Positions 1 through 64,000 of a stretch of DNA of 64,000 nucleotides are shown piece after piece; the first letter of the stretch is position 1, and each line of letters begins with the position of its first letter. The DNA lies in contig LUYM01000016.1 of assembly GCA_001603275.1 (NCBI GenBank), forward strand, positions 62,001-126,000, given 5' to 3'. Both the position numbers and the translations under genes were made by a program. The notes under the pieces were generated by a model that saw only the letters and a program-made list of their open reading frames with translations, searched no databases and was not told the DNA's origin. This stretch comes from Actinomycetales bacterium Actino_02. Its GTDB lineage: Bacteria > Actinomycetota > Actinomycetes > Propionibacteriales > Propionibacteriaceae.

Positions 1-439
1 CGTAGGCGGCCATCCGCTTGCCGGGAAGCGCCTGCGGAATGCCGTAGGCGGAGGAGTGCGGGTTGTCCGCCGTCACCTGCCAGCGGCTTTCCTGGGTGAT
101 GATCCGGTCGTAGCAGGCGAACTCGTCCGAGCCCCAGCCGTACCAGTTCTGCATCATCTGGCTGGCAATCTCGCGCGGATCGGTGGTGCCGGGCTCATAG
201 CCCATTTCCTGCACCTTCTGCTGGTGCAGCGCCTCGAGGCTGGCATGGTGCTGCGCGATGGCGGCCTGCTCGGCTGCCAGCAGATGGGCGCGGTAGGCGG
301 CAGCCTCGCTGGTGAAGCTGACCGAGACCGCTGACGTAGCGCCGGTGTCGATGATCGGCATCGCATATGCGGGGACGCCACAGGCAAGTCCGGTTGCGGT
401 GGCTATGGCGATCACCGCTGCGCGCAACGTGCCTGGCAC
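1..439 (-). CDS. Secreted lytic-transglycosylase-like protein (partial, runs off left edge)
   Basis: About 146 codons are visible, read leftward; the 3' end lies outside the window. I place the start at GTG 439-437, preceded by a GAAAG-like ribosome site; no in-frame ATG lies upstream before a TAG at 475-473. The N-terminus has one Arg and then a hydrophobic run ending in AYA, a typical Sec signal peptide. After an Ala-rich helical stretch (roughly residues 40-85) comes W-Y-G-W-G-S-D-E-F-A-C-Y-D, then ITQESRW with the presumed catalytic Glu, and AYGIPQALPGKRMA. This resembles the C-terminal transglycosylase-like domain of actinobacterial cell-wall hydrolases that cleave peptidoglycan outside the membrane. 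The gene is divergent from menE with 117 bp between starts. The exact family and total length cannot be judged. Confidence 0.72.
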   Translation of the reverse strand, partial: MPGTLRAAVIAIATATGLACGVPAYAMPIIDTGATSAVSVSFTSEAAAYRAHLLAAEQAAIAQHHASLEALHQQKVQEMGYEPGTTDPREIASQMMQNWYGWGSDEFACYDRIITQESRWQVTADNPHSSAYGIPQALPGKRMAAY

Positions 440-556
440 AAGCCGGATTCTTTCACATGAGAGTCTCTCAGGCTACGTTCAGGCGCGCGATTTCGCGTGG
501 TGGACGCCTGGTCCGCTGGTCGGCTCGGTCCCGGGCCGCAGACTGGCTAGCCTGGG

Positions 557-1645
557 ATGGTGTTCCTGCAGGTGACCGAGGACGAACGGCTGGCCGCGGC
601 CCTGGCTGAGGCGATGGCCGGCGGCCCTCCGGTGACCCCGCAGGCGCCGCCGACGGCGATGGCTGCCGTCCGGCCGCAGCTCCCGGTGACCGAACCCGGT
701 GCGGCGGTGGTGGTGGCCACGTCCGGGTCGACCGGTGAGCCGAAGGCTGTCGTCCTGACCGGCTCCGCTCTGGAGTTCTCGGCGCGCGCCACCCACGACC
801 GACTGGGTGGACCAGGGGAGTGGGTCTGCGCGCTGCCCACCCACTACGTGGCCGGTCTGATGACCGTGGTGCGCTCGGTGGTGGCCGGCCGCGGGCTGCG
901 CTTCACCGCACCCGACCTGTCCGAGCTGCCCAGACCGGGAGAGCGCAGCTATCTTTCCCTCGTAGCCACCCAGCTGCACCGGGCGATGGCGCACCCCGGG
1001 CAACGCGACCTGCTGCGCGGCTACGCCGGAGTGCTGATCGGCGGCAGCGCCGTCCCCGACGGGTTGCGTGAACAGGCATTGGCGGCCGGCATTCCGGTGG
1101 TGACCACCTATGGGATGAGCGAGACCGCCGGCGGCTGCGTCTACGACGGCATCCCGTTGACCGGAGTCGGGGTAGAGGTGGCCGGGGAACGACTCGGCCT
1201 GCGTGGGCCGATGGCCTTCGCCGGATACCGGCTGCGTCCGGACCTCACCGCTCAGATCCTGGACGGCGATCTGGTCTGGACGAATGACCGCGGACGGATC
1301 GGTGCGGACGGCCGGCTGCAGGTGCTGGGCCGCTTCGATGACGTGGTGATCAGCGGGGGAGAGAAGGTCGACCTGGCGGCGGCTCAGCGGCTCTGTGACG
1401 AGCTGATCGCCCCGGGGGAAGCCCCCGTGGTGTTGCTGGCCGTGCCCGATGTGCAGTGGGGCGTCCGGGTGGTGGCGGTGACCACGGGCGGGTGGCAATT
1501 GGACGATCTGAACGCCCGGTTGCGGGGACGAATCGGCCGGGCCGGGCTACCCAAGGAATTGCGGCAGGTGGCCGAACTGGCGTACACATCGACGGGCAAG
1601 ATCGATCGGGCGGCCCTCATCGCCGCCTGGCAGGACGAAGGGTGA
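557..1645 (+). CDS. menE: o-Succinylbenzoate--CoA ligase MenE
   Basis: 362 residues, short for the ANL adenylating superfamily but usual for actinobacterial MenE. It activates o-succinylbenzoate with ATP and CoA in menaquinone synthesis. Visible motifs: the P-loop-like ATSGSTGEPKAV near residue 55, GVLIGGSAVP, TYGMSETAGGC with the conserved Glu, the GDLVWTNDRGR aspartate motif, the hinge GRFDDVVISGGEKV, and the C-terminal catalytic lysine in STGKIDRAAL. It is followed 2 bp later by menA and begins a menE-A-C-D run. The assignment rests on both motifs and neighbours, because ANL ligases are otherwise hard to separate. Confidence 0.9.
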   Translation: MVFLQVTEDERLAAALAEAMAGGPPVTPQAPPTAMAAVRPQLPVTEPGAAVVVATSGSTGEPKAVVLTGSALEFSARATHDRLGGPGEWVCALPTHYVAGLMTVVRSVVAGRGLRFTAPDLSELPRPGERSYLSLVATQLHRAMAHPGQRDLLRGYAGVLIGGSAVPDGLREQALAAGIPVVTTYGMSETAGGCVYDGIPLTGVGVEVAGERLGLRGPMAFAGYRLRPDLTAQILDGDLVWTNDRGRIGADGRLQVLGRFDDVVISGGEKVDLAAAQRLCDELIAPGEAPVVLLAVPDVQWGVRVVAVTTGGWQLDDLNARLRGRIGRAGLPKELRQVAELAYTSTGKIDRAALIAAWQDEG

Positions 1646-1647
1646 GC

Positions 1648-2526
1648 ATGGCCACAATCAGCGACTGGATCGAGGGCGCGCGTCCGAGGACCCTCCCGGC
1701 GGCCGTCGCTCCGGTACTGGCCGGCAGCGGCGTGGCCTGGTTCGCCGGGGGCTTCGATCCCGTGCTGGCCGGCCTGGCCCTCGTGGTCTCGCTGGCTCTG
1801 CAGCTCGGCGTCAACTACGCCAACGACTACTCCGACGGGATCCGCGGCACCGACGCCGATCGGGTCGGCCCGCTGCGCCTTGTCGGTTCCGGGCTCGTCG
1901 AGCCGCGCTGGGTGCGCGCGGCCGCGGTGAGCTGCTTCGCTGTGGCGGCGCTGGCCGGCCTGACTGCGGTCTGGATCACCGGAGACTGGTGGTTGCTCGG
2001 CGTTGGTGCGGCCGCCATCGCGGCGGCCTGGCTGTACACCGGCGGTCCACACCCGTACGGCTACCTGGGCCTGGGCGAAGTCTTCGTGTTCATCTTCTTC
2101 GGACTGGTTGCGGTCGGCGGCACCGTCTACCTGCAACTCGGATCCGTTCCACCCGCCGGCTGGTGGACCGCGATCGCCGTGGGCGCCCTGGCCTGCGCCA
2201 TCCTGGTGGCCAATAACCTGCGGGATCTGGATACTGACCGGCTGGCCGGCAAGCTGACCTTGGCCACCAAGCTCGGCGACCGTGGCACTCGGGCGTTCTT
2301 CCTGGCCCTCCTCGGGTTCTCCAGCCTGGCCGTCGTCGGAGTCGCCGCGACCAGCTCCTGGTGGGCGCTGCTGGGCATGCTGATGGCCGTCACTCTGATC
2401 GGACCGGTGATCCAGGTGGCCTCCGGCGTGCGCGGGCCGCGGCTGATCCCGGTGCTCAAGCAGACGGGTCTGGCCGAGCTGGCCTGCGCAGCCGGACTCG
2501 CGGTCGGGTTGCTGATCGCCCGCTGA
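1648..2526 (+). CDS. menA: 1,4-Dihydroxy-2-naphthoate polyprenyltransferase MenA
   Basis: 292 residues, ATG 2 bp after the menE stop. Integral-membrane UbiA-family prenyltransferase that attaches the polyprenyl chain to DHNA to give demethylmenaquinone. The first Asp-rich motif is NYANDYSDGIRGTDADR and the second is NNLRDLDTDRLAGK; both bind Mg-prenyl-diphosphate in this family. About eight hydrophobic helices alternate with short loops. It opens with WIEGARPRTLPAA, a common MenA start. The stop codon overlaps the menC start (TGATG), implying translational coupling. Confidence 0.95.
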   Translation: MATISDWIEGARPRTLPAAVAPVLAGSGVAWFAGGFDPVLAGLALVVSLALQLGVNYANDYSDGIRGTDADRVGPLRLVGSGLVEPRWVRAAAVSCFAVAALAGLTAVWITGDWWLLGVGAAAIAAAWLYTGGPHPYGYLGLGEVFVFIFFGLVAVGGTVYLQLGSVPPAGWWTAIAVGALACAILVANNLRDLDTDRLAGKLTLATKLGDRGTRAFFLALLGFSSLAVVGVAATSSWWALLGMLMAVTLIGPVIQVASGVRGPRLIPVLKQTGLAELACAAGLAVGLLIAR

Positions 2527-3473
2527 TGGACGCCGTCGCCTACGCGCTGCCATTGCGCCACCGATTCCGCGGAATCACGGTGCGACAAGGGCTGCTGCTG
2601 CGGGGCCCGCGCGGCTGGGCCGAGTGGAGCCCGTTCGCCGAGTACGGCCCGGCCGAAGCCGGCCAATGGTGGCTGGCCACCCAGGAGGCGCTCACCGAAG
2701 GCTTCCCGGCCCCGGTGCGCGACCGGGTGCCGGTGAATGTGACGATCCCCGCCGTCGACCCGGACACTGCCTACCACCTGACGGCCGGCTCGGGCTGTCA
2801 GACCGCCAAGGTCAAGATCGCCGATCCCGGCCAGTCGGCCACCGACGATCTGGCCCGAGTCGAGGCCGTCCGGGCGGCCCTGGGTCCGTCCGGGAAGGTG
2901 CGGGTGGACGCCAACGGCGCCTGGGACGTCGAGACGGCCGCCACCCGGTTGGCGCAGCTGGCCCGGGTCGGGCTGGAGTATGCCGAACAGCCGTGCGCCA
3001 GCACAGAGGAGTTGGCCGAGCTGCGGCTGCTGCTGGCCCGCCGCGGCGTGGACGTCCTCATCGCGGCCGACGAGTCGATCCGGCGCAGCGGCGACCCCGA
3101 GCGGGTGGTCGAACTGGATGCCGCCGACGTGGCCGTGCTGAAGGTGCAGCCGTTGGGCGGCGTCCGTCGTTGTCTGGAGTTGGCCGAGCGGCTCGGGCTG
3201 CCGGTGGTGGTCTCCTCGGCGCTGGAGAGCTCGCTCGGGCTGGCTGCCGGGGTGGCTCTGGCCGCGGCGCTGCCGGCGCTTCCGTTCGCCTGCGGACTGA
3301 ATACGGCGGCCATGTTCACCGCCGACGTCACCGCGACGCCGCTGATCGCCGAGCAGGGCTACCTCCCGGTTCGTCCGGTCGAGGTGGACGAGAATGGCCC
3401 CTGGCGGGCCGAGCCCGCCGTGACCGAGGATTGGCTGGACCGGCTGTCCCGAGCGAGCGGAGCAAGCCAATGA
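2526..3473 (+). CDS. menC: o-Succinylbenzoate synthase MenC
   Basis: 315 residues of the enolase superfamily; dehydrates SHCHC to o-succinylbenzoate. The acid/base and metal-binding pattern is intact: KVKI (catalytic Lys), VDANG (Asp ligand), EYAEQP (Glu ligand), AADES (Asp ligand) and VLKVQPLGG (second catalytic Lys). It is shorter than many enolase-superfamily proteins because the N-terminal capping domain is compact, as in actinobacterial MenC. It overlaps both neighbours: TGATG with menA and ATGA with menD. Confidence 0.93.
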   Translation: MDAVAYALPLRHRFRGITVRQGLLLRGPRGWAEWSPFAEYGPAEAGQWWLATQEALTEGFPAPVRDRVPVNVTIPAVDPDTAYHLTAGSGCQTAKVKIADPGQSATDDLARVEAVRAALGPSGKVRVDANGAWDVETAATRLAQLARVGLEYAEQPCASTEELAELRLLLARRGVDVLIAADESIRRSGDPERVVELDAADVAVLKVQPLGGVRRCLELAERLGLPVVVSSALESSLGLAAGVALAAALPALPFACGLNTAAMFTADVTATPLIAEQGYLPVRPVEVDENGPWRAEPAVTEDWLDRLSRASGASQ

Positions 3474-5101
3474 GTGACTCCTACGCCTGCGCGGAGGCGG
3501 TGCTGGCCCAGTTGGTTGCCCAGGGGGTGCGCGAGGTCGTCCTGTGCCCTGGCTCCCGCAGCGCCCCGCTGGCTCTGGTCGCGCACGCCGCCGACCGGGC
3601 CGGTGCGATCCGGCTGCACGTCCGGGTGGATGAGCGGACGGCCGGCTTCCTGGCTCTCGGCTTGGCCAAGGCCGACGGTCGTCCGGCCGCGGTGATCACC
3701 ACCTCGGGGACCGCGGTGGCGAATCTGATGCCGGCCGTGATGGAGGCCCACCATTCGGCGGTTCCCCTGGTCGTGGTCTCCGCGGATCGTCCGGCCGCGC
3801 TGGTCGGCTTCGGAGCCAACCAGACCACCGAGCAGAGCGACCTCTTCGCCGGCTTCGTCCGCTATCGAGCCCGGGTGGCCTCGAGCGCGCCGCCCGCCTC
3901 CTGGCGAGCCCAGACAGCGCGGGCTGTGGTGCTGGCCACCGGTGCCCGCGGGGCGGATCCCGGTCCGGTTCAGCTGAACCTCGAACTCGGCGTGCCCTTG
4001 GTGCCGTCCGGCGGTCCGCGAGCCTGGCCGGCAACCCTGCCCGAACCGCTTCTGGCACCGGCCACGCGGAGCGTCCAGCCGGTGCTGCTGCCCGGAACTC
4101 CGCGCACGGTGGTGCTCGTCGGCGACGCCCCGCCGGCTGTCGGCTCCGCCGCCCGAGCCCTGGCCGAGACAGCCGGGTTGCCGTTGCTGGCCGAGCCGTC
4201 CAGCAATGCCCGGTCCGGACTGAATGCGATCAGCAGCTACCGGCTGGTGTTGGGCACCGCGCTGGGGGCAGCGATCCAGCGGGTGCTGGTATTCGGGCGT
4301 CCGACCTTGTCCCGCCCGGTGAACGCGCTCCTGGCCCGGGAGGACGTGGAGGTGGTCATCGTCAGTGATCGATCGGCCTTCCCCGATCCCGGCTGGCGGG
4401 CCCGGCTGGTGGCCGCGGCCGTCCGCGTCGAAGCGGGGGCCCCGGACTGGCTGGCCGCTTGGCAGGCCGCCGATCAGGCCTGGCGGGCGCATCTGGACGC
4501 CACTGTGGCTGAGGGCGACGGCCTCACCGGGCCGGAACTGGCTGCTCGGGTCTGGGCCGCGATTCCCAGCGATGCACTGGCCATTCTGGCCAGTTCCAAC
4601 CCGGTTCGGGATGCCGACCTGGCTCCGATCCGCGCCGACGCGCCGCCCAGCTACGCCAATCGCGGCCTGAGCGGCATCGACGGGACGATCTCGACGGCGA
4701 TCGGCTTGTGCCTGGCCGCCGGACGCCCGGGCGTCCTGCTGTGTGGCGACCTGGCCTTCACCCACGATGTCGGCGGTTTGGCCATTGGTCCGGACGAGCC
4801 TCGTCCGGACCTGCGCATCGTGGTGGCCGACGACGGTGGCGGCAGCATCTTCGCGACTCTGGAATACGGCGCCCCTGCGTTTGCCGACCCCTTCGAGCGG
4901 GTGTTCTCCACCCCGACCGGACTGGACCCGGTCGCGCTAGCCGCCGGCTACCGGCTGCCGGCCCGCCGGGTGACCCCCGACGAGCTGGATTCGGCCCTGC
5001 AGGCGCCGATCTCCGGCTTGGAGGTGCTCGTGGTGGGGCTCGATCGGTCAGATCGCGCCGAGTTGGAGGCACGGCTGGCTGCCGGGCCGTCCGCCGGCTA
5101 G
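3470..5101 (+). CDS. menD: 2-Succinyl-5-enolpyruvyl-6-hydroxy-3-cyclohexene-1-carboxylate synthase MenD
   Basis: 543 residues, usual for this thiamine-diphosphate enzyme, which joins isochorismate and 2-oxoglutarate in the first committed step of menaquinone synthesis. The N-terminal Pyr domain has CPGSRSAPL, DERTAGFLALG with the cofactor-activating Glu, TTSGTAVANLMPAVMEA and GANQTTEQ. The C-terminal PP domain has ANRGLSGIDGTISTAIG, the GDLAFTHDVGG metal/diphosphate motif and DDGGGSIF. The start ATG 3470 overlaps the menC stop. A large open frame upstream in the same frame is a shadow of menC and not part of this protein. Confidence 0.96.
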   Translation: MSDSYACAEAVLAQLVAQGVREVVLCPGSRSAPLALVAHAADRAGAIRLHVRVDERTAGFLALGLAKADGRPAAVITTSGTAVANLMPAVMEAHHSAVPLVVVSADRPAALVGFGANQTTEQSDLFAGFVRYRARVASSAPPASWRAQTARAVVLATGARGADPGPVQLNLELGVPLVPSGGPRAWPATLPEPLLAPATRSVQPVLLPGTPRTVVLVGDAPPAVGSAARALAETAGLPLLAEPSSNARSGLNAISSYRLVLGTALGAAIQRVLVFGRPTLSRPVNALLAREDVEVVIVSDRSAFPDPGWRARLVAAAVRVEAGAPDWLAAWQAADQAWRAHLDATVAEGDGLTGPELAARVWAAIPSDALAILASSNPVRDADLAPIRADAPPSYANRGLSGIDGTISTAIGLCLAAGRPGVLLCGDLAFTHDVGGLAIGPDEPRPDLRIVVADDGGGSIFATLEYGAPAFADPFERVFSTPTGLDPVALAAGYRLPARRVTPDELDSALQAPISGLEVLVVGLDRSDRAELEARLAAGPSAG

Positions 5102-5104
5102 CCG

Positions 5105-5851
5105 ATGGAGCTGATCGCCGCGGCGCTGGCCGGGATTCCGGGATGGGCGTGGTTGGTGCTGATCGCCGCCGCACTCCTGGTCGGCTTCGGCAAGACGGCC
5201 ATTGGCGGAGTGGTGATGATCGCCGTGGTGCTGGCGGCCATGGTGCTGCCCACCAAGGAGTCGACCGGCTTCATGCTGCTGATGCTGCTCACCGGCGACG
5301 TGGTTGCGGTGTGGACGTACCGCAGGAATGTCGACTGGCGGCTGATCGGACGGTTGGTGCTGCCGATCCTGGTCGGCATCGCCGCCGGAGCCGGCTTCTT
5401 GTCCTGGGTGGACGACCTGGTCCTGAAGCGGACGATCGGGGTGATCGTGCTGGTTCTGCTGGTCGCCGGATTCTGGCCGGACAAGTTGGCCGCCGATCGG
5501 CCCTGGGTCGGGCGCGGCTACGGAGCCCTGGCCGGGTTCACCACGATGGTGGCCAATGCCGGCGGCTCGCCGATGAGCCTCTATCTGCTGGCCGCGAAGT
5601 ACGACAAGTGGCGCTTCCTCGGCACCACCTCATGGCTGTTCTTCGCCATCAACCTCACCAAGTTGCCGGTCTCGATCGGCTTGGGCCTGATCGAGCCACG
5701 CACCGCGGTGTTGGCCGCGGCGATGGTGCCGGTGGTGTTGCTGGGCACCTGGCTGGGCCGGCTCACCATCGCTCGCATCGATCAGGTGACCTTCGACCGG
5801 CTGATCACTGCCTTCGTGGCCCTGGCCGGGCTGTGGCTGCTGCTGGGCTGA
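5105..5851 (+). CDS. TauE/SafE-family membrane permease
   Basis: 248 residues, nearly all hydrophobic, with about seven to eight predicted membrane segments and two homologous halves typical of the TauE/SafE (DUF81) family. Members export or import sulfite, sulfoacetate or other small organic anions; the substrate here is unknown. The phrase FGKTAIGGVVMIAVV near residue 25 and NAGGSPMSLYLLA in the second half are the family-type Gly-rich repeats. It follows menD by 3 bp and so may be co-transcribed with the menaquinone genes, but nothing in the protein links it to quinone synthesis. It converges on the RecB-like gene with 16 bp between. Confidence 0.8.
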   Translation: MELIAAALAGIPGWAWLVLIAAALLVGFGKTAIGGVVMIAVVLAAMVLPTKESTGFMLLMLLTGDVVAVWTYRRNVDWRLIGRLVLPILVGIAAGAGFLSWVDDLVLKRTIGVIVLVLLVAGFWPDKLAADRPWVGRGYGALAGFTTMVANAGGSPMSLYLLAAKYDKWRFLGTTSWLFFAINLTKLPVSIGLGLIEPRTAVLAAAMVPVVLLGTWLGRLTIARIDQVTFDRLITAFVALAGLWLLLG

Positions 5852-5867
5852 GCCCGGGCGAGCGGGG

Positions 5868-7538
5868 CTAGCTCTCGTCGAGCTGGCGCAGCCAGCGACG
5901 CAGTGCCCAGGTAGCCCGAACGTCGTCCTCGTTGTAGTCGAGGACGCGCTGGGTGGCCTGCTCTCGGGCCTCAGGGTCCTCCCCGTGGACGGCCTCATCG
6001 AACCAGATCATGCTGTTCAGGCCGCCCGGATCATCATCGCGCCAGTGGAAGCCGGCGCCGGCGGAGGCCACGACCTTCAGGCCGAGCCCGTTCGCTCCGA
6101 AGAAGTGGGCGCGGACCAGGGCGAACAAGTCGATGAAGTGCTCGCGGGCGTAGGCATTGGCCCACTCCAAGACTTCGTCGCCGGGCCGGGTCAGCCGCTG
6201 CAGCCGGATCAACTCGTAATCGGAGTAGTGGAAGACCAGTGAGCTGCGTCCGTCCACGATCTCGCGCAGCCATCTCATCGCCGAGCGAGCCAGCTCCTGC
6301 TCCTGATCCTCATCCAGATCTTCGAAGCCGGCGAAGCTGCGGTAGTACGGCTCGTGGGCGCCATCGTCGACCCAGAAGCCCCACAGGTAGACCCGGTCGT
6401 CCCGGGAGGTCTCGATGTCGACGTCGATCTCCAGCTCGGCGCGCGGCAGCTCGATGGGCCCGCTGGTGAGCCGATCCAGCTGGCGTCCGTGGTGGAGCAG
6501 CCGTGAGCGCCGCTGGGCTAGCCGGATTCGATCCTCGGCGCCGAACCGATGCTGGACCTGCGGCAGGTAGTCGGGCAGCAGGGCCTCCAGGTCGGCGACG
6601 GCCAGGTCGCGGACCGTGGTGATGCCGGCGCCGCGCAGCACGCTGATCTCATGGGCGTCCAGCGGCGATTTGCTGATCCGCAGGCTCAGATCGTCGTCGT
6701 CGAGTTGCGGGCGACAGGTCGTCCACCAGACGCAGTAGCTGCACTCGTGGTTCACCACTGGTGCCAGCAGCGGCGGATCGTCGGGGGCGGCCGCCGCGGC
6801 GGTCTCGGCCAGCCGTACCCGCTCGGCGAACTCGACGTCGTAGCGCTCCAACGCGCTCACCGAACGGGGTCCGTCGCTGGTGGTGGCCAAGGCCGGCGGG
6901 GCCGGGACGCGGGCCTCGGTGAGATCCAGCCAGGCAACCAGTGGGCCATCGCCGCAGGTCACCTCATTGCCCACGACGATGCCGGTAGGGCCGCTCACAG
7001 CCGCGTGACCCGAGCTCTCCAGCAGCCGCCACAGATGCGCGAGTTGGACGGCATTGGCCCAACGCCAATGCCAGCGATACCGCCAGCCGGTACCGGTGCG
7101 CCGGTCAGTGATGTGGTCGAGGGTCGAATAGCTGAACGGCTGATCGTCCTTGCGGGAGTCGACGATGCGCTGGAACTTGAAAGTGCCCGGAACGTAGCCG
7201 CCGGCCGGGTCGCGGACCAGCAACTCCGGACGTCCCTGCCGATGGCCGGCCCAGTCGCGGGGCAGCAGGCCGCCGATGATCACCTCGGCGCCGGCCTCCA
7301 TGGCCGCCAGGCAGGCCTCCTCGGCGGCCTCGCTGCCGCTCGCATCGCTGCCGCGTAGGTCGACGACCTCAGTGGCGCCCGCGATCAGTCGGGCGATCGC
7401 CGCGGCGCTGAACTCCGCCGCTCCGGGCAGCCGGGGGATGGTGATGGGTTCACTGGAGCGCACCATTCCCGGATGGAAATGGTGGTGCGTCTTGACCGGA
7501 CAACTCCTAGCCGCGTACGCGTCGAGGGTGAAATCCAT
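5868..7538 (-). CDS. TM0106-family RecB-like nuclease with RNase H-like domain
   Basis: 556 residues. The N-terminal half resembles a PD-(D/E)XK RecB-type nuclease domain, with an early Cys in AARSCPVKTHHHF and a later CSYCVWWTTC cluster near residue 260; together these can ligate an Fe-S cluster as in AddB/Cas4-type nucleases. GAEVIIGGLL and ELLVRDPAG lie in the nuclease core. The C-terminal part has an RNase H-like/RNase_H_2 fold: IDVDIETS with acidic residues, YLWGFWVDDG, VFHYSDYE, and the closing YNEDDVRATWALRRWL. The start overlaps the menG stop (TGATG), so the two are probably one transcript. The biochemical substrate of this family is not established as far as I know. Confidence 0.78.
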   Translation of the reverse strand: MDFTLDAYAARSCPVKTHHHFHPGMVRSSEPITIPRLPGAAEFSAAAIARLIAGATEVVDLRGSDASGSEAAEEACLAAMEAGAEVIIGGLLPRDWAGHRQGRPELLVRDPAGGYVPGTFKFQRIVDSRKDDQPFSYSTLDHITDRRTGTGWRYRWHWRWANAVQLAHLWRLLESSGHAAVSGPTGIVVGNEVTCGDGPLVAWLDLTEARVPAPPALATTSDGPRSVSALERYDVEFAERVRLAETAAAAAPDDPPLLAPVVNHECSYCVWWTTCRPQLDDDDLSLRISKSPLDAHEISVLRGAGITTVRDLAVADLEALLPDYLPQVQHRFGAEDRIRLAQRRSRLLHHGRQLDRLTSGPIELPRAELEIDVDIETSRDDRVYLWGFWVDDGAHEPYYRSFAGFEDLDEDQEQELARSAMRWLREIVDGRSSLVFHYSDYELIRLQRLTRPGDEVLEWANAYAREHFIDLFALVRAHFFGANGLGLKVVASAGAGFHWRDDDPGGLNSMIWFDEAVHGEDPEAREQATQRVLDYNEDDVRATWALRRWLRQLDES

Positions 7539-8272
7539 CAGGCATGCGCCCGGTGCAGGGCAACGATCCCGCCGGTGAGGTTCTTCCAGCCGACACCGCG
7601 CCAGCCGGCGGCGTGCATCAGATCAGCCAGGGCGTGCTGGTCGGGCCAGGCCAGGATTGACTCGGCCAGATAGTCGTAGGCAACCGGGTTGGACGATGCC
7701 AGGCCGGCCACCTTCGGCAGCACCTGACCGAGGTAAGCGCGATAGGTGGTCCGCAGCGGCGTCCACACCGGGGTGGAGAACTCGCAGATGACGATTCGTC
7801 CGCCGGGGCGGGTCACCCGGTGCAACTCGGCCAGCGCGGCCGGAACGTCCTCGACGTTGCGCAGCCCGAAGCTGATCGTCACAGCATCGAAAGCGTCGTC
7901 GGCGAACGGCAGCCTGAGCGCGTCGGCGTTGACGAAGGTCAGCTCAGGAACCCGCTTCTTTCCGACGACCAGCATGCCCTCGCTGAGGTCGGCGGCCACC
8001 ACGACTGCTCCGGCTTTGGCGAACGGACGGCTGGACGTGCCGGTGCCAGCGGCCAGATCGAGCACGGTCTCACCGGGCAGGGCACCGACTGCTGCGACCG
8101 TCTGGGTACGCCAGAAACGATCCTGACCCAGGGAGAGCAGATCGTTCACCACGTCGTAGCGCGGGGCCACCTCGTCGAACATTCGGGCGACTTCGGCCCG
8201 CTTTCGCAACAGATCGGCCCGGACCTGGTTCGCTGCATGCACGTCCCATAGCCTGCCACGCCTCACCGACAT
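7538..8272 (-). CDS. menG: Demethylmenaquinone methyltransferase MenG (UbiE family)
   Basis: Class I SAM methyltransferase that performs the C-methylation of demethylmenaquinone. Motifs: [21 protein letters not shown], the SAM-binding [11 protein letters not shown], the acidic [21 protein letters not shown], and the C-terminal [13 protein letters not shown]. The ATG at 8272 gives 244 residues; an in-frame GTG at 8242-8240 gives 234 and fits the usual MenG N-terminus better, so the true start is uncertain. It lies on the opposite strand to the other men genes but within 3 kb of menD. Confidence 0.93.
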
Positions 8273-8300
8273 GATGCCTATCGGGCCCGCTGGCGGGCAC

Positions 8301-8362
8301 GTTTCGCGACGGGAATCGTGCTCTGACGGGCCGCTGTCGCCTCGATTCCGGCCTGCGCGAAA
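8301..8362. repeat. Imperfect intergenic hairpin upstream of menG
   Basis: Left arm TTTCGCG (8302-8308) plus GGAATCG (8312-8318) pairs with CGATTCC (8343-8349) plus CGCGAAA (8356-8362), separated by small internal bulges and a loop of about 24 nt. It lies in the 262-bp gap between the divergent menG and ABC-transporter genes and has no T-run on either strand, so it does not look like a simple terminator. Confidence 0.55.
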
Positions 8363-8369
8363 GACGCCC

Positions 8370-8452
8370 CGCTACCGGTACTGGCGCCCTGCTACCCGTG
8401 CAGCGGTAGCTCGGCGACGCAACGGGTAGCGAGGCGCGTTGGACCGGTAGCG
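8370..8452. repeat. Nested inverted repeat built from GCTACC/GGTAGC boxes
   Basis: CGCTACCGGT (8370-8379) is the exact reverse complement of 8443-8452, and GCTACCCGT (8391-8399) of 8422-8430; both are centred near 8411. Five base pairs between the two arms (8384-8388 with 8433-8437) extend the stem. GCTACC starts at 8371 and 8391, and GGTAGC at 8405, 8425 and 8446, giving a spacing of about 20-21 bp (two helical turns) on each side. The segment could be an array of binding sites or an 80-nt RNA hairpin. The rest of the gap (8453-8534) shows only the GGGAG ribosome site of the next gene. Confidence 0.7.
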
Positions 8453-8534
8453 CGGCGGGGGATCGGGGTGCAGGTGGACCGGCGTCGGCGGTCGGTGGAC
8501 GAATGGGCTTGGCGGATGCGGGAGAATCATCGAC

Positions 8535-9194
8535 ATGGCTCGACGGACTCCGGTGCTCAAGGTCACCGCATTGAAGAAGGCCTTCGGGCCGGTGGTGATC
8601 ATCGATGGCTTCAACCTCGACGTGGCGGCAGGTGAGGCGGTGGCCCTGACCGGACGCAACGGCGCCGGTAAGTCGACGGTGCTGCGCTGCTTGGTCGGCG
8701 CGGATCGCCCCGATTCGGGCACGATTCAGGTCGAAGGTCTGGCGGTCAGCGAGACCAATCCGCAGATCCGCCGCGATGTGGCCGCAGTGATCGACGATCT
8801 GGACTTCTTCCCCGATCTGAGCGTTGTTGAGCATCTGGACCTGCTGGCCCGGGCCCACGGCGTCCCCGACCCCGATCATGCAGTGGACGAGATCCTGCAC
8901 GAGGTGCAGCTGGTGGCCCAGTCCGGTCAGCTGCCGCCGACCCTGTCTTCGGGTGAGCGGCGCCGGCTGGCCTTGGCCACGGCCTTCGTTCGTCCGCGCA
9001 AGCTGCTGATCCTGGACGAGCCCGAGCAGCGACTCGATGTCGAGGGCGTGGCCTGGCTGGCCGAGCGCTTGGTCGCCGAGCGGAACCGTGGCCTGGCCAT
9101 CGTGATGGCCAGCCACGAGCCCACCCTCGTCGAGAAGGTGGCCACTCGGGTGATCCGGCTGGGCGACAGGGCTCGCGTCGAGGCCGAGGCCTGA
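8535..9194 (+). CDS. ABC transporter ATP-binding protein
   Basis: 219 residues, a single nucleotide-binding domain. Walker A is GRNGAGKST near residue 42, the signature motif is LSSGERRRLAL, Walker B is RKLLILDEPEQRLD, and the switch His is in MASHEPT. The D-loop-region residues EQRLD deviate slightly from the common ENGLD. It energises a partner membrane protein, most likely the product starting 1 bp downstream. A ribosome site GGGAG lies 11 nt before the ATG. The substrate is unknown. Confidence 0.9.
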   Translation: MARRTPVLKVTALKKAFGPVVIIDGFNLDVAAGEAVALTGRNGAGKSTVLRCLVGADRPDSGTIQVEGLAVSETNPQIRRDVAAVIDDLDFFPDLSVVEHLDLLARAHGVPDPDHAVDEILHEVQLVAQSGQLPPTLSSGERRRLALATAFVRPRKLLILDEPEQRLDVEGVAWLAERLVAERNRGLAIVMASHEPTLVEKVATRVIRLGDRARVEAEA

Positions 9195-9195
9195 G

Positions 9196-10914
9196 GTGGC
9201 CAAGAGGACGCGCAAGCCCGGCCCCGGCAAGCCGTCGGTGCCGGTCGCAGCGGCGGTGGCCGCACAGATTCCGGTGCCGGAGCCGGTCGAGCGGGAGTTT
9301 TTCTTCCTGCCTGATGCCGAGCCCGAGCCGGTCGAGGCCGAGGATCTCCATGAGCTGATGAAGCTGTGGCGACACGGCCGAGCCACTCGCTCACTGGGCC
9401 AGGCCATCTCCGACGGCTACGTCACCGTGTTCACCATCTTGATGCTCGGCGCGATGATCACCTCCGCGGTGCTCAGTGCTCAGCACGGCATGGCCGACTG
9501 CACTACCGGTACCTGCGCCAGCAGCCGACTGCTGCTGCCTACGGCCGTGCTACTGGGCTGCTACGCGATCACCCTCGGACTGGCTCGGCTCTTTGGCCCG
9601 GTGCTGGTCTCGGCCGCCGAAGGCTCCTGGCTGCTGGATGCGCCGGTGGATCGACGTCGTCTGCTCAGCGGCCGGCTGGTGGTCCCGTTGCTCAGCGCGT
9701 TCCTGCTGCCGGGTCTGGTCACCGGCCTGGTCGCAGGGCTCACCGGCATGGACTGGCCTGCGGTGGGAATCTGGACGCTGGCCGCTGCTGCCGGCAGCTC
9801 GGCTCTGGTGGCGCTGGCTGCTGCGCAGCAGTCCGCAGAACGCACCTGGCTCACGACGCTCTTGCAGAACCTGGCCGGTGCGGCAGCACTGGCTGTGATC
9901 GGCCTGGTCGTAGCCGTGGCGGCGGACAAGGTGCCCTCGACCGCACTGTCCGGTGTGGACGCGGCCCGCTGGGTCTTCCTTGGTGTGGCCGTGGCGGCAC
10001 TGGCCGCAGGCAGCTTCTGGCTGGTGCTGGCCGTCCGTCGGCTGAATCAGCTGCGCCGGGCCCGGCTCGCCTCCGGCGGTGCCCTGGTCAGCGGCATGCA
10101 GGGAGCCATGTTCGCCCTCGACTTCGGGCTGATCCGCGACATCCTGGTCGAGCGTCGAGCCGCAGCGATTGGGCACGTCCGTCCGACCAGGGGACGTGGC
10201 CTTGGCCTGGCCGCACTGATCTGGCGCGACGTCGAGCGGTTGCGCCGCAATCCGAAGATGTTCATCGGGCTGGCGGTGAGTCTGTTCGTCCCGTACGCCG
10301 TGGACGCGCTGCGGCTCAGCCAGCTCAATCCGCTGATCTCCGGCCTGGCCCTGGTGGCTGCACTGGTCCCATTCCTGGGCGGCCTACGGGTGCTCAGCCG
10401 CACTGGCGGCCTGGCTCGCGGTCTCCCATTCAAGACGTCTGCGTTGCGCACGGCATCGATGGCGGTGCCGGCCGGAGTGGCCCTGCTCTGGGCGCTGGCC
10501 GCCGTCCCCGCCTTCGTCGGGGTCGCCGGCAGCGGAGCCGATCGGAGCCTGTCGGATGCGTTGATCGCCGCCCTGATCACTGCCGCGGCCGGCCTCCTGG
10601 GCGGGGTTCGTTGGGTGACCGCGAAGAAGGTCGACTTCGGAATGCCCATGGTGGCCACCCAGAACGGGGCAGTTCCTCCGGCGCTGATCTTCAACCTGCT
10701 ACGGGGTATCGACATGGTGGCCCTGATCTGTGCCCCGCTGATCCTGGGCTGGTCGGCCTATCTCTCGGCCGTGGTGATCGTGGTGGCCTTCGTCGGGCTG
10801 CGCGGCTCGTTCAATGCCGAGGATTTGCGCGCCGAGGCGGCAGCGGCTCAGCGCGATCTCGATTCGGCCAAGGCTGAGCGGACCAAGACCAAGATCCCGC
10901 CGCCTCGGCGTTGA
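9196..10914 (+). CDS. Large membrane partner of the ABC ATPase (DUF6297-like)
   Basis: 572 residues starting at GTG, 1 bp after the ATPase stop. A Lys/Arg- and Pro-rich cytoplasmic N-terminus of about 70 residues with several Glu-Pro runs leads into roughly a dozen hydrophobic segments arranged in two blocks, separated by a basic loop around residues 280-345. The C-terminus is charged. Size, topology and pairing with a lone ATPase match actinobacterial ABC permeases of the type annotated as DUF6297; I cannot confirm the family without a profile search. Its role is probably export, with unknown cargo. Confidence 0.65.
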   Translation: MAKRTRKPGPGKPSVPVAAAVAAQIPVPEPVEREFFFLPDAEPEPVEAEDLHELMKLWRHGRATRSLGQAISDGYVTVFTILMLGAMITSAVLSAQHGMADCTTGTCASSRLLLPTAVLLGCYAITLGLARLFGPVLVSAAEGSWLLDAPVDRRRLLSGRLVVPLLSAFLLPGLVTGLVAGLTGMDWPAVGIWTLAAAAGSSALVALAAAQQSAERTWLTTLLQNLAGAAALAVIGLVVAVAADKVPSTALSGVDAARWVFLGVAVAALAAGSFWLVLAVRRLNQLRRARLASGGALVSGMQGAMFALDFGLIRDILVERRAAAIGHVRPTRGRGLGLAALIWRDVERLRRNPKMFIGLAVSLFVPYAVDALRLSQLNPLISGLALVAALVPFLGGLRVLSRTGGLARGLPFKTSALRTASMAVPAGVALLWALAAVPAFVGVAGSGADRSLSDALIAALITAAAGLLGGVRWVTAKKVDFGMPMVATQNGAVPPALIFNLLRGIDMVALICAPLILGWSAYLSAVVIVVAFVGLRGSFNAEDLRAEAAAAQRDLDSAKAERTKTKIPPPRR

Positions 10915-10972
10915 CGGCGGTGGACGGCCGGATGGCACCGGCCGGCTTCGGATCCGGGCTAGGTTTGGGCGC

Positions 10973-11947
10973 ATGACGACGTTGCGGCAGGTTCGCTGGG
11001 GCCGAATTGGCGTGTTCCTCGCGATCACCATCGGGTGGTCGGTGCTCGTGGCCGGAGCGCTGTTCGCGATCGGCCAGCGGTCGCTGGACGACTCGACGGC
11101 TCCCTGGTGGATCCCGGTCCTGCTCAGCATTGCCTTCCTGCCGGCCCCGCTGGTGGCCGCCCGGGTCTTGGAGCGCAGGGACGGACGGACCGACCGGCTA
11201 CGCGTCGAGTTCAGCGCCGGCTGGTTGCGGCATTGGCTGTCGCTGGTGCTGGTCACGGCCGTGGGTCTGATCGTCTTGGTGCTGGCCATGGTGGGCGCCA
11301 CCTGGCTGGCCGGCAACGTAATGGGCCGTCCGGACGCCGGAACGATCCTGTTCACCCCGGCTGACCTGGTCGCCAGCATCCTCACCCGTCGCCCGTCCAC
11401 CGACGCGGCCGATGTGGCCGCGCTGGCCGCCGTGACCCCGGGCCTGTGGGGCTTCCTTGCCGTGGCGGTCGCGGCCACGATCCTTGCGGCAGCGACGGTG
11501 AACGGCCTGTTCGCATTCGGCGCCGAGTATGGCTGGCGCGGCTGGCTGGCCGATGAACTGAGCCCGCTGGGCAGCTTCTGGGCGAACCTGGTGATCGGCG
11601 TCCTGGCCGGTATCTGGTACGCCCCGCTGGTCTTCCTGGGTCATGGCTATCCCGGCTATGCCGTCCTCGGGATGGGCTTCATGGTGGCGTGGAATGTGCC
11701 GGTCTCCTTCCTGCTGTGGCGGCTGCGCCAGTGGCAGGGCAGCCTGCTGGCTCCGGCGATGTTCCACGGCGCGCTGAACGGTCTGATCGGGTTCTTCTGG
11801 GTGGTGATGGCCGGTGGCCATCCGCTGCTGTCCGGGCCGATGGGACTGATCGGGATCGGTGTGATCGCCGTGCTCACCGCCATCTTCTGGCTGGCCACAG
11901 TCCCGTCCGTGCGGGCCGCGAAGGCGTCCGCGGAGCTTCCGGCCTAG
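10973..11947 (+). CDS. CPBP-family intramembrane protease-like protein
   Basis: 324 residues from ATG 10973; an in-frame extension upstream overlaps the previous gene and looks spurious. It has seven to eight membrane segments. The core carries GAEYGWRGWLADEL, equivalent to the EExxxR motif with E-Y in place of E-E, and later MFHGALNGLIGF, equivalent to the FxxxH motif. CPBP (Abi/Rce1-like) proteins cleave peptides within the membrane or act in bacteriocin self-protection; replacement of the second Glu by Tyr occurs in some members. The substrate is unknown. It is 58 bp after the ABC membrane gene and 2 bp from the convergent TetR gene. Confidence 0.75.
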   Translation: MTTLRQVRWGRIGVFLAITIGWSVLVAGALFAIGQRSLDDSTAPWWIPVLLSIAFLPAPLVAARVLERRDGRTDRLRVEFSAGWLRHWLSLVLVTAVGLIVLVLAMVGATWLAGNVMGRPDAGTILFTPADLVASILTRRPSTDAADVAALAAVTPGLWGFLAVAVAATILAAATVNGLFAFGAEYGWRGWLADELSPLGSFWANLVIGVLAGIWYAPLVFLGHGYPGYAVLGMGFMVAWNVPVSFLLWRLRQWQGSLLAPAMFHGALNGLIGFFWVVMAGGHPLLSGPMGLIGIGVIAVLTAIFWLATVPSVRAAKASAELPA

Positions 11948-11949
11948 GC

Positions 11950-12570
11950 TCAGCGCCCCCAATCACCCAGAGCGCCTTCCAAGGCGCCCAGGGCTGCGTC
12001 CACCAGCGAGTGGCGGTGCTGGTCGGGGCAGCCTTGCCTGACCCAATGCAGGCAGGCCTGATCCAGGAAGCCGAAATAGCCCCACAGCGCGTAGTCGTGG
12101 CGATCAGTGTCCGGTCGCAGCAGAGCGGCCAAGGTATGGACGTAGTCGGCGCGGGCCGCCTGGCGAACGGCGACGGCTTCGGCCGGCTCGCCGGCCCCGG
12201 TCAGCGGTGCCGCCCAGGCGTCCGGATGCCCGGCGATGTGGTCCAGATAGACGTGGAGCGAGGCGCGGACCCGGTCCCGGGCCGGCACGCCGGGGGAGAG
12301 TGCGGCGTCGGCGGCCGCCTGGGCTGCCTGCAGTTGTGCGATGGATGCCGCCACCACTTCGGCGAACAACTCTGCCTTGCTGCCGAAGTAGTGGAATACC
12401 AGCGCCGGGGACGACTGGGCTTCCTCAGCTACCTGAGCTACCGAAACGTCAGCGTAGGGAGCGGCGGCGTAGCAGCGACCGGCGGCTTGGAGAATCGTCT
12501 CCCGGCGCTCCTGGGTGTCCAGGCGCTGCCGAGGGCGACGGTCGGTTCGTGGACTCACCTCGCTCAGCAT
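11950..12570 (-). CDS. TetR-family transcriptional regulator
   Basis: 206 residues. The N-terminal helix-turn-helix reads ETILQAAGRCY...VSVAQVAEEAQSSPALVFHYFGSKAELFAEVV, the standard TetR DNA-binding signature, and the rest is an Ala-rich helical ligand-binding domain with no recognisable ligand signature. It is divergent from the GH13 gene across a 57-bp gap that holds a palindrome suited to autoregulation. The basic N-terminal tail (SPRTDRRPRQRLD) is common in this family. Confidence 0.9.
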   Translation of the reverse strand: MLSEVSPRTDRRPRQRLDTQERRETILQAAGRCYAAAPYADVSVAQVAEEAQSSPALVFHYFGSKAELFAEVVAASIAQLQAAQAAADAALSPGVPARDRVRASLHVYLDHIAGHPDAWAAPLTGAGEPAEAVAVRQAARADYVHTLAALLRPDTDRHDYALWGYFGFLDQACLHWVRQGCPDQHRHSLVDAALGALEGALGDWGR

Positions 12571-12590
12571 AGTCGCTATTGAGCTACACT

Positions 12591-12604
12591 CAGTAACGTT
12601 ATTG
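12591..12604. promoter_or_regulatory. Candidate TetR operator in the divergent gap
   Basis: CAGTAACGTTATTG is a 14-bp palindrome with one mismatched pair and a perfect TAACGTTA core. It lies 20 bp upstream of the TetR start and 23 bp upstream of the GH13 ATG. It is AT-rich against the surrounding GC-rich sequence, so it also marks the likely promoter region. Assignment to the adjacent TetR protein is inference from position. Confidence 0.5.
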
Positions 12605-12627
12605 ATTCCGCGTTAGTAGGAGAGCAG

Positions 12628-13848
12628 ATGAGCCTGGACGATGCGATCTGGTGGCACGTCTACCCGCTGGGCGCGGTCGGGGCGCCGATCCACGATGCCG
12701 GCCAGGACGCGCCGGTGAACCGGCTGGCCCGGCTGGAGGAGTGGCTGGACTACGCCGTCGAGCTGGGCTGCTCGGGGCTTCTGCTGGGGCCGGTGTTCGC
12801 CTCGACCAGCCACGGCTACGACACCGTCGACTACTTCCGGATCGACCCCCGGCTCGGCGATGATGCCGCCTTCGATCACTTCATCGCCAGTGCGCGCCGG
12901 CGCGGATTGCGCGTCCTGCTCGACGGGGTGTTCAACCACGTCGGAGTGGACCATCCGCTGGTGGCCGCCGCGCTGGCCGATGGCCACGGGCTGGTCCGGC
13001 TGGAGCAGATGGACGGACGGCTGCAGCCGACGCCCTGGGAAGGCCATGGCGACCTGGCGCTGCTCGACCACAGCCGTCCGGAGGTGGCCGACCTGGTCAC
13101 AGAGGTGATGCTGCACTGGCTGCGCCGCGGCATCGCCGGCTGGCGGCTCGACGTGGCCTATGCGGTGCCGTCCGCCTTCTGGCGGGAGGTGATCGACCGG
13201 GTTCGGGTCGAGTTCGGTGAGGCGATCTTCCTGGGTGAGGTGATCCACGGCGACTATGTCGAACTCGCTCGCGCCGGGCACCTCGATTCGGTCACTCAAT
13301 ACGAGCTGTGGAAGGCGATCTGGAGCTCGCTGGCCGACCGCAATCTGTGGGAGCTGGACTGGGCGCTGGCCCGGCACGCCGAGTTCTGTGCCGGGCTGCT
13401 GCCGAACACCTTCATCGGCAATCACGACGTCGATCGGATCGCCAGCACGCTCGGCCCAGACGGTGCCGCGCTGGCCGCGGCCATCCTGCTCAGCCTGCCC
13501 GGGATGCCCAGCATCTACTACGGCGACGAGCAGGGCTTCACCGGCACCAAGGGGGCCGGACGACATGCCGACGACCCGCTGCGTCCGCCGCTCCCGGACC
13601 ACCCGGACGCACTTGCCCCCGACGGCTGGTGGCTTTACCGGCTCTATCAGCAGCTCATCGGGCTGCGCCGCCGGCACCCGTGGCTGGCCACCGGTCAGCT
13701 CAGCGTTCTGGGGAAGGACAACAGCTGGATCGAGTACCAGGTGACCGGGGGTGGCCAGCAGCTCACCGCGCGGATCAGCCTGGAGCCGCACAGCAGGTTC
13801 AGCCTTCAGGTGGCCGGGGGAGAGTCGCTCAGCTGGCCTCAGGAGTGA
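12628..13848 (+). CDS. GH13 (alpha-amylase-family) glycosidase
   Basis: 406 residues, compact for GH13, with no signal peptide, so cytoplasmic. Conserved regions are present in order: LLDGVFNHVG (region I), GWRLDVAYAVP with the nucleophile Asp (region II), IFLGEVIHGDY with the acid/base Glu (region III), and FIGNHDVDR (region IV, transition-state Asp). SIYYGDEQGF follows as in maltose- or glucan-hydrolysing members. The short C-terminal beta domain ends in WPQE. AGGAGA lies 7 nt before the ATG. Specificity cannot be deduced. Its last 20 bp overlap the convergent menF 3' end. Confidence 0.85.
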   Translation: MSLDDAIWWHVYPLGAVGAPIHDAGQDAPVNRLARLEEWLDYAVELGCSGLLLGPVFASTSHGYDTVDYFRIDPRLGDDAAFDHFIASARRRGLRVLLDGVFNHVGVDHPLVAAALADGHGLVRLEQMDGRLQPTPWEGHGDLALLDHSRPEVADLVTEVMLHWLRRGIAGWRLDVAYAVPSAFWREVIDRVRVEFGEAIFLGEVIHGDYVELARAGHLDSVTQYELWKAIWSSLADRNLWELDWALARHAEFCAGLLPNTFIGNHDVDRIASTLGPDGAALAAAILLSLPGMPSIYYGDEQGFTGTKGAGRHADDPLRPPLPDHPDALAPDGWWLYRLYQQLIGLRRRHPWLATGQLSVLGKDNSWIEYQVTGGGQQLTARISLEPHSRFSLQVAGGESLSWPQE

Positions 13849-15091
13849 TCCCGAGCACCTGGTGCATCGGGAGCAGCTTGGCCACGGTTTCGGCCCATTC
13901 CTCGCCCGGGTCGGACTCGGCGACGATCCCGCAGCCGGCGAAGATCCGGATCGACTCCGGACGTTCCGGGTCGATCTGGCCACAGCGCAGGGCGATGGCG
14001 AACTCACCGTCGCCATGGGCGTCCAGCCAGCCCACTGGGCCGGAGTAGCGGCCGCGATCCAGTTGCTCCACTTCGGCGATCAGTTCGGCCGCCGCTGCCG
14101 TGGGCGTACCACAGACCGCGGCCGTCGGGTGCAGCTCGCCGGCCAGCCGTAGGGCGCTCACTCCGGGGCGCACCACTGCGGTGACGTCGGAGGCTAGATG
14201 CATCACATTGGGCAGTTCCAGCACGTAGGGCGCGTCGGGCACATTCATCCCGGAAGTGAACGGGGCCAGCGCCTCGGCCACCGAGGCCACCGCCAACTCG
14301 TGCTCGACGAGGTTCTTGCCGGAGCGGGCCAGGGACCGGGCCAGCTTGAGGTCGAGTTCTTCGGCGCCGTTGCGCCGGATCGTCCCAGCCAGCACCCGGG
14401 AGGTGACCAGGCCGCCTTCACGGCGCAGCAGCATCTCCGGCGAGGCGCCAATCAGCCCCGAGACGTCGTAGGTCCAGCAGTCGCGATACTGCTGGCTCAG
14501 CTGGCTGACCAGCCACCGCGGATCCAGCGGCTGTTCTGCGGTATGCACCTCAGCCCGGGCCAGCACCACCTTGCTCAGCTCACCGGCCCCGATCCGGGCC
14601 ACGGCGGCGCGGACGATCCCGCGCCACTCGGCTTCGTCCAGCCCCCCGGCGTCGCGGCGCAACCCGGTCGGTGCTGTCGGCGGGTCTTGCCGGGGTGGCA
14701 GCTGTGGAGTGGCGTCCGACTCCGAGACCAGGGTCAGCCAGCTGCGTCCGCGGCGTCGGCCGAGAATCAGCCGAGGCACCAGCAGCAGGCCTTCGCTGCG
14801 GCTGTGCTCGGCGGCGAAAGGGAAGGAGCCGAAGGCCAGCGGGCCGGTCCCGGAGAGGTCGAGCAGCTCACTGTCGTGTTCAAGGTCGGCGCACAGCCCA
14901 GACCACCAGGCGTCGGCGTCGGCGAAGGTCCCTCCGCTGAAGCGGGCCACCTCTCCGAAGCCGATCATGCCCTCGCCGCGGCGCAGCCACGCGACCGCAT
15001 CCTGCGCGGGTAGATAGCTGGTCAGCTCACCGGGGTCGGCGATCTCGATGGTTCGAGCCCGCAATCTGCCCAGCGGCTCATGGTGACGCAC
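13829..15091 (-). CDS. menF: Isochorismate synthase MenF
   Basis: 420 residues, GTG start. A chorismate-binding enzyme that converts chorismate to isochorismate, feeding MenD. Visible: GELSKVVLAR, GASPEMLLRREGG, SRVLAGTIRRN, KNLVEHELAV, HLASDVTAVV, the signature ELHPTAAVCGTP, RYSGPVGW and IFAGCGIVAESDPG with the metal-binding Glu. It could also serve siderophore synthesis as an EntC-type enzyme, but the surrounding men genes favour menaquinone. Its 3' end overlaps the GH13 gene by 20 bp. The 111-bp gap to menJ holds the divergent promoters. Confidence 0.9.
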   Translation of the reverse strand: MRHHEPLGRLRARTIEIADPGELTSYLPAQDAVAWLRRGEGMIGFGEVARFSGGTFADADAWWSGLCADLEHDSELLDLSGTGPLAFGSFPFAAEHSRSEGLLLVPRLILGRRRGRSWLTLVSESDATPQLPPRQDPPTAPTGLRRDAGGLDEAEWRGIVRAAVARIGAGELSKVVLARAEVHTAEQPLDPRWLVSQLSQQYRDCWTYDVSGLIGASPEMLLRREGGLVTSRVLAGTIRRNGAEELDLKLARSLARSGKNLVEHELAVASVAEALAPFTSGMNVPDAPYVLELPNVMHLASDVTAVVRPGVSALRLAGELHPTAAVCGTPTAAAAELIAEVEQLDRGRYSGPVGWLDAHGDGEFAIALRCGQIDPERPESIRIFAGCGIVAESDPGEEWAETVAKLLPMHQVLGITPEAS

Positions 15092-15202
15092 CCGGCAAGG
15101 GTAGACCTTGCCCGACGGTGCGGCACATCGGCCCCAAATGGCCTCGCCGAGCCGGATTGCCTACACTGACGGATACCGAGCCAGACACTGCAGGGAGCGC
15201 CA

Positions 15203-16501
15203 ATGCCAGAGCCCGAGGCGGCAACGCCAACTGCTGGCTCAACTGCAATTAGTGCCGAAGTGATCGTCGTTGGCGCCGGACCGGGTGGATCATCCGCCGC
15301 CGCCTTCCTCGCCGACCGTGGGGTCGACGTGGTGCTGTTGGAGAAGTCGGCGTTCCCGCGGGAGAAGGTCTGTGGCGACGGTCTGACCCCACGTGCGGTC
15401 AAGCAGTTGATCAAGCTCGGCATCGACACCTCCGTTGAGGCCGGCTGGATGCGCAACCGAGGCCTGCGGATCTACGGCGGACGCACAGAGCCATTCGAAC
15501 TGAACTGGCCCGAGCTGGCCGAGTTTCCGCCGTACGGCCTGGTCAAGCCCCGCTCGGAGTTCGACAAGCTGCTGGCCGATCGGGCTGTGGCCGCCGGGGC
15601 CCGGCTGTTCGAGAACACCAACGTGACCGCGCCGATCATCGATCAGCTCAGCGATCGGATCGTCGGCGTCGTGGCCAAGGACGGACGTCGCTTCAGCGCC
15701 CCGATCGTGATCGCGGCCGACGGGAACTCCTCGCGGCTGGCGGTGTCGATGGGCCTCACCAAGCTCACCAACCGCCCGATGGGGGTGGCGGTGCGCGCCT
15801 ACTTCACCTCCCCGCGCAGCAATGACGACTACATGGAGTCCTGGCTGGAGCTGTGGGACGGCAAGCCCGGTGCGTCCAACCTGCTGCCCGGCTATGGCTG
15901 GGTCTTCGGCATGGGCGACGGAACCGTGAACGTCGGTCTGGGCACGGTCGCGTCAAAGCCGGACAAGGCTGGGCAGAATTACCGCGAGATGTTCTCCCGC
16001 TGGATCGCGGCCACTCCTGAGGAGTGGGGTTTCCGGCCGGAGAACCAGCGTGGCCCGATCCTGGGCGCGGCTCTGCCGATGTCGTTCAACCGGCAGCCGG
16101 CCTACCACCGCGGCCTGCTCCTGGTGGGTGACGCCGGCGGCATGGTCTCGCCGTTCAACGGTGAGGGCATCTCCTACGCCATGGAGGCCGCCGAGATGGC
16201 TGCCGACGCGATCGCCGACGCCAAGTTTCGCGGTTTCGGCTCGTCCAGCGCCGAGGCGGCGCTGCGCGGCTACCCGACGCGCTTGAAGTCGGAGTGGGGT
16301 GGGTACTTCCGGCTGGGCCAGGTTTTCGTATCCCTGATCGAGCACCCGCAGGTGATGCACCTGTGCACCCGGTATGGTCTGCCCCGGCCCACTTTGATGC
16401 GATTCACGATGAAGCTGCTCGCTCATCTGTACGACACCAGGGACGGTGACTGGATGGACAAGGTCATCACTGGTCTGGCAAAGGTGGCACCCTCAGCATG
16501 A
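15203..16501 (+). CDS. menJ: FAD-dependent menaquinone reductase MenJ (geranylgeranyl reductase family)
   Basis: 432 residues. The Rossmann FAD motif VIVVGAGPGGSSAAAFLADRG starts near residue 20, followed by PREKVCGDGLTPRAV (typical of geranylgeranyl-reductase-type enzymes) and the second FAD motif GLLLVGDAGGMVSPFNGEGI. In mycobacteria MenJ saturates one isoprene unit of menaquinone; the same role is inferred here because nuoA starts 43 bp downstream and men genes surround it. A possible -10 box TACACT lies at 15162-15167. The first 15 residues are low-complexity and a later start is possible. Confidence 0.83.
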   Translation: MPEPEAATPTAGSTAISAEVIVVGAGPGGSSAAAFLADRGVDVVLLEKSAFPREKVCGDGLTPRAVKQLIKLGIDTSVEAGWMRNRGLRIYGGRTEPFELNWPELAEFPPYGLVKPRSEFDKLLADRAVAAGARLFENTNVTAPIIDQLSDRIVGVVAKDGRRFSAPIVIAADGNSSRLAVSMGLTKLTNRPMGVAVRAYFTSPRSNDDYMESWLELWDGKPGASNLLPGYGWVFGMGDGTVNVGLGTVASKPDKAGQNYREMFSRWIAATPEEWGFRPENQRGPILGAALPMSFNRQPAYHRGLLLVGDAGGMVSPFNGEGISYAMEAAEMAADAIADAKFRGFGSSSAEAALRGYPTRLKSEWGGYFRLGQVFVSLIEHPQVMHLCTRYGLPRPTLMRFTMKLLAHLYDTRDGDWMDKVITGLAKVAPSA

Positions 16502-16544
16502 CGTGCACGCCGCAGGGAACTAAGAAGAAGGGACGGTGCTACCG

Positions 16545-16904
16545 ATGAGCCCCTACATTCCACTTCTGGGGATCATGGTCTTGGCCGCCGTGTTCATGGC
16601 GATCTCGATCTGGCTCAGCGCCTACGTCGGGCCTCGTCGCTGGAACCGGATCAAGTACCAGTCCTACGAGTGCGGGATCGATCCGACCCCGCAGGCGACC
16701 GGCGGCGGTCGGTTCTCGATCAAGTACTACATCATCGCGATGCTCTTCATCGTGTTCGATATCGAGACGATCTTCCTGTACCCCTGGGCGGTCACCTTCG
16801 ACAAGCTCGGCCTGTTCGCCCTTGTCGAAATGCTGTTGTTCATGGTCACGGTGTTCGTCGCCTACGCCTATGTGTGGCGTCGCGGCGGCCTGGAATGGGA
16901 GTGA
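16545..16904 (+). CDS. nuoA: NADH-quinone oxidoreductase subunit A
   Basis: 119 residues, three membrane segments, first gene of a complete nuoA-N set encoding the proton-pumping complex I. The conserved loop YECGIDPTPQA and the helix IVFDIETIFLYPWAV are characteristic. I chose ATG 16545, 11 nt after AGAAGGGA, over an in-frame GTG at 16536 that would sit too close to the ribosome site. Confidence 0.96.
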   Translation: MSPYIPLLGIMVLAAVFMAISIWLSAYVGPRRWNRIKYQSYECGIDPTPQATGGGRFSIKYYIIAMLFIVFDIETIFLYPWAVTFDKLGLFALVEMLLFMVTVFVAYAYVWRRGGLEWE

Positions 16905-16916
16905 AGGTAACCGCTG

Positions 16917-17474
16917 ATGGGCATTGAGGACAAGGTTCCCCAGGGTGTGGTGCTGACCACCCTCGAAGGGCTGTTCGGCTGGATGCGGCAGGCCTCCTTC
17001 TGGCCGGCCACCTTCGGTCTGGCCTGCTGCGCGATCGAGATGATGACCTATGGCGCGCCGCGGTTCGACGCGGGCCGCTGGGGTCAGGAAGTGTTCCGCG
17101 CCTCACCGCGCCAGGCCGACCTGATGATCATCTCCGGCCGGGTCAGCCAGAAGATGGCTCCGGTGCTGCGTCAGGTGTACGACCAGATGCCGAACCCGAA
17201 GTGGGTCATGGCCATGGGCGTGTGCGCCTCCAGCGGCGGCATGTTCAACAACTACGCGATCGTCCAGGGCGGCGACCACCTGGTGCCCGTGGACATTTAC
17301 GTCCCTGGTTGCCCGCCGCGTCCGGACATGCTGATCGACGCCATGTGGAAGCTGAAGAAGGGCATCGTGGCCAAGCGCCCGATCGGTCAGAACGAGATCG
17401 ATTTCCAGGACGCGGCTGAGGCCGCTGCCCTGGTCGCCCCGGCAACCCATGAGATGAAGGGTCTGCTGCGATGA
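16917..17474 (+). CDS. nuoB: NADH-quinone oxidoreductase subunit B
   Basis: 185 residues. Carries the N2 [4Fe-4S] cluster that hands electrons to quinone: LACCAIEMM supplies adjacent Cys, followed by VCASSGGMF and the closing [11 protein letters not shown]. It overlaps nuoC by 4 bp (ATGA). The actinobacterial C-terminal extension after the cluster domain is about 40 residues. Confidence 0.97.
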
Positions 17475-18151
17475 GCGACAACGACGCACTGATCCCCGAA
17501 GCCGGCACCGGCCCGGCAGCTCAGTCCGCTCCGGTCCGTCAGGGCATGTGGGGCAAGGGCAGCGGCGACACCTCCGGCTACAACGGCCTGCGCCGCAGCG
17601 TCGACTGGCCGGCAGCGGCGGTCGCTCCCTACGGATCCTGGTTCGATGAGGCCCTGACCCGACTCAGCAGCCTGGTGGCCGACCCCTTCTACAAGGTGGT
17701 CGTCGATCATGGCGAGCTGACGGTCTACGTTGCGCGCGAGCGGGTGCTCGAGGTGATGCAGGCGTTGCGCGATGACGCCTTCCTGCGCTTCGAGTTCTGT
17801 GCGTCGGTCTCCGGCGTGCACTACCCGGACGAAGTCGGCAGCGAGCTGCACGTGGTCTACCACCTGCAGTCGATGACCCACAATCGCCGGATCCGGATCG
17901 AGACCACCTGCCCGGACGCCGATCCGCACGTGCCCAGCGTCGTGGCCGTCTACCCGGCCGCCGACTGGCATGAGCGCGAGACCTGGGACATGTTCGGCAT
18001 CCAGTTCGACGGGCACCCCTTCCTCACCCGGATCCTGATGCCGGATGACTGGGTAGGCCACCCGCAGCGCAAGGACTACCCGCTGGGCGGCATCCCGATC
18101 GAGTTCAAGGGCACGGTGGTGCCGCCGGTCGATTCCCGCAGGAGCTACTGA
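17471..18151 (+). CDS. nuoC: NADH-quinone oxidoreductase subunit C
   Basis: 226 residues, the 30-kDa hydrophilic subunit of the Q module. The hallmark [16 protein letters not shown] and the terminal [11 protein letters not shown] are present. The first 55 residues are a variable Gly/Ala-rich tail. It is coupled on both sides (ATGA with nuoB, TGATG with nuoD) and is separate from nuoD, not fused. Confidence 0.95.
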
Positions 18152-19497
18152 TGAAGGAAACGACGGACTTCTACGCCAGCTCGTCCGACGACGTCACCGA
18201 GGGTGCTGTCTACACGGCCATGGGTGGCGGCGACTGGGCCGACATCGCGGCTGAGCAGGCCGAACGCGGCGACGAGACGCTGGTCATCAACATGGGCCCG
18301 CAGCACCCGTCCACGCACGGCGTGCTGCGACTGATGGTGGAGGTGGACGGCGAGACCGTCACCAGCATCCGTCCGGGCATCGGCTTCCTGCACACCGGCA
18401 TCGAGAAGAACATGGAGTACCGGTCCTGGACCCAGGGCACGACCTTCGTGACCCGGATGGACTACGTGGCCCCGATCTTCAACGAGGTCGCCTACTGCCT
18501 GTCGGTGGAGCGGCTGCTGGGGATCGAGGACAAGATCCCGCAGCGCGCCAACGACATCCGGGTGCTGATGATGGAGTTGTGCCGGATCGCGTCCCACCTG
18601 GTTGCGGTTGGCACCGGCGGCATGGAGATCGGCGCCCTCACGGTGATGACGATCGGTTTCCGCGAGCGGGAGATGATCCTCGACTTCTTCGAGGCGACCA
18701 CCGGCCTGCGGATGAACCACGCCTACATCCGCCCGGGCGGCGTCGCCAACGACCTGCCCGAGACCGGAATCGCCCAGCTCCGCGACCTGATCAACTGGCT
18801 GGAGAAGCATCTGCCCGAATATGCGGCGTTCTGCAACGAGAACCCGATCTTCAAGGGCCGGATGTGCGGTATCGGCTACCAGGATCTTTCCGCCTGCTTC
18901 GCCCTCGGCGTGACCGGCCCGATCCTGCGCTCTACCGGCTACGGCTGGGACCTGCGCAAGCAGCAGCCGTACTGCGGCTACGAGAACTACGACTTCGACG
19001 TTGTCACCTGGGACACCAGCGATGCCTACGGACGGTTCCGAGTGCGACTGGACGAGATGTGGGAGAGCCTCAAGATCGTCAAGCAGTGCGCGGACCGTCT
19101 CGAGGCGTCGACCGGTGAGCCGGTGATGATCGACGATCCGAAGATCGCCTGGCCTGCCCAGTTGGCGGTCGGCCCGGACGGCCAGGGCAACTCCCACGAG
19201 CACATCAAGCACATCATGGGTGAGTCCATGGAGGCGCTGATCCACCACTTCAAGCTGGTCACCGAGGGCTTCCGGGTTCCGGCCGGTCAGGCCTACGTGC
19301 CGATCGAGAGCCCCAAGGGCGAGCTGGCCTGCCACATCGTCTCCGACGGTGGCACCCGGCCGTACCGGGCCCACATGCGGGACCCAGGATTCAACCACCT
19401 GCAATCCGTGCCGATCCAGTGCGAGGGCGGCATGCTGGCCGACATCGTGGTGGCGATCGGCTCCCTCGACCCCGTGATGGGAGGCGTGGACCGATGA
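18151..19497 (+). CDS. nuoD: NADH-quinone oxidoreductase subunit D
   Basis: 448 residues, the 49-kDa subunit that shapes the quinone pocket with NuoB. Visible: [15 protein letters not shown] (quinone-binding His), [26 protein letters not shown] and the C-terminal [12 protein letters not shown]. An N-terminal extension of about 45 acidic residues is typical of actinobacteria. The stop overlaps the nuoE ATG. Confidence 0.97.
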
Positions 19498-20210
19498 GCG
19501 GACACGAGTTCCAGTCGTTCTTCCCCGATTCCGGGGAGGTCGACATGAGCGATCCGAGCACCTCGATCGACGAGACCACGATTGCCGAGCTGCGCGCTCT
19601 GGCCGCCCGCTATCCGCAGCCGCGCTCCGCGCTGCTGCCCATGCTGCACCTGGTGCAGAGCGTGGACGGTCGGGTGTCCCCGGCGGGTATCGAAATCTGT
19701 GCCGAGATCCTGGGGATCACCCCGGCGCAGGTGTCCGGGGTGGCCACCTTCTACACGATGTACCGGCGCCGTCCCGGCGGGAAGCATCACGTCGGCGTCT
19801 GCACCACGGCGCTCTGCGCGGTGATGGGCGGCGACGCGCTGCTCGATCAGGTCAGCCACAAGCTCGGCATCGGCCCGGACGAGACGACGCCGGACGGCAA
19901 GTTCAGCCTCGAGCGGATCGAATGCAACGCGGCCTGTGACTTCGCCCCGGTGATGACGGTGAACTGGGAGTTCATGGACAACATGACCCCGCAGAAGGCC
20001 GAGAAGCTGCTGGACGACCTGGCCGCTGATCGCGAGGTGACGTCCACTCGCGGTGCCACCATCACCAGCTGGCGTGAAGCCGAGCGGGTGCTGGCCGGAT
20101 ACTCCGACGGGCGCGCCGACGAGGGTCCGAGCGCCGGCGAGGCCTCGCTGCTGGGCAAGCAACTCGCCGATGAGAACGGCTGGAGCGCACCGAAGGGGGA
20201 GCAGGCCTGA
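19494..20210 (+). CDS. nuoE: NADH-quinone oxidoreductase subunit E
   Basis: 238 residues, the 24-kDa subunit with the N1a [2Fe-2S] cluster: GVCTTALC and [11 protein letters not shown] give the four Cys. [17 protein letters not shown] is the family's preceding segment. The C-terminal 65 residues, beyond the thioredoxin-like domain, are hydrophilic and variable. A second ATG about 17 codons downstream (before SDPSTS) is an alternative start. Confidence 0.95.
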
Positions 20211-21532
20211 TGACTGACCTCTTGACGCCGGTCCTGTCGGCCAACTGGGGCACCGAGCGGTCCTGGACGCTGGACGGCTACCGGGCCAGTGGTGGCTACA
20301 CCGCCATTGAGAAGGCCCTCAAGCTGACCCCGGACGAGGTGACCACTCTGGTCAAGGACGCCGGGCTGCGCGGACGTGGCGGCGCGGGCTTCCCGACCGG
20401 CATGAAGTGGAGCTTCGTGCCCAAGGACAACCCGAACCCCAAGTACCTGGTGGTGAACGCCGACGAGTCCGAGCCGGGCACCTGCAAGGACATGCCGCTG
20501 CTGCTGGCCAGCCCGCACACCCTGGTCGAGGGCATGATCATCGCCTCGTACGCGATCGGCTGCCATACCGCCTTCGTCTACATCCGTGGCGAGGTGCTGC
20601 ACGTGCATCGCCGGATGCAAGCCGCTGTGGCTGAGGCGTACGCCGCCGGGCTGCTCGGCAAGAGCATCCTGGGCTCTGGCTACGACCTGGACATCATCGT
20701 CCACGCCGGCGCGGGCGCCTACATCTGTGGCGAGGAGACGGCGCTGCTGGATTCGCTGGAGGGCCATCGCGGTCAGCCGCGATTGCGTCCGCCGTTCCCC
20801 GCCGTGGCCGGCCTGTACGCGTCCCCGACCGTGATCAACAACGTCGAGTCGATCGCCTCGGTTCCGGCGATCGTCGGCAACGGTGTGGCCTGGTTCTCCT
20901 CGATGGGCACCGAGAAGTCCAAGGGAATGACCTTGTACTCGCTGTCGGGCCACGTGCGCCGTCCCGGCCAGTTCGAGGCTCCGCTGGGGATCACCCTGCG
21001 CCAGCTGCTCGACCTGTCCGGCGGCATTCGCACCGGACATCAGCTGAAGTTCTGGACCCCGGGCGGCTCGTCCACTCCGATCCTGACCGCCGAGCACCTG
21101 GACGTTCCGCTCGACTACGAGGGAATGGCCGGCGTCGGCTCGATGCTGGGCACCAAGGCGCTGCAGATCTTCGACGAAACCACCTCGGTGGTGCGCACCA
21201 CGCTGCGCTGGGTCGAGTTCTACAAGCACGAGTCCTGCGGTAAGTGCACGCCGTGCCGTGAAGGCAACTGGTGGCTGGTCCAGATCCTGAAGCGGTTCGA
21301 AGCCGGCGAAGCCGAAGAGGGCGACATCGAGAAGCTGCTCGACGTGGCCGACAACATCGGCGGCAAGTCATTCTGTGCCCTCGCCGACGGTGCCGTGGCC
21401 TGCGTCACCAGCGCTGTGCGGCACTTCCGTTCCGAGTTCGAGGCCGGGTACCACACCCCGGCATGGGAGCTGTTCCCGTACGGGCGCAGCGCTCTGTTCG
21501 CGGTGGCAGACAAGTCAGGAGCGCACGCATGA
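20210..21532 (+). CDS. nuoF: NADH-quinone oxidoreductase subunit F
   Basis: 440 residues, the 51-kDa NADH-binding subunit with FMN and the N3 [4Fe-4S] cluster. RGRGGAGFPTGMKW is the NADH/FMN loop, GAGAYICGEETALLDSLEG follows, and ESCGKCTPCREG plus a later Cys bind N3. Electrons enter complex I here. The start overlaps the nuoE stop (TGATG). Confidence 0.97.
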   Translation: MTDLLTPVLSANWGTERSWTLDGYRASGGYTAIEKALKLTPDEVTTLVKDAGLRGRGGAGFPTGMKWSFVPKDNPNPKYLVVNADESEPGTCKDMPLLLASPHTLVEGMIIASYAIGCHTAFVYIRGEVLHVHRRMQAAVAEAYAAGLLGKSILGSGYDLDIIVHAGAGAYICGEETALLDSLEGHRGQPRLRPPFPAVAGLYASPTVINNVESIASVPAIVGNGVAWFSSMGTEKSKGMTLYSLSGHVRRPGQFEAPLGITLRQLLDLSGGIRTGHQLKFWTPGGSSTPILTAEHLDVPLDYEGMAGVGSMLGTKALQIFDETTSVVRTTLRWVEFYKHESCGKCTPCREGNWWLVQILKRFEAGEAEEGDIEKLLDVADNIGGKSFCALADGAVACVTSAVRHFRSEFEAGYHTPAWELFPYGRSALFAVADKSGAHA

Positions 21533-23967
21533 GCGTGATTGCCAAGGCCGGCCAGGACGTGGCTGCGGTCGACACCATCACGGTCACCATCGACGGCATC
21601 GAGGTGGCTGTGCCCAAGGGCACGCTGGCCATCCGGGCCGCGGAACTGGTCGGAATCGCGATCCCGCGGTTCTGTGATCACCCGCTGCTCGACCCGGTCG
21701 GAGCCTGCCGCCAGTGCATGGTGGAGGTGCCCGATGCCGGCAATGGCCGCGGCTTCCCCAAGCCGCAGGCGTCCTGCACGCTCGAGGTTGCCAACGGCAT
21801 GCAGATCAAGACCCAGCACACCTCGGCGATTGCGGCCAAGGCCCAGACCGGGATGCTGGAGCTGCTGCTGATCAACCACCCGCTGGACTGCCCGATCTGC
21901 GACAAGGGCGGGGAGTGCCCGTTGCAGAACCAGGCGCTCAGCAATGGCGCCGGGGAGTCCCGCTACCAGGGCGTCAAGCGGACCTACCCGAAGCCGGTGC
22001 CGATCTCGGCGCAGATCCTGCTGGATCGGGAGCGCTGCGTGTTGTGCGCGCGCTGCACCCGGTTCTCCGAGCAGATCTCCGGCGATCCGCTGATCGCGCT
22101 GGTCGAGCGCGGCGCGCTCCAGCAGGTCGGCAAGTACGCCGATGATCCCTACGACTCCTACTTCTCGGGCAACGTCGTCCAGATCTGCCCGGTGGGTGCG
22201 CTGACCTCGACGTCGTACCGGTTCAACAGCCGGCCCTACGACCTGGTCAGCACCGAGGTCACCTGTGAACACTGCGCGGCCGGCTGCACGTTGCGGTCCG
22301 ACCAGCGCCACGGTGTGGTCCGGCGCCGCTTGGCCGCGATCAATCCTGCGGTGAATGAGGAGTGGAACTGTGACAAGGGCCGCTTCGCCTTCGTCTCCGG
22401 ACGCGGTGAGGATCGGCTGACCACTCCGCTGGTGCGTCGCGACGGTGAGCTGAAGCCGGCGTCGTGGGCCGAGGCGATCGATGCGGCCGTGACCGGGCTG
22501 AAGGTAGCCGGCGACAAGGTCGGTGTTCTGACCGGCGGTCGGCTGGTCGTCGAGGACGCCTACGGCTACGCCAAGTTCGCCCGGACGGTGCTCGGCACCA
22601 ACAACATCGACTTCCGGTCACGTCCGATCGGTGCCGGCGAGGCGGCCTTCCTGGCTGAGCGGGTCGCCGGACGAACCCTGAACGATGCTGTGACCTACGC
22701 GGACCTGGAGACCGCGGGAACCGTGGTCCTGGTCGGCCTGGAGGCCGAAGAGGAGGCACCGCTGGTCTTCCTGCGGCTGCGCAAGGCCGTTCGCAAGAAG
22801 GGTCTCGCGGTCAAGGTGATCGCGGCCCGGCTGAGCAACGGCAGCAGCAAGCTGAACGCCGAGCTGATTTCGACCGTCCCCGGTGACGAGGCGGCGGCAC
22901 TGCGTGGCTTGGAGCTTCCGGCCGGCGCGGTGATTGTGGTCGGTGAGCGTGCCGCGCTTGCCGCCGGCGCGCTGACCGCCGCAGCCGAGGTGGCCGACGC
23001 AGCCGGAGCCCGACTGGCCTGGATTCCTCGCCGGGCCGGTGATCGCGGAGCGATCGAGGCCGGCTGTCTGCCCAACCTGTTGCCCGGTGGCCGTACTGTC
23101 GCCGACGCCGCGGCCCGGGTGGACGTGGCCGGCGCCTGGGAGGTCGAATCGCTGCCGACCGCCGAGGGCCTGGAGGCTCCGGCGATGCTGGCAGCCGCTG
23201 TGGACGGTCAGCTGAATGCACTGGTCGTGGCCGGCCTGGAGCCGGTCGACTTCGCCGATGCCGCTGCCGTTCGCGCCGGACTTGACCAGGTCGGTTTCCT
23301 GGTCAGCCTGGAGAGCCGCGCCTCGGAGGTGACCGAGCGGGCCGATGTGGTCTTCCCGGTGGCCCTGATCGAGGAGCGCTCGGGCACCTTCTGGAACTGG
23401 GAGCATCGCCCCGGGGCGGTCGGCCAGGTGATCCGGGGGACCGGCGCACCGATGACCGACCTGCGCGTGTTGGCGGCCCTGGCCGACGGACTCGGCACCC
23501 CGCTGGGGATCCGCACCACGGCTCAGGCCGCTGCCGAGCTGGCCGAGCTCGGCGGCTACCAGCCTGCGGCTCCGGCGAAGGCCGCCAAAGCGTCCACTCG
23601 TAAGGCAGCCGCAAAGCCTGCGGCGAAAGCGGCTGGTAGCGATGGCGAGCAGCTGGTGAAGCTGTCCACCTGGCGTCAGCTGATCGACGGTGGTCGCGGC
23701 CAGGACGGCGAGTCGGCGATGGCGGCCACTGCGAAGCCGACGGTGGCTCGAATCAGCCCGGCCTTGGCCGAGCGGCTCGGTGCGGCCGACGGCCAGCTGG
23801 TGACCATCTCCGCCGCGGCGGGCTGGTACACGATGCCGGTGGCAATCAGCGCCGACATGGTCGATGGGACGGTCTGGCTGCCGACCAACTCGGCCGGAAC
23901 CGGGCTCGGAGAGCTCGGAGTGGTCTTCGGCGACGAGGTCGCGCTGAGCCTGGGAGGCGAGGAATGA
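21529..23967 (+). CDS. nuoG: NADH-quinone oxidoreductase subunit G
   Basis: 812 residues. The N-terminus holds a [2Fe-2S] domain (FCDHPLLDPVGACRQCMVEV), then the HxxxCxxC region (NHPLDCPICDKGGECPLQ), a [4Fe-4S] set (CVLCARCTRFSE ... ICPVGALTS), and an EVTCEHCAAGC cluster leading into the molybdopterin-oxidoreductase-like fold, which binds no cofactor in complex I. Residues 679-704 form an Ala/Lys/Pro linker before a final domain of about 105 residues that resembles a molydopterin-dinucleotide-binding fold. ATG 21529 overlaps the nuoF stop. Confidence 0.96.
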   Translation: MSVIAKAGQDVAAVDTITVTIDGIEVAVPKGTLAIRAAELVGIAIPRFCDHPLLDPVGACRQCMVEVPDAGNGRGFPKPQASCTLEVANGMQIKTQHTSAIAAKAQTGMLELLLINHPLDCPICDKGGECPLQNQALSNGAGESRYQGVKRTYPKPVPISAQILLDRERCVLCARCTRFSEQISGDPLIALVERGALQQVGKYADDPYDSYFSGNVVQICPVGALTSTSYRFNSRPYDLVSTEVTCEHCAAGCTLRSDQRHGVVRRRLAAINPAVNEEWNCDKGRFAFVSGRGEDRLTTPLVRRDGELKPASWAEAIDAAVTGLKVAGDKVGVLTGGRLVVEDAYGYAKFARTVLGTNNIDFRSRPIGAGEAAFLAERVAGRTLNDAVTYADLETAGTVVLVGLEAEEEAPLVFLRLRKAVRKKGLAVKVIAARLSNGSSKLNAELISTVPGDEAAALRGLELPAGAVIVVGERAALAAGALTAAAEVADAAGARLAWIPRRAGDRGAIEAGCLPNLLPGGRTVADAAARVDVAGAWEVESLPTAEGLEAPAMLAAAVDGQLNALVVAGLEPVDFADAAAVRAGLDQVGFLVSLESRASEVTERADVVFPVALIEERSGTFWNWEHRPGAVGQVIRGTGAPMTDLRVLAALADGLGTPLGIRTTAQAAAELAELGGYQPAAPAKAAKASTRKAAAKPAAKAAGSDGEQLVKLSTWRQLIDGGRGQDGESAMAATAKPTVARISPALAERLGAADGQLVTISAAAGWYTMPVAISADMVDGTVWLPTNSAGTGLGELGVVFGDEVALSLGGEE

Positions 23968-25265
23968 ACGATCCGTGGTGGTTGGTCCTGATCAAGGTCG
24001 TCGTACTGTTCGTCGTCCTGCTGGTGTGGACCATCTTCAACGTCTGGTACGAGCGGCGGCTGGTCGGCAAGATGCAGCACCGACTCGGCCCGATCATGAA
24101 CGGCCCCTTCGGCTTGGGGCAGGCCCTGGCCGACGGCATGAAGCTCCTGATCAAGGAGGACTTCATCCCGTCCATGGTCGATCGGGTGCTGTTCGTCCTG
24201 GCTCCAATGATCGCCGGCACAGCCGCGTTCACTGCCTGGGCCGTGATGCCCTTCGGCGGCGAGGTGGAGATCTTCGGGGTCAAGACCTACCTGCAGCTGG
24301 CTGACCTTCCGGTCGGCGTGCTCGTGCTGCTGGCGGTGACCAGCGTCGGCATCTACGGCTTCGTGCTGGCCGGGTGGTCGTCCAACTCGCCCTACTCGCT
24401 GCTCGGCGGCCTGCGCTCCAGCGCCCAGATGATCTCCTATGAGATCGCCATGGGGCTCTCGCTGGTCTCGGTCTTCCTGTTTGCGGGCTCGATGTCCACC
24501 CACGACATCGTCGAGGCTCAGCGCAACGAGATCATCTTCTTCGGTCAGCACACGACGCTGCCGGGTTGGTACGGGCTGATGATGATCCCGGCCTTCGTGG
24601 TCTACGTGATCTCGATGGTCGGCGAGACCAACCGCGCCCCGTTCGACCTTCCTGAGGCCGAGTCGGAGCTGGTCAGCGGCTACATCACCGAGTACTCCGG
24701 CTTCAAGTACGCGATTTACTTCCTGGCCGAGTACATCAACATGGCCACCGTCTCGGCGATCGCCACTACCTTGTTCGTCGGTGGCTACCTGCCGTTCTGG
24801 CCGCTCAACCTGGTGCCCGGCCTGGATAACCCGTGGCTCGGCCCGATCTGGTTCGCCGTGAAGGTTCAGCTGTTCATCTCGCTGTTCGTGTGGCTGCGCG
24901 GCACGCTGCCGCGGTTCCGCTACGACCAGTTCATGAGCCTGGGCTGGAAGGCGCTGATCCCGATCTCGTTGGGCTGGGTCGCCTTGGTCGCCACCTTCCG
25001 CGGCCTCAGTAACGCCGGACTGCTGCAGGGCCCGGTGCTCTACCTGGTGGTCGGCGTCGTGGTGCTGGCGCTGCTGATCTTCGCCTTCGTCGGTGAGAAG
25101 CAGGAGGAGCCGCCGCCCGATCGTCCGGTCGTGCTGGACGCGTTCGCCGGCGGCTACCCGGTGCCGCCGATGCCCGGCCAGGTGCTGCCCGAGTTCAGCA
25201 ATGTGGTTGCCCCGGCTGCGGCCGAAGTGACCGATGTCGACACGACCCGCGGAGGAGAAGCCTGA
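23964..25265 (+). CDS. nuoH: NADH-quinone oxidoreductase subunit H
   Basis: 433 residues, eight or so membrane helices, joining the peripheral arm to the membrane arm at the quinone chamber. Conserved: [36 protein letters not shown], the acidic loop [22 protein letters not shown] (shown in parts: [17 protein letters not shown]) and [14 protein letters not shown] soluble Pro-rich tail of about 50 residues follows the last helix, as in other actinobacteria. Confidence 0.97.
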
Positions 25266-25828
25266 TGGGCGCTTTCGATGCTTGGGCCGGCTTTGGGGTG
25301 ACCTTCCGGACGATGTTCCGCAAGACCTTCACCCAGGGCTACCCGGAGAAGGGCAAGGAGAAGGTCACCGCGCCTCGCTTCCACGGACGTCACCAGCTGA
25401 ACCGCTGGCCGGACGGCCTGGAGAAGTGTGTGGGCTGTGAGCTGTGCGCTTGGGCCTGCCCGGCAGACGCCATCTATGTCGAGGGTGCCGACAACACCGA
25501 CGTCGAGCGGTACTCGCCCGGCGAGCGGTACGGCCGCGTCTACCAGATCAACTACTTGCGCTGCATCCTGTGCGGGCTGTGCATCGAGGCGTGCCCGACC
25601 CGTGCCCTCACCATGACCAATGACTTCAAGCTGGCCGATGTGACCAGGGAGAAGATGATCTACACCAAGGACCGGCTGCTGGCGCCGTTGCTGCCCGGAA
25701 TGGAGCAGCCGCCGCATCCGCGTCGGCTCGGTGCCGACGAGAAGGACTACTTCCTCGGCCTGCCGGCCACCGGCCAGCCGGACAACCGGACCCCTGTGGT
25801 CGGCGATGAGCGGGAGGCCGGACGATGA
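25265..25828 (+). CDS. nuoI: NADH-quinone oxidoreductase subunit I
   Basis: 187 residues with two [4Fe-4S] motifs of the ferredoxin type: [16 protein letters not shown] and [16 protein letters not shown]. They are N6a and N6b, carrying electrons to N2 in NuoB. The N-terminal amphipathic segment [16 protein letters not shown] anchors it to the membrane arm. TGATG overlap with nuoH. Confidence 0.97.
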
Positions 25829-26616
25829 GTGGGGCGGAAATCACCTTCTGGATCGCGGCACCGCTGATGGTGATCGCGGCGGCCCTGGGCCTGCTGGTCT
25901 TCCGTAAGGCGGTCTACTCGGCGCTGTGCATCGCGTTCGTGATGATCAATCTGGCCGTCTTGTACGCCTCGCTGGATGCGATGTTCCTGACCTTCGTCCA
26001 GATCATCGTCTACACCGGCGCAATCATGATGCTGTTCCTGTTCGTGCTGATGCTGGTCGGTGTCGACACTCCGGACTCCATGGTGGAGACCTTGAAGGGG
26101 CAGCGGGGCTCGGCGATCGCCGCGGCCATCGGCCTGCTCGGCCTGATCGTGTTCGGCATCGCGGGTGCGCTCAACGGCGGGCCCAAGGTCGGTCTGGACG
26201 CTGCCAATGCCGCTTACGGCGGCAATGTGGAGTCGCTGGCCGCGTTGATCTTCGGTCGCTACGTGTTCATCTTCGAGCTGACCTCGGCGTTGCTGATCAC
26301 TGCAGCCATCGGCGCCATGGTGCTCGGCCAGCACGCGCGCACCAAGCCGAAGGCCACCCAGGCCGATCGGGCCGCGGAGCGGATGCGTCGCTACGCCGCC
26401 GACGGCGTCCATCCCGGCACGCTGCCGAACTCCGGCGTCCTGGCCCGGCACAACTCGATCGCCACTCCGGCGCTGCTGCCGGATGGCTCGGTGAGCGATG
26501 CCTCGGTGTCGCCCACGCTGGTCTCCCGCGGTGTGATCGTGGACGCACCGGCCATGAGCCAGATCACCGCATCGGCCTTCGACCAGGTCGAGACCGCTCA
26601 GGAGGAGGACCAGTGA
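25825..26616 (+). CDS. nuoJ: NADH-quinone oxidoreductase subunit J
   Basis: 263 residues, five membrane helices in the first 165 residues, then a hydrophilic tail of about 95 residues. Helix 3 carries the conserved [20 protein letters not shown]. The tail is long relative to the enterobacterial protein but usual in actinobacteria; its sequence ([17 protein letters not shown]) suggests no separate domain. Confidence 0.95.
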
Positions 26617-26912
26617 GTCCGGACAACTACCTCTACCTCGCCGCCGCGCTCTTCGCGATCGGGACGGCCGGGGTGATGCTGCGCCGCAATGCGCTGGTCG
26701 CCTTTATGTCGGTCGAGCTGATGCTGAACGCGGCCAACCTCGCGATGGTCGCCTTCGCATCGGCCCGCGGCAACCTGGACGGCCAAGTGGCCACCTTCTT
26801 CGTGATGGTGGTGGCCGCCGCCGAGGTCGTGGTCGGGCTGAGCATCATCATCACCATCTACCGCACCCGACGGTCCACTTCGGTGGACGCGGCGAACCTG
26901 CTGAAGCTGTGA
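26613..26912 (+). CDS. nuoK: NADH-quinone oxidoreductase subunit K
   Basis: 99 residues, three membrane helices with the conserved glutamates in [11 protein letters not shown] and [11 protein letters not shown] that form the proton path. GTG start at 26613 overlaps the nuoJ stop and follows an AGGAGG ribosome site. Confidence 0.96.
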
Positions 26913-26925
26913 AGGGCCGCAACTG

Positions 26926-28836
26926 ATGATCAGTCTGGAAACGACATTCGCCCCGGTGCTGGCCACCGGCCTGACCAGCTATGCCTGGTTGATCATCGCC
27001 ATCCCGGCGATCTCGGCAGCGGTCCTGCTGCTCGGCGGTCGGCTGCTGGATCAGGTCGGTCACTGGCTCGGCGTGGCTGCGGTCACCGCGTCCTTCGTGA
27101 TCGCCGCGACGCTGTTCGGCTACCAGTTGATGTCGGACGAGTCGGCGCGGGCCATCTCGGTGCCGCTGTACACCTGGATCGCCGCCGGCACCTGGAAGGT
27201 CACGGCCGGCTTGCTGATCGACCAGCTGTCGATCCTGTTCGCGTTGTTGATCACCGGGGTCGGTGCCCTGATCCACGTCTACTCGGTCGGCTACATGGCT
27301 CCCGACGAGCGGCGCCGGCGCTTCTTCGCCTACCTGAACCTGTTCATTGCGGCCATGCTCACCTTGGTGCTGGCCGACAACTACCTGGTGCTGTTTGTGG
27401 GCTGGGAGGGCGTCGGTTTGGCCTCCTACCTGCTGATCGGCTTCTGGCAGCACAAGCCGTCCGCGGCCGCCGCAGCTAAGAAGGCCTTCGTGATGAACCG
27501 GATCGGCGACCTGGGGCTGACCATGGCCGTGATGAGCATGCTGGCTCTGTTCGGCAGCTCGTCCTTCGCCGCGGTCAATGCCGGCGCCGAGCACTTGGAC
27601 GCGTTCTGGGTGGCCACGATCGGTCTGCTGCTCCTGCTGGGCGCCTGCGGCAAGTCGGCCCAGGTTCCGCTGCAGGCCTGGCTGCTGGACGCCATGGAAG
27701 GCCCGACTCCTGTGTCGGCGCTGATCCACGCGGCCACCATGGTGACCGCCGGTGTCTATCTGGTCGTCCGCAGCCATGCGATCTTCTCGATCTCGCCGGT
27801 GGCCTCGACCGCTGTGGTCGTGGTCGGTGCGGTGACCCTGCTGGTCGGCGCCTGGATCGGTACCAGCAAGGACGACATCAAGAAGGTGTTGGCCGGCTCC
27901 ACGATGAGCCAGATCGGCTACATGATGCTGGCTGCTGGTCTCGGCCCGGTCGGCTACGCGTTCGCCATCTTCCACCTGCTCACCCACGGCTTCTTCAAGG
28001 CCAACATGTTCCTGGGCGCCGGCTCGGTGATGCACGCCATGGACGACGACGTGAACATGCGCCATTACGGAGCGTTGGCGAAGGTGACCAGGATCACATT
28101 CCTCACCTTCGGCATGGGCTACCTGGCCATCATCGGGTTCCCGTTCTTCGCCGGCTACTTCTCCAAGGACCACATCATCGAGGCCGCCTTCGAGGTGAGC
28201 ACTGTGGCCGGGATCGCCGCCCTGGTTGGCGCGGGCATCACCGCTTTCTACATGACCCGCCTGATGCTGATGACGTTCTTCGGCGAGAAGCGCTGGCGCG
28301 AGGGCGTGCATCCGCACGAGTCGCCGCTGGTGATGACGGTGCCGCTGATCGTCCTCGCCGTGTTCTCCATCGGTGCCGGTGCGCTGATGAACTGGTGGAT
28401 TCAAGATTGGCTCGAACCTGCTGTGGGCAACCACGTCCACGAGATCTCCATCGTGCCCGGGCCGATCGGCTGGCTGACCATGCTGATTGTCGCCGCCGGT
28501 ATCGCCCTGGGCTGGTACCTGTTCGGCCGGCAGCCGGTTCCGGCCGAGGCCCCGGCTTCGCGCAACCCGTTCACGGTGGCAGGTCGCAATGATCTGTTCG
28601 GTGACCTGGTCAACGACACGCTCGTGGTCCGTCCGACGATGTTCGCCTCTCGTGGCCTGGTCGCCAATGACGACAAGGTGATCGACGGTGGCGTCGGCGG
28701 CCTGGCAACCCTGACCGTGGGGCTGTCGAACCAGGTCAGAAAGCTGCAGACCGGCCAGGTCCGTAACTACGCCCTGACCATGACCCTCGGCGTTGTGCTG
28801 GTGGGCGTGATCGTGATTCTCAGTCAGCTGGGCTGA
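26926..28836 (+). CDS. nuoL: NADH-quinone oxidoreductase subunit L
   Basis: 636 residues, the distal antiporter-like proton-pumping subunit. Conserved: VGWEGVGLASYLLIGFW with the key Glu, GKSAQVPLQAWLLDAMEGPTP (Lys and His of the channel; shown as QVPLQAWLLDAMEGPTPV), AGVYLVVRS and the C-terminal long lateral helix region. About 16 membrane segments. Confidence 0.96.
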   Translation: MISLETTFAPVLATGLTSYAWLIIAIPAISAAVLLLGGRLLDQVGHWLGVAAVTASFVIAATLFGYQLMSDESARAISVPLYTWIAAGTWKVTAGLLIDQLSILFALLITGVGALIHVYSVGYMAPDERRRRFFAYLNLFIAAMLTLVLADNYLVLFVGWEGVGLASYLLIGFWQHKPSAAAAAKKAFVMNRIGDLGLTMAVMSMLALFGSSSFAAVNAGAEHLDAFWVATIGLLLLLGACGKSAQVPLQAWLLDAMEGPTPVSALIHAATMVTAGVYLVVRSHAIFSISPVASTAVVVVGAVTLLVGAWIGTSKDDIKKVLAGSTMSQIGYMMLAAGLGPVGYAFAIFHLLTHGFFKANMFLGAGSVMHAMDDDVNMRHYGALAKVTRITFLTFGMGYLAIIGFPFFAGYFSKDHIIEAAFEVSTVAGIAALVGAGITAFYMTRLMLMTFFGEKRWREGVHPHESPLVMTVPLIVLAVFSIGAGALMNWWIQDWLEPAVGNHVHEISIVPGPIGWLTMLIVAAGIALGWYLFGRQPVPAEAPASRNPFTVAGRNDLFGDLVNDTLVVRPTMFASRGLVANDDKVIDGGVGGLATLTVGLSNQVRKLQTGQVRNYALTMTLGVVLVGVIVILSQLG

Positions 28837-28850
28837 GGGAGGAACTAGTG

Positions 28851-30362
28851 ATGACAATCCCTTGGCTGACCCTCCTGGGCCTGGTGCCCCTGGTCGGCGC
28901 TGCAAGCCTGCTGCTCCCGGTGAAGGAGCTGTCCCGGGTGCTGGGCATGTTCTTCGGGCTGCTCACCGCCGTTCTGGCGATCGTGGTCACCACCTTGTAC
29001 GTCGGTGGCGCCGCGCTGGCCGAGCAGGTTCCTTGGATTCCGGCCTTCGGCGCCTGGTGGGCGCTGGGCCTGAACGGGATGAGCCTGCTGATGGTGGTGC
29101 TCACCGCTCTGCTCACTCCGGTGGTGCTGCTCGCCGAGTGGAAGCTGCCCAATGCCGGACGGTGGAGCCCGCAGGTCTTCGTGGCCCTGGTGCTGTTCCT
29201 GGAGAGCCTGTCGTTGTTCACCTTCATGGCCGACGACGTGCTGCTGTTCTACCTCTTCTTCGAGGCCACGCTGATCCCGATGTACTTCCTGATCGGCGGC
29301 TTCGGCGGTGAGCGACGGGCCGCCGCCGCGCTGAAGTTCCTGCTGTTCAGCCTGGCCGGCGGTCTGGTGATGCTGATCAGCGTGGTCGGGCTCGGCGTGG
29401 TGTCCACCGACCTGGGCGGCACTCCGACCTACCTGTTGGCCGAGCTGGCCAAGCTGCCGATCGGCGCCGAGCTGGGACGCTGGCTGATGGTCGGCTTCCT
29501 GGTGGCCTTCATCGTGAAGGCGCCAATGGTGCCGGTGCACACCTGGCTGCCGACGACCGCCGAGCAGGCGACGCCGGGCACCTCGGTGCTGCTGGTCGGC
29601 ATCCTGGACAAGATCGGCACCTTCGGCATGATCAAGTTCTGCCTGGGGCTGTTCCCCGAAGCCAGCCTCTGGGTGGCTCCGGTAATGGTGATCCTGGCCC
29701 TGATCAGCATCATCTACGGCGCGGTCGCGGCCATCGGCAGCACCAACCTGCTGCGGCTGGTGGCCTACACCTCGATCAGCCACTTCGGCTTCATGGTGCT
29801 GGGCATCTACACCTTCACCACAGTGGGCGTGTCCGGCTCGATCTTCTACATGCTGAACCACGGCTTCTCCACCGCAGCACTGTTCCTGGTGGTGGGGTTC
29901 CTGATCAACCGGCGTGGCTCGGCGATGGTGGCCGACTTCGGCGGCGTCCAGAAGGTCGCCCCGATCCTGGCCGGGGTGTTCCTGATGGCCGGTCTGTCCG
30001 GCTTGGCCCTGCCCGGCATGTCCAGCTTCGTGTCCGAGTTCATGGTGCTGGCCGGCGCCTGGTCGCGCCAGCCCTGGCCGGCTGCGGTGGCAGCCCTGGG
30101 CACCGTGCTGGCTGCGGTCTACATCATGCTGATGTACCAGCGGACGATGACCGGCCCGGTCACGGAGGCATCCGCCACACACATCACCGCGGACCTCAAC
30201 GCCCGCGAGAAGTGGGTGGTGGCACCGCTGCTGGCAATCATCCTGCTGCTCGGCTTCGTCCCGGGGATCGCCCTTGACCTGGTGAATCCGACGGCCGCAG
30301 CCACGATCAGTCACGTGGGAGCCCCCGATCCGGTGGCACCGTTTGGAGGGGAAGGCAAGTGA
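28851..30362 (+). CDS. nuoM: NADH-quinone oxidoreductase subunit M
   Basis: 503 residues, 14 membrane helices, antiporter-like. The channel Glu lies in YLFFEATLIPMYFLIG and the Lys/His in KAPMVPVHTWLPTTAEQ. ATG 28851 is preferred over the adjacent in-frame GTG 28848 because GGAGGA then sits 7 nt upstream. The discontinuous helix LPGMSSFVSEFMVL is present. Confidence 0.96.
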   Translation: MTIPWLTLLGLVPLVGAASLLLPVKELSRVLGMFFGLLTAVLAIVVTTLYVGGAALAEQVPWIPAFGAWWALGLNGMSLLMVVLTALLTPVVLLAEWKLPNAGRWSPQVFVALVLFLESLSLFTFMADDVLLFYLFFEATLIPMYFLIGGFGGERRAAAALKFLLFSLAGGLVMLISVVGLGVVSTDLGGTPTYLLAELAKLPIGAELGRWLMVGFLVAFIVKAPMVPVHTWLPTTAEQATPGTSVLLVGILDKIGTFGMIKFCLGLFPEASLWVAPVMVILALISIIYGAVAAIGSTNLLRLVAYTSISHFGFMVLGIYTFTTVGVSGSIFYMLNHGFSTAALFLVVGFLINRRGSAMVADFGGVQKVAPILAGVFLMAGLSGLALPGMSSFVSEFMVLAGAWSRQPWPAAVAALGTVLAAVYIMLMYQRTMTGPVTEASATHITADLNAREKWVVAPLLAIILLLGFVPGIALDLVNPTAAATISHVGAPDPVAPFGGEGK

Positions 30363-31915
30363 ACATCACTGCTCCGACGTTCGAGTGGCTGGAGCTCGCG
30401 CCGGTCCTGATCGTGCTGACTGCAGCCATCCTCGGGGTCGTGATCGAGGCCGCTGTGCCGCGCGCCTACCGGCTGGTCAGCCAGGTTGGTCTGATGGTCG
30501 TCTCGCTGGTGGCCGCACTGGCTGTGCTGGTGGAGAACTTCGTCAGCCAGCGCAGCGGCACCTTGGTGAGTGCCTCGATGGTCCTGGACGGGCCCGCCTA
30601 CCTGGCCTGGGCTGCACTTCTGGTCTTCGGCCTGCTGTCCATGCTGCTGTTCGCCGAGCGGCGGCTCGGCAACGGCTCCACCGCGTTCGCTGCCTCTGCG
30701 GCCGCGGTGCCCGGCAGCGTGTCGGAGTCGGAAGCCGCGGTGGCTCAGCACGAGCACACCGAGGTCTTCCCACTGGCGCTGTTCTCGCTGTCGGGAATGC
30801 TGGTCTTCGCTGCGGCGAACGACTTGCTGACCGCTTTCGTGGCGCTCGAAGTGATGTCGCTGCCGCTCTACCTGCTCTCGGCCATGGCCCGTCGGCGTCG
30901 GCTGCTCAGCCAGGAGGCAGCGCTGAAGTACTTCCTGCTCGGCGCACTCAGCTCGGCGTTCTTCCTGTTCGGCATCGCGCTTGTCTACGGCTATGCCGGT
31001 TCCTTCGGCTTCCGCGACATCGCCACCTCGATCGGTGCGCCGGTCTACGGTGACGGCCTGCTGCTGACCGGCATGGGCTTCTTGGCCATTGGTCTGCTGT
31101 TCAAGATCGGTGCCGTCCCGTTCCACAACTGGGTGCCGGACGTCTACGTGGGCGCGCCGAGCCCGGTGACCGGGTTCATGGCGATCTGTACCAAGTTCGC
31201 CGCCGTGATGGCTGTGGTCCGGGTGTTCTACGTGGCCCTGGGTGCCGAGCGCTGGAGTTGGCAGCCACTGATTGCCGCCATCGCCGTGCTGACCATGGTG
31301 GTCGGCGTGGTGATCGCGGTCGCGCAGACCGACATCAAGCGGCTGCTCGCCTACAGCTCGATCTCGCACGCGGGCTTCATCCTGGTGGCAGTGGTCGGCG
31401 CCTCGGTCGGAACTGCGGCCGGAGCGTCCAGCAGCCTGGCATCGATCGTGTTTTACCTGGTCGCCTATGGCTTCGCCACGGTCGCCTCGTTCGCGGCCGT
31501 GACCATGGTCCGGGACGCGGCCGGCGAGGTGCATTCGATCACCGGCTGGTCCGGGCTGGCCCGACGGAACCCGTTCCTGGCCTCCGTGGTGGCCCTGGCC
31601 ATGCTGAGCTTCGCCGGCATCCCGCTGACCGGTGGTTTCATCGGTAAGTGGGCGGTGTTCACCGCAGCCTGGCGAGGCGGCTACTCCTGGCTGGTGGCTG
31701 TGGCGATCGTGGCCAGCGTGGTTGCTGCCTACGTCTACTTCAAGGTGATTATCGCCATGTTCTTCGGCGAGCCGGTCGCCGGAGTCGAGGTGGGCAAGGC
31801 CAGTGGGTTCACTCTGGTGCCGCTGGTGGTCGGTGCCGCCGCCACGCTGTACCTGGGGCTGTTCCCCGGGCAGCTGCTGGACCTGGCGACGGCTGTCGGC
31901 ACCTTCCTGCGGTAG
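30359..31915 (+). CDS. nuoN: NADH-quinone oxidoreductase subunit N
   Basis: 518 residues, last gene of the complex I operon, GTG start overlapping the nuoM stop. Antiporter-like subunit with ALEVMSLPLYLLSA (channel Glu), KIGAVPFHNWVPDVYVGAPS and YSSISHAGFILVAVVG. A loop of about 30 polar residues with several Ser-Glu pairs after the third helix is larger than in E. coli. Confidence 0.95.
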   Translation: MNITAPTFEWLELAPVLIVLTAAILGVVIEAAVPRAYRLVSQVGLMVVSLVAALAVLVENFVSQRSGTLVSASMVLDGPAYLAWAALLVFGLLSMLLFAERRLGNGSTAFAASAAAVPGSVSESEAAVAQHEHTEVFPLALFSLSGMLVFAAANDLLTAFVALEVMSLPLYLLSAMARRRRLLSQEAALKYFLLGALSSAFFLFGIALVYGYAGSFGFRDIATSIGAPVYGDGLLLTGMGFLAIGLLFKIGAVPFHNWVPDVYVGAPSPVTGFMAICTKFAAVMAVVRVFYVALGAERWSWQPLIAAIAVLTMVVGVVIAVAQTDIKRLLAYSSISHAGFILVAVVGASVGTAAGASSSLASIVFYLVAYGFATVASFAAVTMVRDAAGEVHSITGWSGLARRNPFLASVVALAMLSFAGIPLTGGFIGKWAVFTAAWRGGYSWLVAVAIVASVVAAYVYFKVIIAMFFGEPVAGVEVGKASGFTLVPLVVGAAATLYLGLFPGQLLDLATAVGTFLR

Positions 31916-31919
31916 GACT

Positions 31920-32924
31920 ATGCTGACCGCCGTGACCGACCCGCAGCCGCCGATCGATGACTTCGACCCCGCCTTCACTGCCCGGGTGACCGAGCTGCTC
32001 GAGCGGGTGGAGGAGCGGCTGCATGAGGTGTCTGCGGCCAACACCGAATTTGTCACCGAAGCGTCCCGGCATATCGTCAACGCCGGCGGTAAGCGGTTCC
32101 GTCCGCTGCTGGTGGTGCTGGCCGGCCTGATCTCGCCGAACCTGGACGAGGACGCCGCGATCCGAGCCGCCGTAGTGATGGAACTGACCCATGTGGCCAG
32201 CCTCTATCACGACGACGTCATGGACGAAGCCGAGTTGCGCCGCGGTGCGCCCAGCGCCAACAACCGGTGGGGGAATACCGTCGCCATCCTGGTCGGTGAC
32301 TATCTGTTCTCTCGCGCCTCGCGGATTGTCGCCGGGTTGGGCCCCGACTTCGTTGAGTTGCAGGCCGATACCTTCTCCCGGCTGGTCCAGGGCCAGATCG
32401 CCGAGACGGTGGGCCCCGCCGACGGCGAGGACCCTTTGCAGCACTACCTGAACGTGGTCGCCGACAAGACCGGTTCGTTGATCGCCGCCTCGACCGCTTT
32501 CGGTGGAATGGTCTCCAGCCTGCCGGCCGGCCAGCTCAGGGCACTGACCGCCTTCGGCGAGGAGATCGGGGTGGTGTTCCAGCTCAGCGACGACTTGCTG
32601 GACATCGAGTCCGACACCTCCGGCAAGACCCCGGGCACCGACCTGCGGGCCGGAGTGCCGACTCTGCCGACGCTGCTGGCCAGGGAGTCGAAGGATCCTG
32701 CGGACGCCCGGCTGCTGGAGTTGCTGGATTCCGATCTCAGTGATGATGCCGACCTGGCCGAGGCGCTGCGGCTGATGCGCGCCCATTCGTCGCTGGCCAA
32801 GGCGCGAGCCGAGGTCAACCGTCGGGCGGAGGTGGCCCGCAGCTACCTGGCTCCGTTGCCGGAAGGCTCGGCCAAGCAGGCGCTGTCGGCACTGTGCGAC
32901 CAGGTGATCGGCCGCTCGGTCTGA
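31920..32924 (+). CDS. Polyprenyl diphosphate synthase (menaquinone side-chain type)
   Basis: 334 residues, trans-isoprenyl diphosphate synthase. GGKRFRPLLV, the first Asp-rich motif YHDDVMDEAELRRG and the second QLSDDLLDIESD are intact; GQIAETVGP lies between. It starts 4 bp after nuoN and is probably transcribed with complex I, so the product is likely the C40-C45 tail for menaquinone (GrcC/IspB group). Chain length cannot be read safely: residues just before the first Asp motif are small (VASLY), which favours long products. An in-frame GTG at 31932 is a second possible start. Confidence 0.88.
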   Translation: MLTAVTDPQPPIDDFDPAFTARVTELLERVEERLHEVSAANTEFVTEASRHIVNAGGKRFRPLLVVLAGLISPNLDEDAAIRAAVVMELTHVASLYHDDVMDEAELRRGAPSANNRWGNTVAILVGDYLFSRASRIVAGLGPDFVELQADTFSRLVQGQIAETVGPADGEDPLQHYLNVVADKTGSLIAASTAFGGMVSSLPAGQLRALTAFGEEIGVVFQLSDDLLDIESDTSGKTPGTDLRAGVPTLPTLLARESKDPADARLLELLDSDLSDDADLAEALRLMRAHSSLAKARAEVNRRAEVARSYLAPLPEGSAKQALSALCDQVIGRSV

Positions 32925-34345
32925 TGAAGCTGACCAGCCGCTCTGCGGTGGAGGTAGCCGAGGCGGTGCGCAGCGGCGAACTGACCGCCGTCGAGGTGGC
33001 TGCGGCTCATCTGGAACGTTCGCAGCGGCTCTCGCCGGCCTTGGGCGCCTTCGCCCGACTGACCGCCGACCTGGCACTCCGGACCGCTGAGCAGGTGGAC
33101 GCCCGGGTGGCCGCCGGCCAACAGGTGGGGCCGCTGGCCGGTGTGCCGTGCCCGATCAAGGACCTGAACGCCGTGGCCGGAATCGGCATGGAGGCCGGCA
33201 GTGCCGCCATGGTCGGCTTTGTGCCGGACACCAGTGACGACATCGTCGGCTGGCTGGCCGAAGCCGGGACGGTGTGTACCGGCAAGACGAGCACGCCGGA
33301 GTTCGGCCTACCCTGCTACACCGAACCGGCCACCGGGGCTCCGGCCCGAACACCGTGGGACCTGGCCCGGATGGCCGGCGGCTCCAGCGGTGGAGCCGCG
33401 GCGGCAGTGGCCGCCGGCCTGGCGCCGATCGCTCAGGCTTCCGACGGCGGTGGATCGATCCGGATTCCTGCTTCCTGTTGCGGCCTGGTCGGCCTAAAGG
33501 CCAGCCGCGGCCGGGTCAGCTCGGGGCGAGGCCGTCCGCCCGGTCCAGGGTTGGTCAGCGATGGCGTACTCAGCCGCACGGTGGCCGACACGGCGCTGGC
33601 TCTGGATGTACTGGCTGGGCCACGAGTCGGTGACACCTACCTTGCTCCCGCCCAGCCCGGTGGCTTCCTGGCGGCATCCCGTCGAGAGCCGGGACGGCTC
33701 CGGATCGGTCTGCTGACCACGCCGGTGATCGCTGAGGCCGACGTTCATCCTGTGTGCGTGGATGCGGCCGAGCAGACGGCGGCGCACCTCGCCGCACTGG
33801 GCCACGACATCGTGGCGGCACCGGTGCCCTTCCCGGTCGAACGGTGGGCGGCTTTCCAGGCTTTGTGGGCGGTGGGCGCAGCCAGCATTCCGCTGCCGGC
33901 CGAGGCCGAGCCGGTGCTCAGGCCGTTGACCCGGTGGTTGCGTGAGGTCGGCCGGGCCACCTCAGGCCTGGAGTATGCGGCCGCCGCAGCCGCTGTGCAG
34001 CAGCTCACCGTGGAGGTGGCGCAAGCCTGGGACGGCTACGACCTGGTGGTGATGCCGACTCTGGCCCAGCCGCCGGCCCTGATCGGAGCAATCCGGGACG
34101 ACGACGACCCGGCCGCCGACTTCGCCGCGCAGACCCGGTTCACGCCATGGACGAGTGTGTTCAATCTCTCCGGACGTCCGGCCATCTCGTTGCCGCTGCA
34201 TACCGCGGAGATCGACGGCGTCCGGTTGCCGATCGGGGTGATGCTCGGGGCGCGGTTCGGCGAAGAGGCGCTGCTGCTCAGTGTGGCCGCGCAGCTGGAG
34301 GCCGAGGTGGGCTGGCAGCATCCATTCCTTGCTGCCGAGTTCTAG
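32924..34345 (+). CDS. Amidase signature family protein
   Basis: 473 residues. The Ser-cisSer-Lys triad is visible: Lys in [11 protein letters not shown], Ser in [17 protein letters not shown], nucleophile Ser in [20 protein letters not shown]. Such enzymes hydrolyse small or aryl amides, or act as GatA; the absence of gatB/gatC nearby and the divergence of the C-terminal half argue for a free-standing amidase. The start overlaps the synthase stop (TGATG). The stop codon shares the palindrome CTAG (34342-34345) with the stop of the convergent nhaA. Confidence 0.87.
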
Positions 34346-35658
34346 CCTTCCGCGAACTTGTCCGGCACGCCGTCGGCGTCCGCATCGACTTCTTCGGATT
34401 CGGCGATCGCCTGGTAGTGCCGGTTGCGGGCCCCCAGAACGATGGCGGCCAGCATGGCAGCCAGCACCGAGGCGGTCAGGACGGCCACCTTGCCCATGTC
34501 GTCGTGGACCGATCCCTGTCCGAAGGTGAGTTCGCTGACCAGCAGCGAGACCGTGAAGCCGATGCCACCCAGGATCGACAATCCGAATAGGTCCACCCAG
34601 GACAGGTCGGGGTCGAGCCGGGCATGCCGGAGTCGAGTGACCAGCCAGGTGGCGCCGGTGATCCCGATCACCTTGCCGGCCACCAGACCGACGATCACAC
34701 CCAGGCCGACATTGCTGGTGGCTGCAGCTACGAAGCCGTCCCAGCCGCCCAGCACCACGCCGGCGGAGAAGAAGGCGAAGACCGGGACCGCAAAGCCCGC
34801 CGAGAGCGGACGCAGCCGGTGGTCGAAAGCCTCGGCCAGGCCATCACTGAACTGGCTGTCCTTGGGCGGACGTACCGGCACGCAGAAGGCCAGCAGCACG
34901 CCGGCCACGGTGGCGTGCACGCCGGACGAGTAGACCAGCACCCAGGTAGTCACCCCGGCGACCACCAGCAGGGCCAGCCGAGCCCACGGGTGCCGCAGCC
35001 AGAAGCCTTGGGCGAGGTTCACCAACAGGCCGAAGGCCAGCAGCGGGACCAGAGCCCCGGCCAGGAACTCCAGGTGCAGATCCTTGGTGTAGAAGAAGGC
35101 GATGATCGTGATGGCGATCAGATCGTCGGCCACCGACAAGGTGAGCAGGAAGGTGCGCAGCGCGGCCGGCAAGTGTGAGCCGATCACGGCCAGCACCGCC
35201 AGGGCGAAGGCGATGTCGGTGGCGGCCGGAATGGCCCAGCCATGGCTGGTGGCCGGGTCGGCCGCGTTGAAACCGAAGTAGATCAGCGCCGGAACCGCCA
35301 CGCCACCAATGGCAGCCACCACCGGGACCAGGGCGGTCTGGGGGTTGCGCAGCTCACCGGTGACGAACTCCTGCTTGAGCTCCAGCCCGACCAGGAAGAA
35401 GAACAGCGCCAGCAGGCCGTCGGCGGCCCAGTGGCCCAGGCTGAGGTTCAGATGCAGGCCGAACGGCTCACCGCCCACGTGCAGGTCACGCAGCCAGAGG
35501 TAGAAGTCGGGGGCGAGGTTGGCTGCCAGCAGGGCGGCAACCGCCCCGACCAGCAGCAGGATGCCCCCGACCGACTCCAGGCGCAGGATGGCCGAGACTC
35601 GCCGGAACTCCCGGTAGGCGCCACGAGCCAGGATGACCGGAATCGTGGGACCGGTCAC
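34342..35658 (-). CDS. nhaA: Na+/H+ antiporter NhaA
   Basis: 438 residues, GTG start, 12 or so membrane helices. Characteristic motifs: [34 protein letters not shown] and [19 protein letters not shown] with the paired Asp of the ion-binding site. Exchanges cytoplasmic Na+ for H+. A hydrophilic tail of about 35 residues, acidic at the end, follows the last helix. The start overlaps the M13 peptidase stop (GTGA), so both are on one transcript. Confidence 0.95.
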
Positions 35659-37574
35659 CAGATCTTCACTCGGTCTTCGGGGGCCAGCCAGGCGGCGTCA
35701 GTCTCGGTGACGCCGAAGGCCGCGTAGTAGGCAGGGACGTTGCGAATCACCTGGTTGCAGCGGAACTCTTCCGGCGAGTGCGGGTCTGTGCTGAGCTGCT
35801 GGCGCAGCGCCTCGTCGCGGCGCTTGGTCTGCCAGGCTCGGGCCCAGGACAGGAAGAACCGTTGCTCGGCCGGGATGCCGTCCACCGGTTCCGGGGCGAC
35901 GCCGCCCAGGGCGAGCTGCCACGCGTCGTAGGCGATGGCCAGCCCGCCGAGGTCGCCGATGTTCTCCCCGATCGTCAGCTCGCCGTTGACGTGCTCATCG
36001 GGCAGCTGGGCCGGAGCCAGTGCGCTGTACTGGGCGATCAGCGCCCCGGTCCGCTCGGTGAACGCCGCTCGGTCCGCGTCGGTCCACCAGTCACGCAGGC
36101 GGCCCTCGCCGTCGCACGTGGAGCCCTGGTCGTCGAAGCCATGCCCGATCTCGTGGCCGATCACTGCGCCGATGGCGCCGTAGTTGCAGGCGTCGTCGCC
36201 GTCGGCGTCGAAGAACGGCGGCTGCAGGATGGCTGCCGGGAAGACGATCTCGTTGCGCAGCGGGTGGTAGTAGGCGTTCACCGTCTGCGGGGTCATCAGC
36301 CACTCCCACTTCCGGATCGGACCGCCGAGTTTGCTGAACTCGTCGGCCAGGGCGAACTCGGTCACCCTCAGCACGTTGCCGACCAGATCGTCGGGGACGA
36401 TCACCAGCCCCGAGTAGTCCTTCCAGACCTCCGGGTAGCCGATCTTCGGGGTGAAGGCGGCCAGCTTGGCCAGGGCCTCGGCCTTGGTGTCCTCGGTCAT
36501 CCAATCCAGCTGGGTGATCGAGTGCTGGTAGGCCTCCAGCAGCCGCGCGACCAACTCGTCCATCCGTGTCTTGGCTGACGGTGGGAAGTGCCGCTCGACG
36601 TACAGCTTGCCGACGGCCTCGCCCAGCGCACCCTGGACCAGGTCGATGCCGCGCTTCCAGCGCTCGCGCAACTGCGGGGTTCCCTGCAGGACGGTGCCGT
36701 AGAAGTCGAAGCGAGCCTGGACCAGCGGCTCGGGCAGATAGGGGGACAGGCTGGAGACCAGCGCCCAGCGGCACCAGTCCTTCCAAACGTCCAGCCTCTC
36801 GTCGGTGAGCAACTCGGCAAGCTCGGCCAGGAAGCTCGGCTGGGCCACGATCACCTGATCCAGGCGGGGCACGCCGGCGATGCTGAGGACTCGCGTCCAG
36901 GCGATCCCGGAGGCGTCCAGAGCGTTCCAGTCGGTCGGGTTGTACATCTGGCGCAGATCACGGGTGCGGACCTTGTCCCAGTGCCGGGCGGCGATGGCCG
37001 TCTCCAACTCGACAATGCCGGCCGACGCGCTGGCGCTGATCGCGGCGATCGTCAGACTGCCGTTGATGTGGTCGTGGTAGGCGGCCAGCTTCTCGGCATG
37101 GTTCGGCAGCCGGTAGTACTCCTCGTCGGGAAGACCGATGCCGTCCTGGTTCAGGAACAGTGCATATCGGGTCGGGTCGCCGGGGTCGGCGTCCACCTCG
37201 AGGCTCAGCGGCGCACCGGTGCCGCGCCGCAGGCTGCGTCCGAAGTACTCCAGCAGAGCGTCGATGCTGCTGATCTGATCGATCTCGGCCAGCAGCGGTT
37301 GGAGCGGATCCAGGCCGCGCGCTTCGACCTGCTCGGTGTCCATGAAGCTGCCGAACAGGTTCTCCACCAGGGCTCCTTCGGAGCCGACCGGTGAGTTGGC
37401 CAAGCTGGTCACGATGTCGCGGATCGCCCGTTCGGAGTCGTCACGCAGATCGAGGAAGACGCCGGCTGCAGGCTTGTCGGACGGGATCTCAACAGAGTCG
37501 AGCCAATGCCCGTTGACATGCCGGAACAGATCATCTTGGGGGCGGATGGACGGGTCAAGGTCGAAGGCACTCAC
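35655..37574 (-). CDS. M13 (neprilysin/PepO-like) zinc metallopeptidase
   Basis: 639 residues from GTG 37574, giving the usual M13 length; a longer in-frame extension upstream overlaps the neighbouring gene and has no M13 character. Zn site: [13 protein letters not shown] near residue 470 and the third ligand in [19 protein letters not shown] about 65 residues later. [23 protein letters not shown] (read as NAYYHP and [11 protein letters not shown]) is the substrate-binding segment. The C-terminus RVKIW matches the family's closing C-x-V-W except for the missing Cys. No signal peptide: probably a cytoplasmic oligopeptidase. Confidence 0.9.
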
Positions 37575-37636
37575 GACGGCAAGGCTAGCCGGTGTTCGGT
37601 GGGCGTCGGGAGCCCAAGCCGAAGCCGCCGCCGGGA

Positions 37637-38638
37637 CTAGCCAAACAGACCCATGAGTGCTTTCGCGACTGGCGCGGCACCGTGGGAGGTGTTGCCGAGC
37701 ACCGTGGCGGTCTCCCCGGAGCGCGGACAGTAGATCGAGCGCATCGATACGCCCGCGTCGCAGCCGTCGGCGATCAGGGCTCCGTCGGTCGGATGCAGCC
37801 AAACCCCCAGTCCATGACGCATGCCATCGGCAGGGACGTCCCAACGGGGATGGATCATGTCGGCCAGCAGTTCCGCGCTGATGATTTCACCGGCCAGAAG
37901 CGCCCGCCAGAAGCTGCGCAGGTCGTCCACGGTGGTGTAGCAGCCGCCGTCCCCGCTGCCGCGGGCCGGCAGGTGGAAGATGTTGGTCCGCGGACCGTCA
38001 TCCTCCAGGTAGCCGATGGCGGCATTGGCCGGCAGCTCGTCGGTGCGCAGGTACTCGGTGCGGGTCAGCCCGGCGGGCTGAAAGACCTTCTCCCGCACGA
38101 CATCGTGGAAGCCACGGCCGGTCACCCGCTCGATCACCAGTGCCAGCACGATGAAGCCGTAGTCGGAGTAGGAGAAGCGGGTGCCCGGGGGGAACAGCTG
38201 GCGGCGGCGAGCCAGCTCGGGCGCGTAGCCCGAGGTCTCGGCAAGGACCTGCGGAGCGGCCGGCAGTAGGTAGTCGGCGGGATGCCAGTCGTCCAGATCA
38301 TCGAGGTAGTCCGACAGTCCCGAGGAGTGCGACAGCAGGTGCTCGACGGTGATCGCAGGATCCAGGCTCGGGATGTCGTCGCCGACGATCGTGCGCACCC
38401 TGGTGGTCAAGGTGATCAGGCCCGCGTCGACCAAGCTGAGCACGGCTGCTGTGGTGAAGACCATGCTGCCACCGGCCATGCCGAAGCGGGTTGGCCGGCT
38501 GTTGCGCACCTTGAAAGCCCGGTTGGCGAAGCCGGTGCATCGTTCGAACAGGCTGTCGTTGCGGGTGTCGACGGCGACGACGCCGCTGAACCTTGCCGCA
38601 GCGATTGCCTGATCGAGCGTCCCCTCGTCGATCTGCAT
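37637..38638 (-). CDS. Serine hydrolase (class C beta-lactamase-like) with lost SxxK motif
   Basis: 333 residues with the overall class C/DD-peptidase-like fold signature: LLSHSSGLSDYL, FPPGTRFSYSDYGFIVLALVIE and VFQPAGLTRTEYL are well kept. At the expected active site, where relatives read A-S-x-S-K-x-F-T, this protein reads FGMAGGSMVFTTAAV, so both the nucleophile Ser and the catalytic Lys appear replaced (Gly and Met). The Tyr motif YSD remains. It may be a binding protein rather than an enzyme. No signal peptide. It is 62 bp upstream of the M13 gene on the same strand. Confidence 0.82.
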   Translation of the reverse strand: MQIDEGTLDQAIAAARFSGVVAVDTRNDSLFERCTGFANRAFKVRNSRPTRFGMAGGSMVFTTAAVLSLVDAGLITLTTRVRTIVGDDIPSLDPAITVEHLLSHSSGLSDYLDDLDDWHPADYLLPAAPQVLAETSGYAPELARRRQLFPPGTRFSYSDYGFIVLALVIERVTGRGFHDVVREKVFQPAGLTRTEYLRTDELPANAAIGYLEDDGPRTNIFHLPARGSGDGGCYTTVDDLRSFWRALLAGEIISAELLADMIHPRWDVPADGMRHGLGVWLHPTDGALIADGCDAGVSMRSIYCPRSGETATVLGNTSHGAAPVAKALMGLFG

Positions 38639-38660
38639 GCGCCTATCATCGCCCCAAGAC

Positions 38661-39713
38661 TCAGGCGGTCCAGGTTTCCTCGCCGGTGATCAGCCGCTGC
38701 AAATCGGCCAGACGGGCTTTCGGTTTCGGAACCGCAGTGAGCTGGGCCCGGGCCAGGTCGTCGTAGCTTGGCGCCTCCACATCGCGGAAGATGCCGACCG
38801 GGGCCAGGGTGAGCCCGCCGGAGTCGGTCAGCCGGGACAGGGCGAAAGCCAGCTGCGGGTCTGCGGCGTGAGCGTCATGGACGATCACCTGCCCGATCCC
38901 CACTTCGGCGACCGGCGCAGTGGCCAGGGTGCCGTCCGGACGCCGGATCACGCCCATCGAGTTGTCCGGTCCGAAGGTCACCGGCTCCCCGTGGCGCAGG
39001 TTGATCAGTCCGCCATCGGCGGCCTTGAGGCCGGCGAAGGCGTCGTCGTTGAAGATCGGGCAGTTCTGGTAGATCTCGACCAGTGAGGCACCCCGATGGT
39101 TCACCGCGGCGGTGAGCACCTCGTTGAGGTGCGCCCGATGAGAGTCGACGGTGCGGGCCACGAAGGTGGCTTCGGCGCCCAGCGCCAGTGAGATCGGGTT
39201 GAACGGAGCGTCCACCGAACCGACCGGGGACGACTTGGTCACCTTTCCTCGCTCGGAGGTGGGGGAGTACTGGCCCTTGGTCAGACCGTAGATGCGGTTG
39301 TTGAACAGCATGATGGTGATGTTCACATTGCGCCGCAGGGCGTGGATCAGATGGTTGCCGCCGATGCTCAGCGCGTCGCCGTCGCCGGTTACCACCCACA
39401 CCGACAGATCCGGACGGGTCATCGCGATTCCGGTGGCGATGGCCGGTGCCCGGCCGTGGATCGAATGCATGCCGTAGGTGTCCAGGTAGTACGGGAAGCG
39501 CGAGGAGCAGCCGATGCCGGACACGATCACCGTGTTCTCCCGGCGAACCCCCAGCTCGGGCAGCAGGCCCTGGAAAGCGGCCAGCACTGCGTAGTCGCCG
39601 CATCCCGGGCACCAGCGCACCTCGGCGTCGGAGACGAAATCCTTGCGGGTCAGTGGCCCGATGGCCAGTGGGACGCCGCTCAGCCCGGACGGAGGCGAAA
39701 CCAACTCGCTCAT
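38661..39713 (-). CDS. korB: 2-Oxoacid:ferredoxin oxidoreductase, beta subunit
   Basis: 350 residues. The thiamine-diphosphate and Fe-S half of the enzyme: RWCPGCGDYAVLAAF with the Cys pair, the GDGDALSIGGNH diphosphate motif, and NNRIYGLTKGQYSPTS typical of 2-oxoglutarate-type KorB. With KorA it oxidises 2-oxoglutarate (or a related 2-oxoacid) to the acyl-CoA and reduces ferredoxin. ATG overlaps the korA stop (ATGA). Confidence 0.92.
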   Translation of the reverse strand: MSELVSPPSGLSGVPLAIGPLTRKDFVSDAEVRWCPGCGDYAVLAAFQGLLPELGVRRENTVIVSGIGCSSRFPYYLDTYGMHSIHGRAPAIATGIAMTRPDLSVWVVTGDGDALSIGGNHLIHALRRNVNITIMLFNNRIYGLTKGQYSPTSERGKVTKSSPVGSVDAPFNPISLALGAEATFVARTVDSHRAHLNEVLTAAVNHRGASLVEIYQNCPIFNDDAFAGLKAADGGLINLRHGEPVTFGPDNSMGVIRRPDGTLATAPVAEVGIGQVIVHDAHAADPQLAFALSRLTDSGGLTLAPVGIFRDVEAPSYDDLARAQLTAVPKPKARLADLQRLITGEETWTA

Positions 39714-41560
39714 CGCAGGTCCTCCTTGATGATCGAGATCAGATCGGCGGCCAGCTCCGCCTGAGACAGCGGCAGGCCGGCCACCTTGGTGTAGCTGGTC
39801 ACATCGACCAGGTAGCGGGCCCGCAGCAGCATGGTGAGCTGGCCCAGGTTGAGCTCCGGGACGATCACCTTGCGGTAGCGGCGCAGCACCTCACCGAGGT
39901 TGGCCGGCAGCGGGTTCAGATGGCGCAACCCGGCAATCGCCACCGCGTGTCCGGCCTCGCGCACCTGGCGGGCCGCCGCTTGGATCGGGCCGTAAGTGGA
40001 GCCCCAGCCCAGCACCAGGAGTTCTGCGGAGCCGTCCGGGTCGTCCACGGGCAGGTCGGGGACGAACTCGATGACGCGTTCCAGCTTCGCCTGACGCAGC
40101 CGGGTCATGGCCTCATGATTGGCCGGATCGTAGGAGATGCCGCCGGAGCCGTCGGCCTTCTCCAGGCCGCCAACTCGATGCTCGAGTCCCGGAGTGCCCG
40201 GGATCGCCCAGGAGCGGGCCAGCCGCTCGTCGCGCAGATAGGGCCAGTAGCGGCCATCGGGACGGTTGGGTTCGGTGGCGAAGTTCGGATGGATCTCGGG
40301 AAGCTCGCTCAGCTGCGGCACCTGCCACGGCTCAGAGCTGTTGGCCAAGAAGCCGTCGGAGAGCAGGATCACCGGGGTCCGGAACTCGATCGCGATCCGG
40401 GCGGCCTCGTAGGCGGCCGCGAAGCAGTCGGCGGGGGACTGGGCGGCGATCACCGGCAACGGCGCCTCACCCGGACGTCCGAACAGCGCCTGGTTGAGGT
40501 CGCCCTGCTCGGTCTTGGTCGGCATCCCGGTGGACGGCCCGGCGCGCTGGATGTCGCAGACGATTAGCGGAAGCTCGAGCATCACTGCGAGACCGATGGT
40601 CTCAGCCTTCAGCGCCATGCCCGGCCCGGAGGTGGCGGTGACGCCGAGCTGGCCGGCGAAGGAGGCGCCGACGGCAGCGCCGACGGCAGCGATCTCGTCC
40701 TCAGCTTGGAAGGTGAGTACGCCCGAGGACTTCAGCCGGGCCAGGTGATGCAGCACATCGGAGGCCGGGGTGATCGGGTAGGCGCCCAGGAACAACTGCA
40801 GTCCGGCTTTGGCGGCACCGGCAAGCAGGCCATAGGCCAGCGCCAGGTTGCCGGACACACGGCGGTAGGTGCCGGCCTTGATCGGTGCCGGTGGCACCAC
40901 ATAGCGGTGGTGGAACAGTTCGGATGTCTCGCCGAAGGCATAGCCGGCCTTGACGGCGGCCACATTGGCCGCCAGCAGGGCCGGACGGTCGGCGAACTTG
41001 CGCTCCAGGAAGTTCAGCGTGATCGCCTCGGGCCGGGTGTACAGCCAGTCCAGCAGGCCGAGCGCGAACATGTTCTTGGTGCGCAACGCCTCCCGGCGGT
41101 TCAACCCCAGCTCAGCCACGGCGCCGACCGCCAGTGACGACAGGTCGAAGGCGTGCACCTGGATGGCGTTCAGGCTGCCGTCGGTCAGCGGATCCTCGGT
41201 GTAGCCGACCTTGGCCAGGTTGCGGGCGGTGAAGTCGGCGTTGTCGACGATCAGGACGCCGCCGCTGCGCAGATCGGCGATGTTGGCCTTGAGGGCGGCC
41301 GGGTTCATGGCCACTAGGACGTCCACCTGATCCCCGGGGGTGTGGACGTGATGAGCCGCGAACTGCAGCTGGAAGCTGGACACTCCGGCCAAGGTTCCGA
41401 CTGGTGCCCGAATCTCTGCCGGGAAGTTCGGCAGGGTGGAGAAGTCGTTGCCGGCGGCGGCCGCATCATGGGTGAACCGGTCGCCAGTGAGCTGCATTCC
41501 GTCTCCTGAGTCGCCCGCAAAGCGGATCACGACGCTGTCGACGGTTGCTACTTCGGTCAT
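39710..41560 (-). CDS. korA: 2-Oxoacid:ferredoxin oxidoreductase, fused gamma-alpha subunit
   Basis: 616 residues from ATG 41560. Residues 1-200 are the gamma domain (VVIRFAGDSGDGMQLTGDRF, LPNFPAEIRAP), the rest the alpha domain (LFLGAYPITPASDVLHHLA, EDEIAAVGAAVGASFAG, TATSGPGMALKAE, QRAGPSTGMPTKTEQGDL). The gamma-alpha fusion is the form seen in actinobacterial KorA. A -10-like TAGACT (reverse of 41599-41604) and a GAGAGA ribosome-site-like stretch precede the start. An in-frame extension to 41689 has no family support. 160 bp separate it from the divergent mptB. Confidence 0.93.
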   Translation of the reverse strand: MTEVATVDSVVIRFAGDSGDGMQLTGDRFTHDAAAAGNDFSTLPNFPAEIRAPVGTLAGVSSFQLQFAAHHVHTPGDQVDVLVAMNPAALKANIADLRSGGVLIVDNADFTARNLAKVGYTEDPLTDGSLNAIQVHAFDLSSLAVGAVAELGLNRREALRTKNMFALGLLDWLYTRPEAITLNFLERKFADRPALLAANVAAVKAGYAFGETSELFHHRYVVPPAPIKAGTYRRVSGNLALAYGLLAGAAKAGLQLFLGAYPITPASDVLHHLARLKSSGVLTFQAEDEIAAVGAAVGASFAGQLGVTATSGPGMALKAETIGLAVMLELPLIVCDIQRAGPSTGMPTKTEQGDLNQALFGRPGEAPLPVIAAQSPADCFAAAYEAARIAIEFRTPVILLSDGFLANSSEPWQVPQLSELPEIHPNFATEPNRPDGRYWPYLRDERLARSWAIPGTPGLEHRVGGLEKADGSGGISYDPANHEAMTRLRQAKLERVIEFVPDLPVDDPDGSAELLVLGWGSTYGPIQAAARQVREAGHAVAIAGLRHLNPLPANLGEVLRRYRKVIVPELNLGQLTMLLRARYLVDVTSYTKVAGLPLSQAELAADLISIIKEDLR

Positions 41561-41720
41561 TCGGTATCTCTCTCGGGTTGCCAATACGGCGCCGGGCAAG
41601 TCTAGATGCTGGGAGCCGAGCCGGAGTAGGCAACTTCGCCACCCTCGGAGTCGGTCACCCATCCCGCACAGTCCTGACGAGCCCGCCAAACACCGTCCGC
41701 GACCCGGTTAGTCTTGAGCC

Positions 41721-43307
41721 ATGTCGTCTGTCCCGCTCGGTTCCGCGCGCCCGGCGTCGACGACCCCACCCGCGGCCGCGCGCGGCCGACTGGCCGAGTT
41801 CCGTCACGAGGTGGCCAAAGCCTGGCGGCACCGTCCGGTGCGTCGCGGGCTGCTGGGTTCGACCGGCATCGTGCTGGGTTCGTTGACCCCGGCCTACCTG
41901 CCACAGAACTCGCCCTGGTGGGACCTGGTCCGTGGGATCGGCCTGGACAACTGGTTCGGCCGAGCCTTGGGGACCACTCTTGTCGGGCTGGGGGCAGCGC
42001 TGCTGATCGAGGCCTGGTTCCGGCTGCGGCCCAGCCTCTATCACGAGCTCAGGCACTGGCCGGTGACCCTGCTGTGGAGCCTGCCGATGCTGTTCGCTCC
42101 GCCGATCTTCAGCCATGACGCCTACGCCTATGCCGGGGAGGGGTGGCTGCTGCAGAACGGACTGAACCCCTACTTGAACCCGATCAGCGTGCTGCCTGGC
42201 GCCTTCGCCGATCAGACGGTGTGGATGTGGCGCTACACCACGGCCATGTATCCGCCGCTGAGTCTGGAGATGTTCCACGGCCTGGTCGCTCTGGCCGGCA
42301 ATGATCCCTACTTCTCGACGCTGGCCATGCGGCTGCCGGCCCTGCTCGGTGTCGGGCTGATCACCGTCTACCTGCCCCGAATCGCCGGCAAGATGGGGGC
42401 CGATCCGGCCATGACCGCCTGGTTCTCGGCGATCAACCCGGTGCTGATCATTGATCTGGTTGGAGGCGCTCACAACGACGGCCTGATGATGGGGTTGGTG
42501 GTGCTGGCCTTGTGGTTGGTGGTCGGCCGTCCGGGGGTGTCGGCCGCCGAGCCGGAGTTGTACGCCGAGGTGGGTGCGCGGCCCGGCCTCGACTGGAGAT
42601 TCTGGCTGGCGGCGGTAGTGGTCGGCGTGGCCGCCTGTATCAAGCAGCCGGCGATCCTGGCGTTCTATCCGGTGGCCCTGATCGGACGCCCGTGGACGAG
42701 CCTGCGTTGGTCGGACACCTGGCCGGCGTTGGGTCGGCTGACGCTGAGCTTGGGGACGTCGGTGCTCACTTTCGCCGGAATCACCGCCGTCAGCGGACTG
42801 GGCTACGGCTGGATTCAGGCTGCCGACGTGCCGGGGAAGGTTCTCACGCTGGCGCCGTTCTCGCTGGTCGGTGCCGCTCTGAAGTTCCTGCTGGAGTCTG
42901 TCGGTCGTCCGGTCATCGCGCAGTGGACGATGGACGCCATGCGCTACCTCGGGTTGGGCCTGACCGTGGTGGCGATCGGCTGGCTGGGCATCAGTACCGG
43001 GCGACGGCGTCCGATCACCTTCCTGAGCTGGTCCTACCTGATGTTCGCTTTCGGGGGAATCGCGCTGAACAGCTGGTACCTGACCTGGGGTGGCCTGCTG
43101 TTGCCGCTGACCCGGCCCGGCAAGCGGATTGTCGGATCGGCCGTGACCATCACGACAATCCTGCTGGCCTACGGAGCCGGCAGCCTGGCCTGGCGCAACG
43201 AGATGGTTGCCATCGGCTGCGCGGCGCTGGCCGCCCTCGGAATCCTGCTGTACCGCCATATTCAGGAGCACAATCGCAGTGACCTCGCTCAATCAGAAGA
43301 CAGCTGA
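41721..43307 (+). CDS. mptB: MptB-like polyprenol-phosphomannose mannosyltransferase
   Basis: 528 residues, GT-C-type membrane glycosyltransferase with about 12-13 helices. The first extracytoplasmic loop contains APPIFSHDAYAYAGEG with the catalytic-type Asp and NGLNPYLNPI, both typical of the MptA/MptB alpha-1,6-mannosyltransferases that build lipomannan from polyprenyl-phosphomannose. A later GGAHNDGLMMGL matches the same family. The assignment to MptB rather than MptA is tentative. The 29-bp 3' end overlaps the next gene. Confidence 0.78.
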   Translation: MSSVPLGSARPASTTPPAAARGRLAEFRHEVAKAWRHRPVRRGLLGSTGIVLGSLTPAYLPQNSPWWDLVRGIGLDNWFGRALGTTLVGLGAALLIEAWFRLRPSLYHELRHWPVTLLWSLPMLFAPPIFSHDAYAYAGEGWLLQNGLNPYLNPISVLPGAFADQTVWMWRYTTAMYPPLSLEMFHGLVALAGNDPYFSTLAMRLPALLGVGLITVYLPRIAGKMGADPAMTAWFSAINPVLIIDLVGGAHNDGLMMGLVVLALWLVVGRPGVSAAEPELYAEVGARPGLDWRFWLAAVVVGVAACIKQPAILAFYPVALIGRPWTSLRWSDTWPALGRLTLSLGTSVLTFAGITAVSGLGYGWIQAADVPGKVLTLAPFSLVGAALKFLLESVGRPVIAQWTMDAMRYLGLGLTVVAIGWLGISTGRRRPITFLSWSYLMFAFGGIALNSWYLTWGGLLLPLTRPGKRIVGSAVTITTILLAYGAGSLAWRNEMVAIGCAALAALGILLYRHIQEHNRSDLAQSEDS

Positions 43308-44247
43308 ACCCATCCTCATCATCGGTACTGAGGCAGGTGTCGGTACCGTCGAGTTGAACCGGCCGTCCGCGATCAACGCCTTGTCGGTGGAGATGCTGCA
43401 GCAGCTCACCGAGGCATTGACGGACTTCAGCCGGGACCCGGAGCTCCGAGAGGTGGAATTGCGCGGGGCAGGCCAGCGCGGGCTGTGTGCGGGTGCGGAC
43501 GTCCGGCAACTGCGTGAACTGGTGATGACCAGCGGTGATGTCCGCGGCTTCTTCGAGACCGAGTACCGGCTGAACCTGCTGATCGCCTCGTATCCGAAGC
43601 CGTACCGGGCCCGGATGACCGGGATCACCATGGGTGGCGGCCTGGGTATCTCGATCCACGGCTCGCAGCGGGTAGTGGACGTCACCAGCCGGCTAGCCAT
43701 GCCGGAGACCCAGATCGGGCTGTTCCCGGACGTGTTCGTGTCCTGGCTGCTGGCCCGCCTTCCCGGCGAGGTCGGCACGCACCTGGCTTTGACCGGAGCC
43801 AGCATCAACGCTGCGGACGCCCTGCGGCTCGGTCTGGCCGACGAGGGCACCGGCCCGCTGCCGGATCCTGACCCGGGGCTCGCCGGGGGCTGGATCGCCG
43901 AGTGCTATGCCGGTGACGACCCTGCCGAGATCCTGGGCAGGCTCAGCGAACATGCCGACCCGCATGCTCGGGCCGCAGCCGAGGAGATCGCCCGCCGCTC
44001 GCCACTCAGCGTGGCGATCAGCCTGGAGGCGCTGCGCCGGGCCGCCGGCTTCGCCGACAGGGCCGCACAGTACGACCAGGAGCTGGCCTTGGCTGTCCGG
44101 CTGACCACCGGACCGGACTTCGTCGAGGGCGTGCGAGCTCAGCTCGTCGATCGGGACCGGCAGCCGCGCTGGGCGCACGGCAGTCTGGCCGAGGTGACCC
44201 GCGGCGAGGTCGAGTCATTCTTCGAGCCGCTGCCCTCAGTCGGATGA
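43279..44247 (+). CDS. Enoyl-CoA hydratase/isomerase family, 3-hydroxyisobutyryl-CoA hydrolase-like
   Basis: 322 residues. GTG 43279 has AGGAG 10 nt upstream and lies inside the mptB 3' end. Crotonase fold: VELNRPSAINALSVEML, GAGQRGLCAGADVRQL (oxyanion hole), MTGITMGGGLGISIHGSQ and the catalytic segment AMPETQIGLFPDVFVSWLLARLPG. The last two closely match 3-hydroxyisobutyryl-CoA hydrolase, an enzyme of valine breakdown, rather than standard hydratases. 12 bp overlap with the convergent xthA. Confidence 0.82.
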   Translation: MTSLNQKTAEPILIIGTEAGVGTVELNRPSAINALSVEMLQQLTEALTDFSRDPELREVELRGAGQRGLCAGADVRQLRELVMTSGDVRGFFETEYRLNLLIASYPKPYRARMTGITMGGGLGISIHGSQRVVDVTSRLAMPETQIGLFPDVFVSWLLARLPGEVGTHLALTGASINAADALRLGLADEGTGPLPDPDPGLAGGWIAECYAGDDPAEILGRLSEHADPHARAAAEEIARRSPLSVAISLEALRRAAGFADRAAQYDQELALAVRLTTGPDFVEGVRAQLVDRDRQPRWAHGSLAEVTRGEVESFFEPLPSVG

Positions 44248-45072
44248 TCGGGACGGGCCGTCGGCATAGTCGACGACCACCGGGGCGTGATCGCTGATTC
44301 GTGCTTCGTAGGACGCGGCGCGGTCCGTGCCCGCGACCAGCGCTGCTGAGGCCAGCCCAGGGGTGGCGAAGTGGTAGTCGATCCGCCACCCGGTGTCATT
44401 GGTGAAGGCATTTCCCATCCAGCTCCACCACGAGTACGGGCCGTCGGCCTCGGGGTGCAACCGGCGCACGACGTCCACCAGGGTGCGGGGGCTCTGCACG
44501 CTGCCCAGCCACTCCCGCTCCTCGGGCAGGAAGCCGACCGACTGTTGGTTGCCGCGCCAGTTGCGCAGGTCTTGCCGGGTGTGGGCGATGTTGAAGTCGC
44601 CGAGCACCAGGAACTCCCGCCCGGCCGCCTTCGCCGCCCGACGGGCCTTGGTCAGATAGGGACGAAAGCTGCGCAGGAAGGCCAGCTTGTGCTGGTAGCG
44701 AGCCCGCTCGGCGTCGGTGTCATCGTTGCGACCGCCCTTGGGCAGGTACAGCGAAGCCACGGTGAGGCGCCAGCCGTGCAGGTCGTAGTCGGCCTCCAGA
44801 TAGCGGCCCTCGCTGTCCTGCCGATAGCCGAAGCCCTCCCGGATCGCCGTCGGAGCCGTCCGGCTGAGCAGGGCGACGCCGTTGCGTCCGGCTCGATCCC
44901 CAGGGTGATAGGCGAAGTGATAGCCGGCGTGAGCCGCCTCGGGGACTTCGCTGAGCGGGGCGCGGACCTCCTGCAATGCCACCAGATCCGGTTGGCGTTC
45001 GGTCAGCCAGTCGCCGAACCCGCGGCGCACGCTGGCGCGGATGCCGTTGACGTTGACGGTGGCGATCCGCAT
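44236..45072 (-). CDS. xthA: Exodeoxyribonuclease III / AP endonuclease
   Basis: 278 residues from ATG 45072. EEP-fold nuclease for base-excision repair: RIATVNVNGIRAS (metal Asn), VALQEVRA (metal Glu), SLYLPKGG, LVLGDFNIAHT (catalytic Asp-Asn), GWRIDYHF and the closing ISDHAPVVVDY (Asp-His pair). The start overlaps the stop of the PLP-protein gene upstream (TGATG). Confidence 0.94.
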   Translation of the reverse strand: MRIATVNVNGIRASVRRGFGDWLTERQPDLVALQEVRAPLSEVPEAAHAGYHFAYHPGDRAGRNGVALLSRTAPTAIREGFGYRQDSEGRYLEADYDLHGWRLTVASLYLPKGGRNDDTDAERARYQHKLAFLRSFRPYLTKARRAAKAAGREFLVLGDFNIAHTRQDLRNWRGNQQSVGFLPEEREWLGSVQSPRTLVDVVRRLHPEADGPYSWWSWMGNAFTNDTGWRIDYHFATPGLASAALVAGTDRAASYEARISDHAPVVVDYADGPSRSSD

Positions 45073-46100
45073 CAGTTGTTCCGTCCGCGGGCGGCCACCG
45101 GCCAGCGTCCACCACTGCTCAGTTGGTAGTACTCGTTGAGGTTCACTGCATTGCAGGCGTGGTTCGGCATGACCGCCACCGTGGTGCCCAGGCGTGGCAA
45201 TGGCCCTGGCCACTCGATGGTGGCGTGATGCTCGCTGAGCGCCACGATCCGGGCGTCGGGGACGTCCAGAACCCGGCCATAGCCGGTGGCCCACGGTGCC
45301 CGGTCGGCGCCCAGCGCTTTGCTGCCGGCATCGCAGATCACCCGGCCACCGGCATGGGACACCACTGTCGACATCACGGTCAGAGCCACCTGGTCGAAGC
45401 CGATGGTGCCGAGTTCGACTTGTTGGGCATCACCGAACACGTACACGCCGGGCCGCAGCTCGTCGGCGACCGTGCCGCTGTGGTTGAGCGACGGGGTGGA
45501 GCCGCCGCTGAGCACTCGGGGCTCGATCCCGACCGCGCGCAGCTCATCGCGGGCCTGGGCCAAGGTGGCCGCTTCCTGGGCGGCGGCGTCGGCCCCGGCA
45601 TCGGGGGAGTAGCTGTGGCCGGGGAAGGTGAAGGCGCCGGCCACATCCACGCCGAGCTCGCCCAGTTCGACGGCGAGCTCGCCGGTTCGCTCGACGCTGA
45701 TCCCACTGCGGTGGTGACCCGAATCCAGCTCGATCAGCACCTCGAGATCCAGCCCGATCAGTCGAGTCGCCGCCTCGATGGAGTCGCAGCCAACCCGCAG
45801 CCGGACTCCGGCATTCTGCAGTGTGGCCAGCCGAACTCGGCTGTCCTCGTCCACCCACAGCGGGTAGCCGATGAACAGGTCTGTGGCCCCGGCTGCGGCA
45901 AACACCTCGGCCTCGCCGATCGTGGCCACCGTCAGTCCGAGGGCTCCGGCGGCCAGTTGCAGGTCGGCGATCTGCGGGCACTTGTGGGTCTTGGCGTGCG
46001 GCCGCAACGCCGCGCCGACTCGTGCACAGGCAGCAGCTGCCGCGGCGAGGTTCGCCTCCATCACGGCGACGTCCAACCGCAGATAGGGGGTCTGGCCCAT
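45072..46100 (-). CDS. D-serine dehydratase-like / D-threonine aldolase-type PLP protein
   Basis: 342 residues with an alanine-racemase-like N-terminal barrel and a DSD-type C-terminal domain. The PLP lysine is in LRPHAKTHKCPQIA near residue 36. The C-terminal ALSEHHATI and VMPNHACNAVNL supply the His/Cys pair that binds a metal in fungal-type D-serine dehydratases and D-threonine aldolases. It probably acts on a D-beta-hydroxy-amino acid; the substrate is unknown. TGATG overlap with xthA. Confidence 0.85.
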   Translation of the reverse strand: MGQTPYLRLDVAVMEANLAAAAAACARVGAALRPHAKTHKCPQIADLQLAAGALGLTVATIGEAEVFAAAGATDLFIGYPLWVDEDSRVRLATLQNAGVRLRVGCDSIEAATRLIGLDLEVLIELDSGHHRSGISVERTGELAVELGELGVDVAGAFTFPGHSYSPDAGADAAAQEAATLAQARDELRAVGIEPRVLSGGSTPSLNHSGTVADELRPGVYVFGDAQQVELGTIGFDQVALTVMSTVVSHAGGRVICDAGSKALGADRAPWATGYGRVLDVPDARIVALSEHHATIEWPGPLPRLGTTVAVMPNHACNAVNLNEYYQLSSGGRWPVAARGRNN

Positions 46101-46125
46101 GGCGGCCTCTCCGGTAGTGGCGGCC

Positions 46126-46617
46126 TTAGCGGTAGTTGTCGAACTGGACGGCGAAGTCGTAATCGGCTTCCCGAACCATCTGCTGCACCTTCTGCAAGTC
46201 GTCGCGACTCTTGCTGAAGACCCGCAGCTCCTCGCCCTGCACCTGGGTGCGGACGTTCTTCAGCCCGGCGTCGCGGACCAGCTTCACGATCTTGGCCGCG
46301 TTCTCCCGGCTGATCCCCTGCTTGGTGGTGGCGGTGATCTTCCAGATCTTGCCGGAGATCCGCGGCTCGCCGGCGTCCAGCGACTTCAGGTCGATCTTGC
46401 GGCGGACCAGCATCGTCTGGAACACGTCGAGGATGGCCTTGACTCGCTCCTCGCCGGACGCCTCCATCTCGATGGCCTCGCCGGACCAGCGGATCTCAGC
46501 GCCGGTGCCCTTGAAGTCGAAGCGATTGCGCACTTCCTTGGCCGCCATGTTGAGGGCGTTGTCGACCTCTTGACGGTCGACCTTGCTGACGATGTCGAAT
46601 GAACTCTCACCTGCCAT
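46126..46617 (-). CDS. yajQ: YajQ-family nucleotide-binding protein
   Basis: 163 residues from ATG 46617, matching the family's length; an ATG at 46626 would add three residues. [21 protein letters not shown] and [13 protein letters not shown] at the N-terminus and the tandem ferredoxin-like repeats are characteristic. Xanthomonas and Pseudomonas members bind cyclic di-GMP; the role in actinobacteria is not settled. Confidence 0.93.
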
Positions 46618-46635
46618 GGACGCCATTGTGCCCGA

Positions 46636-46665
46636 TTCGAAAGCAGCGATCTGCTTTGCTACGCT
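46636..46665 (+). promoter_or_regulatory. Promoter of tRNA-Tyr
   Basis: TTCGAA (46636-46641), 18-bp spacer, TACGCT (46660-46665), 10 bp before the tRNA 5' end. Divergent from yajQ. Confidence 0.55.
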
Positions 46666-46675
46666 GTCCCGGCAC

Positions 46676-46757
46676 GGCAGGTTGCCCGAGTGGCCAAAGG
46701 GAGCGGTCTGTAAAACCGTCGGCTCAGCCTACGTAGGTTCGAACCCTACACCTGCCA
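46676..46757 (+). tRNA. tRNA-Tyr (GTA)
   Basis: 82 nt class II tRNA. Acceptor GGCAGGT (46676-46682) pairs perfectly with ACCTGCC (46750-46756); discriminator A. Anticodon loop CTGTAAA with GTA. A long variable arm follows the anticodon stem, and the T arm has the usual GGTTCGAACCC core. CCA is not encoded. Confidence 0.96.
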
Positions 46758-46763
46758 CGCAGC

Positions 46764-46803
46764 AAGGCCCCTGGTCAGGAATCACTCCTAACCAGGGGCC
46801 TTT
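46764..46803. terminator. Bidirectional terminator after tRNA-Tyr and fumC
   Basis: Perfect 12-bp stem, AAGGCCCCTGGT (46764-46775) against ACCAGGGGCCTT (46791-46802), 15-nt loop, followed by a short T-run. It lies between the convergent tRNA-Tyr and fumC, so it can serve both strands. Confidence 0.85.
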
Positions 46804-46825
46804 CGCCAGTCTGGGAACGGTGCGG

Positions 46826-48211
46826 CTAGCGGCCGGTCATTGCGATCACGTCCAGGGCTTGCGCCAGCTGCTCGGCGGTGAGTTCTCCGCGATCGAGGTA
46901 GCCCAGGTCGGCGACTGCCTCGGCGATCGTCAGGTCGTGGGCCACCGCATGCTTGGCGATCTTGGCCGACGCCTCGTAGCCGATGATCCGGTTCAGGGGG
47001 GTCACGATCGACGGGGACGACTCGGCCAGCCGCCGGCACCGCTCGGCGTCAGCCACGATCCCGTCCACGCAGCGTCCAGCCAGCAGCCCGCTGACCTTGC
47101 CGAGCAGGGTGATCGACTCCAGCAGGCTGTGCGCCATCACCGGAAGCATCACCAGCAGATCGAAGTTGCCCTGGGCGCCGGCGAAGGTGATGGTCGCGTC
47201 ATTCCCGATCACCTTGGCGGCCACCATGACGGTGGCCTCCGGCAGCACCGGGTTCACCTTGCCGGGCATGATCGAGGAACCCGGCTGCAGGTCGGGGAGG
47301 TGGATCTCGCCGAGGCCGGCTCGCGGCCCGGAGCCCATCCAACGCAGGTCATTGGCGATCTTCACCAGCGAGACCGCAACCGTCCGCAAGGCGCCGGAGG
47401 TCTCCACCAGCGAATCCTGGGCGGCCTGAGCCTCGAAGTGGTTGGGTGCCTCCACGAAGGCCAACCCGGTGTGCTCTGCGACGAGGGCGATCACCCGCGA
47501 GGAGAAGCCGGGGGGAGTGTTGATGCCGGTACCCACCGCCGTTCCGCCCAGGGGCAGCTCGCGCAACCGGGGGAGTGTCGCCCGGACTCGGTCGATCCCG
47601 TTGCGAAGCTGGGTGGCGTAGCCGCTGAACTCCTGACCCAAGGTGATCGGTGTCGCGTCCATCAGATGGGTGCGACCGGCCTTCACGACCTCGGCGAACT
47701 CCTCCGACTTCGCCTCCAGCGCGGTCTGCAGGGTGCGCAGGCCGGGCAGCAGGGTGGACTCGATGGCCTGCACGGCGGCGATGTGGATCGCCGACGGGAA
47801 CACGTCATTGGACGACTGGGACGCGTTCACATGGTCGTTGGGGTGAACCGGACGTCCCAGGCGCGTGCCGGCCAGCGTCGCGATCACCTCGTTGACGTTC
47901 ATGTTCGACGACGTGCCGGATCCGGTCTGGAAGACGTCGATCGGGAACTGGTCGGGGTAGGTGCCGGCGATCACCTCGTCGGCCGCGGCAACGATGGCTG
48001 CGGCGAGGTCGGTCGGGATCACGCCGAGTTCGGCGTTGGCCAGGGCGGCGGCCCGCTTGATCTGGGCCAGGGCGGCGATCTGGCTGGCCGGCAGTCGTAG
48101 CCCGGAAATCGGGAAGTTCTCCACGGCTCGTTGGGTCTGCGCGGCGTAGAGGGCCTCAGCCGGCACTCGCACCTCACCCATCGTGTCGTGCTCGATGCGG
48201 TACTCACTCAT
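46826..48211 (-). CDS. fumC: Fumarate hydratase, class II
   Basis: 461 residues from ATG 48211, with AAGGAGCAGCA just upstream. Catalyses fumarate/malate interconversion in the TCA cycle. Superfamily signature [15 protein letters not shown], plus [27 protein letters not shown] and TGINTPPGF. No Fe-S cysteines, consistent with class II. An in-frame extension to 48250 has weaker initiation context. Confidence 0.95.
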
Positions 48212-48272
48212 TGCTGCTCCTTTTCTCCCTTCCACCATAGGGAGCCTCACTGCGGCGGCCTAGAGTGAGTTT

Positions 48273-48566
48273 GTGCCCCCTTCCATGGCTGACCTGAGTG
48301 ACAGCATCCTGCTGGCGGCCGCCGCAATCCCGCCGGGTCGAGTGAGCACCTACGGCGATCTGGCCAAGGTTGTCGGCTGTGGGCCGCGGCTAGTGGCCCG
48401 GGTGCTGGCCAACAGTGGCGGCTCCACCAGTTGGTGGCGGGTGGTCCGCGCCGACGGGACGATCGCCGCTCCGCTGCTCGCCGAGGCTGCCGAGCTGCTG
48501 GCCGGCGAGGGCGTCCCGGTGCGAGATGGACGCGTGGAGATCGCCCGATTCCGGGCCGAGCTGTGA
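48273..48566 (+). CDS. Alkyltransferase-like protein (MGMT family without active Cys)
   Basis: 97 residues. It has the O6-alkylguanine-DNA alkyltransferase C-terminal fold: AAIPPGRVSTYGDLAKVVG (helix-turn-helix with the Tyr and Arg), RLVARVLANSGG, then SWWRVVRADGTI in place of the canonical PCHRV. The methyl-accepting Cys is thus Trp, as in ATL proteins that bind alkylated guanine and recruit nucleotide excision repair. GTG 48273 and ATG 48285 are both possible starts. Confidence 0.85.
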   Translation: MPPSMADLSDSILLAAAAIPPGRVSTYGDLAKVVGCGPRLVARVLANSGGSTSWWRVVRADGTIAAPLLAEAAELLAGEGVPVRDGRVEIARFRAEL

Positions 48567-48659
48567 CTGTCGGCGGCTCGTCCGGGCTGTTCCCAGCGGC
48601 CTCGGCAAAGCCCGCAGTAGCGCCCGGATCGCTGGAATTCAGGGGTCGGAACCACCGAT

Positions 48660-48689
48660 TTGGGGACCGCCCCTTTCGTGAGGTAGTCT
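48660..48689 (+). promoter_or_regulatory. Promoter of the tRNA-Thr/tRNA-Met/rpmG unit
   Basis: TTGGGG (48660-48665), 18-bp spacer, TAGTCT (48684-48689), 13 bp before tRNA-Thr. Confidence 0.55.
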
Positions 48690-48702
48690 CAACCGCTGTC
48701 CG

Positions 48703-48775
48703 GCCCCTATAGCTCAGTCGGCAGAGCGTCTCCATGGTAAGGAGAAGGTCTGCGGTTCGATTCCGCATGGGGGCT
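48703..48775 (+). tRNA. tRNA-Thr (GGT)
   Basis: 73 nt. Acceptor GCCCCTA (48703-48709) pairs with TGGGGGC (48768-48774), with one U-G pair; discriminator T. Anticodon stem TCTCC/GGAGA encloses loop ATGGTAA, giving anticodon GGT. D arm AGCTCAGTCGGCAGAGC and T arm TGCGGTTCGATTCCGCA are standard. CCA not encoded. Confidence 0.95.
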
Positions 48776-48831
48776 CTGCGTTCGGATTTACGGAGTTACC
48801 GCCCGTGTCCAGTGATGGAAGTCCGAACCGG

Positions 48832-48907
48832 GGCGGGATAGCTCAGGCGGTAGAGCAAGCGGCTCATAATCGCTGTGTCGCGGGTTCAAGTCCCGCTCCC
48901 GCTACCA
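48832..48907 (+). tRNA. tRNA-Met (CAT), elongator type
   Basis: 76 nt including an encoded CCA (48905-48907). Acceptor GGCGGGA (48832-48838) pairs with TCCCGCT (48897-48903), with a G-U first pair; discriminator A. Loop CTCATAA gives CAT. The anticodon stem lacks the three G-C pairs of initiator tRNA, so I call it elongator. Confidence 0.93.
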
Positions 48908-48942
48908 GCTAGCACCTAGCGAGTGAAAGAGAAGGAAGTCTG

Positions 48943-49113
48943 ATGGCCAAGAAGGCAGCCGACGTTCGGCCGAAGATCACCTTGGCGTGCACTCAGTGCA
49001 AGGAGCGCAACTACATCACCAAGAAGAACCGGCGTAACGACCCGGATCGCATGGAGTTGAAGAAGTTCTGCCCCAAGTGCCACCAGCACACCGCGCACCG
49101 CGAGACCCGCTGA
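48943..49113 (+). CDS. rpmG: 50S ribosomal protein L33
   Basis: 56 residues: [19 protein letters not shown], then [15 protein letters not shown] and a C-terminal [15 protein letters not shown]. Both CxxC pairs are present, so this is the zinc-binding (C+) form. AGAAGGAAG lies 6 nt before the ATG. It sits 35 bp after tRNA-Met, the usual actinobacterial order. Confidence 0.95.
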
Positions 49114-49127
49114 CCGTGCTCTCAACC

Positions 49128-49155
49128 AAGCCGCCCGTGAGTTCGCGGGCGGCTT
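49128..49155 (+). terminator. Terminator after rpmG
   Basis: 10-bp perfect stem AAGCCGCCCG (49128-49137) with CGGGCGGCTT (49146-49155), 8-nt loop, then CGTTGCG; the U-tract is weak. Confidence 0.7.
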
Positions 49156-49177
49156 CGTTGCGTCTACGGAGTCGGCG

Positions 49178-49615
49178 GTGACCTGGACCATTACCGACCG
49201 CGCCCAGCGGCTCGGCCTGATCCTTGTCGTGCTGGTCCTGATCGCGGCAGTGACGCCGATCCTGCTCGGCTCGACCTCACTGGTGCTGATGGCGGTGGCC
49301 GCCGTCAGCACGGTCTCGGCGTGGCGGTTCTCGCTGGCTCGGGTCGTCGAGGTGCAGATCGACGCCGATGGCATCACCAAGACTCTCGGTACCCGCAGCT
49401 GGCAGCTGAGCTGGAGCCAGCTGACCGTCGTCCGGTTCACCAGGTTCCTCGGCTCGGATCAGCTGCTGGTGGCCGCCGAACCGCTGCAGCACTGGTCGGC
49501 CTCCGATCGGCTCTTCCAGCTCGCTCCGGCCGGCTTTCGTGCCGTCCAGGTGCCGGCCGGACGCGTGGCCGAGGTGAAGGAACTGCTGGCCGCCCACGGC
49601 CTGACTCAGGGCTGA
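49178..49615 (+). CDS. Hypothetical membrane protein with PH-like domain
   Basis: 145 residues, GTG start. Two hydrophobic segments (about residues 12-32 and 33-50) precede a soluble beta-rich region: VEVQIDADGITKTLG...WSQLTVVRF...LFQLAPAGFRAVQVPAGRVAEVKELLAAHG. The layout of two helices followed by a bacterial PH-like domain is common in actinobacterial proteins of unknown role. I do not recognise a specific family. Confidence 0.65.
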   Translation: MTWTITDRAQRLGLILVVLVLIAAVTPILLGSTSLVLMAVAAVSTVSAWRFSLARVVEVQIDADGITKTLGTRSWQLSWSQLTVVRFTRFLGSDQLLVAAEPLQHWSASDRLFQLAPAGFRAVQVPAGRVAEVKELLAAHGLTQG

Positions 49616-49665
49616 CCGCAACGCAGCGCGGCGGTCGAGGATTCGGCAACCGCTAGCCTTTCCCC

Positions 49666-50091
49666 ATGCCGATCTCTGAGGCCCATGTCGGGCGCAGCTA
49701 CCCGGCCACCCCGCCCTACGAGGTGACCGGACCCAAGATCGCCGAGTTCGCCGCAGCGCTCGGCGACGCGGACAATCCGGCCTATCAGGGGACGGACGCG
49801 ATCGCGCCGCCGACCTTCGCGGTTGTGCTGGCCGGAGCCGCCTGGTCGTCCCTCTTCGGTGATCCCGAGTTGGGGCTGAGCCTGGCTCGCACCGTCCATG
49901 TCGATCAGCGATTCGACTGGACGCGTCCGCTGCGCCGCGGCGACGAGGTGACTGCGCAACTGCGGATCGAGAAGGTGCGGGTGCGGGGGGGCGCCGCCTT
50001 CATCACGATCGCTGTCGACCTGACCACCACCGCCGGCGAGCCGGTGGCCGTCGCTTCCTCGACACTGCTGCACCAGGAGGTGGCCCAGTGA
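49666..50091 (+). CDS. hadA: MaoC-like hydratase N-terminal type, HadA-like
   Basis: 141 residues, hot-dog fold. YEVTGPKIAEFAAALGDADNPAYQG and IAPPTFAVVL match the non-catalytic subunit of the HadAB (R)-3-hydroxyacyl dehydratase. It lacks the catalytic Asp/His pair, which its partner supplies. It overlaps hadB (GTGA), and the pair lies between rpmG and murB as in other actinobacteria. Whether it serves fatty-acid elongation here (no mycolate genes seen) is open. Confidence 0.8.
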   Translation: MPISEAHVGRSYPATPPYEVTGPKIAEFAAALGDADNPAYQGTDAIAPPTFAVVLAGAAWSSLFGDPELGLSLARTVHVDQRFDWTRPLRRGDEVTAQLRIEKVRVRGGAAFITIAVDLTTTAGEPVAVASSTLLHQEVAQ

Positions 50092-50492
50092 GCGCACAAC
50101 TGAGCCTCGGGCAGGTGCTGCCCGGCTTCACCGCCCAGCTGTCCCGCGCTGATCTGGTTCGCTATGCGGGAGCCTCGGGCGACTTCAACCCGATTCACTG
50201 GTCGGAGTCCGCGGCGGCGGCGCTGGGGCTGCCCACGGTGATCGCCCACGGCATGCTCACGATGGGACTGGCCCTGCGCGTTGTCACTGAGGTGACCGGC
50301 GATCCCGGGGCGGTCACCGGCTACTACGTCCGCTTCACCAAGCCCGTGCCGGTGCCCGAGGAGGGTGCCCAGGTGCACTTCTCCGGCGTTGTCACCGAGA
50401 TCAGCGAGGGCATCGCCAAGGTCTCGATTCAGGCAATGCTGGCCGACCAAGCGGTGCTGGGGGCAGCGGTGGCCGAGGTGCGCGTTGACTGA
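50088..50492 (+). CDS. hadB: MaoC-like dehydratase, HadB-like
   Basis: 134 residues, GTG start. The catalytic motif is YAGASGDFNPIHWSES with Asp and His, followed by HGMLTMGLALRVV. Forms a heterodimer with the HadA-like product and dehydrates 3-hydroxyacyl thioesters. Its end overlaps the murB start by 8 bp. Confidence 0.82.
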   Translation: MSAQLSLGQVLPGFTAQLSRADLVRYAGASGDFNPIHWSESAAAALGLPTVIAHGMLTMGLALRVVTEVTGDPGAVTGYYVRFTKPVPVPEEGAQVHFSGVVTEISEGIAKVSIQAMLADQAVLGAAVAEVRVD

Positions 50493-51537
50493 GCTGCTGG
50501 CAGCCCACACCACCTTCCGGATCGGCGGCCCGGCCGGCCGCTGGCTGGTGCCGCAGTCGGAAGCCGAACTGATTGCGGCGGTCGCGGACGCGGACGCGGC
50601 GGGCGAACCGCTGCTGATTCTCGGCGGTGGCTCGAATGTGCTGATCGGCGACGACGGGTTCCCGGGCACGGTGGTGCATACCGGTGGCCTGCGCGGATGG
50701 CAGATCGAGGACGTTGCCGCCTGTTCTGGTGCCTTCATCAACGTCGCGGCCGGCGAGCCGTGGGACGACCTGGTGGCCGCGGCGATCGCCCACGAGTGGG
50801 TGGGCATCGAGGCGCTGTCCGGGATCCCCGGATTGACCGGGGCCACTCCCATCCAGAACGTCGGTGCCTACGGGCAGGAGGTGGCGCAGACCATCGCCAG
50901 AGTCCGGGTCTACGACCGGGTCGAGCAGCGGGTGGTCACCCGCGGGCTGGCCGAGTGCCACTTCGGCTATCGGAACTCGGTGTTCAAAGCCATTCCGAAC
51001 CGTTTCGTCGTGCTGTCGGTCAGTTTCCAGTTCCGGCTCGGCAATCTGTCGGCACCGATCCGCTACGCCGAGTTGGCTCGTCGTCTTGGCGTCGCCGAGG
51101 GGGAGCGGGCACCACTGGCGCAGGTGCGCGAGGCCGTCCTGGCGTTGCGGCGAGGCAAGGGGATGGTGTCCGATCCGGCGGATCCGGACAGCTGGAGCGC
51201 GGGCAGTTTCTTCACCAATCCGGTGATCTCGGTCGAGCAGGCCGCGCAGTTGCCCGCCGACGCGCCCCGCTTCCCGCAACCGGACGGACGAGTGAAGACC
51301 AGCGCCGCCTGGCTGATCGAGCATGCCGGCTTCGGCAAGGGTTTCAGCGTCGGTGCGGCGCGAGTCTCGGCCAAACACAGCCTGGCCCTGGTCAACCCCG
51401 GCTCGGCTCGTGCCGCCGACGTGCTGGCCCTGGCTGGCGTGATTCGCGAGGGTGTCGAGGCCCGGTACGGTGTGCTGCTGGCGCCCGAACCGGTCCTGGT
51501 CGGAGTGTCTGTGAATGGTGAGGGTATTGGGCAGTGA
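50485..51537 (+). CDS. murB: UDP-N-acetylenolpyruvoylglucosamine reductase
   Basis: 350 residues from TTG 50485, with GAGG 6 nt upstream; no ATG or GTG fits the N-terminus (TELLAAHTTFRIGGPAG). FAD- and NADPH-dependent reduction of UDP-GlcNAc-enolpyruvate to UDP-MurNAc for peptidoglycan. Motifs: LGGGSNVLIGDDGFPG, GIPGLTGATPIQNVGAYGQE, FGYRNSVFK (type I Tyr loop), SAGSFFTNP with the catalytic Ser, KTSAAWLIEHAGFGKG and AKHSLALVN. Confidence 0.94.
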   Translation: MTELLAAHTTFRIGGPAGRWLVPQSEAELIAAVADADAAGEPLLILGGGSNVLIGDDGFPGTVVHTGGLRGWQIEDVAACSGAFINVAAGEPWDDLVAAAIAHEWVGIEALSGIPGLTGATPIQNVGAYGQEVAQTIARVRVYDRVEQRVVTRGLAECHFGYRNSVFKAIPNRFVVLSVSFQFRLGNLSAPIRYAELARRLGVAEGERAPLAQVREAVLALRRGKGMVSDPADPDSWSAGSFFTNPVISVEQAAQLPADAPRFPQPDGRVKTSAAWLIEHAGFGKGFSVGAARVSAKHSLALVNPGSARAADVLALAGVIREGVEARYGVLLAPEPVLVGVSVNGEGIGQ

Positions 51538-51551
51538 TCGGCCCGGCTCGG

Positions 51552-51581
51552 TTCGACTCACTTGGCTAAAACCCGTACACT
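51552..51581 (+). promoter_or_regulatory. Promoter of tRNA-Trp and secE
   Basis: TTCGAC (51552-51557), 18-bp spacer, TACACT (51576-51581). It lies about 70 bp before tRNA-Trp and 14 bp after murB. Confidence 0.5.
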
Positions 51582-51653
51582 CCTGTTCTTGGTGACTGCA
51601 CACCGGCTGGGCCATGCCCACAAGGCGAACCTGGTCGCAGTTGTCACCAACCA

Positions 51654-51726
<73 letters not shown>

Positions 51727-51791
51727 CTGTACTGGCGTTCGGCCGACGATCGCCAGTCATCACTGGAACTACGGAAGCGAAGGGCGACCAA

Positions 51792-52223
51792 GTGGCCGAA
51801 GATGCGGACAAGGCTGAAGCCGACGTCCCTGCCGACGCTGCGGCTGAGGATCTGGAGGCCGCCGAGCTGACTGAGGTCGATGCGACCGACGTCGACGAGG
51901 CAGAGCTCACCGAATCCGAGCGGGTGGCCATGGCAGCCGTCGCTGCCCGTCCAGTGCGTAAGCAGGCTGCGGAAGGCGCGGATGGCAAGGGCCACGCGAC
52001 TCCGAAGCGGCGTCGGCGCAACCCCGAGGACCTCGAACAGCGGGCCAATCCGGCCGAGTTCGTACAGGAGTCCGTTGCGGAGTTGAAGAAGGTTGTCTGG
52101 CCGACTCCGAGCCAGTTGCAGCAGTACTTCATCGTGGTGCTGGTCTTCGTGCTGATCATGATTGCGATCGTGGCGCTGTTCGACGTCGTGTTCGGCGCCG
52201 GAATGCTGAAGATCTTCGGCTGA
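51792..52223 (+). CDS. secE: Preprotein translocase subunit SecE
   Basis: 143 residues, GTG start. Long acidic Ala/Glu/Asp-rich N-terminus (about 60 residues), a basic stretch KRRRRNPEDLEQ, then the SecE core: FVQESVAELKKVVWPTPSQL and one hydrophobic helix. Part of the SecYEG channel. The extended N-terminal tail is the actinobacterial form. Confidence 0.95.
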   Translation: MAEDADKAEADVPADAAAEDLEAAELTEVDATDVDEAELTESERVAMAAVAARPVRKQAAEGADGKGHATPKRRRRNPEDLEQRANPAEFVQESVAELKKVVWPTPSQLQQYFIVVLVFVLIMIAIVALFDVVFGAGMLKIFG

Positions 52224-52240
52224 GTGAGGAAGCGAGAACT

Positions 52241-53044
52241 GTGACGACTGACGAGAATCTGCCGAGCGACGACTTCGAGATCGATCTGGGCCTGCCCGAG
52301 ACTTCCGCTGGCGATGACCTGGACCTGAACCTCGACTTCGGTCAGGACACTGACACCACCGATGCGGAGATCCTGGCCAATCTGACGGCCGTCGAGCCGG
52401 AGGCTGAGCCGGAGCCGGTGGCTCTGGACGCCGACGAGGAGGCTGTCCTGGAGCAGCTTCGTCAGGAGCTGCGCGGCCAGGTCGGCGACTGGTACGTGAT
52501 CCACACCTACTCAGGCATGGAGAACCGGGTCAAGCAGAACCTGGACAACCGGGTGAAGACCTTGGGCATGGAGGATTACATCTACGAGGCCGTCGTGCCG
52601 ACCGAAGAGGTGATCGAGACCCGTAACGGGACCCGCAAGGCGGTCACCCGGACGGTGCTGCCCGGCTATGTGCTGGTCCGGATGGAACTGACCGACGCCT
52701 CGTGGGCCGCAGTTCGGCACACTCCGTCGGTCACCGGTTTCGTGGCTCACGCCAACGCTCCGGTTCCGCTGAGCCTGGAAGAGGTCGAGAAGATGCTGGC
52801 TCCCGCGGCTTTGGCCCGGGCTGCGGCGGCGTCCACCGGCACCACGCGGCGCAGCACCAAGAAGATCGAGATTGCGGACTTCAACGTCGGCGACTCGGTC
52901 ATGGTCACTTCCGGCCCGTTCGCCGGAGTGCACGCCACCATCACCGAGATCAACGCCAACAGCCAGCGGCTCAAGGCGCTGGTCGAGATCCTCGGCCGGG
53001 AGACCCCGGTCGACCTGACGCTCAGCCAGATCCAGAAGGTCTAG
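52241..53044 (+). CDS. nusG: Transcription termination/antitermination protein NusG
   Basis: 267 residues, GTG start. An acidic N-terminal extension of about 80 residues precedes the NGN domain (GDWYVIHTYSGMENRVKQNL, VLPGYVLVRM, VRHTPSVTGFV) and the C-terminal KOW domain (NVGDSVMVTSGPFAGVHATI). Binds RNA polymerase and couples to ribosome or Rho. Confidence 0.95.
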   Translation: MTTDENLPSDDFEIDLGLPETSAGDDLDLNLDFGQDTDTTDAEILANLTAVEPEAEPEPVALDADEEAVLEQLRQELRGQVGDWYVIHTYSGMENRVKQNLDNRVKTLGMEDYIYEAVVPTEEVIETRNGTRKAVTRTVLPGYVLVRMELTDASWAAVRHTPSVTGFVAHANAPVPLSLEEVEKMLAPAALARAAAASTGTTRRSTKKIEIADFNVGDSVMVTSGPFAGVHATITEINANSQRLKALVEILGRETPVDLTLSQIQKV

Positions 53045-53113
53045 GCGAGAACCGGACGGCCTGCCCGGGCCGCTCGGAAGTAGTGACAACCAACCAAGAA
53101 GGACCCACTAGTT

Positions 53114-53545
53114 ATGCCTCCCAAGAAGAAGGTCGCCGCCATTGTCAAGGTGGCACTGAACGCTGGTGCGGCTACTCCTGCTCCGCCGGTCGGTACCGCG
53201 CTCGGTCCGCACGGCGTGAACATCATGGAGTTCTGCAAGCGGTACAACGCCGAGACCGAGGCCCAGCGCGGCAACGTGATCCCGGTGGAGATCACGATCT
53301 ACGAGGATCGCACCTTCACCTTCATCACCAAGACCCCGCCGGCCGCCGAGCTGATCAAGAAGGCAGCCGGGATCAAGAGCGGCTCCGCTCGTCCGCACAA
53401 GGACAAGGTCGCCACTCTGAATGCCGACCAGGTTCGCGAGATCGCGCAGGTCAAGCTGCCCGACCTCAACGCCAACGACATCGACGCGGCCATGAAGATC
53501 GTGGCCGGCACCGCCCGTTCCATGGGCGTCAACGTCGAGCTCTGA
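53114..53545 (+). CDS. rplK: 50S ribosomal protein L11
   Basis: 143 residues. [21 protein letters not shown] is the N-terminal domain with the prolines at the thiostrepton site; the C-terminal domain reads [22 protein letters not shown] and binds 23S rRNA. A GAAGGA ribosome site lies 11-16 nt upstream. It is 69 bp after nusG. Confidence 0.97.
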
Positions 53546-53633
53546 TTCACCCCATCCATCCAGTGGCAGGGTTCGCACCCGGACCACGACTGGCACCCGG
53601 CCCATCCGAGGGCCGCACGACAAGGAGACCAGC

Positions 53634-54335
53634 ATGAAGCGAAGCAAGGCCTATCGGGCCGCAGCCGAAACCATCGACGCCGACCAGCTCTACAGCCCTG
53701 AGGCTGCGCTGGCTCTGGTGAAGAAGGGTGCCTCGGCCAAGTTTGACGAAACCGTCGAGGTCGCGATGCGGCTCGGCGTCGATCCGCGCAAGGCGGACCA
53801 GATGGTCCGCGGCACGGTGAACCTTCCCAACGGCACTGGCAAGACGGCACGGGTCCTCGTCTTCGCCACCGGCGAGAAGGCCGCTGAGGCCCTCGCTGCG
53901 GGTGCCGATGAGGTCGGCGACGACGAGCTGATCGACAAGGTATCCAAGGGTTACCTCGACTTCGACGCAGTGGTGGCCACCCCCGACCTGATGGGCAAGG
54001 TCGGACGGCTGGGCCGAGTGCTCGGTCCGCGTGGTCTGATGCCGAACCCCAAGACCGGCACGGTCACCGTCGACGTGGCCAAGGCCGTGTCCGACATCAA
54101 GGGCGGCAAGATCGAGTTCCGGGTCGACCGGCACGCGAACCTGAGCTTCATCATCGGCAAGGCGTCGTTCTCCGAGCAGCAGCTCGCCGAGAACTACTTC
54201 GCCGCCCTCGACGAGGTGCTGCGGCTCAAGCCGAGCGCGTCCAAGGGCCGCTACATCAAGAAGATCACCACGGCCTCGACCATGGGTCCTGGCGTCGGTG
54301 TGGATCCGACTCGGGTGCGTCCTTCCGCTGAGTGA
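53634..54335 (+). CDS. rplA: 50S ribosomal protein L1
   Basis: 233 residues. [14 protein letters not shown] start, [45 protein letters not shown] and the C-terminal [15 protein letters not shown] are characteristic. In many bacteria L1 represses its own L11-L1 mRNA; I see no clear copy of its binding loop here. Confidence 0.97.
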
Positions 54336-54349
54336 TTCTCGACATGCTG

Positions 54350-54386
54350 ACGGCCGGTCCTCCGCAAGGGAGGGCCGGCCGTTGCG
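54350..54386 (+). terminator. Terminator after rplA
   Basis: 14-bp stem: ACGGCCGGTCCTCC (54350-54363) against GGAGGGCCGGCCGT (54369-54382), loop about 5 nt, then TGCGTTT. Ends the L11-L1 transcript before the rplJ promoter. Confidence 0.8.
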
Positions 54387-54400
54387 TTTGGGTTCTCGAT

Positions 54401-54430
54401 TTGGTGGCAACCTGGCGGACACCGTAGAAT
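54401..54430 (+). promoter_or_regulatory. Promoter of rplJL
   Basis: TTGGTG (54401-54406), 18-bp spacer, TAGAAT (54425-54430). Directly upstream of the L10 leader. Confidence 0.65.
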
Positions 54431-54436
54431 CAACGA

Positions 54437-54598
54437 AGCCAAAGACCGCTGGTGCAGTCCTGAGTGATCAGGGCAGGTAAATCCCGCGCAGGTGAAACGT
54501 GAGTCACTTCTTCGAAGTCGTCCCCGGTCGCCTGCGCACCGGGGTTTTTCTTTTGCCAGTGTTCAGCGGCGAATCTGACAGATGTGGGAAGGAGACTC
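54437..54598 (+). ncRNA. Ribosomal protein L10 leader (autoregulatory mRNA leader with attenuator)
   Basis: The untranslated rplJ leader holds a terminator hairpin, CCCCGGT (54522-54528) with ACCGGGG (54538-54544) followed by T5, well before the gene. Its loop contains CCTGCGC (54531-54537), an exact complement of GCGCAGG at 54486-54492, so an antiterminator can form instead. This mutually exclusive pairing is how L10 leaders sense free L10(L12)4. AAGGAG precedes the ATG at 54599. Confidence 0.75.
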
Positions 54599-55186
54599 AT
54601 GGCGAGGCCGGACAAGGCAGCCTCCGTTGCAGAGCTGACTGAGCAGTTCACCAGTTCTGCAGCCGCTGTGCTGACCGAGTACCGCGGACTCACCGTCAAG
54701 GACCTCAAGGCACTGCGCCGGTCCCTGGGTGAGGATGCCACCTACGCTGTGACGAAGAACACGCTGACCACGATCGCTGCTCGCGAAGCGGGCATCGAAG
54801 GCCTCGAGGACACCCTCGCCGGCCCGACGGCGATCGCCTTCATTCGCGGTGACGTTGCCACCGTGGCCAAGGGACTGCGTGACTTCGCCAAGGCGAACCC
54901 GCTTCTGGTGATCAAGGGCGGTGTCATGGACGGTCGCGTCCTGGACGCCGATTCGGTCAAGAAGTTGGCCGATCTGGAATCCCGCGAGGTGCTGCTGGCC
55001 AAGCTGGCCGGTGCCATGAACGGGAATCTGGCCAAGGCGGTCGGCCTCTTTGCCGCTCCGCTTTCGGCGGCCGCTCGTGCGATGGACGCACTCAAGACCC
55101 AGAAGCCCGCCGGGGATGCCCCGGCAACCGATGCAGCTGCCGCTGCTGAGGCCACCACCGACGCGGCTGACGCTGCATCCGAGTAA
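54599..55186 (+). CDS. rplJ: 50S ribosomal protein L10
   Basis: 195 residues from ATG 54599; GGAAGGAG lies 5 nt upstream, and an in-frame GTG at 54584 would overlap that site. [28 protein letters not shown] and [21 protein letters not shown] (parts: [18 protein letters not shown]) are the L10 core; the C-terminal helix carries L12 dimers and ends in an Ala-rich tail. Confidence 0.96.
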
Positions 55187-55203
55187 GAGAAAGGAAGCCG
55201 ATA

Positions 55204-55596
55204 ATGGCAAAGCTCACCACTGACGAGCTCCTTGAGGCATTCAAGGAGATGACCCTGATCGAGCTCTCCGAGTTCGTGAAGCTGTTCGAGGACACCTTCG
55301 GTGTCACCGCTGCCGCTCCGGTGGCCGTGGCCGCCGCTGCCGCCCCGGCCGCTGCCGGCGAGGCCGCTGCTGAGGAAGAGGTCAGCAACGAGGTCGACGT
55401 GATCCTCGACTCCGCTGGCGACAAGAAGATCCAGGTCATCAAGGAGGTGCGCGCTCTCACCAACCTGGGCCTGAAGGAGGCCAAGGATCTGGTCGAGGCC
55501 GCTCCGAAGCCGGTCCTGGAGAAGGTTGCCCGCGACGTGGCCGCCAAGGCCAAGGAGGCCCTCGAGGCCGCCGGCGCCGCTGTCACCATCAAGTGA
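55204..55596 (+). CDS. rplL: 50S ribosomal protein L7/L12
   Basis: 130 residues: N-terminal dimerisation helices ([21 protein letters not shown]), an Ala-rich hinge at about residues 36-55, and the C-terminal domain with [20 protein letters not shown] that recruits elongation factors. Starts 17 bp after rplJ with AAGGAAG upstream. Confidence 0.97.
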
Positions 55597-55624
55597 CGCT
55601 TTAGGCTCCAGCACAGCAGTACCG

Positions 55625-55660
55625 CACTGGCGGCAGTCCCTTCCGGGGCTGCCGCCAGTG
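55625..55660 (+). terminator. Hairpin after rplL, likely terminator
   Basis: 12-bp perfect stem CACTGGCGGCAG (55625-55636) with CTGCCGCCAGTG (55649-55660), 12-nt loop. No U-tract follows, so it may rely on Rho or act as an RNA-stabilising end. Confidence 0.6.
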
Positions 55661-55698
55661 GCATGTCCGGGGGTTCGTCGAGGTGCGAGCGGAAAAGC

Positions 55699-55733
55699 AG
55701 AAGGGCGACAACTCAATGAGTTGTCGCCCTTCT
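55699..55733 (-). terminator. Terminator of the small secreted-peptide gene
   Basis: A perfect inverted repeat with 17-bp arms (55699-55715 and 55717-55733) around one central base. On the minus strand it is followed by GCTTTTCC, an intrinsic-terminator-like T-run; on the plus strand no T-run follows. It lies 57 bp beyond the stop of the peptide gene at 55790, and could also stop plus-strand read-through from rplL. Confidence 0.75.
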
Positions 55734-55789
55734 GACTCTACCGGGGGTGGGTTTTATCAGTAGGTCAAGTATGTGATGTGGAGGGGGCC

Positions 55790-55948
55790 TCAGCCCTTCT
55801 GCGGCCAGTTGCCCTGACCGGCGGTGGAAACGGTGGTGCCGCCACCAATGCGGCCACCGGCGTTGTCGCTCGATACGACACTGAGCGGCAGAACCGCGAG
55901 TGCCCCAGCGACTGCCACTGCTGCGACGATCTTACGAACGATACCCAT
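55790..55948 (-). CDS. Small secreted peptide precursor (52 aa), candidate signalling peptide
   Basis: A 52-residue frame from ATG 55948 to TGA 55790, with AAGGGG 6 nt upstream of the start. The N-terminus is MGIVRKIVAAVAVAGALAVL: two basic residues then a hydrophobic core of about 17, a textbook Sec signal peptide, with possible cleavage near VVSSDNA. The remainder is about 25 residues, Gly/Thr/Ser-rich, ending GQGNWPQKG. It has its own promoter (exact TTGACA -35) and terminator. It is divergent from the HTH-TPR regulator 104 bp away, with a dyad between. I do not recognise the family. By architecture it resembles the exported pro-peptides of RRNPP systems. A secreted antimicrobial or structural peptide is the alternative. 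Confidence 0.72.
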   Translation of the reverse strand: MGIVRKIVAAVAVAGALAVLPLSVVSSDNAGGRIGGGTTVSTAGQGNWPQKG

Positions 55949-55983
55949 CCTGGGCCCCTTCCCTGAGGATTGCTTAAAGGAAC

Positions 55984-56011
55984 AGTACAGACTAGTTGAC
56001 TAGCTTGTCAA
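55984..56011 (-). promoter_or_regulatory. Promoter of the peptide gene
   Basis: Read on the minus strand: TTGACA (complement of 56006-56011), 16-bp spacer, TGTACT (complement of 55984-55989), leaving a leader of about 30 nt before the ATG. The -35 box lies inside the left half of the dyad at 56004-56022, so a bound regulator should block or contact RNA polymerase. Confidence 0.6.
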
Positions 56012-56022
56012 GATTTGACAAG
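55991..56022. promoter_or_regulatory. Operator-like dyads between peptide gene and regulator
   Basis: CTTGTCAA (56004-56011) and TTGACAAG (56015-56022) are exact reverse complements separated by GAT. Immediately left lies a second dyad, CTAGT-TG-ACTAG (55992-56003). The whole stretch is AT-rich relative to its surroundings. XRE-family repressors bind dyads of this size; assignment to the adjacent HTH protein is inference. Confidence 0.65.
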
Positions 56023-56052
56023 GTTCCTGTCGAGTTGGAGATCGGAGGTCGA

Positions 56053-57300
56053 ATGGACGCGTCCAACGCTGTGCAATTCGGCGTCCTGCTCCGGCAAGCA
56101 CGAAAGCGCAAGGGGTGGTCCCAGGCGGAGCTGGCCGGCGACAAGTACACCGGCAGCTACATCTCCCACTTGGAGAGCGGGCGCCGGGCGGCGACCCCCG
56201 AAGTCATCGAGTTCCTCTGTCGCCAGTTGGGGGTGCCGCCCGAGGAGTGGGGGCTGACCGCCGGCGGGCAGGTGCCGCAGCCGCCGAGCAGCGCCATGGA
56301 GGATCTGCTGCTCGCTGAGCGCGCCTGGTCCGAGCGGGACTGGGTCGGAGCGATCAAGTACGCCACCCGCGCCATTGAGATCGCCGAGCGCACCCATGAC
56401 CAGGGGCGGCACTGGGAGGCGCTGTATGTCCTTGCCCAGGCCAACTTCGCATCCGGCAATTTCGCCGAGGCCGCTGAGTTGGCCGAGCAGTTGGCCGAGC
56501 ATGAGACCGGCAGCCGGCTGCCGGTCGCGCGAGCTCAGGCGCTGAGCTTGGCCTCGTTCGCACACCGCTCTGCCGACCGGTTGGGCTGGGCGGTCGCATT
56601 CGCGGCCCGCGCCGTTGAGGCGGCCAACGCTGCGCCTCCGGTCGTCCTCTCCGATGCGCTCATGGCGCTGGTCAGCGCCATGACTGAGGCAGGTCATTCA
56701 CTCACGGAGAGCCGTCCGTACCTAGATCGGCTGGAGGCTGTCGAGCCGGAGTTGTCCTCCGATCACGCCAAGGGCATGGTCGAGTGGACCCTCGGTGCCG
56801 TAGCCATTGCCTCAGGTGAGCCGGAGGCGGGGGTGCCGCACTTCGAGAAGGCACTCTCCCTCGTCGACTCGCGACGCGATGTGCGGCTGTGGCTGCGCCT
56901 GCAGCGGACGTTCGCCGAGGCGAAGGTGGACGCCGGGATCCTCGACGGAGTGCCGGAGATGCTGCAGAGCGCGTCTGTGGGACTGAGTCTGGTCGGTAAC
57001 AAGCACGACCTCGCGGAGCTGCGGCAGGCGGAGGCGAAGCTGGCGCTGGCCACCGGCGACCCGCAGCGGGCGGCCGAGTTGATGGAGTCTGTCCTGGCAG
57101 ACCCGGCTCTTGGTGCGCCTGATGTCTCGCATGGCTCGACCCGCCTGGTTCTGGCTCACGCCTACGCAGCGTTGGATCGAGTTGGACAAGCCAGGGAGCA
57201 GTTTGCGCAGGCTGCCATCGCTCTGGAGAACGAGGGCCGCCTGCGGACCGCGCTCCGGGCCTGGCGTCAGGCATCCGAGCTGAAGGAAGTTCTTGACTAG
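56053..57300 (+). CDS. XRE-family transcriptional regulator with TPR-like sensor region (RRNPP-like)
   Basis: 415 residues from ATG 56053, GGAGG 4 nt upstream. Residues 8-65 form a helix-turn-helix of the XRE type: FGVLLRQARKRKGWSQAELAG, YTGSYISHLESGRRAATPEVIEFLCRQLG. From about residue 80 to the end the protein is all-helical with TPR-like pairs, for example AERAWSERDWVGAIKYATRAIEIAE, YVLAQANFASGNFAEAAELAEQL, TLGAVAIASGEPEAGVPHFEKAL and LAHAYAALDRVGQAREQFAQAAIALE. XRE plus TPR is the architecture of peptide-sensing RRNPP regulators (PlcR, Rgg/ComR, PrgX), though some TPR-XRE proteins sense other things. The divergent small secreted peptide makes peptide sensing plausible. The gene ends inside a second copy of the operator-like half-sites. 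Confidence 0.82.
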   Translation: MDASNAVQFGVLLRQARKRKGWSQAELAGDKYTGSYISHLESGRRAATPEVIEFLCRQLGVPPEEWGLTAGGQVPQPPSSAMEDLLLAERAWSERDWVGAIKYATRAIEIAERTHDQGRHWEALYVLAQANFASGNFAEAAELAEQLAEHETGSRLPVARAQALSLASFAHRSADRLGWAVAFAARAVEAANAAPPVVLSDALMALVSAMTEAGHSLTESRPYLDRLEAVEPELSSDHAKGMVEWTLGAVAIASGEPEAGVPHFEKALSLVDSRRDVRLWLRLQRTFAEAKVDAGILDGVPEMLQSASVGLSLVGNKHDLAELRQAEAKLALATGDPQRAAELMESVLADPALGAPDVSHGSTRLVLAHAYAALDRVGQAREQFAQAAIALENEGRLRTALRAWRQASELKEVLD

Positions 57301-57321
57301 CTGTTGACAAACCCTGTCAAG
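57292..57321. promoter_or_regulatory. Second operator-like site at the 3' end of the regulator gene
   Basis: CTTGAC (57292-57297) and GTCAAG (57316-57321) form outer arms; TTGACA (57304-57309) and TGTCAA (57315-57320) form inner arms. The 10-mer TTGACTAGCT (57294-57303... spanning the TAG stop) is identical to 55996-56005 in the upstream site. TTGACA could also be a -35 box for transcription toward rpoB, but the best -10 (CAGACT) is weak. Confidence 0.55.
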
Positions 57322-57372
57322 TCTTGCCAGACTTACTCCTGTCGACGCGCCCCCTAAGCGTCGGACGAGAGA

Positions 57373-57449
57373 ACACCACAGGCCGGTGCCTTGTTTCATA
57401 CCGCGGCTACCCCTCCCGCGAGTTGGCAAGAGCGCCGGCCTTGTGGTGT
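57373..57449 (+). terminator. Long hairpin between regulator and rpoB
   Basis: ACACCACAGGCCGG (57373-57386) pairs with CCGGCC-TTGTGGTGT (57435-57449) with one bulge; the loop is about 48 nt. No T-run follows. It may end the regulator transcript or fold in the rpoB leader. Confidence 0.45.
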
Positions 57450-57645
57450 CCGGGGGAGTACGCTGATCAGCGAGTTGAGCAGGGCTAGCGCGACGCCATC
57501 GGTGGCGCGGCAGCCCGGTTGCCATTGACTACCGTTTTCGGTAAGCTATCGCTTTGCTCATTGCCATCAACGACCCGTGCACTTGACTCGGGCCGTTCTG
57601 CGTGCAACGAAACCGGTTGTCCCGGCTTTGTGGAAGGACCTCACC
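57450..57645 (+). promoter_or_regulatory. rpoB upstream region with candidate promoter
   Basis: Between the hairpin and rpoB I see one promoter-like pair, TTGACT (57525-57530) and TATCGC (57547-57552) with a 16-bp spacer. No short reading frame with a ribosome site is apparent on either strand in the whole 345-bp gap. GGAAGGA (57632-57638) is the rpoB ribosome site. Confidence 0.45.
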
Positions 57646-60600
57646 TTGGCCGCCTCGCGCACTGCGTCGAAGAACACCAATGTTGTCTCAGCCAGCGGCA
57701 GGATCTCATTTGCGAAGATCCACGAACCGTTGGAGGTGCCCAATCTGCTGGATCTCCAGGTCGAGTCTTTCGACTGGCTGATCGGCAACGAAACCTGGGC
57801 CAACCGAGTGGCCGCCGCCAAGGCAGCAGGCCGCACGGACGTCAACACCAAGTCCGGCTTGGAGGAGATCTTCGAGGAGATCTCTCCGATCGAGGACTTG
57901 TCCCAGACGATGTCGTTGTCGTTCCGCGACAACCGCTTCGACGAGCCGAAGCACACCGTCGAGGAGTGCAAGGACCAGGACTTCACCTACGCCGCCCCGC
58001 TGTTCGTGACCGCAGAGTTCATGAACAACGACACCGGCGAGATCAAGAGCCAGACGGTCTTCATGGGCGACTTCCCGCTGATGACCGACAAGGGCACCTT
58101 CATCATCAACGGCACCGAGCGGGTGGTTGTCTCCCAGCTCGTCCGTTCGCCGGGCGTCTACTTCGAGCAGACCCCGGACAAGACGTCCGATAAGGACATC
58201 TTCACCTGCAAGATCATCCCGAGCCGCGGCGCCTGGCTGGAGTTCGAGATCGACAAGCGGGACATGGTCGGCGTCCGTGTTGATCGCAAGCGCAAGCAGA
58301 ACGTCACCGTGCTGCTGAAGGCGCTGGGCTGGACCAACGAGCAGATCCTTGCCGAGTTCGGCGAGTTCGAGTCGATGCGGCTGACCCTGGAGAAGGATCA
58401 CACGCAGAACACCGACGAGGCGCTGCTGGACATCTACCGCAAGCTGCGTCCGGGTGAACCGCCGACGCGTGAGGCTGCCCAGCAGATGCTGGAGAACTAC
58501 TACTTCAACCCGAAGCGGTACGACCTGGCCAAGGTGGGTCGCTACAAGATCAACAAGAAGCTGGGCACCGGACTGCCGTTCGACACCCAGGTGCTGACCA
58601 TCGACGACATCGTCGCCGCGATCCGCTACATCGTGTCCCTGCACGAGGGTCGCACCGAGATGGGCGATATGCCGGTCGAGACCGATGACATCGATCACTT
58701 CGGCAACCGTCGCCTGCGCACCGTGGGTGAGCTGATTCAGAACCAGCTGCGGATCGGCCTCGGCCGGCTCGAGCGCACCGTCCGTGACCGGATGACCACT
58801 CAGGACATCGAGGCAATCACGCCGCAGACCCTGATCAACATCCGTCCGGTCTCGGCTGCGCTGAAGGAGTTCTTCGGAACCTCCCAGCTCTCCCAGTTCA
58901 TGGACCAGACCAACCCGGTGGCTGGCCTGACCCACAAGCGGCGCCTGTCCGCGCTCGGTCCGGGCGGTCTGTCCCGCGATCGCGCCGGCATGGAGGTCCG
59001 CGACGTCCACCCGTCCCACTACGGCCGGATGTGCCCGATCGAGACTCCGGAAGGTCCGAACATCGGCCTGATCGGCTCGTTGGCATCCTTCGCCCGGGTG
59101 AACGCGTTCGGCTTCATTGAGACGCCGTACCGCAAGGTCGTCGATGGGATCGTCACCGATCAGATCGACTACCTCACCGCTGACGAAGAGGATCGCTACA
59201 TCATCGCCCAGGCCAACGCCAAGGTGGCCGGCGACGGCAGCTTCATGGAGGATCGGGTCCTGGTCCGCGAGCGCCACGGTGAGGCGGACGAGGTTGTGCC
59301 CAGCGAGGTGCAGTACATGGACGTCTCGCCGCGCCAGATGGTGTCGGTCGCGACGGCCCTGATCCCGTTCCTCGAGCATGACGACGCATCGCGAGCCCTG
59401 ATGGGCGCCAACATGCAGCGTCAGGCAGTGCCGCTGATCCGTAACGAGGCGCCGTTCGTCGGCACCGGTATGGAGTACCGCGGTGCAGTCGACGCCGGCG
59501 ACGTCACCGTTGCGGCCAAGCCCGGTGTGGTCACCGGTGTCACCGCGGACGTGATCGACATCACCAACGACGACGGCACCTACTCCAGCTACCGGCTGGC
59601 CAAGTTCCGTCGTTCGAACCAGGCGACCTGCATCAACCAGCGTCCGCTGGTCAGTGTCGGCGCCCGGGTCGAGTCCGGTAGCCCGCTGGCCGATGGTGCC
59701 TGCACCGACGGTGGCGAGATGGCGCTGGGCCGCAACCTGCTGGTGGCGTTCATGCCCTGGGAAGGCCACAACTACGAGGACGCGATCATCCTGAGCCAGC
59801 GCTTGGTCCAGGACGACGTGCTGACCAGCATCCACATCGAGGAGCACGAGATCGATGCCCGCGACACCAAGCTTGGTGCCGAGGAGATCACTCGGGACAT
59901 CCCCAACATCGGTGAGGACATGCTGGCCAACCTCGACGAGCGCGGCATCATCCGCATCGGCGCCGAGGTCGGCACCGGCGACATCCTGGTTGGCAAGGTC
60001 ACCCCGAAGGGCGAGACCGAGCTGACCCCGGAGGAGCGGCTGCTGCGGGCGATCTTCGGTGAGAAGGCCCGCGAAGTCCGCGACACCTCGATGAAGGTGC
60101 CGCACGGCGAGACCGGAACCGTGATCGGGGTGCGCGTCTTCGATCGTGAGAACGACGACGAGCTCCCGCCGGGGGTCAACCAGATGGTCCGCGTCTACGT
60201 GGCCCAGAAGCGGAAGATCTCCAACGGCGACAAGCTGGCCGGACGCCACGGCAACAAGGGCGTCATCTCGAAGATCCTGCCGGTCGAGGACATGCCGTTC
60301 CTGGAGGACGGGACCCCGGTCGACATCGTGCTGAACCCGCTGGGTGTGCCGTCCCGAATGAACGTCGGGCAGGTGCTGGAGACCCACCTTGGTTGGGTTG
60401 CCAAGACCGGTTGGGACATCGCGGGCGTCGACGAGCCCTGGGCCGAGCGGCTGCGCTCGGTGGGCCTGGAGAAGGTGCCTGGCGAGTCTCGCCTGGCCAC
60501 CCCGGTGTTCGACGGTGCCAACGAGGAAGAGATCGCCGGACTGCTGGAGCATGGTCTGCCGCAGCGTGACGGGATGAAGCTGGTCAACTCCGACGGCAAG

Positions 60601-61119
60601 GCCCGACTGTTCGACGGACGTTCCGGCGAGCAGTACCCGGAGCCGGTCGGTGTCGGCTACATCTACATGCTGAAGCTGCACCACCTGGTCGACGACAAGA
60701 TCCACGCCCGTTCCACTGGCCCCTACTCGATGATCACTCAGCAGCCGCTGGGTGGTAAGGCGCAGTTCGGTGGCCAGCGTTTCGGTGAGATGGAGGTGTG
60801 GGCCCTGGAGGCCTATGGCGCCGCCTGGGCTCTGCAGGAACTGCTCACCATCAAGTCCGACGACGTCCCCGGCCGCGTGAAGGTCTATGAGGCGATCGTC
60901 AAGGGCGAGAACATCCCTGAACCGGGTATCCCCGAGTCGTTCAAGGTGCTGGTGAAGGAGATGAAGTCGCTGTGCCTGAATGTCGAGGTGCTGTCCAGCG
61001 ACGGAACAGTGGTGGAGCTTCGCGACTCGGAGGATGACTACCGAGCCAGCGAAGAGTTCGGGATTGATCTTTCCCGGCGCCCCGGTGCTGACTCCTTCCG
61101 CTCCGTCGACGAAGTCTGA
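57646..61119 (+). CDS. rpoB: DNA-directed RNA polymerase subunit beta
   Basis: 1157 residues from TTG 57646. GGAAGGA lies 7 nt upstream, and the protein then begins [19 protein letters not shown] followed by [16 protein letters not shown], the usual actinobacterial N-terminus; a GTG 69 bp upstream is less likely. The rifampicin region is at residues 411-435 ([32 protein letters not shown]). Also visible: [56 protein letters not shown] and the C-terminal [25 protein letters not shown] (in parts [19 protein letters not shown]). It lies upstream of rpoC with a 77-bp gap. Confidence 0.97.
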
Positions 61120-61163
61120 GTCCCACTCAGTCCCAACACAACTCGAGACTCACCCAAGTTGGT

Positions 61164-61181
61164 CCCACGCTCAGGCGTGGG
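61164..61181 (+). other. Short hairpin in the rpoB-rpoC gap
   Basis: CCCACGC (61164-61170), loop TCAG, GCGTGGG (61175-61181). It ends 15 nt before the rpoC start and has no T-run, so it is more likely to affect mRNA processing or rpoC translation than to terminate. Confidence 0.5.
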
Positions 61182-61196
61182 GGAAAGCGAAGCAAC

Positions 61197-64000
61197 GTGC
61201 TGGACGTGAACTTCTACGACGAGCTGCGGATCGGGCTGGCTACGGCCGACCAGATCCGGGAGTGGTCGCACGGCGAGGTCAAGAAGCCCGAGACGATCAA
61301 CTACCGGACCCTGAAGCCTGAGCGTGACGGCCTGTTCTGCGAGAAGATCTTCGGCCCGACCCGGGACTGGGAGTGCTACTGCGGCAAGTACAAGCGGGTG
61401 CGCTTCAAGGGCATCATCTGCGAGCGCTGTGGCGTCGAGGTCACTCGCTCGAACGTCCGCCGCGAGCGGATGGGCCACATCGAGCTGGCTGCCCCGGTCA
61501 CCCACATCTGGTACTTCAAGGGCGTGCCGAGTCGACTCGGCTACCTGCTGGATGTTGCGCCGAAGGACCTGGAGAAGGTCATCTACTTCGCCGCGTACAT
61601 GATCACCGCGGTCGACGAGGAGGCTCGTCACCGCGACCTGCCCTCCCTGGAGGCCAAGGTCGAGGTGGAGCGCAAGCAGCTGGAGGCGCGTCGCGATGCC
61701 GACGTGGAGGCTCGCCTGCACAAGCTCGAAGAGGACCTGGCTCAGCTCGAGAACGAGGGTGCCAAGGCCGATCTGAAGAAGCGCGTCCGCGAGGGCGGCG
61801 AGCGTGAGGTCAAGCAGCTGCGCGACCGTGCGCAGCGTGAGCTGGATCGCCTGGACGCGGTGTGGAGCCGGTTCAAGGGCCTGAAGGTGCAAGACCTTGA
61901 GGGCGACGAGATCCTCTACCGAGAGATGAAGGCTCGCTTCGGCAAGTACTTCGAGGGCTACATGGGTGCCGAGGCGATCAAGAAGCGCCTGGGTACCTTC
62001 GACCTGGCCGCCGAGTCCGAGTTGCTCCGTGAGATCATCCAGACCGGTAAGGGCCAGCGCAAGACCCGTGCCCTGAAGCGTCTCAAGGTGGTCTCGGCGT
62101 TCCTGAACACCACCAACAGCCCGCTGGGCATGGTCCTGGACGCTGTCCCGGTGATTCCTCCGGATCTGCGCCCCATGGTGCAGCTCGACGGTGGACGCTT
62201 TGCGACCTCCGACCTGAACGACCTCTACCGTCGCGTGATCAACCGCAACAACCGCCTCAAGCGGCTGCTGGATCTGGGCGCGCCGGAGATCATCGTCAAC
62301 AACGAGAAGCGGATGCTGCAGGAGGCCGTCGACTCGCTGTTCGACAACGGCCGCCGTGGGCGTCCGGTGACCGGCCCGGGCAACCGTCCGCTGAAGTCGA
62401 TCTCCGACATGCTCAAGGGCAAGCAGGGCCGGTTCCGTCAGAACCTGCTCGGCAAGCGCGTCGACTACTCCGGCCGTTCGGTCATCGTGGTCGGCCCGCA
62501 GCTGAAGCTGCACCAGTGCGGTCTGCCGAAGAACATGGCTCTGGAGCTGTTCAAGCCGTTCGTGATGAAGCGGCTGGACGACCTGAACCTGGCCCAGAAC
62601 ATCAAGAGCGCCAAGCGGATGGTCGAGCGCCAGCGTCCGGTCGTGTGGGATGTCCTCGAGGAGGTCATTGCCGAGCACCCAGTGCTGCTGAACCGTGCAC
62701 CAACCCTGCACCGCCTCGGCATCCAGGCGTTCGAGCCGCAGCTGATCGAGGGCAAGGCCATCCAGCTTCACCCGCTGGTCTGCACCGCCTTCAACGCTGA
62801 CTTCGACGGTGACCAGATGGCAGTCCACCTGCCGCTGAGCGCCGAGGCCCAGGCTGAGGCCCGGATCCTGATGCTGTCCACCAACAACATCCTGAAGCCG
62901 GCTGACGGTCGCCCGGTGACTCTGCCCACCCAGGACATGATCATCGGCCACTACTTCCTGACCAGCGAGCGAGAGGGGCTGCCCGGTGCGGGCCGCGCGT
63001 TCTCGTCGGTGTCTGAGGCTTACATGGCCTTCGACAAGAAGGAACTGGCGATCGGCTCGCCGTGCCGGATCCGGCTGACCGGGATCGTCCCGCCGGCCGG
63101 CGAGGAGCTGCGCGCCGACGGTTCGATCATCCTGAACACCACGCTGGGTCGCGCCCTGTTCAACGAGGCGCTGCCGGCCGACTACCCGTACGTGAACGTC
63201 GAGGTCGGCAAGAAGAAGCTGGGTCAGATCGTCAACGACCTGGCCGAGCGCTACCCGAAGGTCGAGGTCGCAGTGACCCTGGACCGGCTGAAGGCGCTGG
63301 GCTTCAAGTGGGCTACCCGTTCGGGTGTCACGGTGTCGATCGGTGACGTCCAGGTTCCGCCGAACAAGCCGGAGATCCTGGCGTCCTACGACACTCGCGC
63401 AGCGAAGATCACCAAGCAGTACGAGCGAGGCAAGGTCACCGAGGAAGAGCGGCACCAAGAGCTGGTTCAGCTGTGGAACGACGCCACGGCCGAGCTGACT
63501 GCCGCGATGGAGGCCAACTTCACCAAGGACAACCCGATCGTGATGATGGTGCACTCGGGCGCTCGAGGGAACATGACCCAGATGCGCCAGATCGCCGCCA
63601 TGCGAGGCCTGGTGGCCAACCCGAAGGGCGAGATCATCGCCCGCCCGATCAAGTCGAACTTCCGTGAGGGCCTGTCGGTCCTGGAGTACTTCATCTCCAC
63701 CCACGGTGGTCGAAAGGGTCAGGCCGACACCGCTCTGCGAACCGCAGACTCCGGTTACCTGACCCGTCGTCTGGTCGACGTCTCGCAGGATGTCATCATC
63801 CGCGAGGAGGACTGCCAGACCGAGCGCGGCCTCACCAAGGTGATCGCCGCCGAGGGCAAGGGTGGCAAGCTGGCTCCGGCTCGTAATGTCGAGACCGCGG
63901 TCTACGCTCGGACGTTGGCTTCCGATGTGGTCACTGAGGACGGCAAGGTCCTGCTCGAGGCCGGTGTCGACCTCGGCGATGTGAACATCAAGAAGCTGCT
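61197..64000 (+). CDS. rpoC: DNA-directed RNA polymerase subunit beta' (partial, runs off right edge)
   Basis: 934 codons visible from GTG 61197 ([20 protein letters not shown], the standard actinobacterial start). The N-terminal zinc site is CYCGKYKR...[28 protein letters not shown] and the catalytic NADFDGDQM (residues 533-541, three Asp for Mg2+) are intact. A Glu/Lys/Arg-rich coiled insertion near residues 140-220 is the actinobacterial form. The C-terminal third is outside the window. Confidence 0.97.

What the first reader, a model, noticed from the sequence alone, without database searches (positions are those of the whole stretch)
55790..57300. Divergent XRE-TPR regulator and 52-residue secreted peptide: candidate actinobacterial peptide-sensing pair
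The regulator (415 aa) has an N-terminal HTH and an all-helical TPR-like C-terminal region. Facing it, 104 bp away, is a small frame with a clear signal peptide, its own ribosome site, a consensus -35 promoter and a dedicated terminator. Known RRNPP systems (PlcR-PapR, Rgg-SHP, ComR-ComS, PrgX-cCF10) pair exactly such a receptor with an adjacent exported pro-peptide whose C-terminal residues are the signal; here these would be around GNWPQKG. RRNPP systems are best known from Firmicutes, so a case in an actinobacterium would be new to me. The peptide function is inference.
Basis: partly seen in the sequence, partly recalled or inferred. Interest (0 to 1): 0.86.

Follow-up and report, generated by a model that had tools for sequence, protein, structure and literature searches.

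The report
Actinobacterial peptide-signalling gene pair
A relative of the propionibacteria carries a gene for a small, apparently exported peptide facing a gene for a regulator built like known peptide receptors, and pairs of the same kind, with the same few conserved end residues in the peptide, turn up across sampled actinobacteria, where such signalling seems not to have been described.

Summary
Observation confirmed; interpretation strongly supported by comparison, but nothing here shows binding, export or output. The 52-residue ORF (55790-55948, -) and the XRE-TPR regulator (56053-57300, +) are a conserved pair: in 30 same-genus genomes both were found in exactly the same 16. Of 34 family-level regulators, 32 have beside them a secretory small ORF with a WP or GxGxW tail, one has the variant GQGSYP, and one is split over two frames. 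Similar tails (WP, or a C-terminal CC) stand beside 5 of 8 order-level and, by reading, 43 of 62 class-level homologues; shuffled flanks give any motif in 9 of 624. Some precursors repeat the motif 3-6 times. One strong branch of the regulator tree separates CC from WP receptors. Against its nearest relative the ORF has 14 synonymous and 2 nonsynonymous differences. A palindrome over the peptide promoter's -35 is exact in 30 of 34 loci; a second copy follows the regulator, facing rpoB. Best reading: autoregulated RRNPP-like peptide signalling in Actinomycetota, not a member of a known RRNPP subfamily by sequence. Ten searches of open papers showed no report of it.

The parts
55204..55596 (+). 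rplL (upstream neighbour, convergent with the peptide gene)
   Evidence: ORF; synteny
55698..55734 (.). 18-bp perfect hairpin between rplL and the peptide gene; terminator-like, short T-run on the minus strand
   Evidence: not called a terminator on the minus strand by the scanner
55790..55948 (-). 52-aa exported pro-peptide gene (candidate pheromone precursor)
55802..55819 (-). codons of GQGNWP (residues 44-49), the conserved tail motif
   Evidence: G44 Q45 G46 W48 P49 invariant in the 9 rows of alignment A2
55955..55964 (-). AGGGAAGGGG, ribosome site of the peptide gene
55982..55987 (-). putative -10 (TACTGT) of the peptide promoter
   Evidence: inference from the consensus TTGACA-N18-tAnntT
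55996..56011 (.). operator 1: TTGACTAGCTTGTCAA; on the minus strand 56011-56006 reads TTGACA, the peptide -35
   Evidence: exact in 30 of 34 loci, 0 of 680 shuffles; the only other exact place in the genome is inside ispG
56004..56022 (.). overlapping palindrome CTTGTCAA-GAT-TTGACAAG
   Evidence: TGTCAA-n-ATTTGACA in 14 of the 16 same-genus rows
56044..56048 (+). GGAGG ribosome site of the regulator
   Evidence: sequence
56053..57300 (+). 415-aa XRE-TPR regulator, candidate peptide receptor
57304..57320 (.). operator 2: TTGACAAACCCTGTCAA, directly after the regulator stop, with a possible weak -10 near 57328-57333, facing rpoB
   Evidence: such a site in 21 of 33 loci vs 25 of 1650 shuffles and 6 of 1700 coding stretches; one place in own genome
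57577..61119 (+). rpoB (downstream neighbour; real start perhaps 57646)

Best explanation
The pair is a self-regulated peptide-signalling cassette that works like the RRNPP systems of Firmicutes. The small gene makes a precursor that the general secretory pathway exports; proteolysis leaves a short C-terminal peptide containing GQGNWP. It is taken back up by an oligopeptide transporter and binds the concave side of the TPR superhelix of the XRE regulator, changing its hold on palindromic operators. Operator 1 overlaps the peptide promoter, so the circuit feeds back on its own signal; operator 2 sits on a promoter-like element running towards rpoBC. Shown by comparison: the pairing, selection on the ORF in the closest pair, the conserved tail and its multi-copy forms, receptor clade matching tail code, conserved palindromes. 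Inferred: export, maturation, import, binding, that the regulator binds these palindromes, the sign of regulation (a repressor relieved by peptide is my guess because the palindrome covers the -35), and the output.
For: Regulator (E 1e-20 or better) and peptide (E 0.01 or better) found in the same 16 of 30 genus genomes, side by side. Secretory small ORF with a WP, GxGxW or terminal-CC motif within 1.2 kb: by rule 33/34 family, 5/8 order, 44/62 class; by reading 32, 5 and 43, since the hits of L008 and L141 are chance ORFs; shuffled flanks 9/624, none CC. 14 synonymous: 2 nonsynonymous differences, dN/dS 0.04, to the closest relative. Precursors with 3-6 motif copies that differ at synonymous positions: AGGGIWPK x5, GEGIWY x3, GNWPDPM x3, VGGSWPT x3, DISWP x3, IGWPAA x6. 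In other classes the ORF is mostly 28-33 aa, a signal-like stretch plus a tail such as GYPWPK, GFPWPK, AGWPRH, ANWPHH. Tree of 100 regulators: a 100/99 branch has CC receptors on one side, WP on the other; 18 label changes versus 48.1 in shuffles, 0 of 200 as low. Palindromes. All six invariant polar or aromatic residues of the TPR half (W121, R172, W245, W280, R282, D319; 33 sequences) lie on helices I assign as A helices, those that line a TPR groove. Foldseek matches include Rap with CSF and pLS20 Rap with Phr*. Own genome has 6 SBP_bac_5 proteins.
Against: No binding, export or expression evidence. Pfam and NCBIfam show only generic HTH and TPR families. Foldseek ranks LGN and MalT above Rap, so the fold match is generic. 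By my rule 18 of 62 class and 3 of 8 order loci show no motif ORF within 1.2 kb; L089-L091, close to the WP branch, are among them. Four of ten same-genus pairs have dN/dS of 0.51-0.83, on 5-9 synonymous differences. The WP rule fires by chance: 8 of 624 shuffles, and under my first rule two of 52 window tiles besides the real one. Motif rules and the palindrome were defined after seeing these loci, and the genomes are related, so counts are not independent. The promoter scanner found nothing. The tail is split over two frames in L023.
Confidence: 0.82

Rival explanations
1. The small gene is a secreted effector (bacteriocin-like or other peptide) whose expression the XRE-TPR protein merely controls; the peptide is not its ligand.
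For: The palindrome overlaps the peptide promoter, as for any regulated neighbour.
Against: In 29 of 34 family loci the pair is flanked by rplL and rpoB, leaving little room for export, immunity or modifying genes. Receptor clade predicts tail code. Minimal 28-33 aa forms leave only a few residues after the signal-like stretch, short for an effector. Multi-copy units with variable spacers fit released signals better.
Confidence: 0.08
2. Toxin-antitoxin-like or membrane-stress pair: the hydrophobic small protein acts in the membrane and the regulator is its repressor.
For: Small hydrophobic ORF divergent to an XRE protein with palindromes over its promoter.
Against: The best conserved block is the tail, not the hydrophobic part; the tail is repeated in several precursors.
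Confidence: 0.06
3. The regulator senses something else and the peptide gene is an unrelated passenger.
For: TPR domains bind many ligands; 18 of 62 class regulators show no motif ORF by rule.
Against: Identical presence in 30 genus genomes and receptor-matched tail codes are not expected of a passenger.
Confidence: 0.04

Closest known systems
RRNPP/RRNPPA peptide receptors of Firmicutes (PlcR-PapR, NprR-NprX, Rgg-SHP, ComR-ComS, PrgX-cCF10, Rap-Phr, AimR)
   Same: XRE HTH plus TPR-like helical repeats, adjacent exported pro-peptide with the conserved residues at its C-terminal end (features of the known systems recalled); the 28-33 aa forms recall SHPs.
   Different: Actinomycetota, not Firmicutes; no RRNPP-specific match in the tables seen; WP or CC tails; up to six motif copies in one precursor; its own palindromes, one of them before rpoB.
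Rgg-SHP (streptococci)
   Same: Receptor gene next to a short hydrophobic peptide gene, often divergent (recalled).
   Different: No sequence match to Rgg appeared; WP tail.
NsdA-family TPR-like regulators (NCBIfam NF053720)
   Same: HTH followed by TPR-like repeats.
   Different: Window protein scores 26.2 bits against a cut-off of 75, over residues 15-80 only.
BldK-imported extracellular signal of Streptomyces coelicolor (recalled; no paper read)
   Same: An actinobacterial oligopeptide permease tied to a small extracellular signal.
   Different: Signal not identified as far as I recall; no link to this family shown here.

Membership tests
RRNPP/RRNPPA | N-terminal XRE HTH and C-terminal TPR-like helical repeats | tested here: met
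   HTH families in 19 of 19 rows, TPR families in many (TPR_2 in 10, TPR_16 in 9); paired helices in a model of pLDDT 92
RRNPP/RRNPPA | Sequence homology to a known RRNPP subfamily beyond generic HTH/TPR | tested here: not met
   None in the tables (one search shows 25 of 33 families); in solved structures only HTH matches to ComR, E 0.001 and 0.002. Which Pfam models count as RRNPP-specific is from recall
RRNPP/RRNPPA | Adjacent gene for an exported pro-peptide | tested here: met
   Secretory small ORF in 33 of 34 family loci (32 by motif rule plus L008), L023 split. Export itself rests on a simple rule
RRNPP/RRNPPA | C-terminal (or repeated) residues of the pro-peptide are the signal | tested here: inconclusive
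   Conservation and repeats point there; activity not tested
RRNPP/RRNPPA | Fold closest to RRNPP receptors | tested here: inconclusive
   Rap chains at E 8e-5 to 3e-4, but LGN and MalT rank higher (first 50 of 1379 seen); second aligner unavailable
RRNPP/RRNPPA | Re-import by an oligopeptide permease | not tested
   Only the presence of 6 SBP_bac_5 proteins in the genome was checked
RRNPP/RRNPPA | Direct peptide binding to the helical domain changes DNA binding | not testable with these tools
   Needs binding assays or a complex prediction
NsdA family (NF053720) | Score above the NCBIfam cut-off | tested here: not met
   26.2 bits against 75

The most novel reading that the evidence does not exclude
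Actinomycetota possess their own phylum-wide peptide language: XRE-TPR receptors read short linear tails in at least two codes (WP and CC), some released from multi-copy precursors, and in Propionibacteriaceae the circuit was wired to the RNA polymerase operon, so that a population signal tunes transcription of rpoBC through operator 2.
Probability: 0.3. Interest if true: 0.96.

Novelty: new variant of a known kind. Interest (0 to 1): 0.88.

Why it matters
Cytosolic peptide-receptor signalling is described for Firmicutes; one survey says that in Actinomycetota the signals are typically small enzyme-made molecules (PMC10075063, passage seen), while a review speaks in passing of 'cyclic or modified peptides' and butyrolactones (PMC4748050, passage seen). 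A widespread linear-peptide receptor family there would give many testable signal-receptor pairs, including on Streptomyces plasmids, and bears on the old question of which peptide signals streptomycetes import during development (recalled). The short WP and CC tails are cheap to synthesise, so the question is directly testable.

Tried and rejected
Other copies of operator 1 in the genome: the only other exact TTGAC-N6-GTCAA lies inside ispG and was set aside. Rfam gave nothing over the cassette. Phage records gave no match. Plasmid records with a match: 32 and, with three other regulators as query, 25, 26 and 40. Of 13 plasmid loci opened tail peptides were seen in 6: Streptomyces parvus WP_158709179.1 (DVEWP twice), Streptomyces sp. 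NBC_00239 WP_328973789.1 (NVEWP, DVEWP), S. finlayi WP_185303133.1 (ends ELDWP, no clear signal sequence), Kitasatospora sp. NBC_01266 WP_329572843.1 (IGWPAA six times), Streptomyces sp. Mg1 WP_008741297.1 (ends PLCC), Nonomuraea gerenzanensis, unannotated ORF (ends DAGCC); none in the other 7. Some of these were picked out by eye from annotated genes outside the rule.

That the cassette is needed for rpoB expression was dropped: six genus members without it show an rpoB leader of similar sequence (by eye), and the best TTGAC/GTCAA matches in the 800 bp before their rpoB have 1-3 mismatches.

Counting choices. My first motif rule missed DIEWP-like tails and was replaced by three rules; both were made after seeing peptides. 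On recheck the rule hit in L008 is an unrelated ORF (its real tail is GQGSYP) and that in L141 looks like chance; L128's CC peptide was found only on a wider rescan and is not counted. Of 68 class-level matches outside the own genome, 62 were examined; six were not (four more genomes of genus g76, a second end copy in G756, a partial match in G716). In the tree 4 of 104 regulators under 370 aa were dropped and labels of L023, L123 and L128 set by hand; the WP labels of L008 and L141 rest on chance ORFs. L022, half of a gene split in its assembly, was left out. L012 and L001 are apparently the same contig (7756 bases each); L001 is in no count.

Full report
What is there. Between rplL (55204-55596) and rpoB (from 57577) lie two divergent genes: a 52-aa frame on the minus strand (55790-55948) and a 415-aa regulator on the plus strand (56053-57300), 104 bp between start codons. 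The regulator has an XRE-type HTH (residues 8-66) and TPR repeats; AlphaFold2 on a 19-row alignment gives a helical-repeat model, mean pLDDT 92.1, pTM 0.77. The host looks like a member of the Propionibacteriaceae: the one near named record is a Propionibacteriaceae MAG (SJ317) whose rpoB stretch is 92% identical.

Is the small frame a gene? In the nearest relative (L004) it differs by 14 synonymous and 2 nonsynonymous changes. The other nine same-genus pairs tried give dN/dS from 0 to 0.83; the four above 0.5 rest on 5-9 synonymous differences. A 9-row peptide profile, searched blind to position in 30 genus genomes, finds the frame in 16, once each, beside the regulator; these are the 16 genomes where the regulator was found. 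Random placing would give such identity with probability 7e-9, but the genomes are related, the profile was built from peptides of nine of them, and several of the 14 others are incomplete; of the 15 genomes at least 90% complete, 11 have it.

The family-level unit. Of 198 family genomes, 34 have the regulator at E 1e-20 or better. Their flanks were read out and scored by fixed rules: 33 of 34 pass, but on recheck the hit in L008 is another ORF. So 32 have a secretory small ORF with a WP or GxGxW tail, L008 has GQGSYPLK, and L023 has its start and tail in different frames. Signal-like starts were judged by a simple rule. Tails include GGQGNWPLK, GFGDWPVS, GEGWWPQS, AGQGDWPFK, GGGEGHWTP, SEGMWP, GGGDHGIWP. 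In 29 of the 34 loci both rplL and rpoB flank the pair; L027 and L031 show one of the two sides on short contigs; L032, L033 and L034 show neither, so there it probably sits elsewhere.

Multi-copy precursors. L036 has AGGGIWPK five times, L030 GEGIWY three times, L087 GNWPDPM three times, L116 VGGSWPT three times, L098 DISWP three times, and a Kitasatospora plasmid protein (WP_329572843.1) IGWPAA six times. The copies differ at synonymous codon positions, and residue shuffles reach as many repeated 4-mers in 0 or 1 of 2000. L088 and L097, with two copies, are weak (78 and 111 of 2000). Repetition of just this motif marks it as the functional unit.

Wider distribution. A profile of the regulator (A1) finds homologues at E 1e-40 or better in 38 of 391 order genomes (8 outside the family), and at 1e-25 in 60 of 394 class genomes and 14 of 396 phylum genomes. 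Motif ORFs stand beside 5 of 8 order loci and 44 of 62 class loci by rule, 43 by reading; 62 of 68 class matches were examined. Shuffled flanks give any motif in 9 of 624 and the CC end in none. The second code is a C-terminal CC (WCC, YCC, MCC, PCC and others); seven loci have both, as in PNWPTMCC. Outside the class, 8 of 8 homologues have a divergent secretory ORF: seven of 28-33 aa with tails GYPWPK (twice), GFPWPK, FPWGGT, FPGP, AGWPRH and ANWPHH, and one of 61 aa (GGGNWPFFDD); 6 of the 8 contain WP (no shuffle control was run there).

Receptor and tail go together. In a tree of 100 of the 104 regulators a branch with support 100/99 has on one side 31 CC, 7 with both, 8 none and 1 WP (L141, probably chance), on the other 41 WP and 12 none; the labels need 18 changes against 48.1 in shuffles, as low in 0 of 200. 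Shared descent explains part of this.

Regulation. Upstream of the regulator 30 of 34 loci have an exact TTGAC-N6-GTCAA palindrome, against 0 of 680 shuffles; the motif was defined from these loci. On the peptide strand its half site is the -35 of a consensus TTGACA-N18-tAnntT. A second TTGAC...GTCAA site (spacing 5-8, at most one mismatch) lies at the regulator's stop codon in 21 of 33 loci, against 25 of 1650 shuffles and 6 of 1700 coding stretches. In some loci a -10-like hexamer follows 17 bp on (CATACT in L026 and L028), pointing at rpoB; in the window the hexamer is poor. In the window's genome the N7 form with a final G occurs once and the N6 form at two places, one inside ispG. The scan found no terminator between regulator and rpoB. 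Genus members lacking the cassette keep an rpoB leader, so operator 2 would add to the usual rpoB promoter. Family f23 has another palindrome, CTGTCATGACAG or a shorter TGTCATGACA, in most of its loci.

Receptor. Over 33 family regulators the invariant polar or aromatic residues of the TPR half are W121, R172, W245, W280, R282 and D319, all on helices I assign as A (130 residues), none on B (128 residues). Foldseek gives generic TPR matches, with Rap-CSF (4gyo), Rap-Phr* (6t46) and RapH-Spo0F (3q15) among the first 50 of 1379.

What is known. Ten searches of an open-access library (listings and starts of abstracts seen) showed no paper on such pairs in actinobacteria. Passages found by term: PMC10075063 gives small enzyme-made molecules as typical actinobacterial signals; PMC9765709 and PMC12700828 hold no actinobacterial terms searched; [quoted passage not shown] PMC13220807 mentions butyrolactones for Streptomyces and RRNPP for Firmicutes. 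Preprints and most subscription papers are not in that library.

Verdict. Membership in RRNPP by descent is open; it most likely works like it. The output, above all any effect on rpoBC, is the least certain part.

Noticed in passing
window 57304-57333: Second palindrome with promoter-like spacing between the regulator and rpoB, a site of this kind in 21 of 33 family loci; may link the circuit to rpoBC transcription.
   Followed up: partly
L079, L080, L130: Several CC-ended peptide genes near one regulator: three in L080, two in L079, one on each side in L130.
   Followed up: no
L181, L184, L186: On Streptomyces plasmids a gene annotated as acyl carrier protein lies between the WP-tailed small gene and the XRE-TPR gene.
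   Followed up: no
window 57380-57441: Inverted repeat in the rpoB leader (AGGCCGGTGC / GCGCCGGCCT), a similar one visible in L001; possible structured leader.
   Followed up: no
L023 upstream of the regulator: Peptide start and tail lie in different frames, in a draft genome with undetermined bases; error or decay.
   Followed up: partly
L172, L174, L175, L176: In four same-genus genomes without the cassette no rplL was found in the 0.85-1.5 kb held before rpoB, unlike L173 and L177.
   Followed up: no
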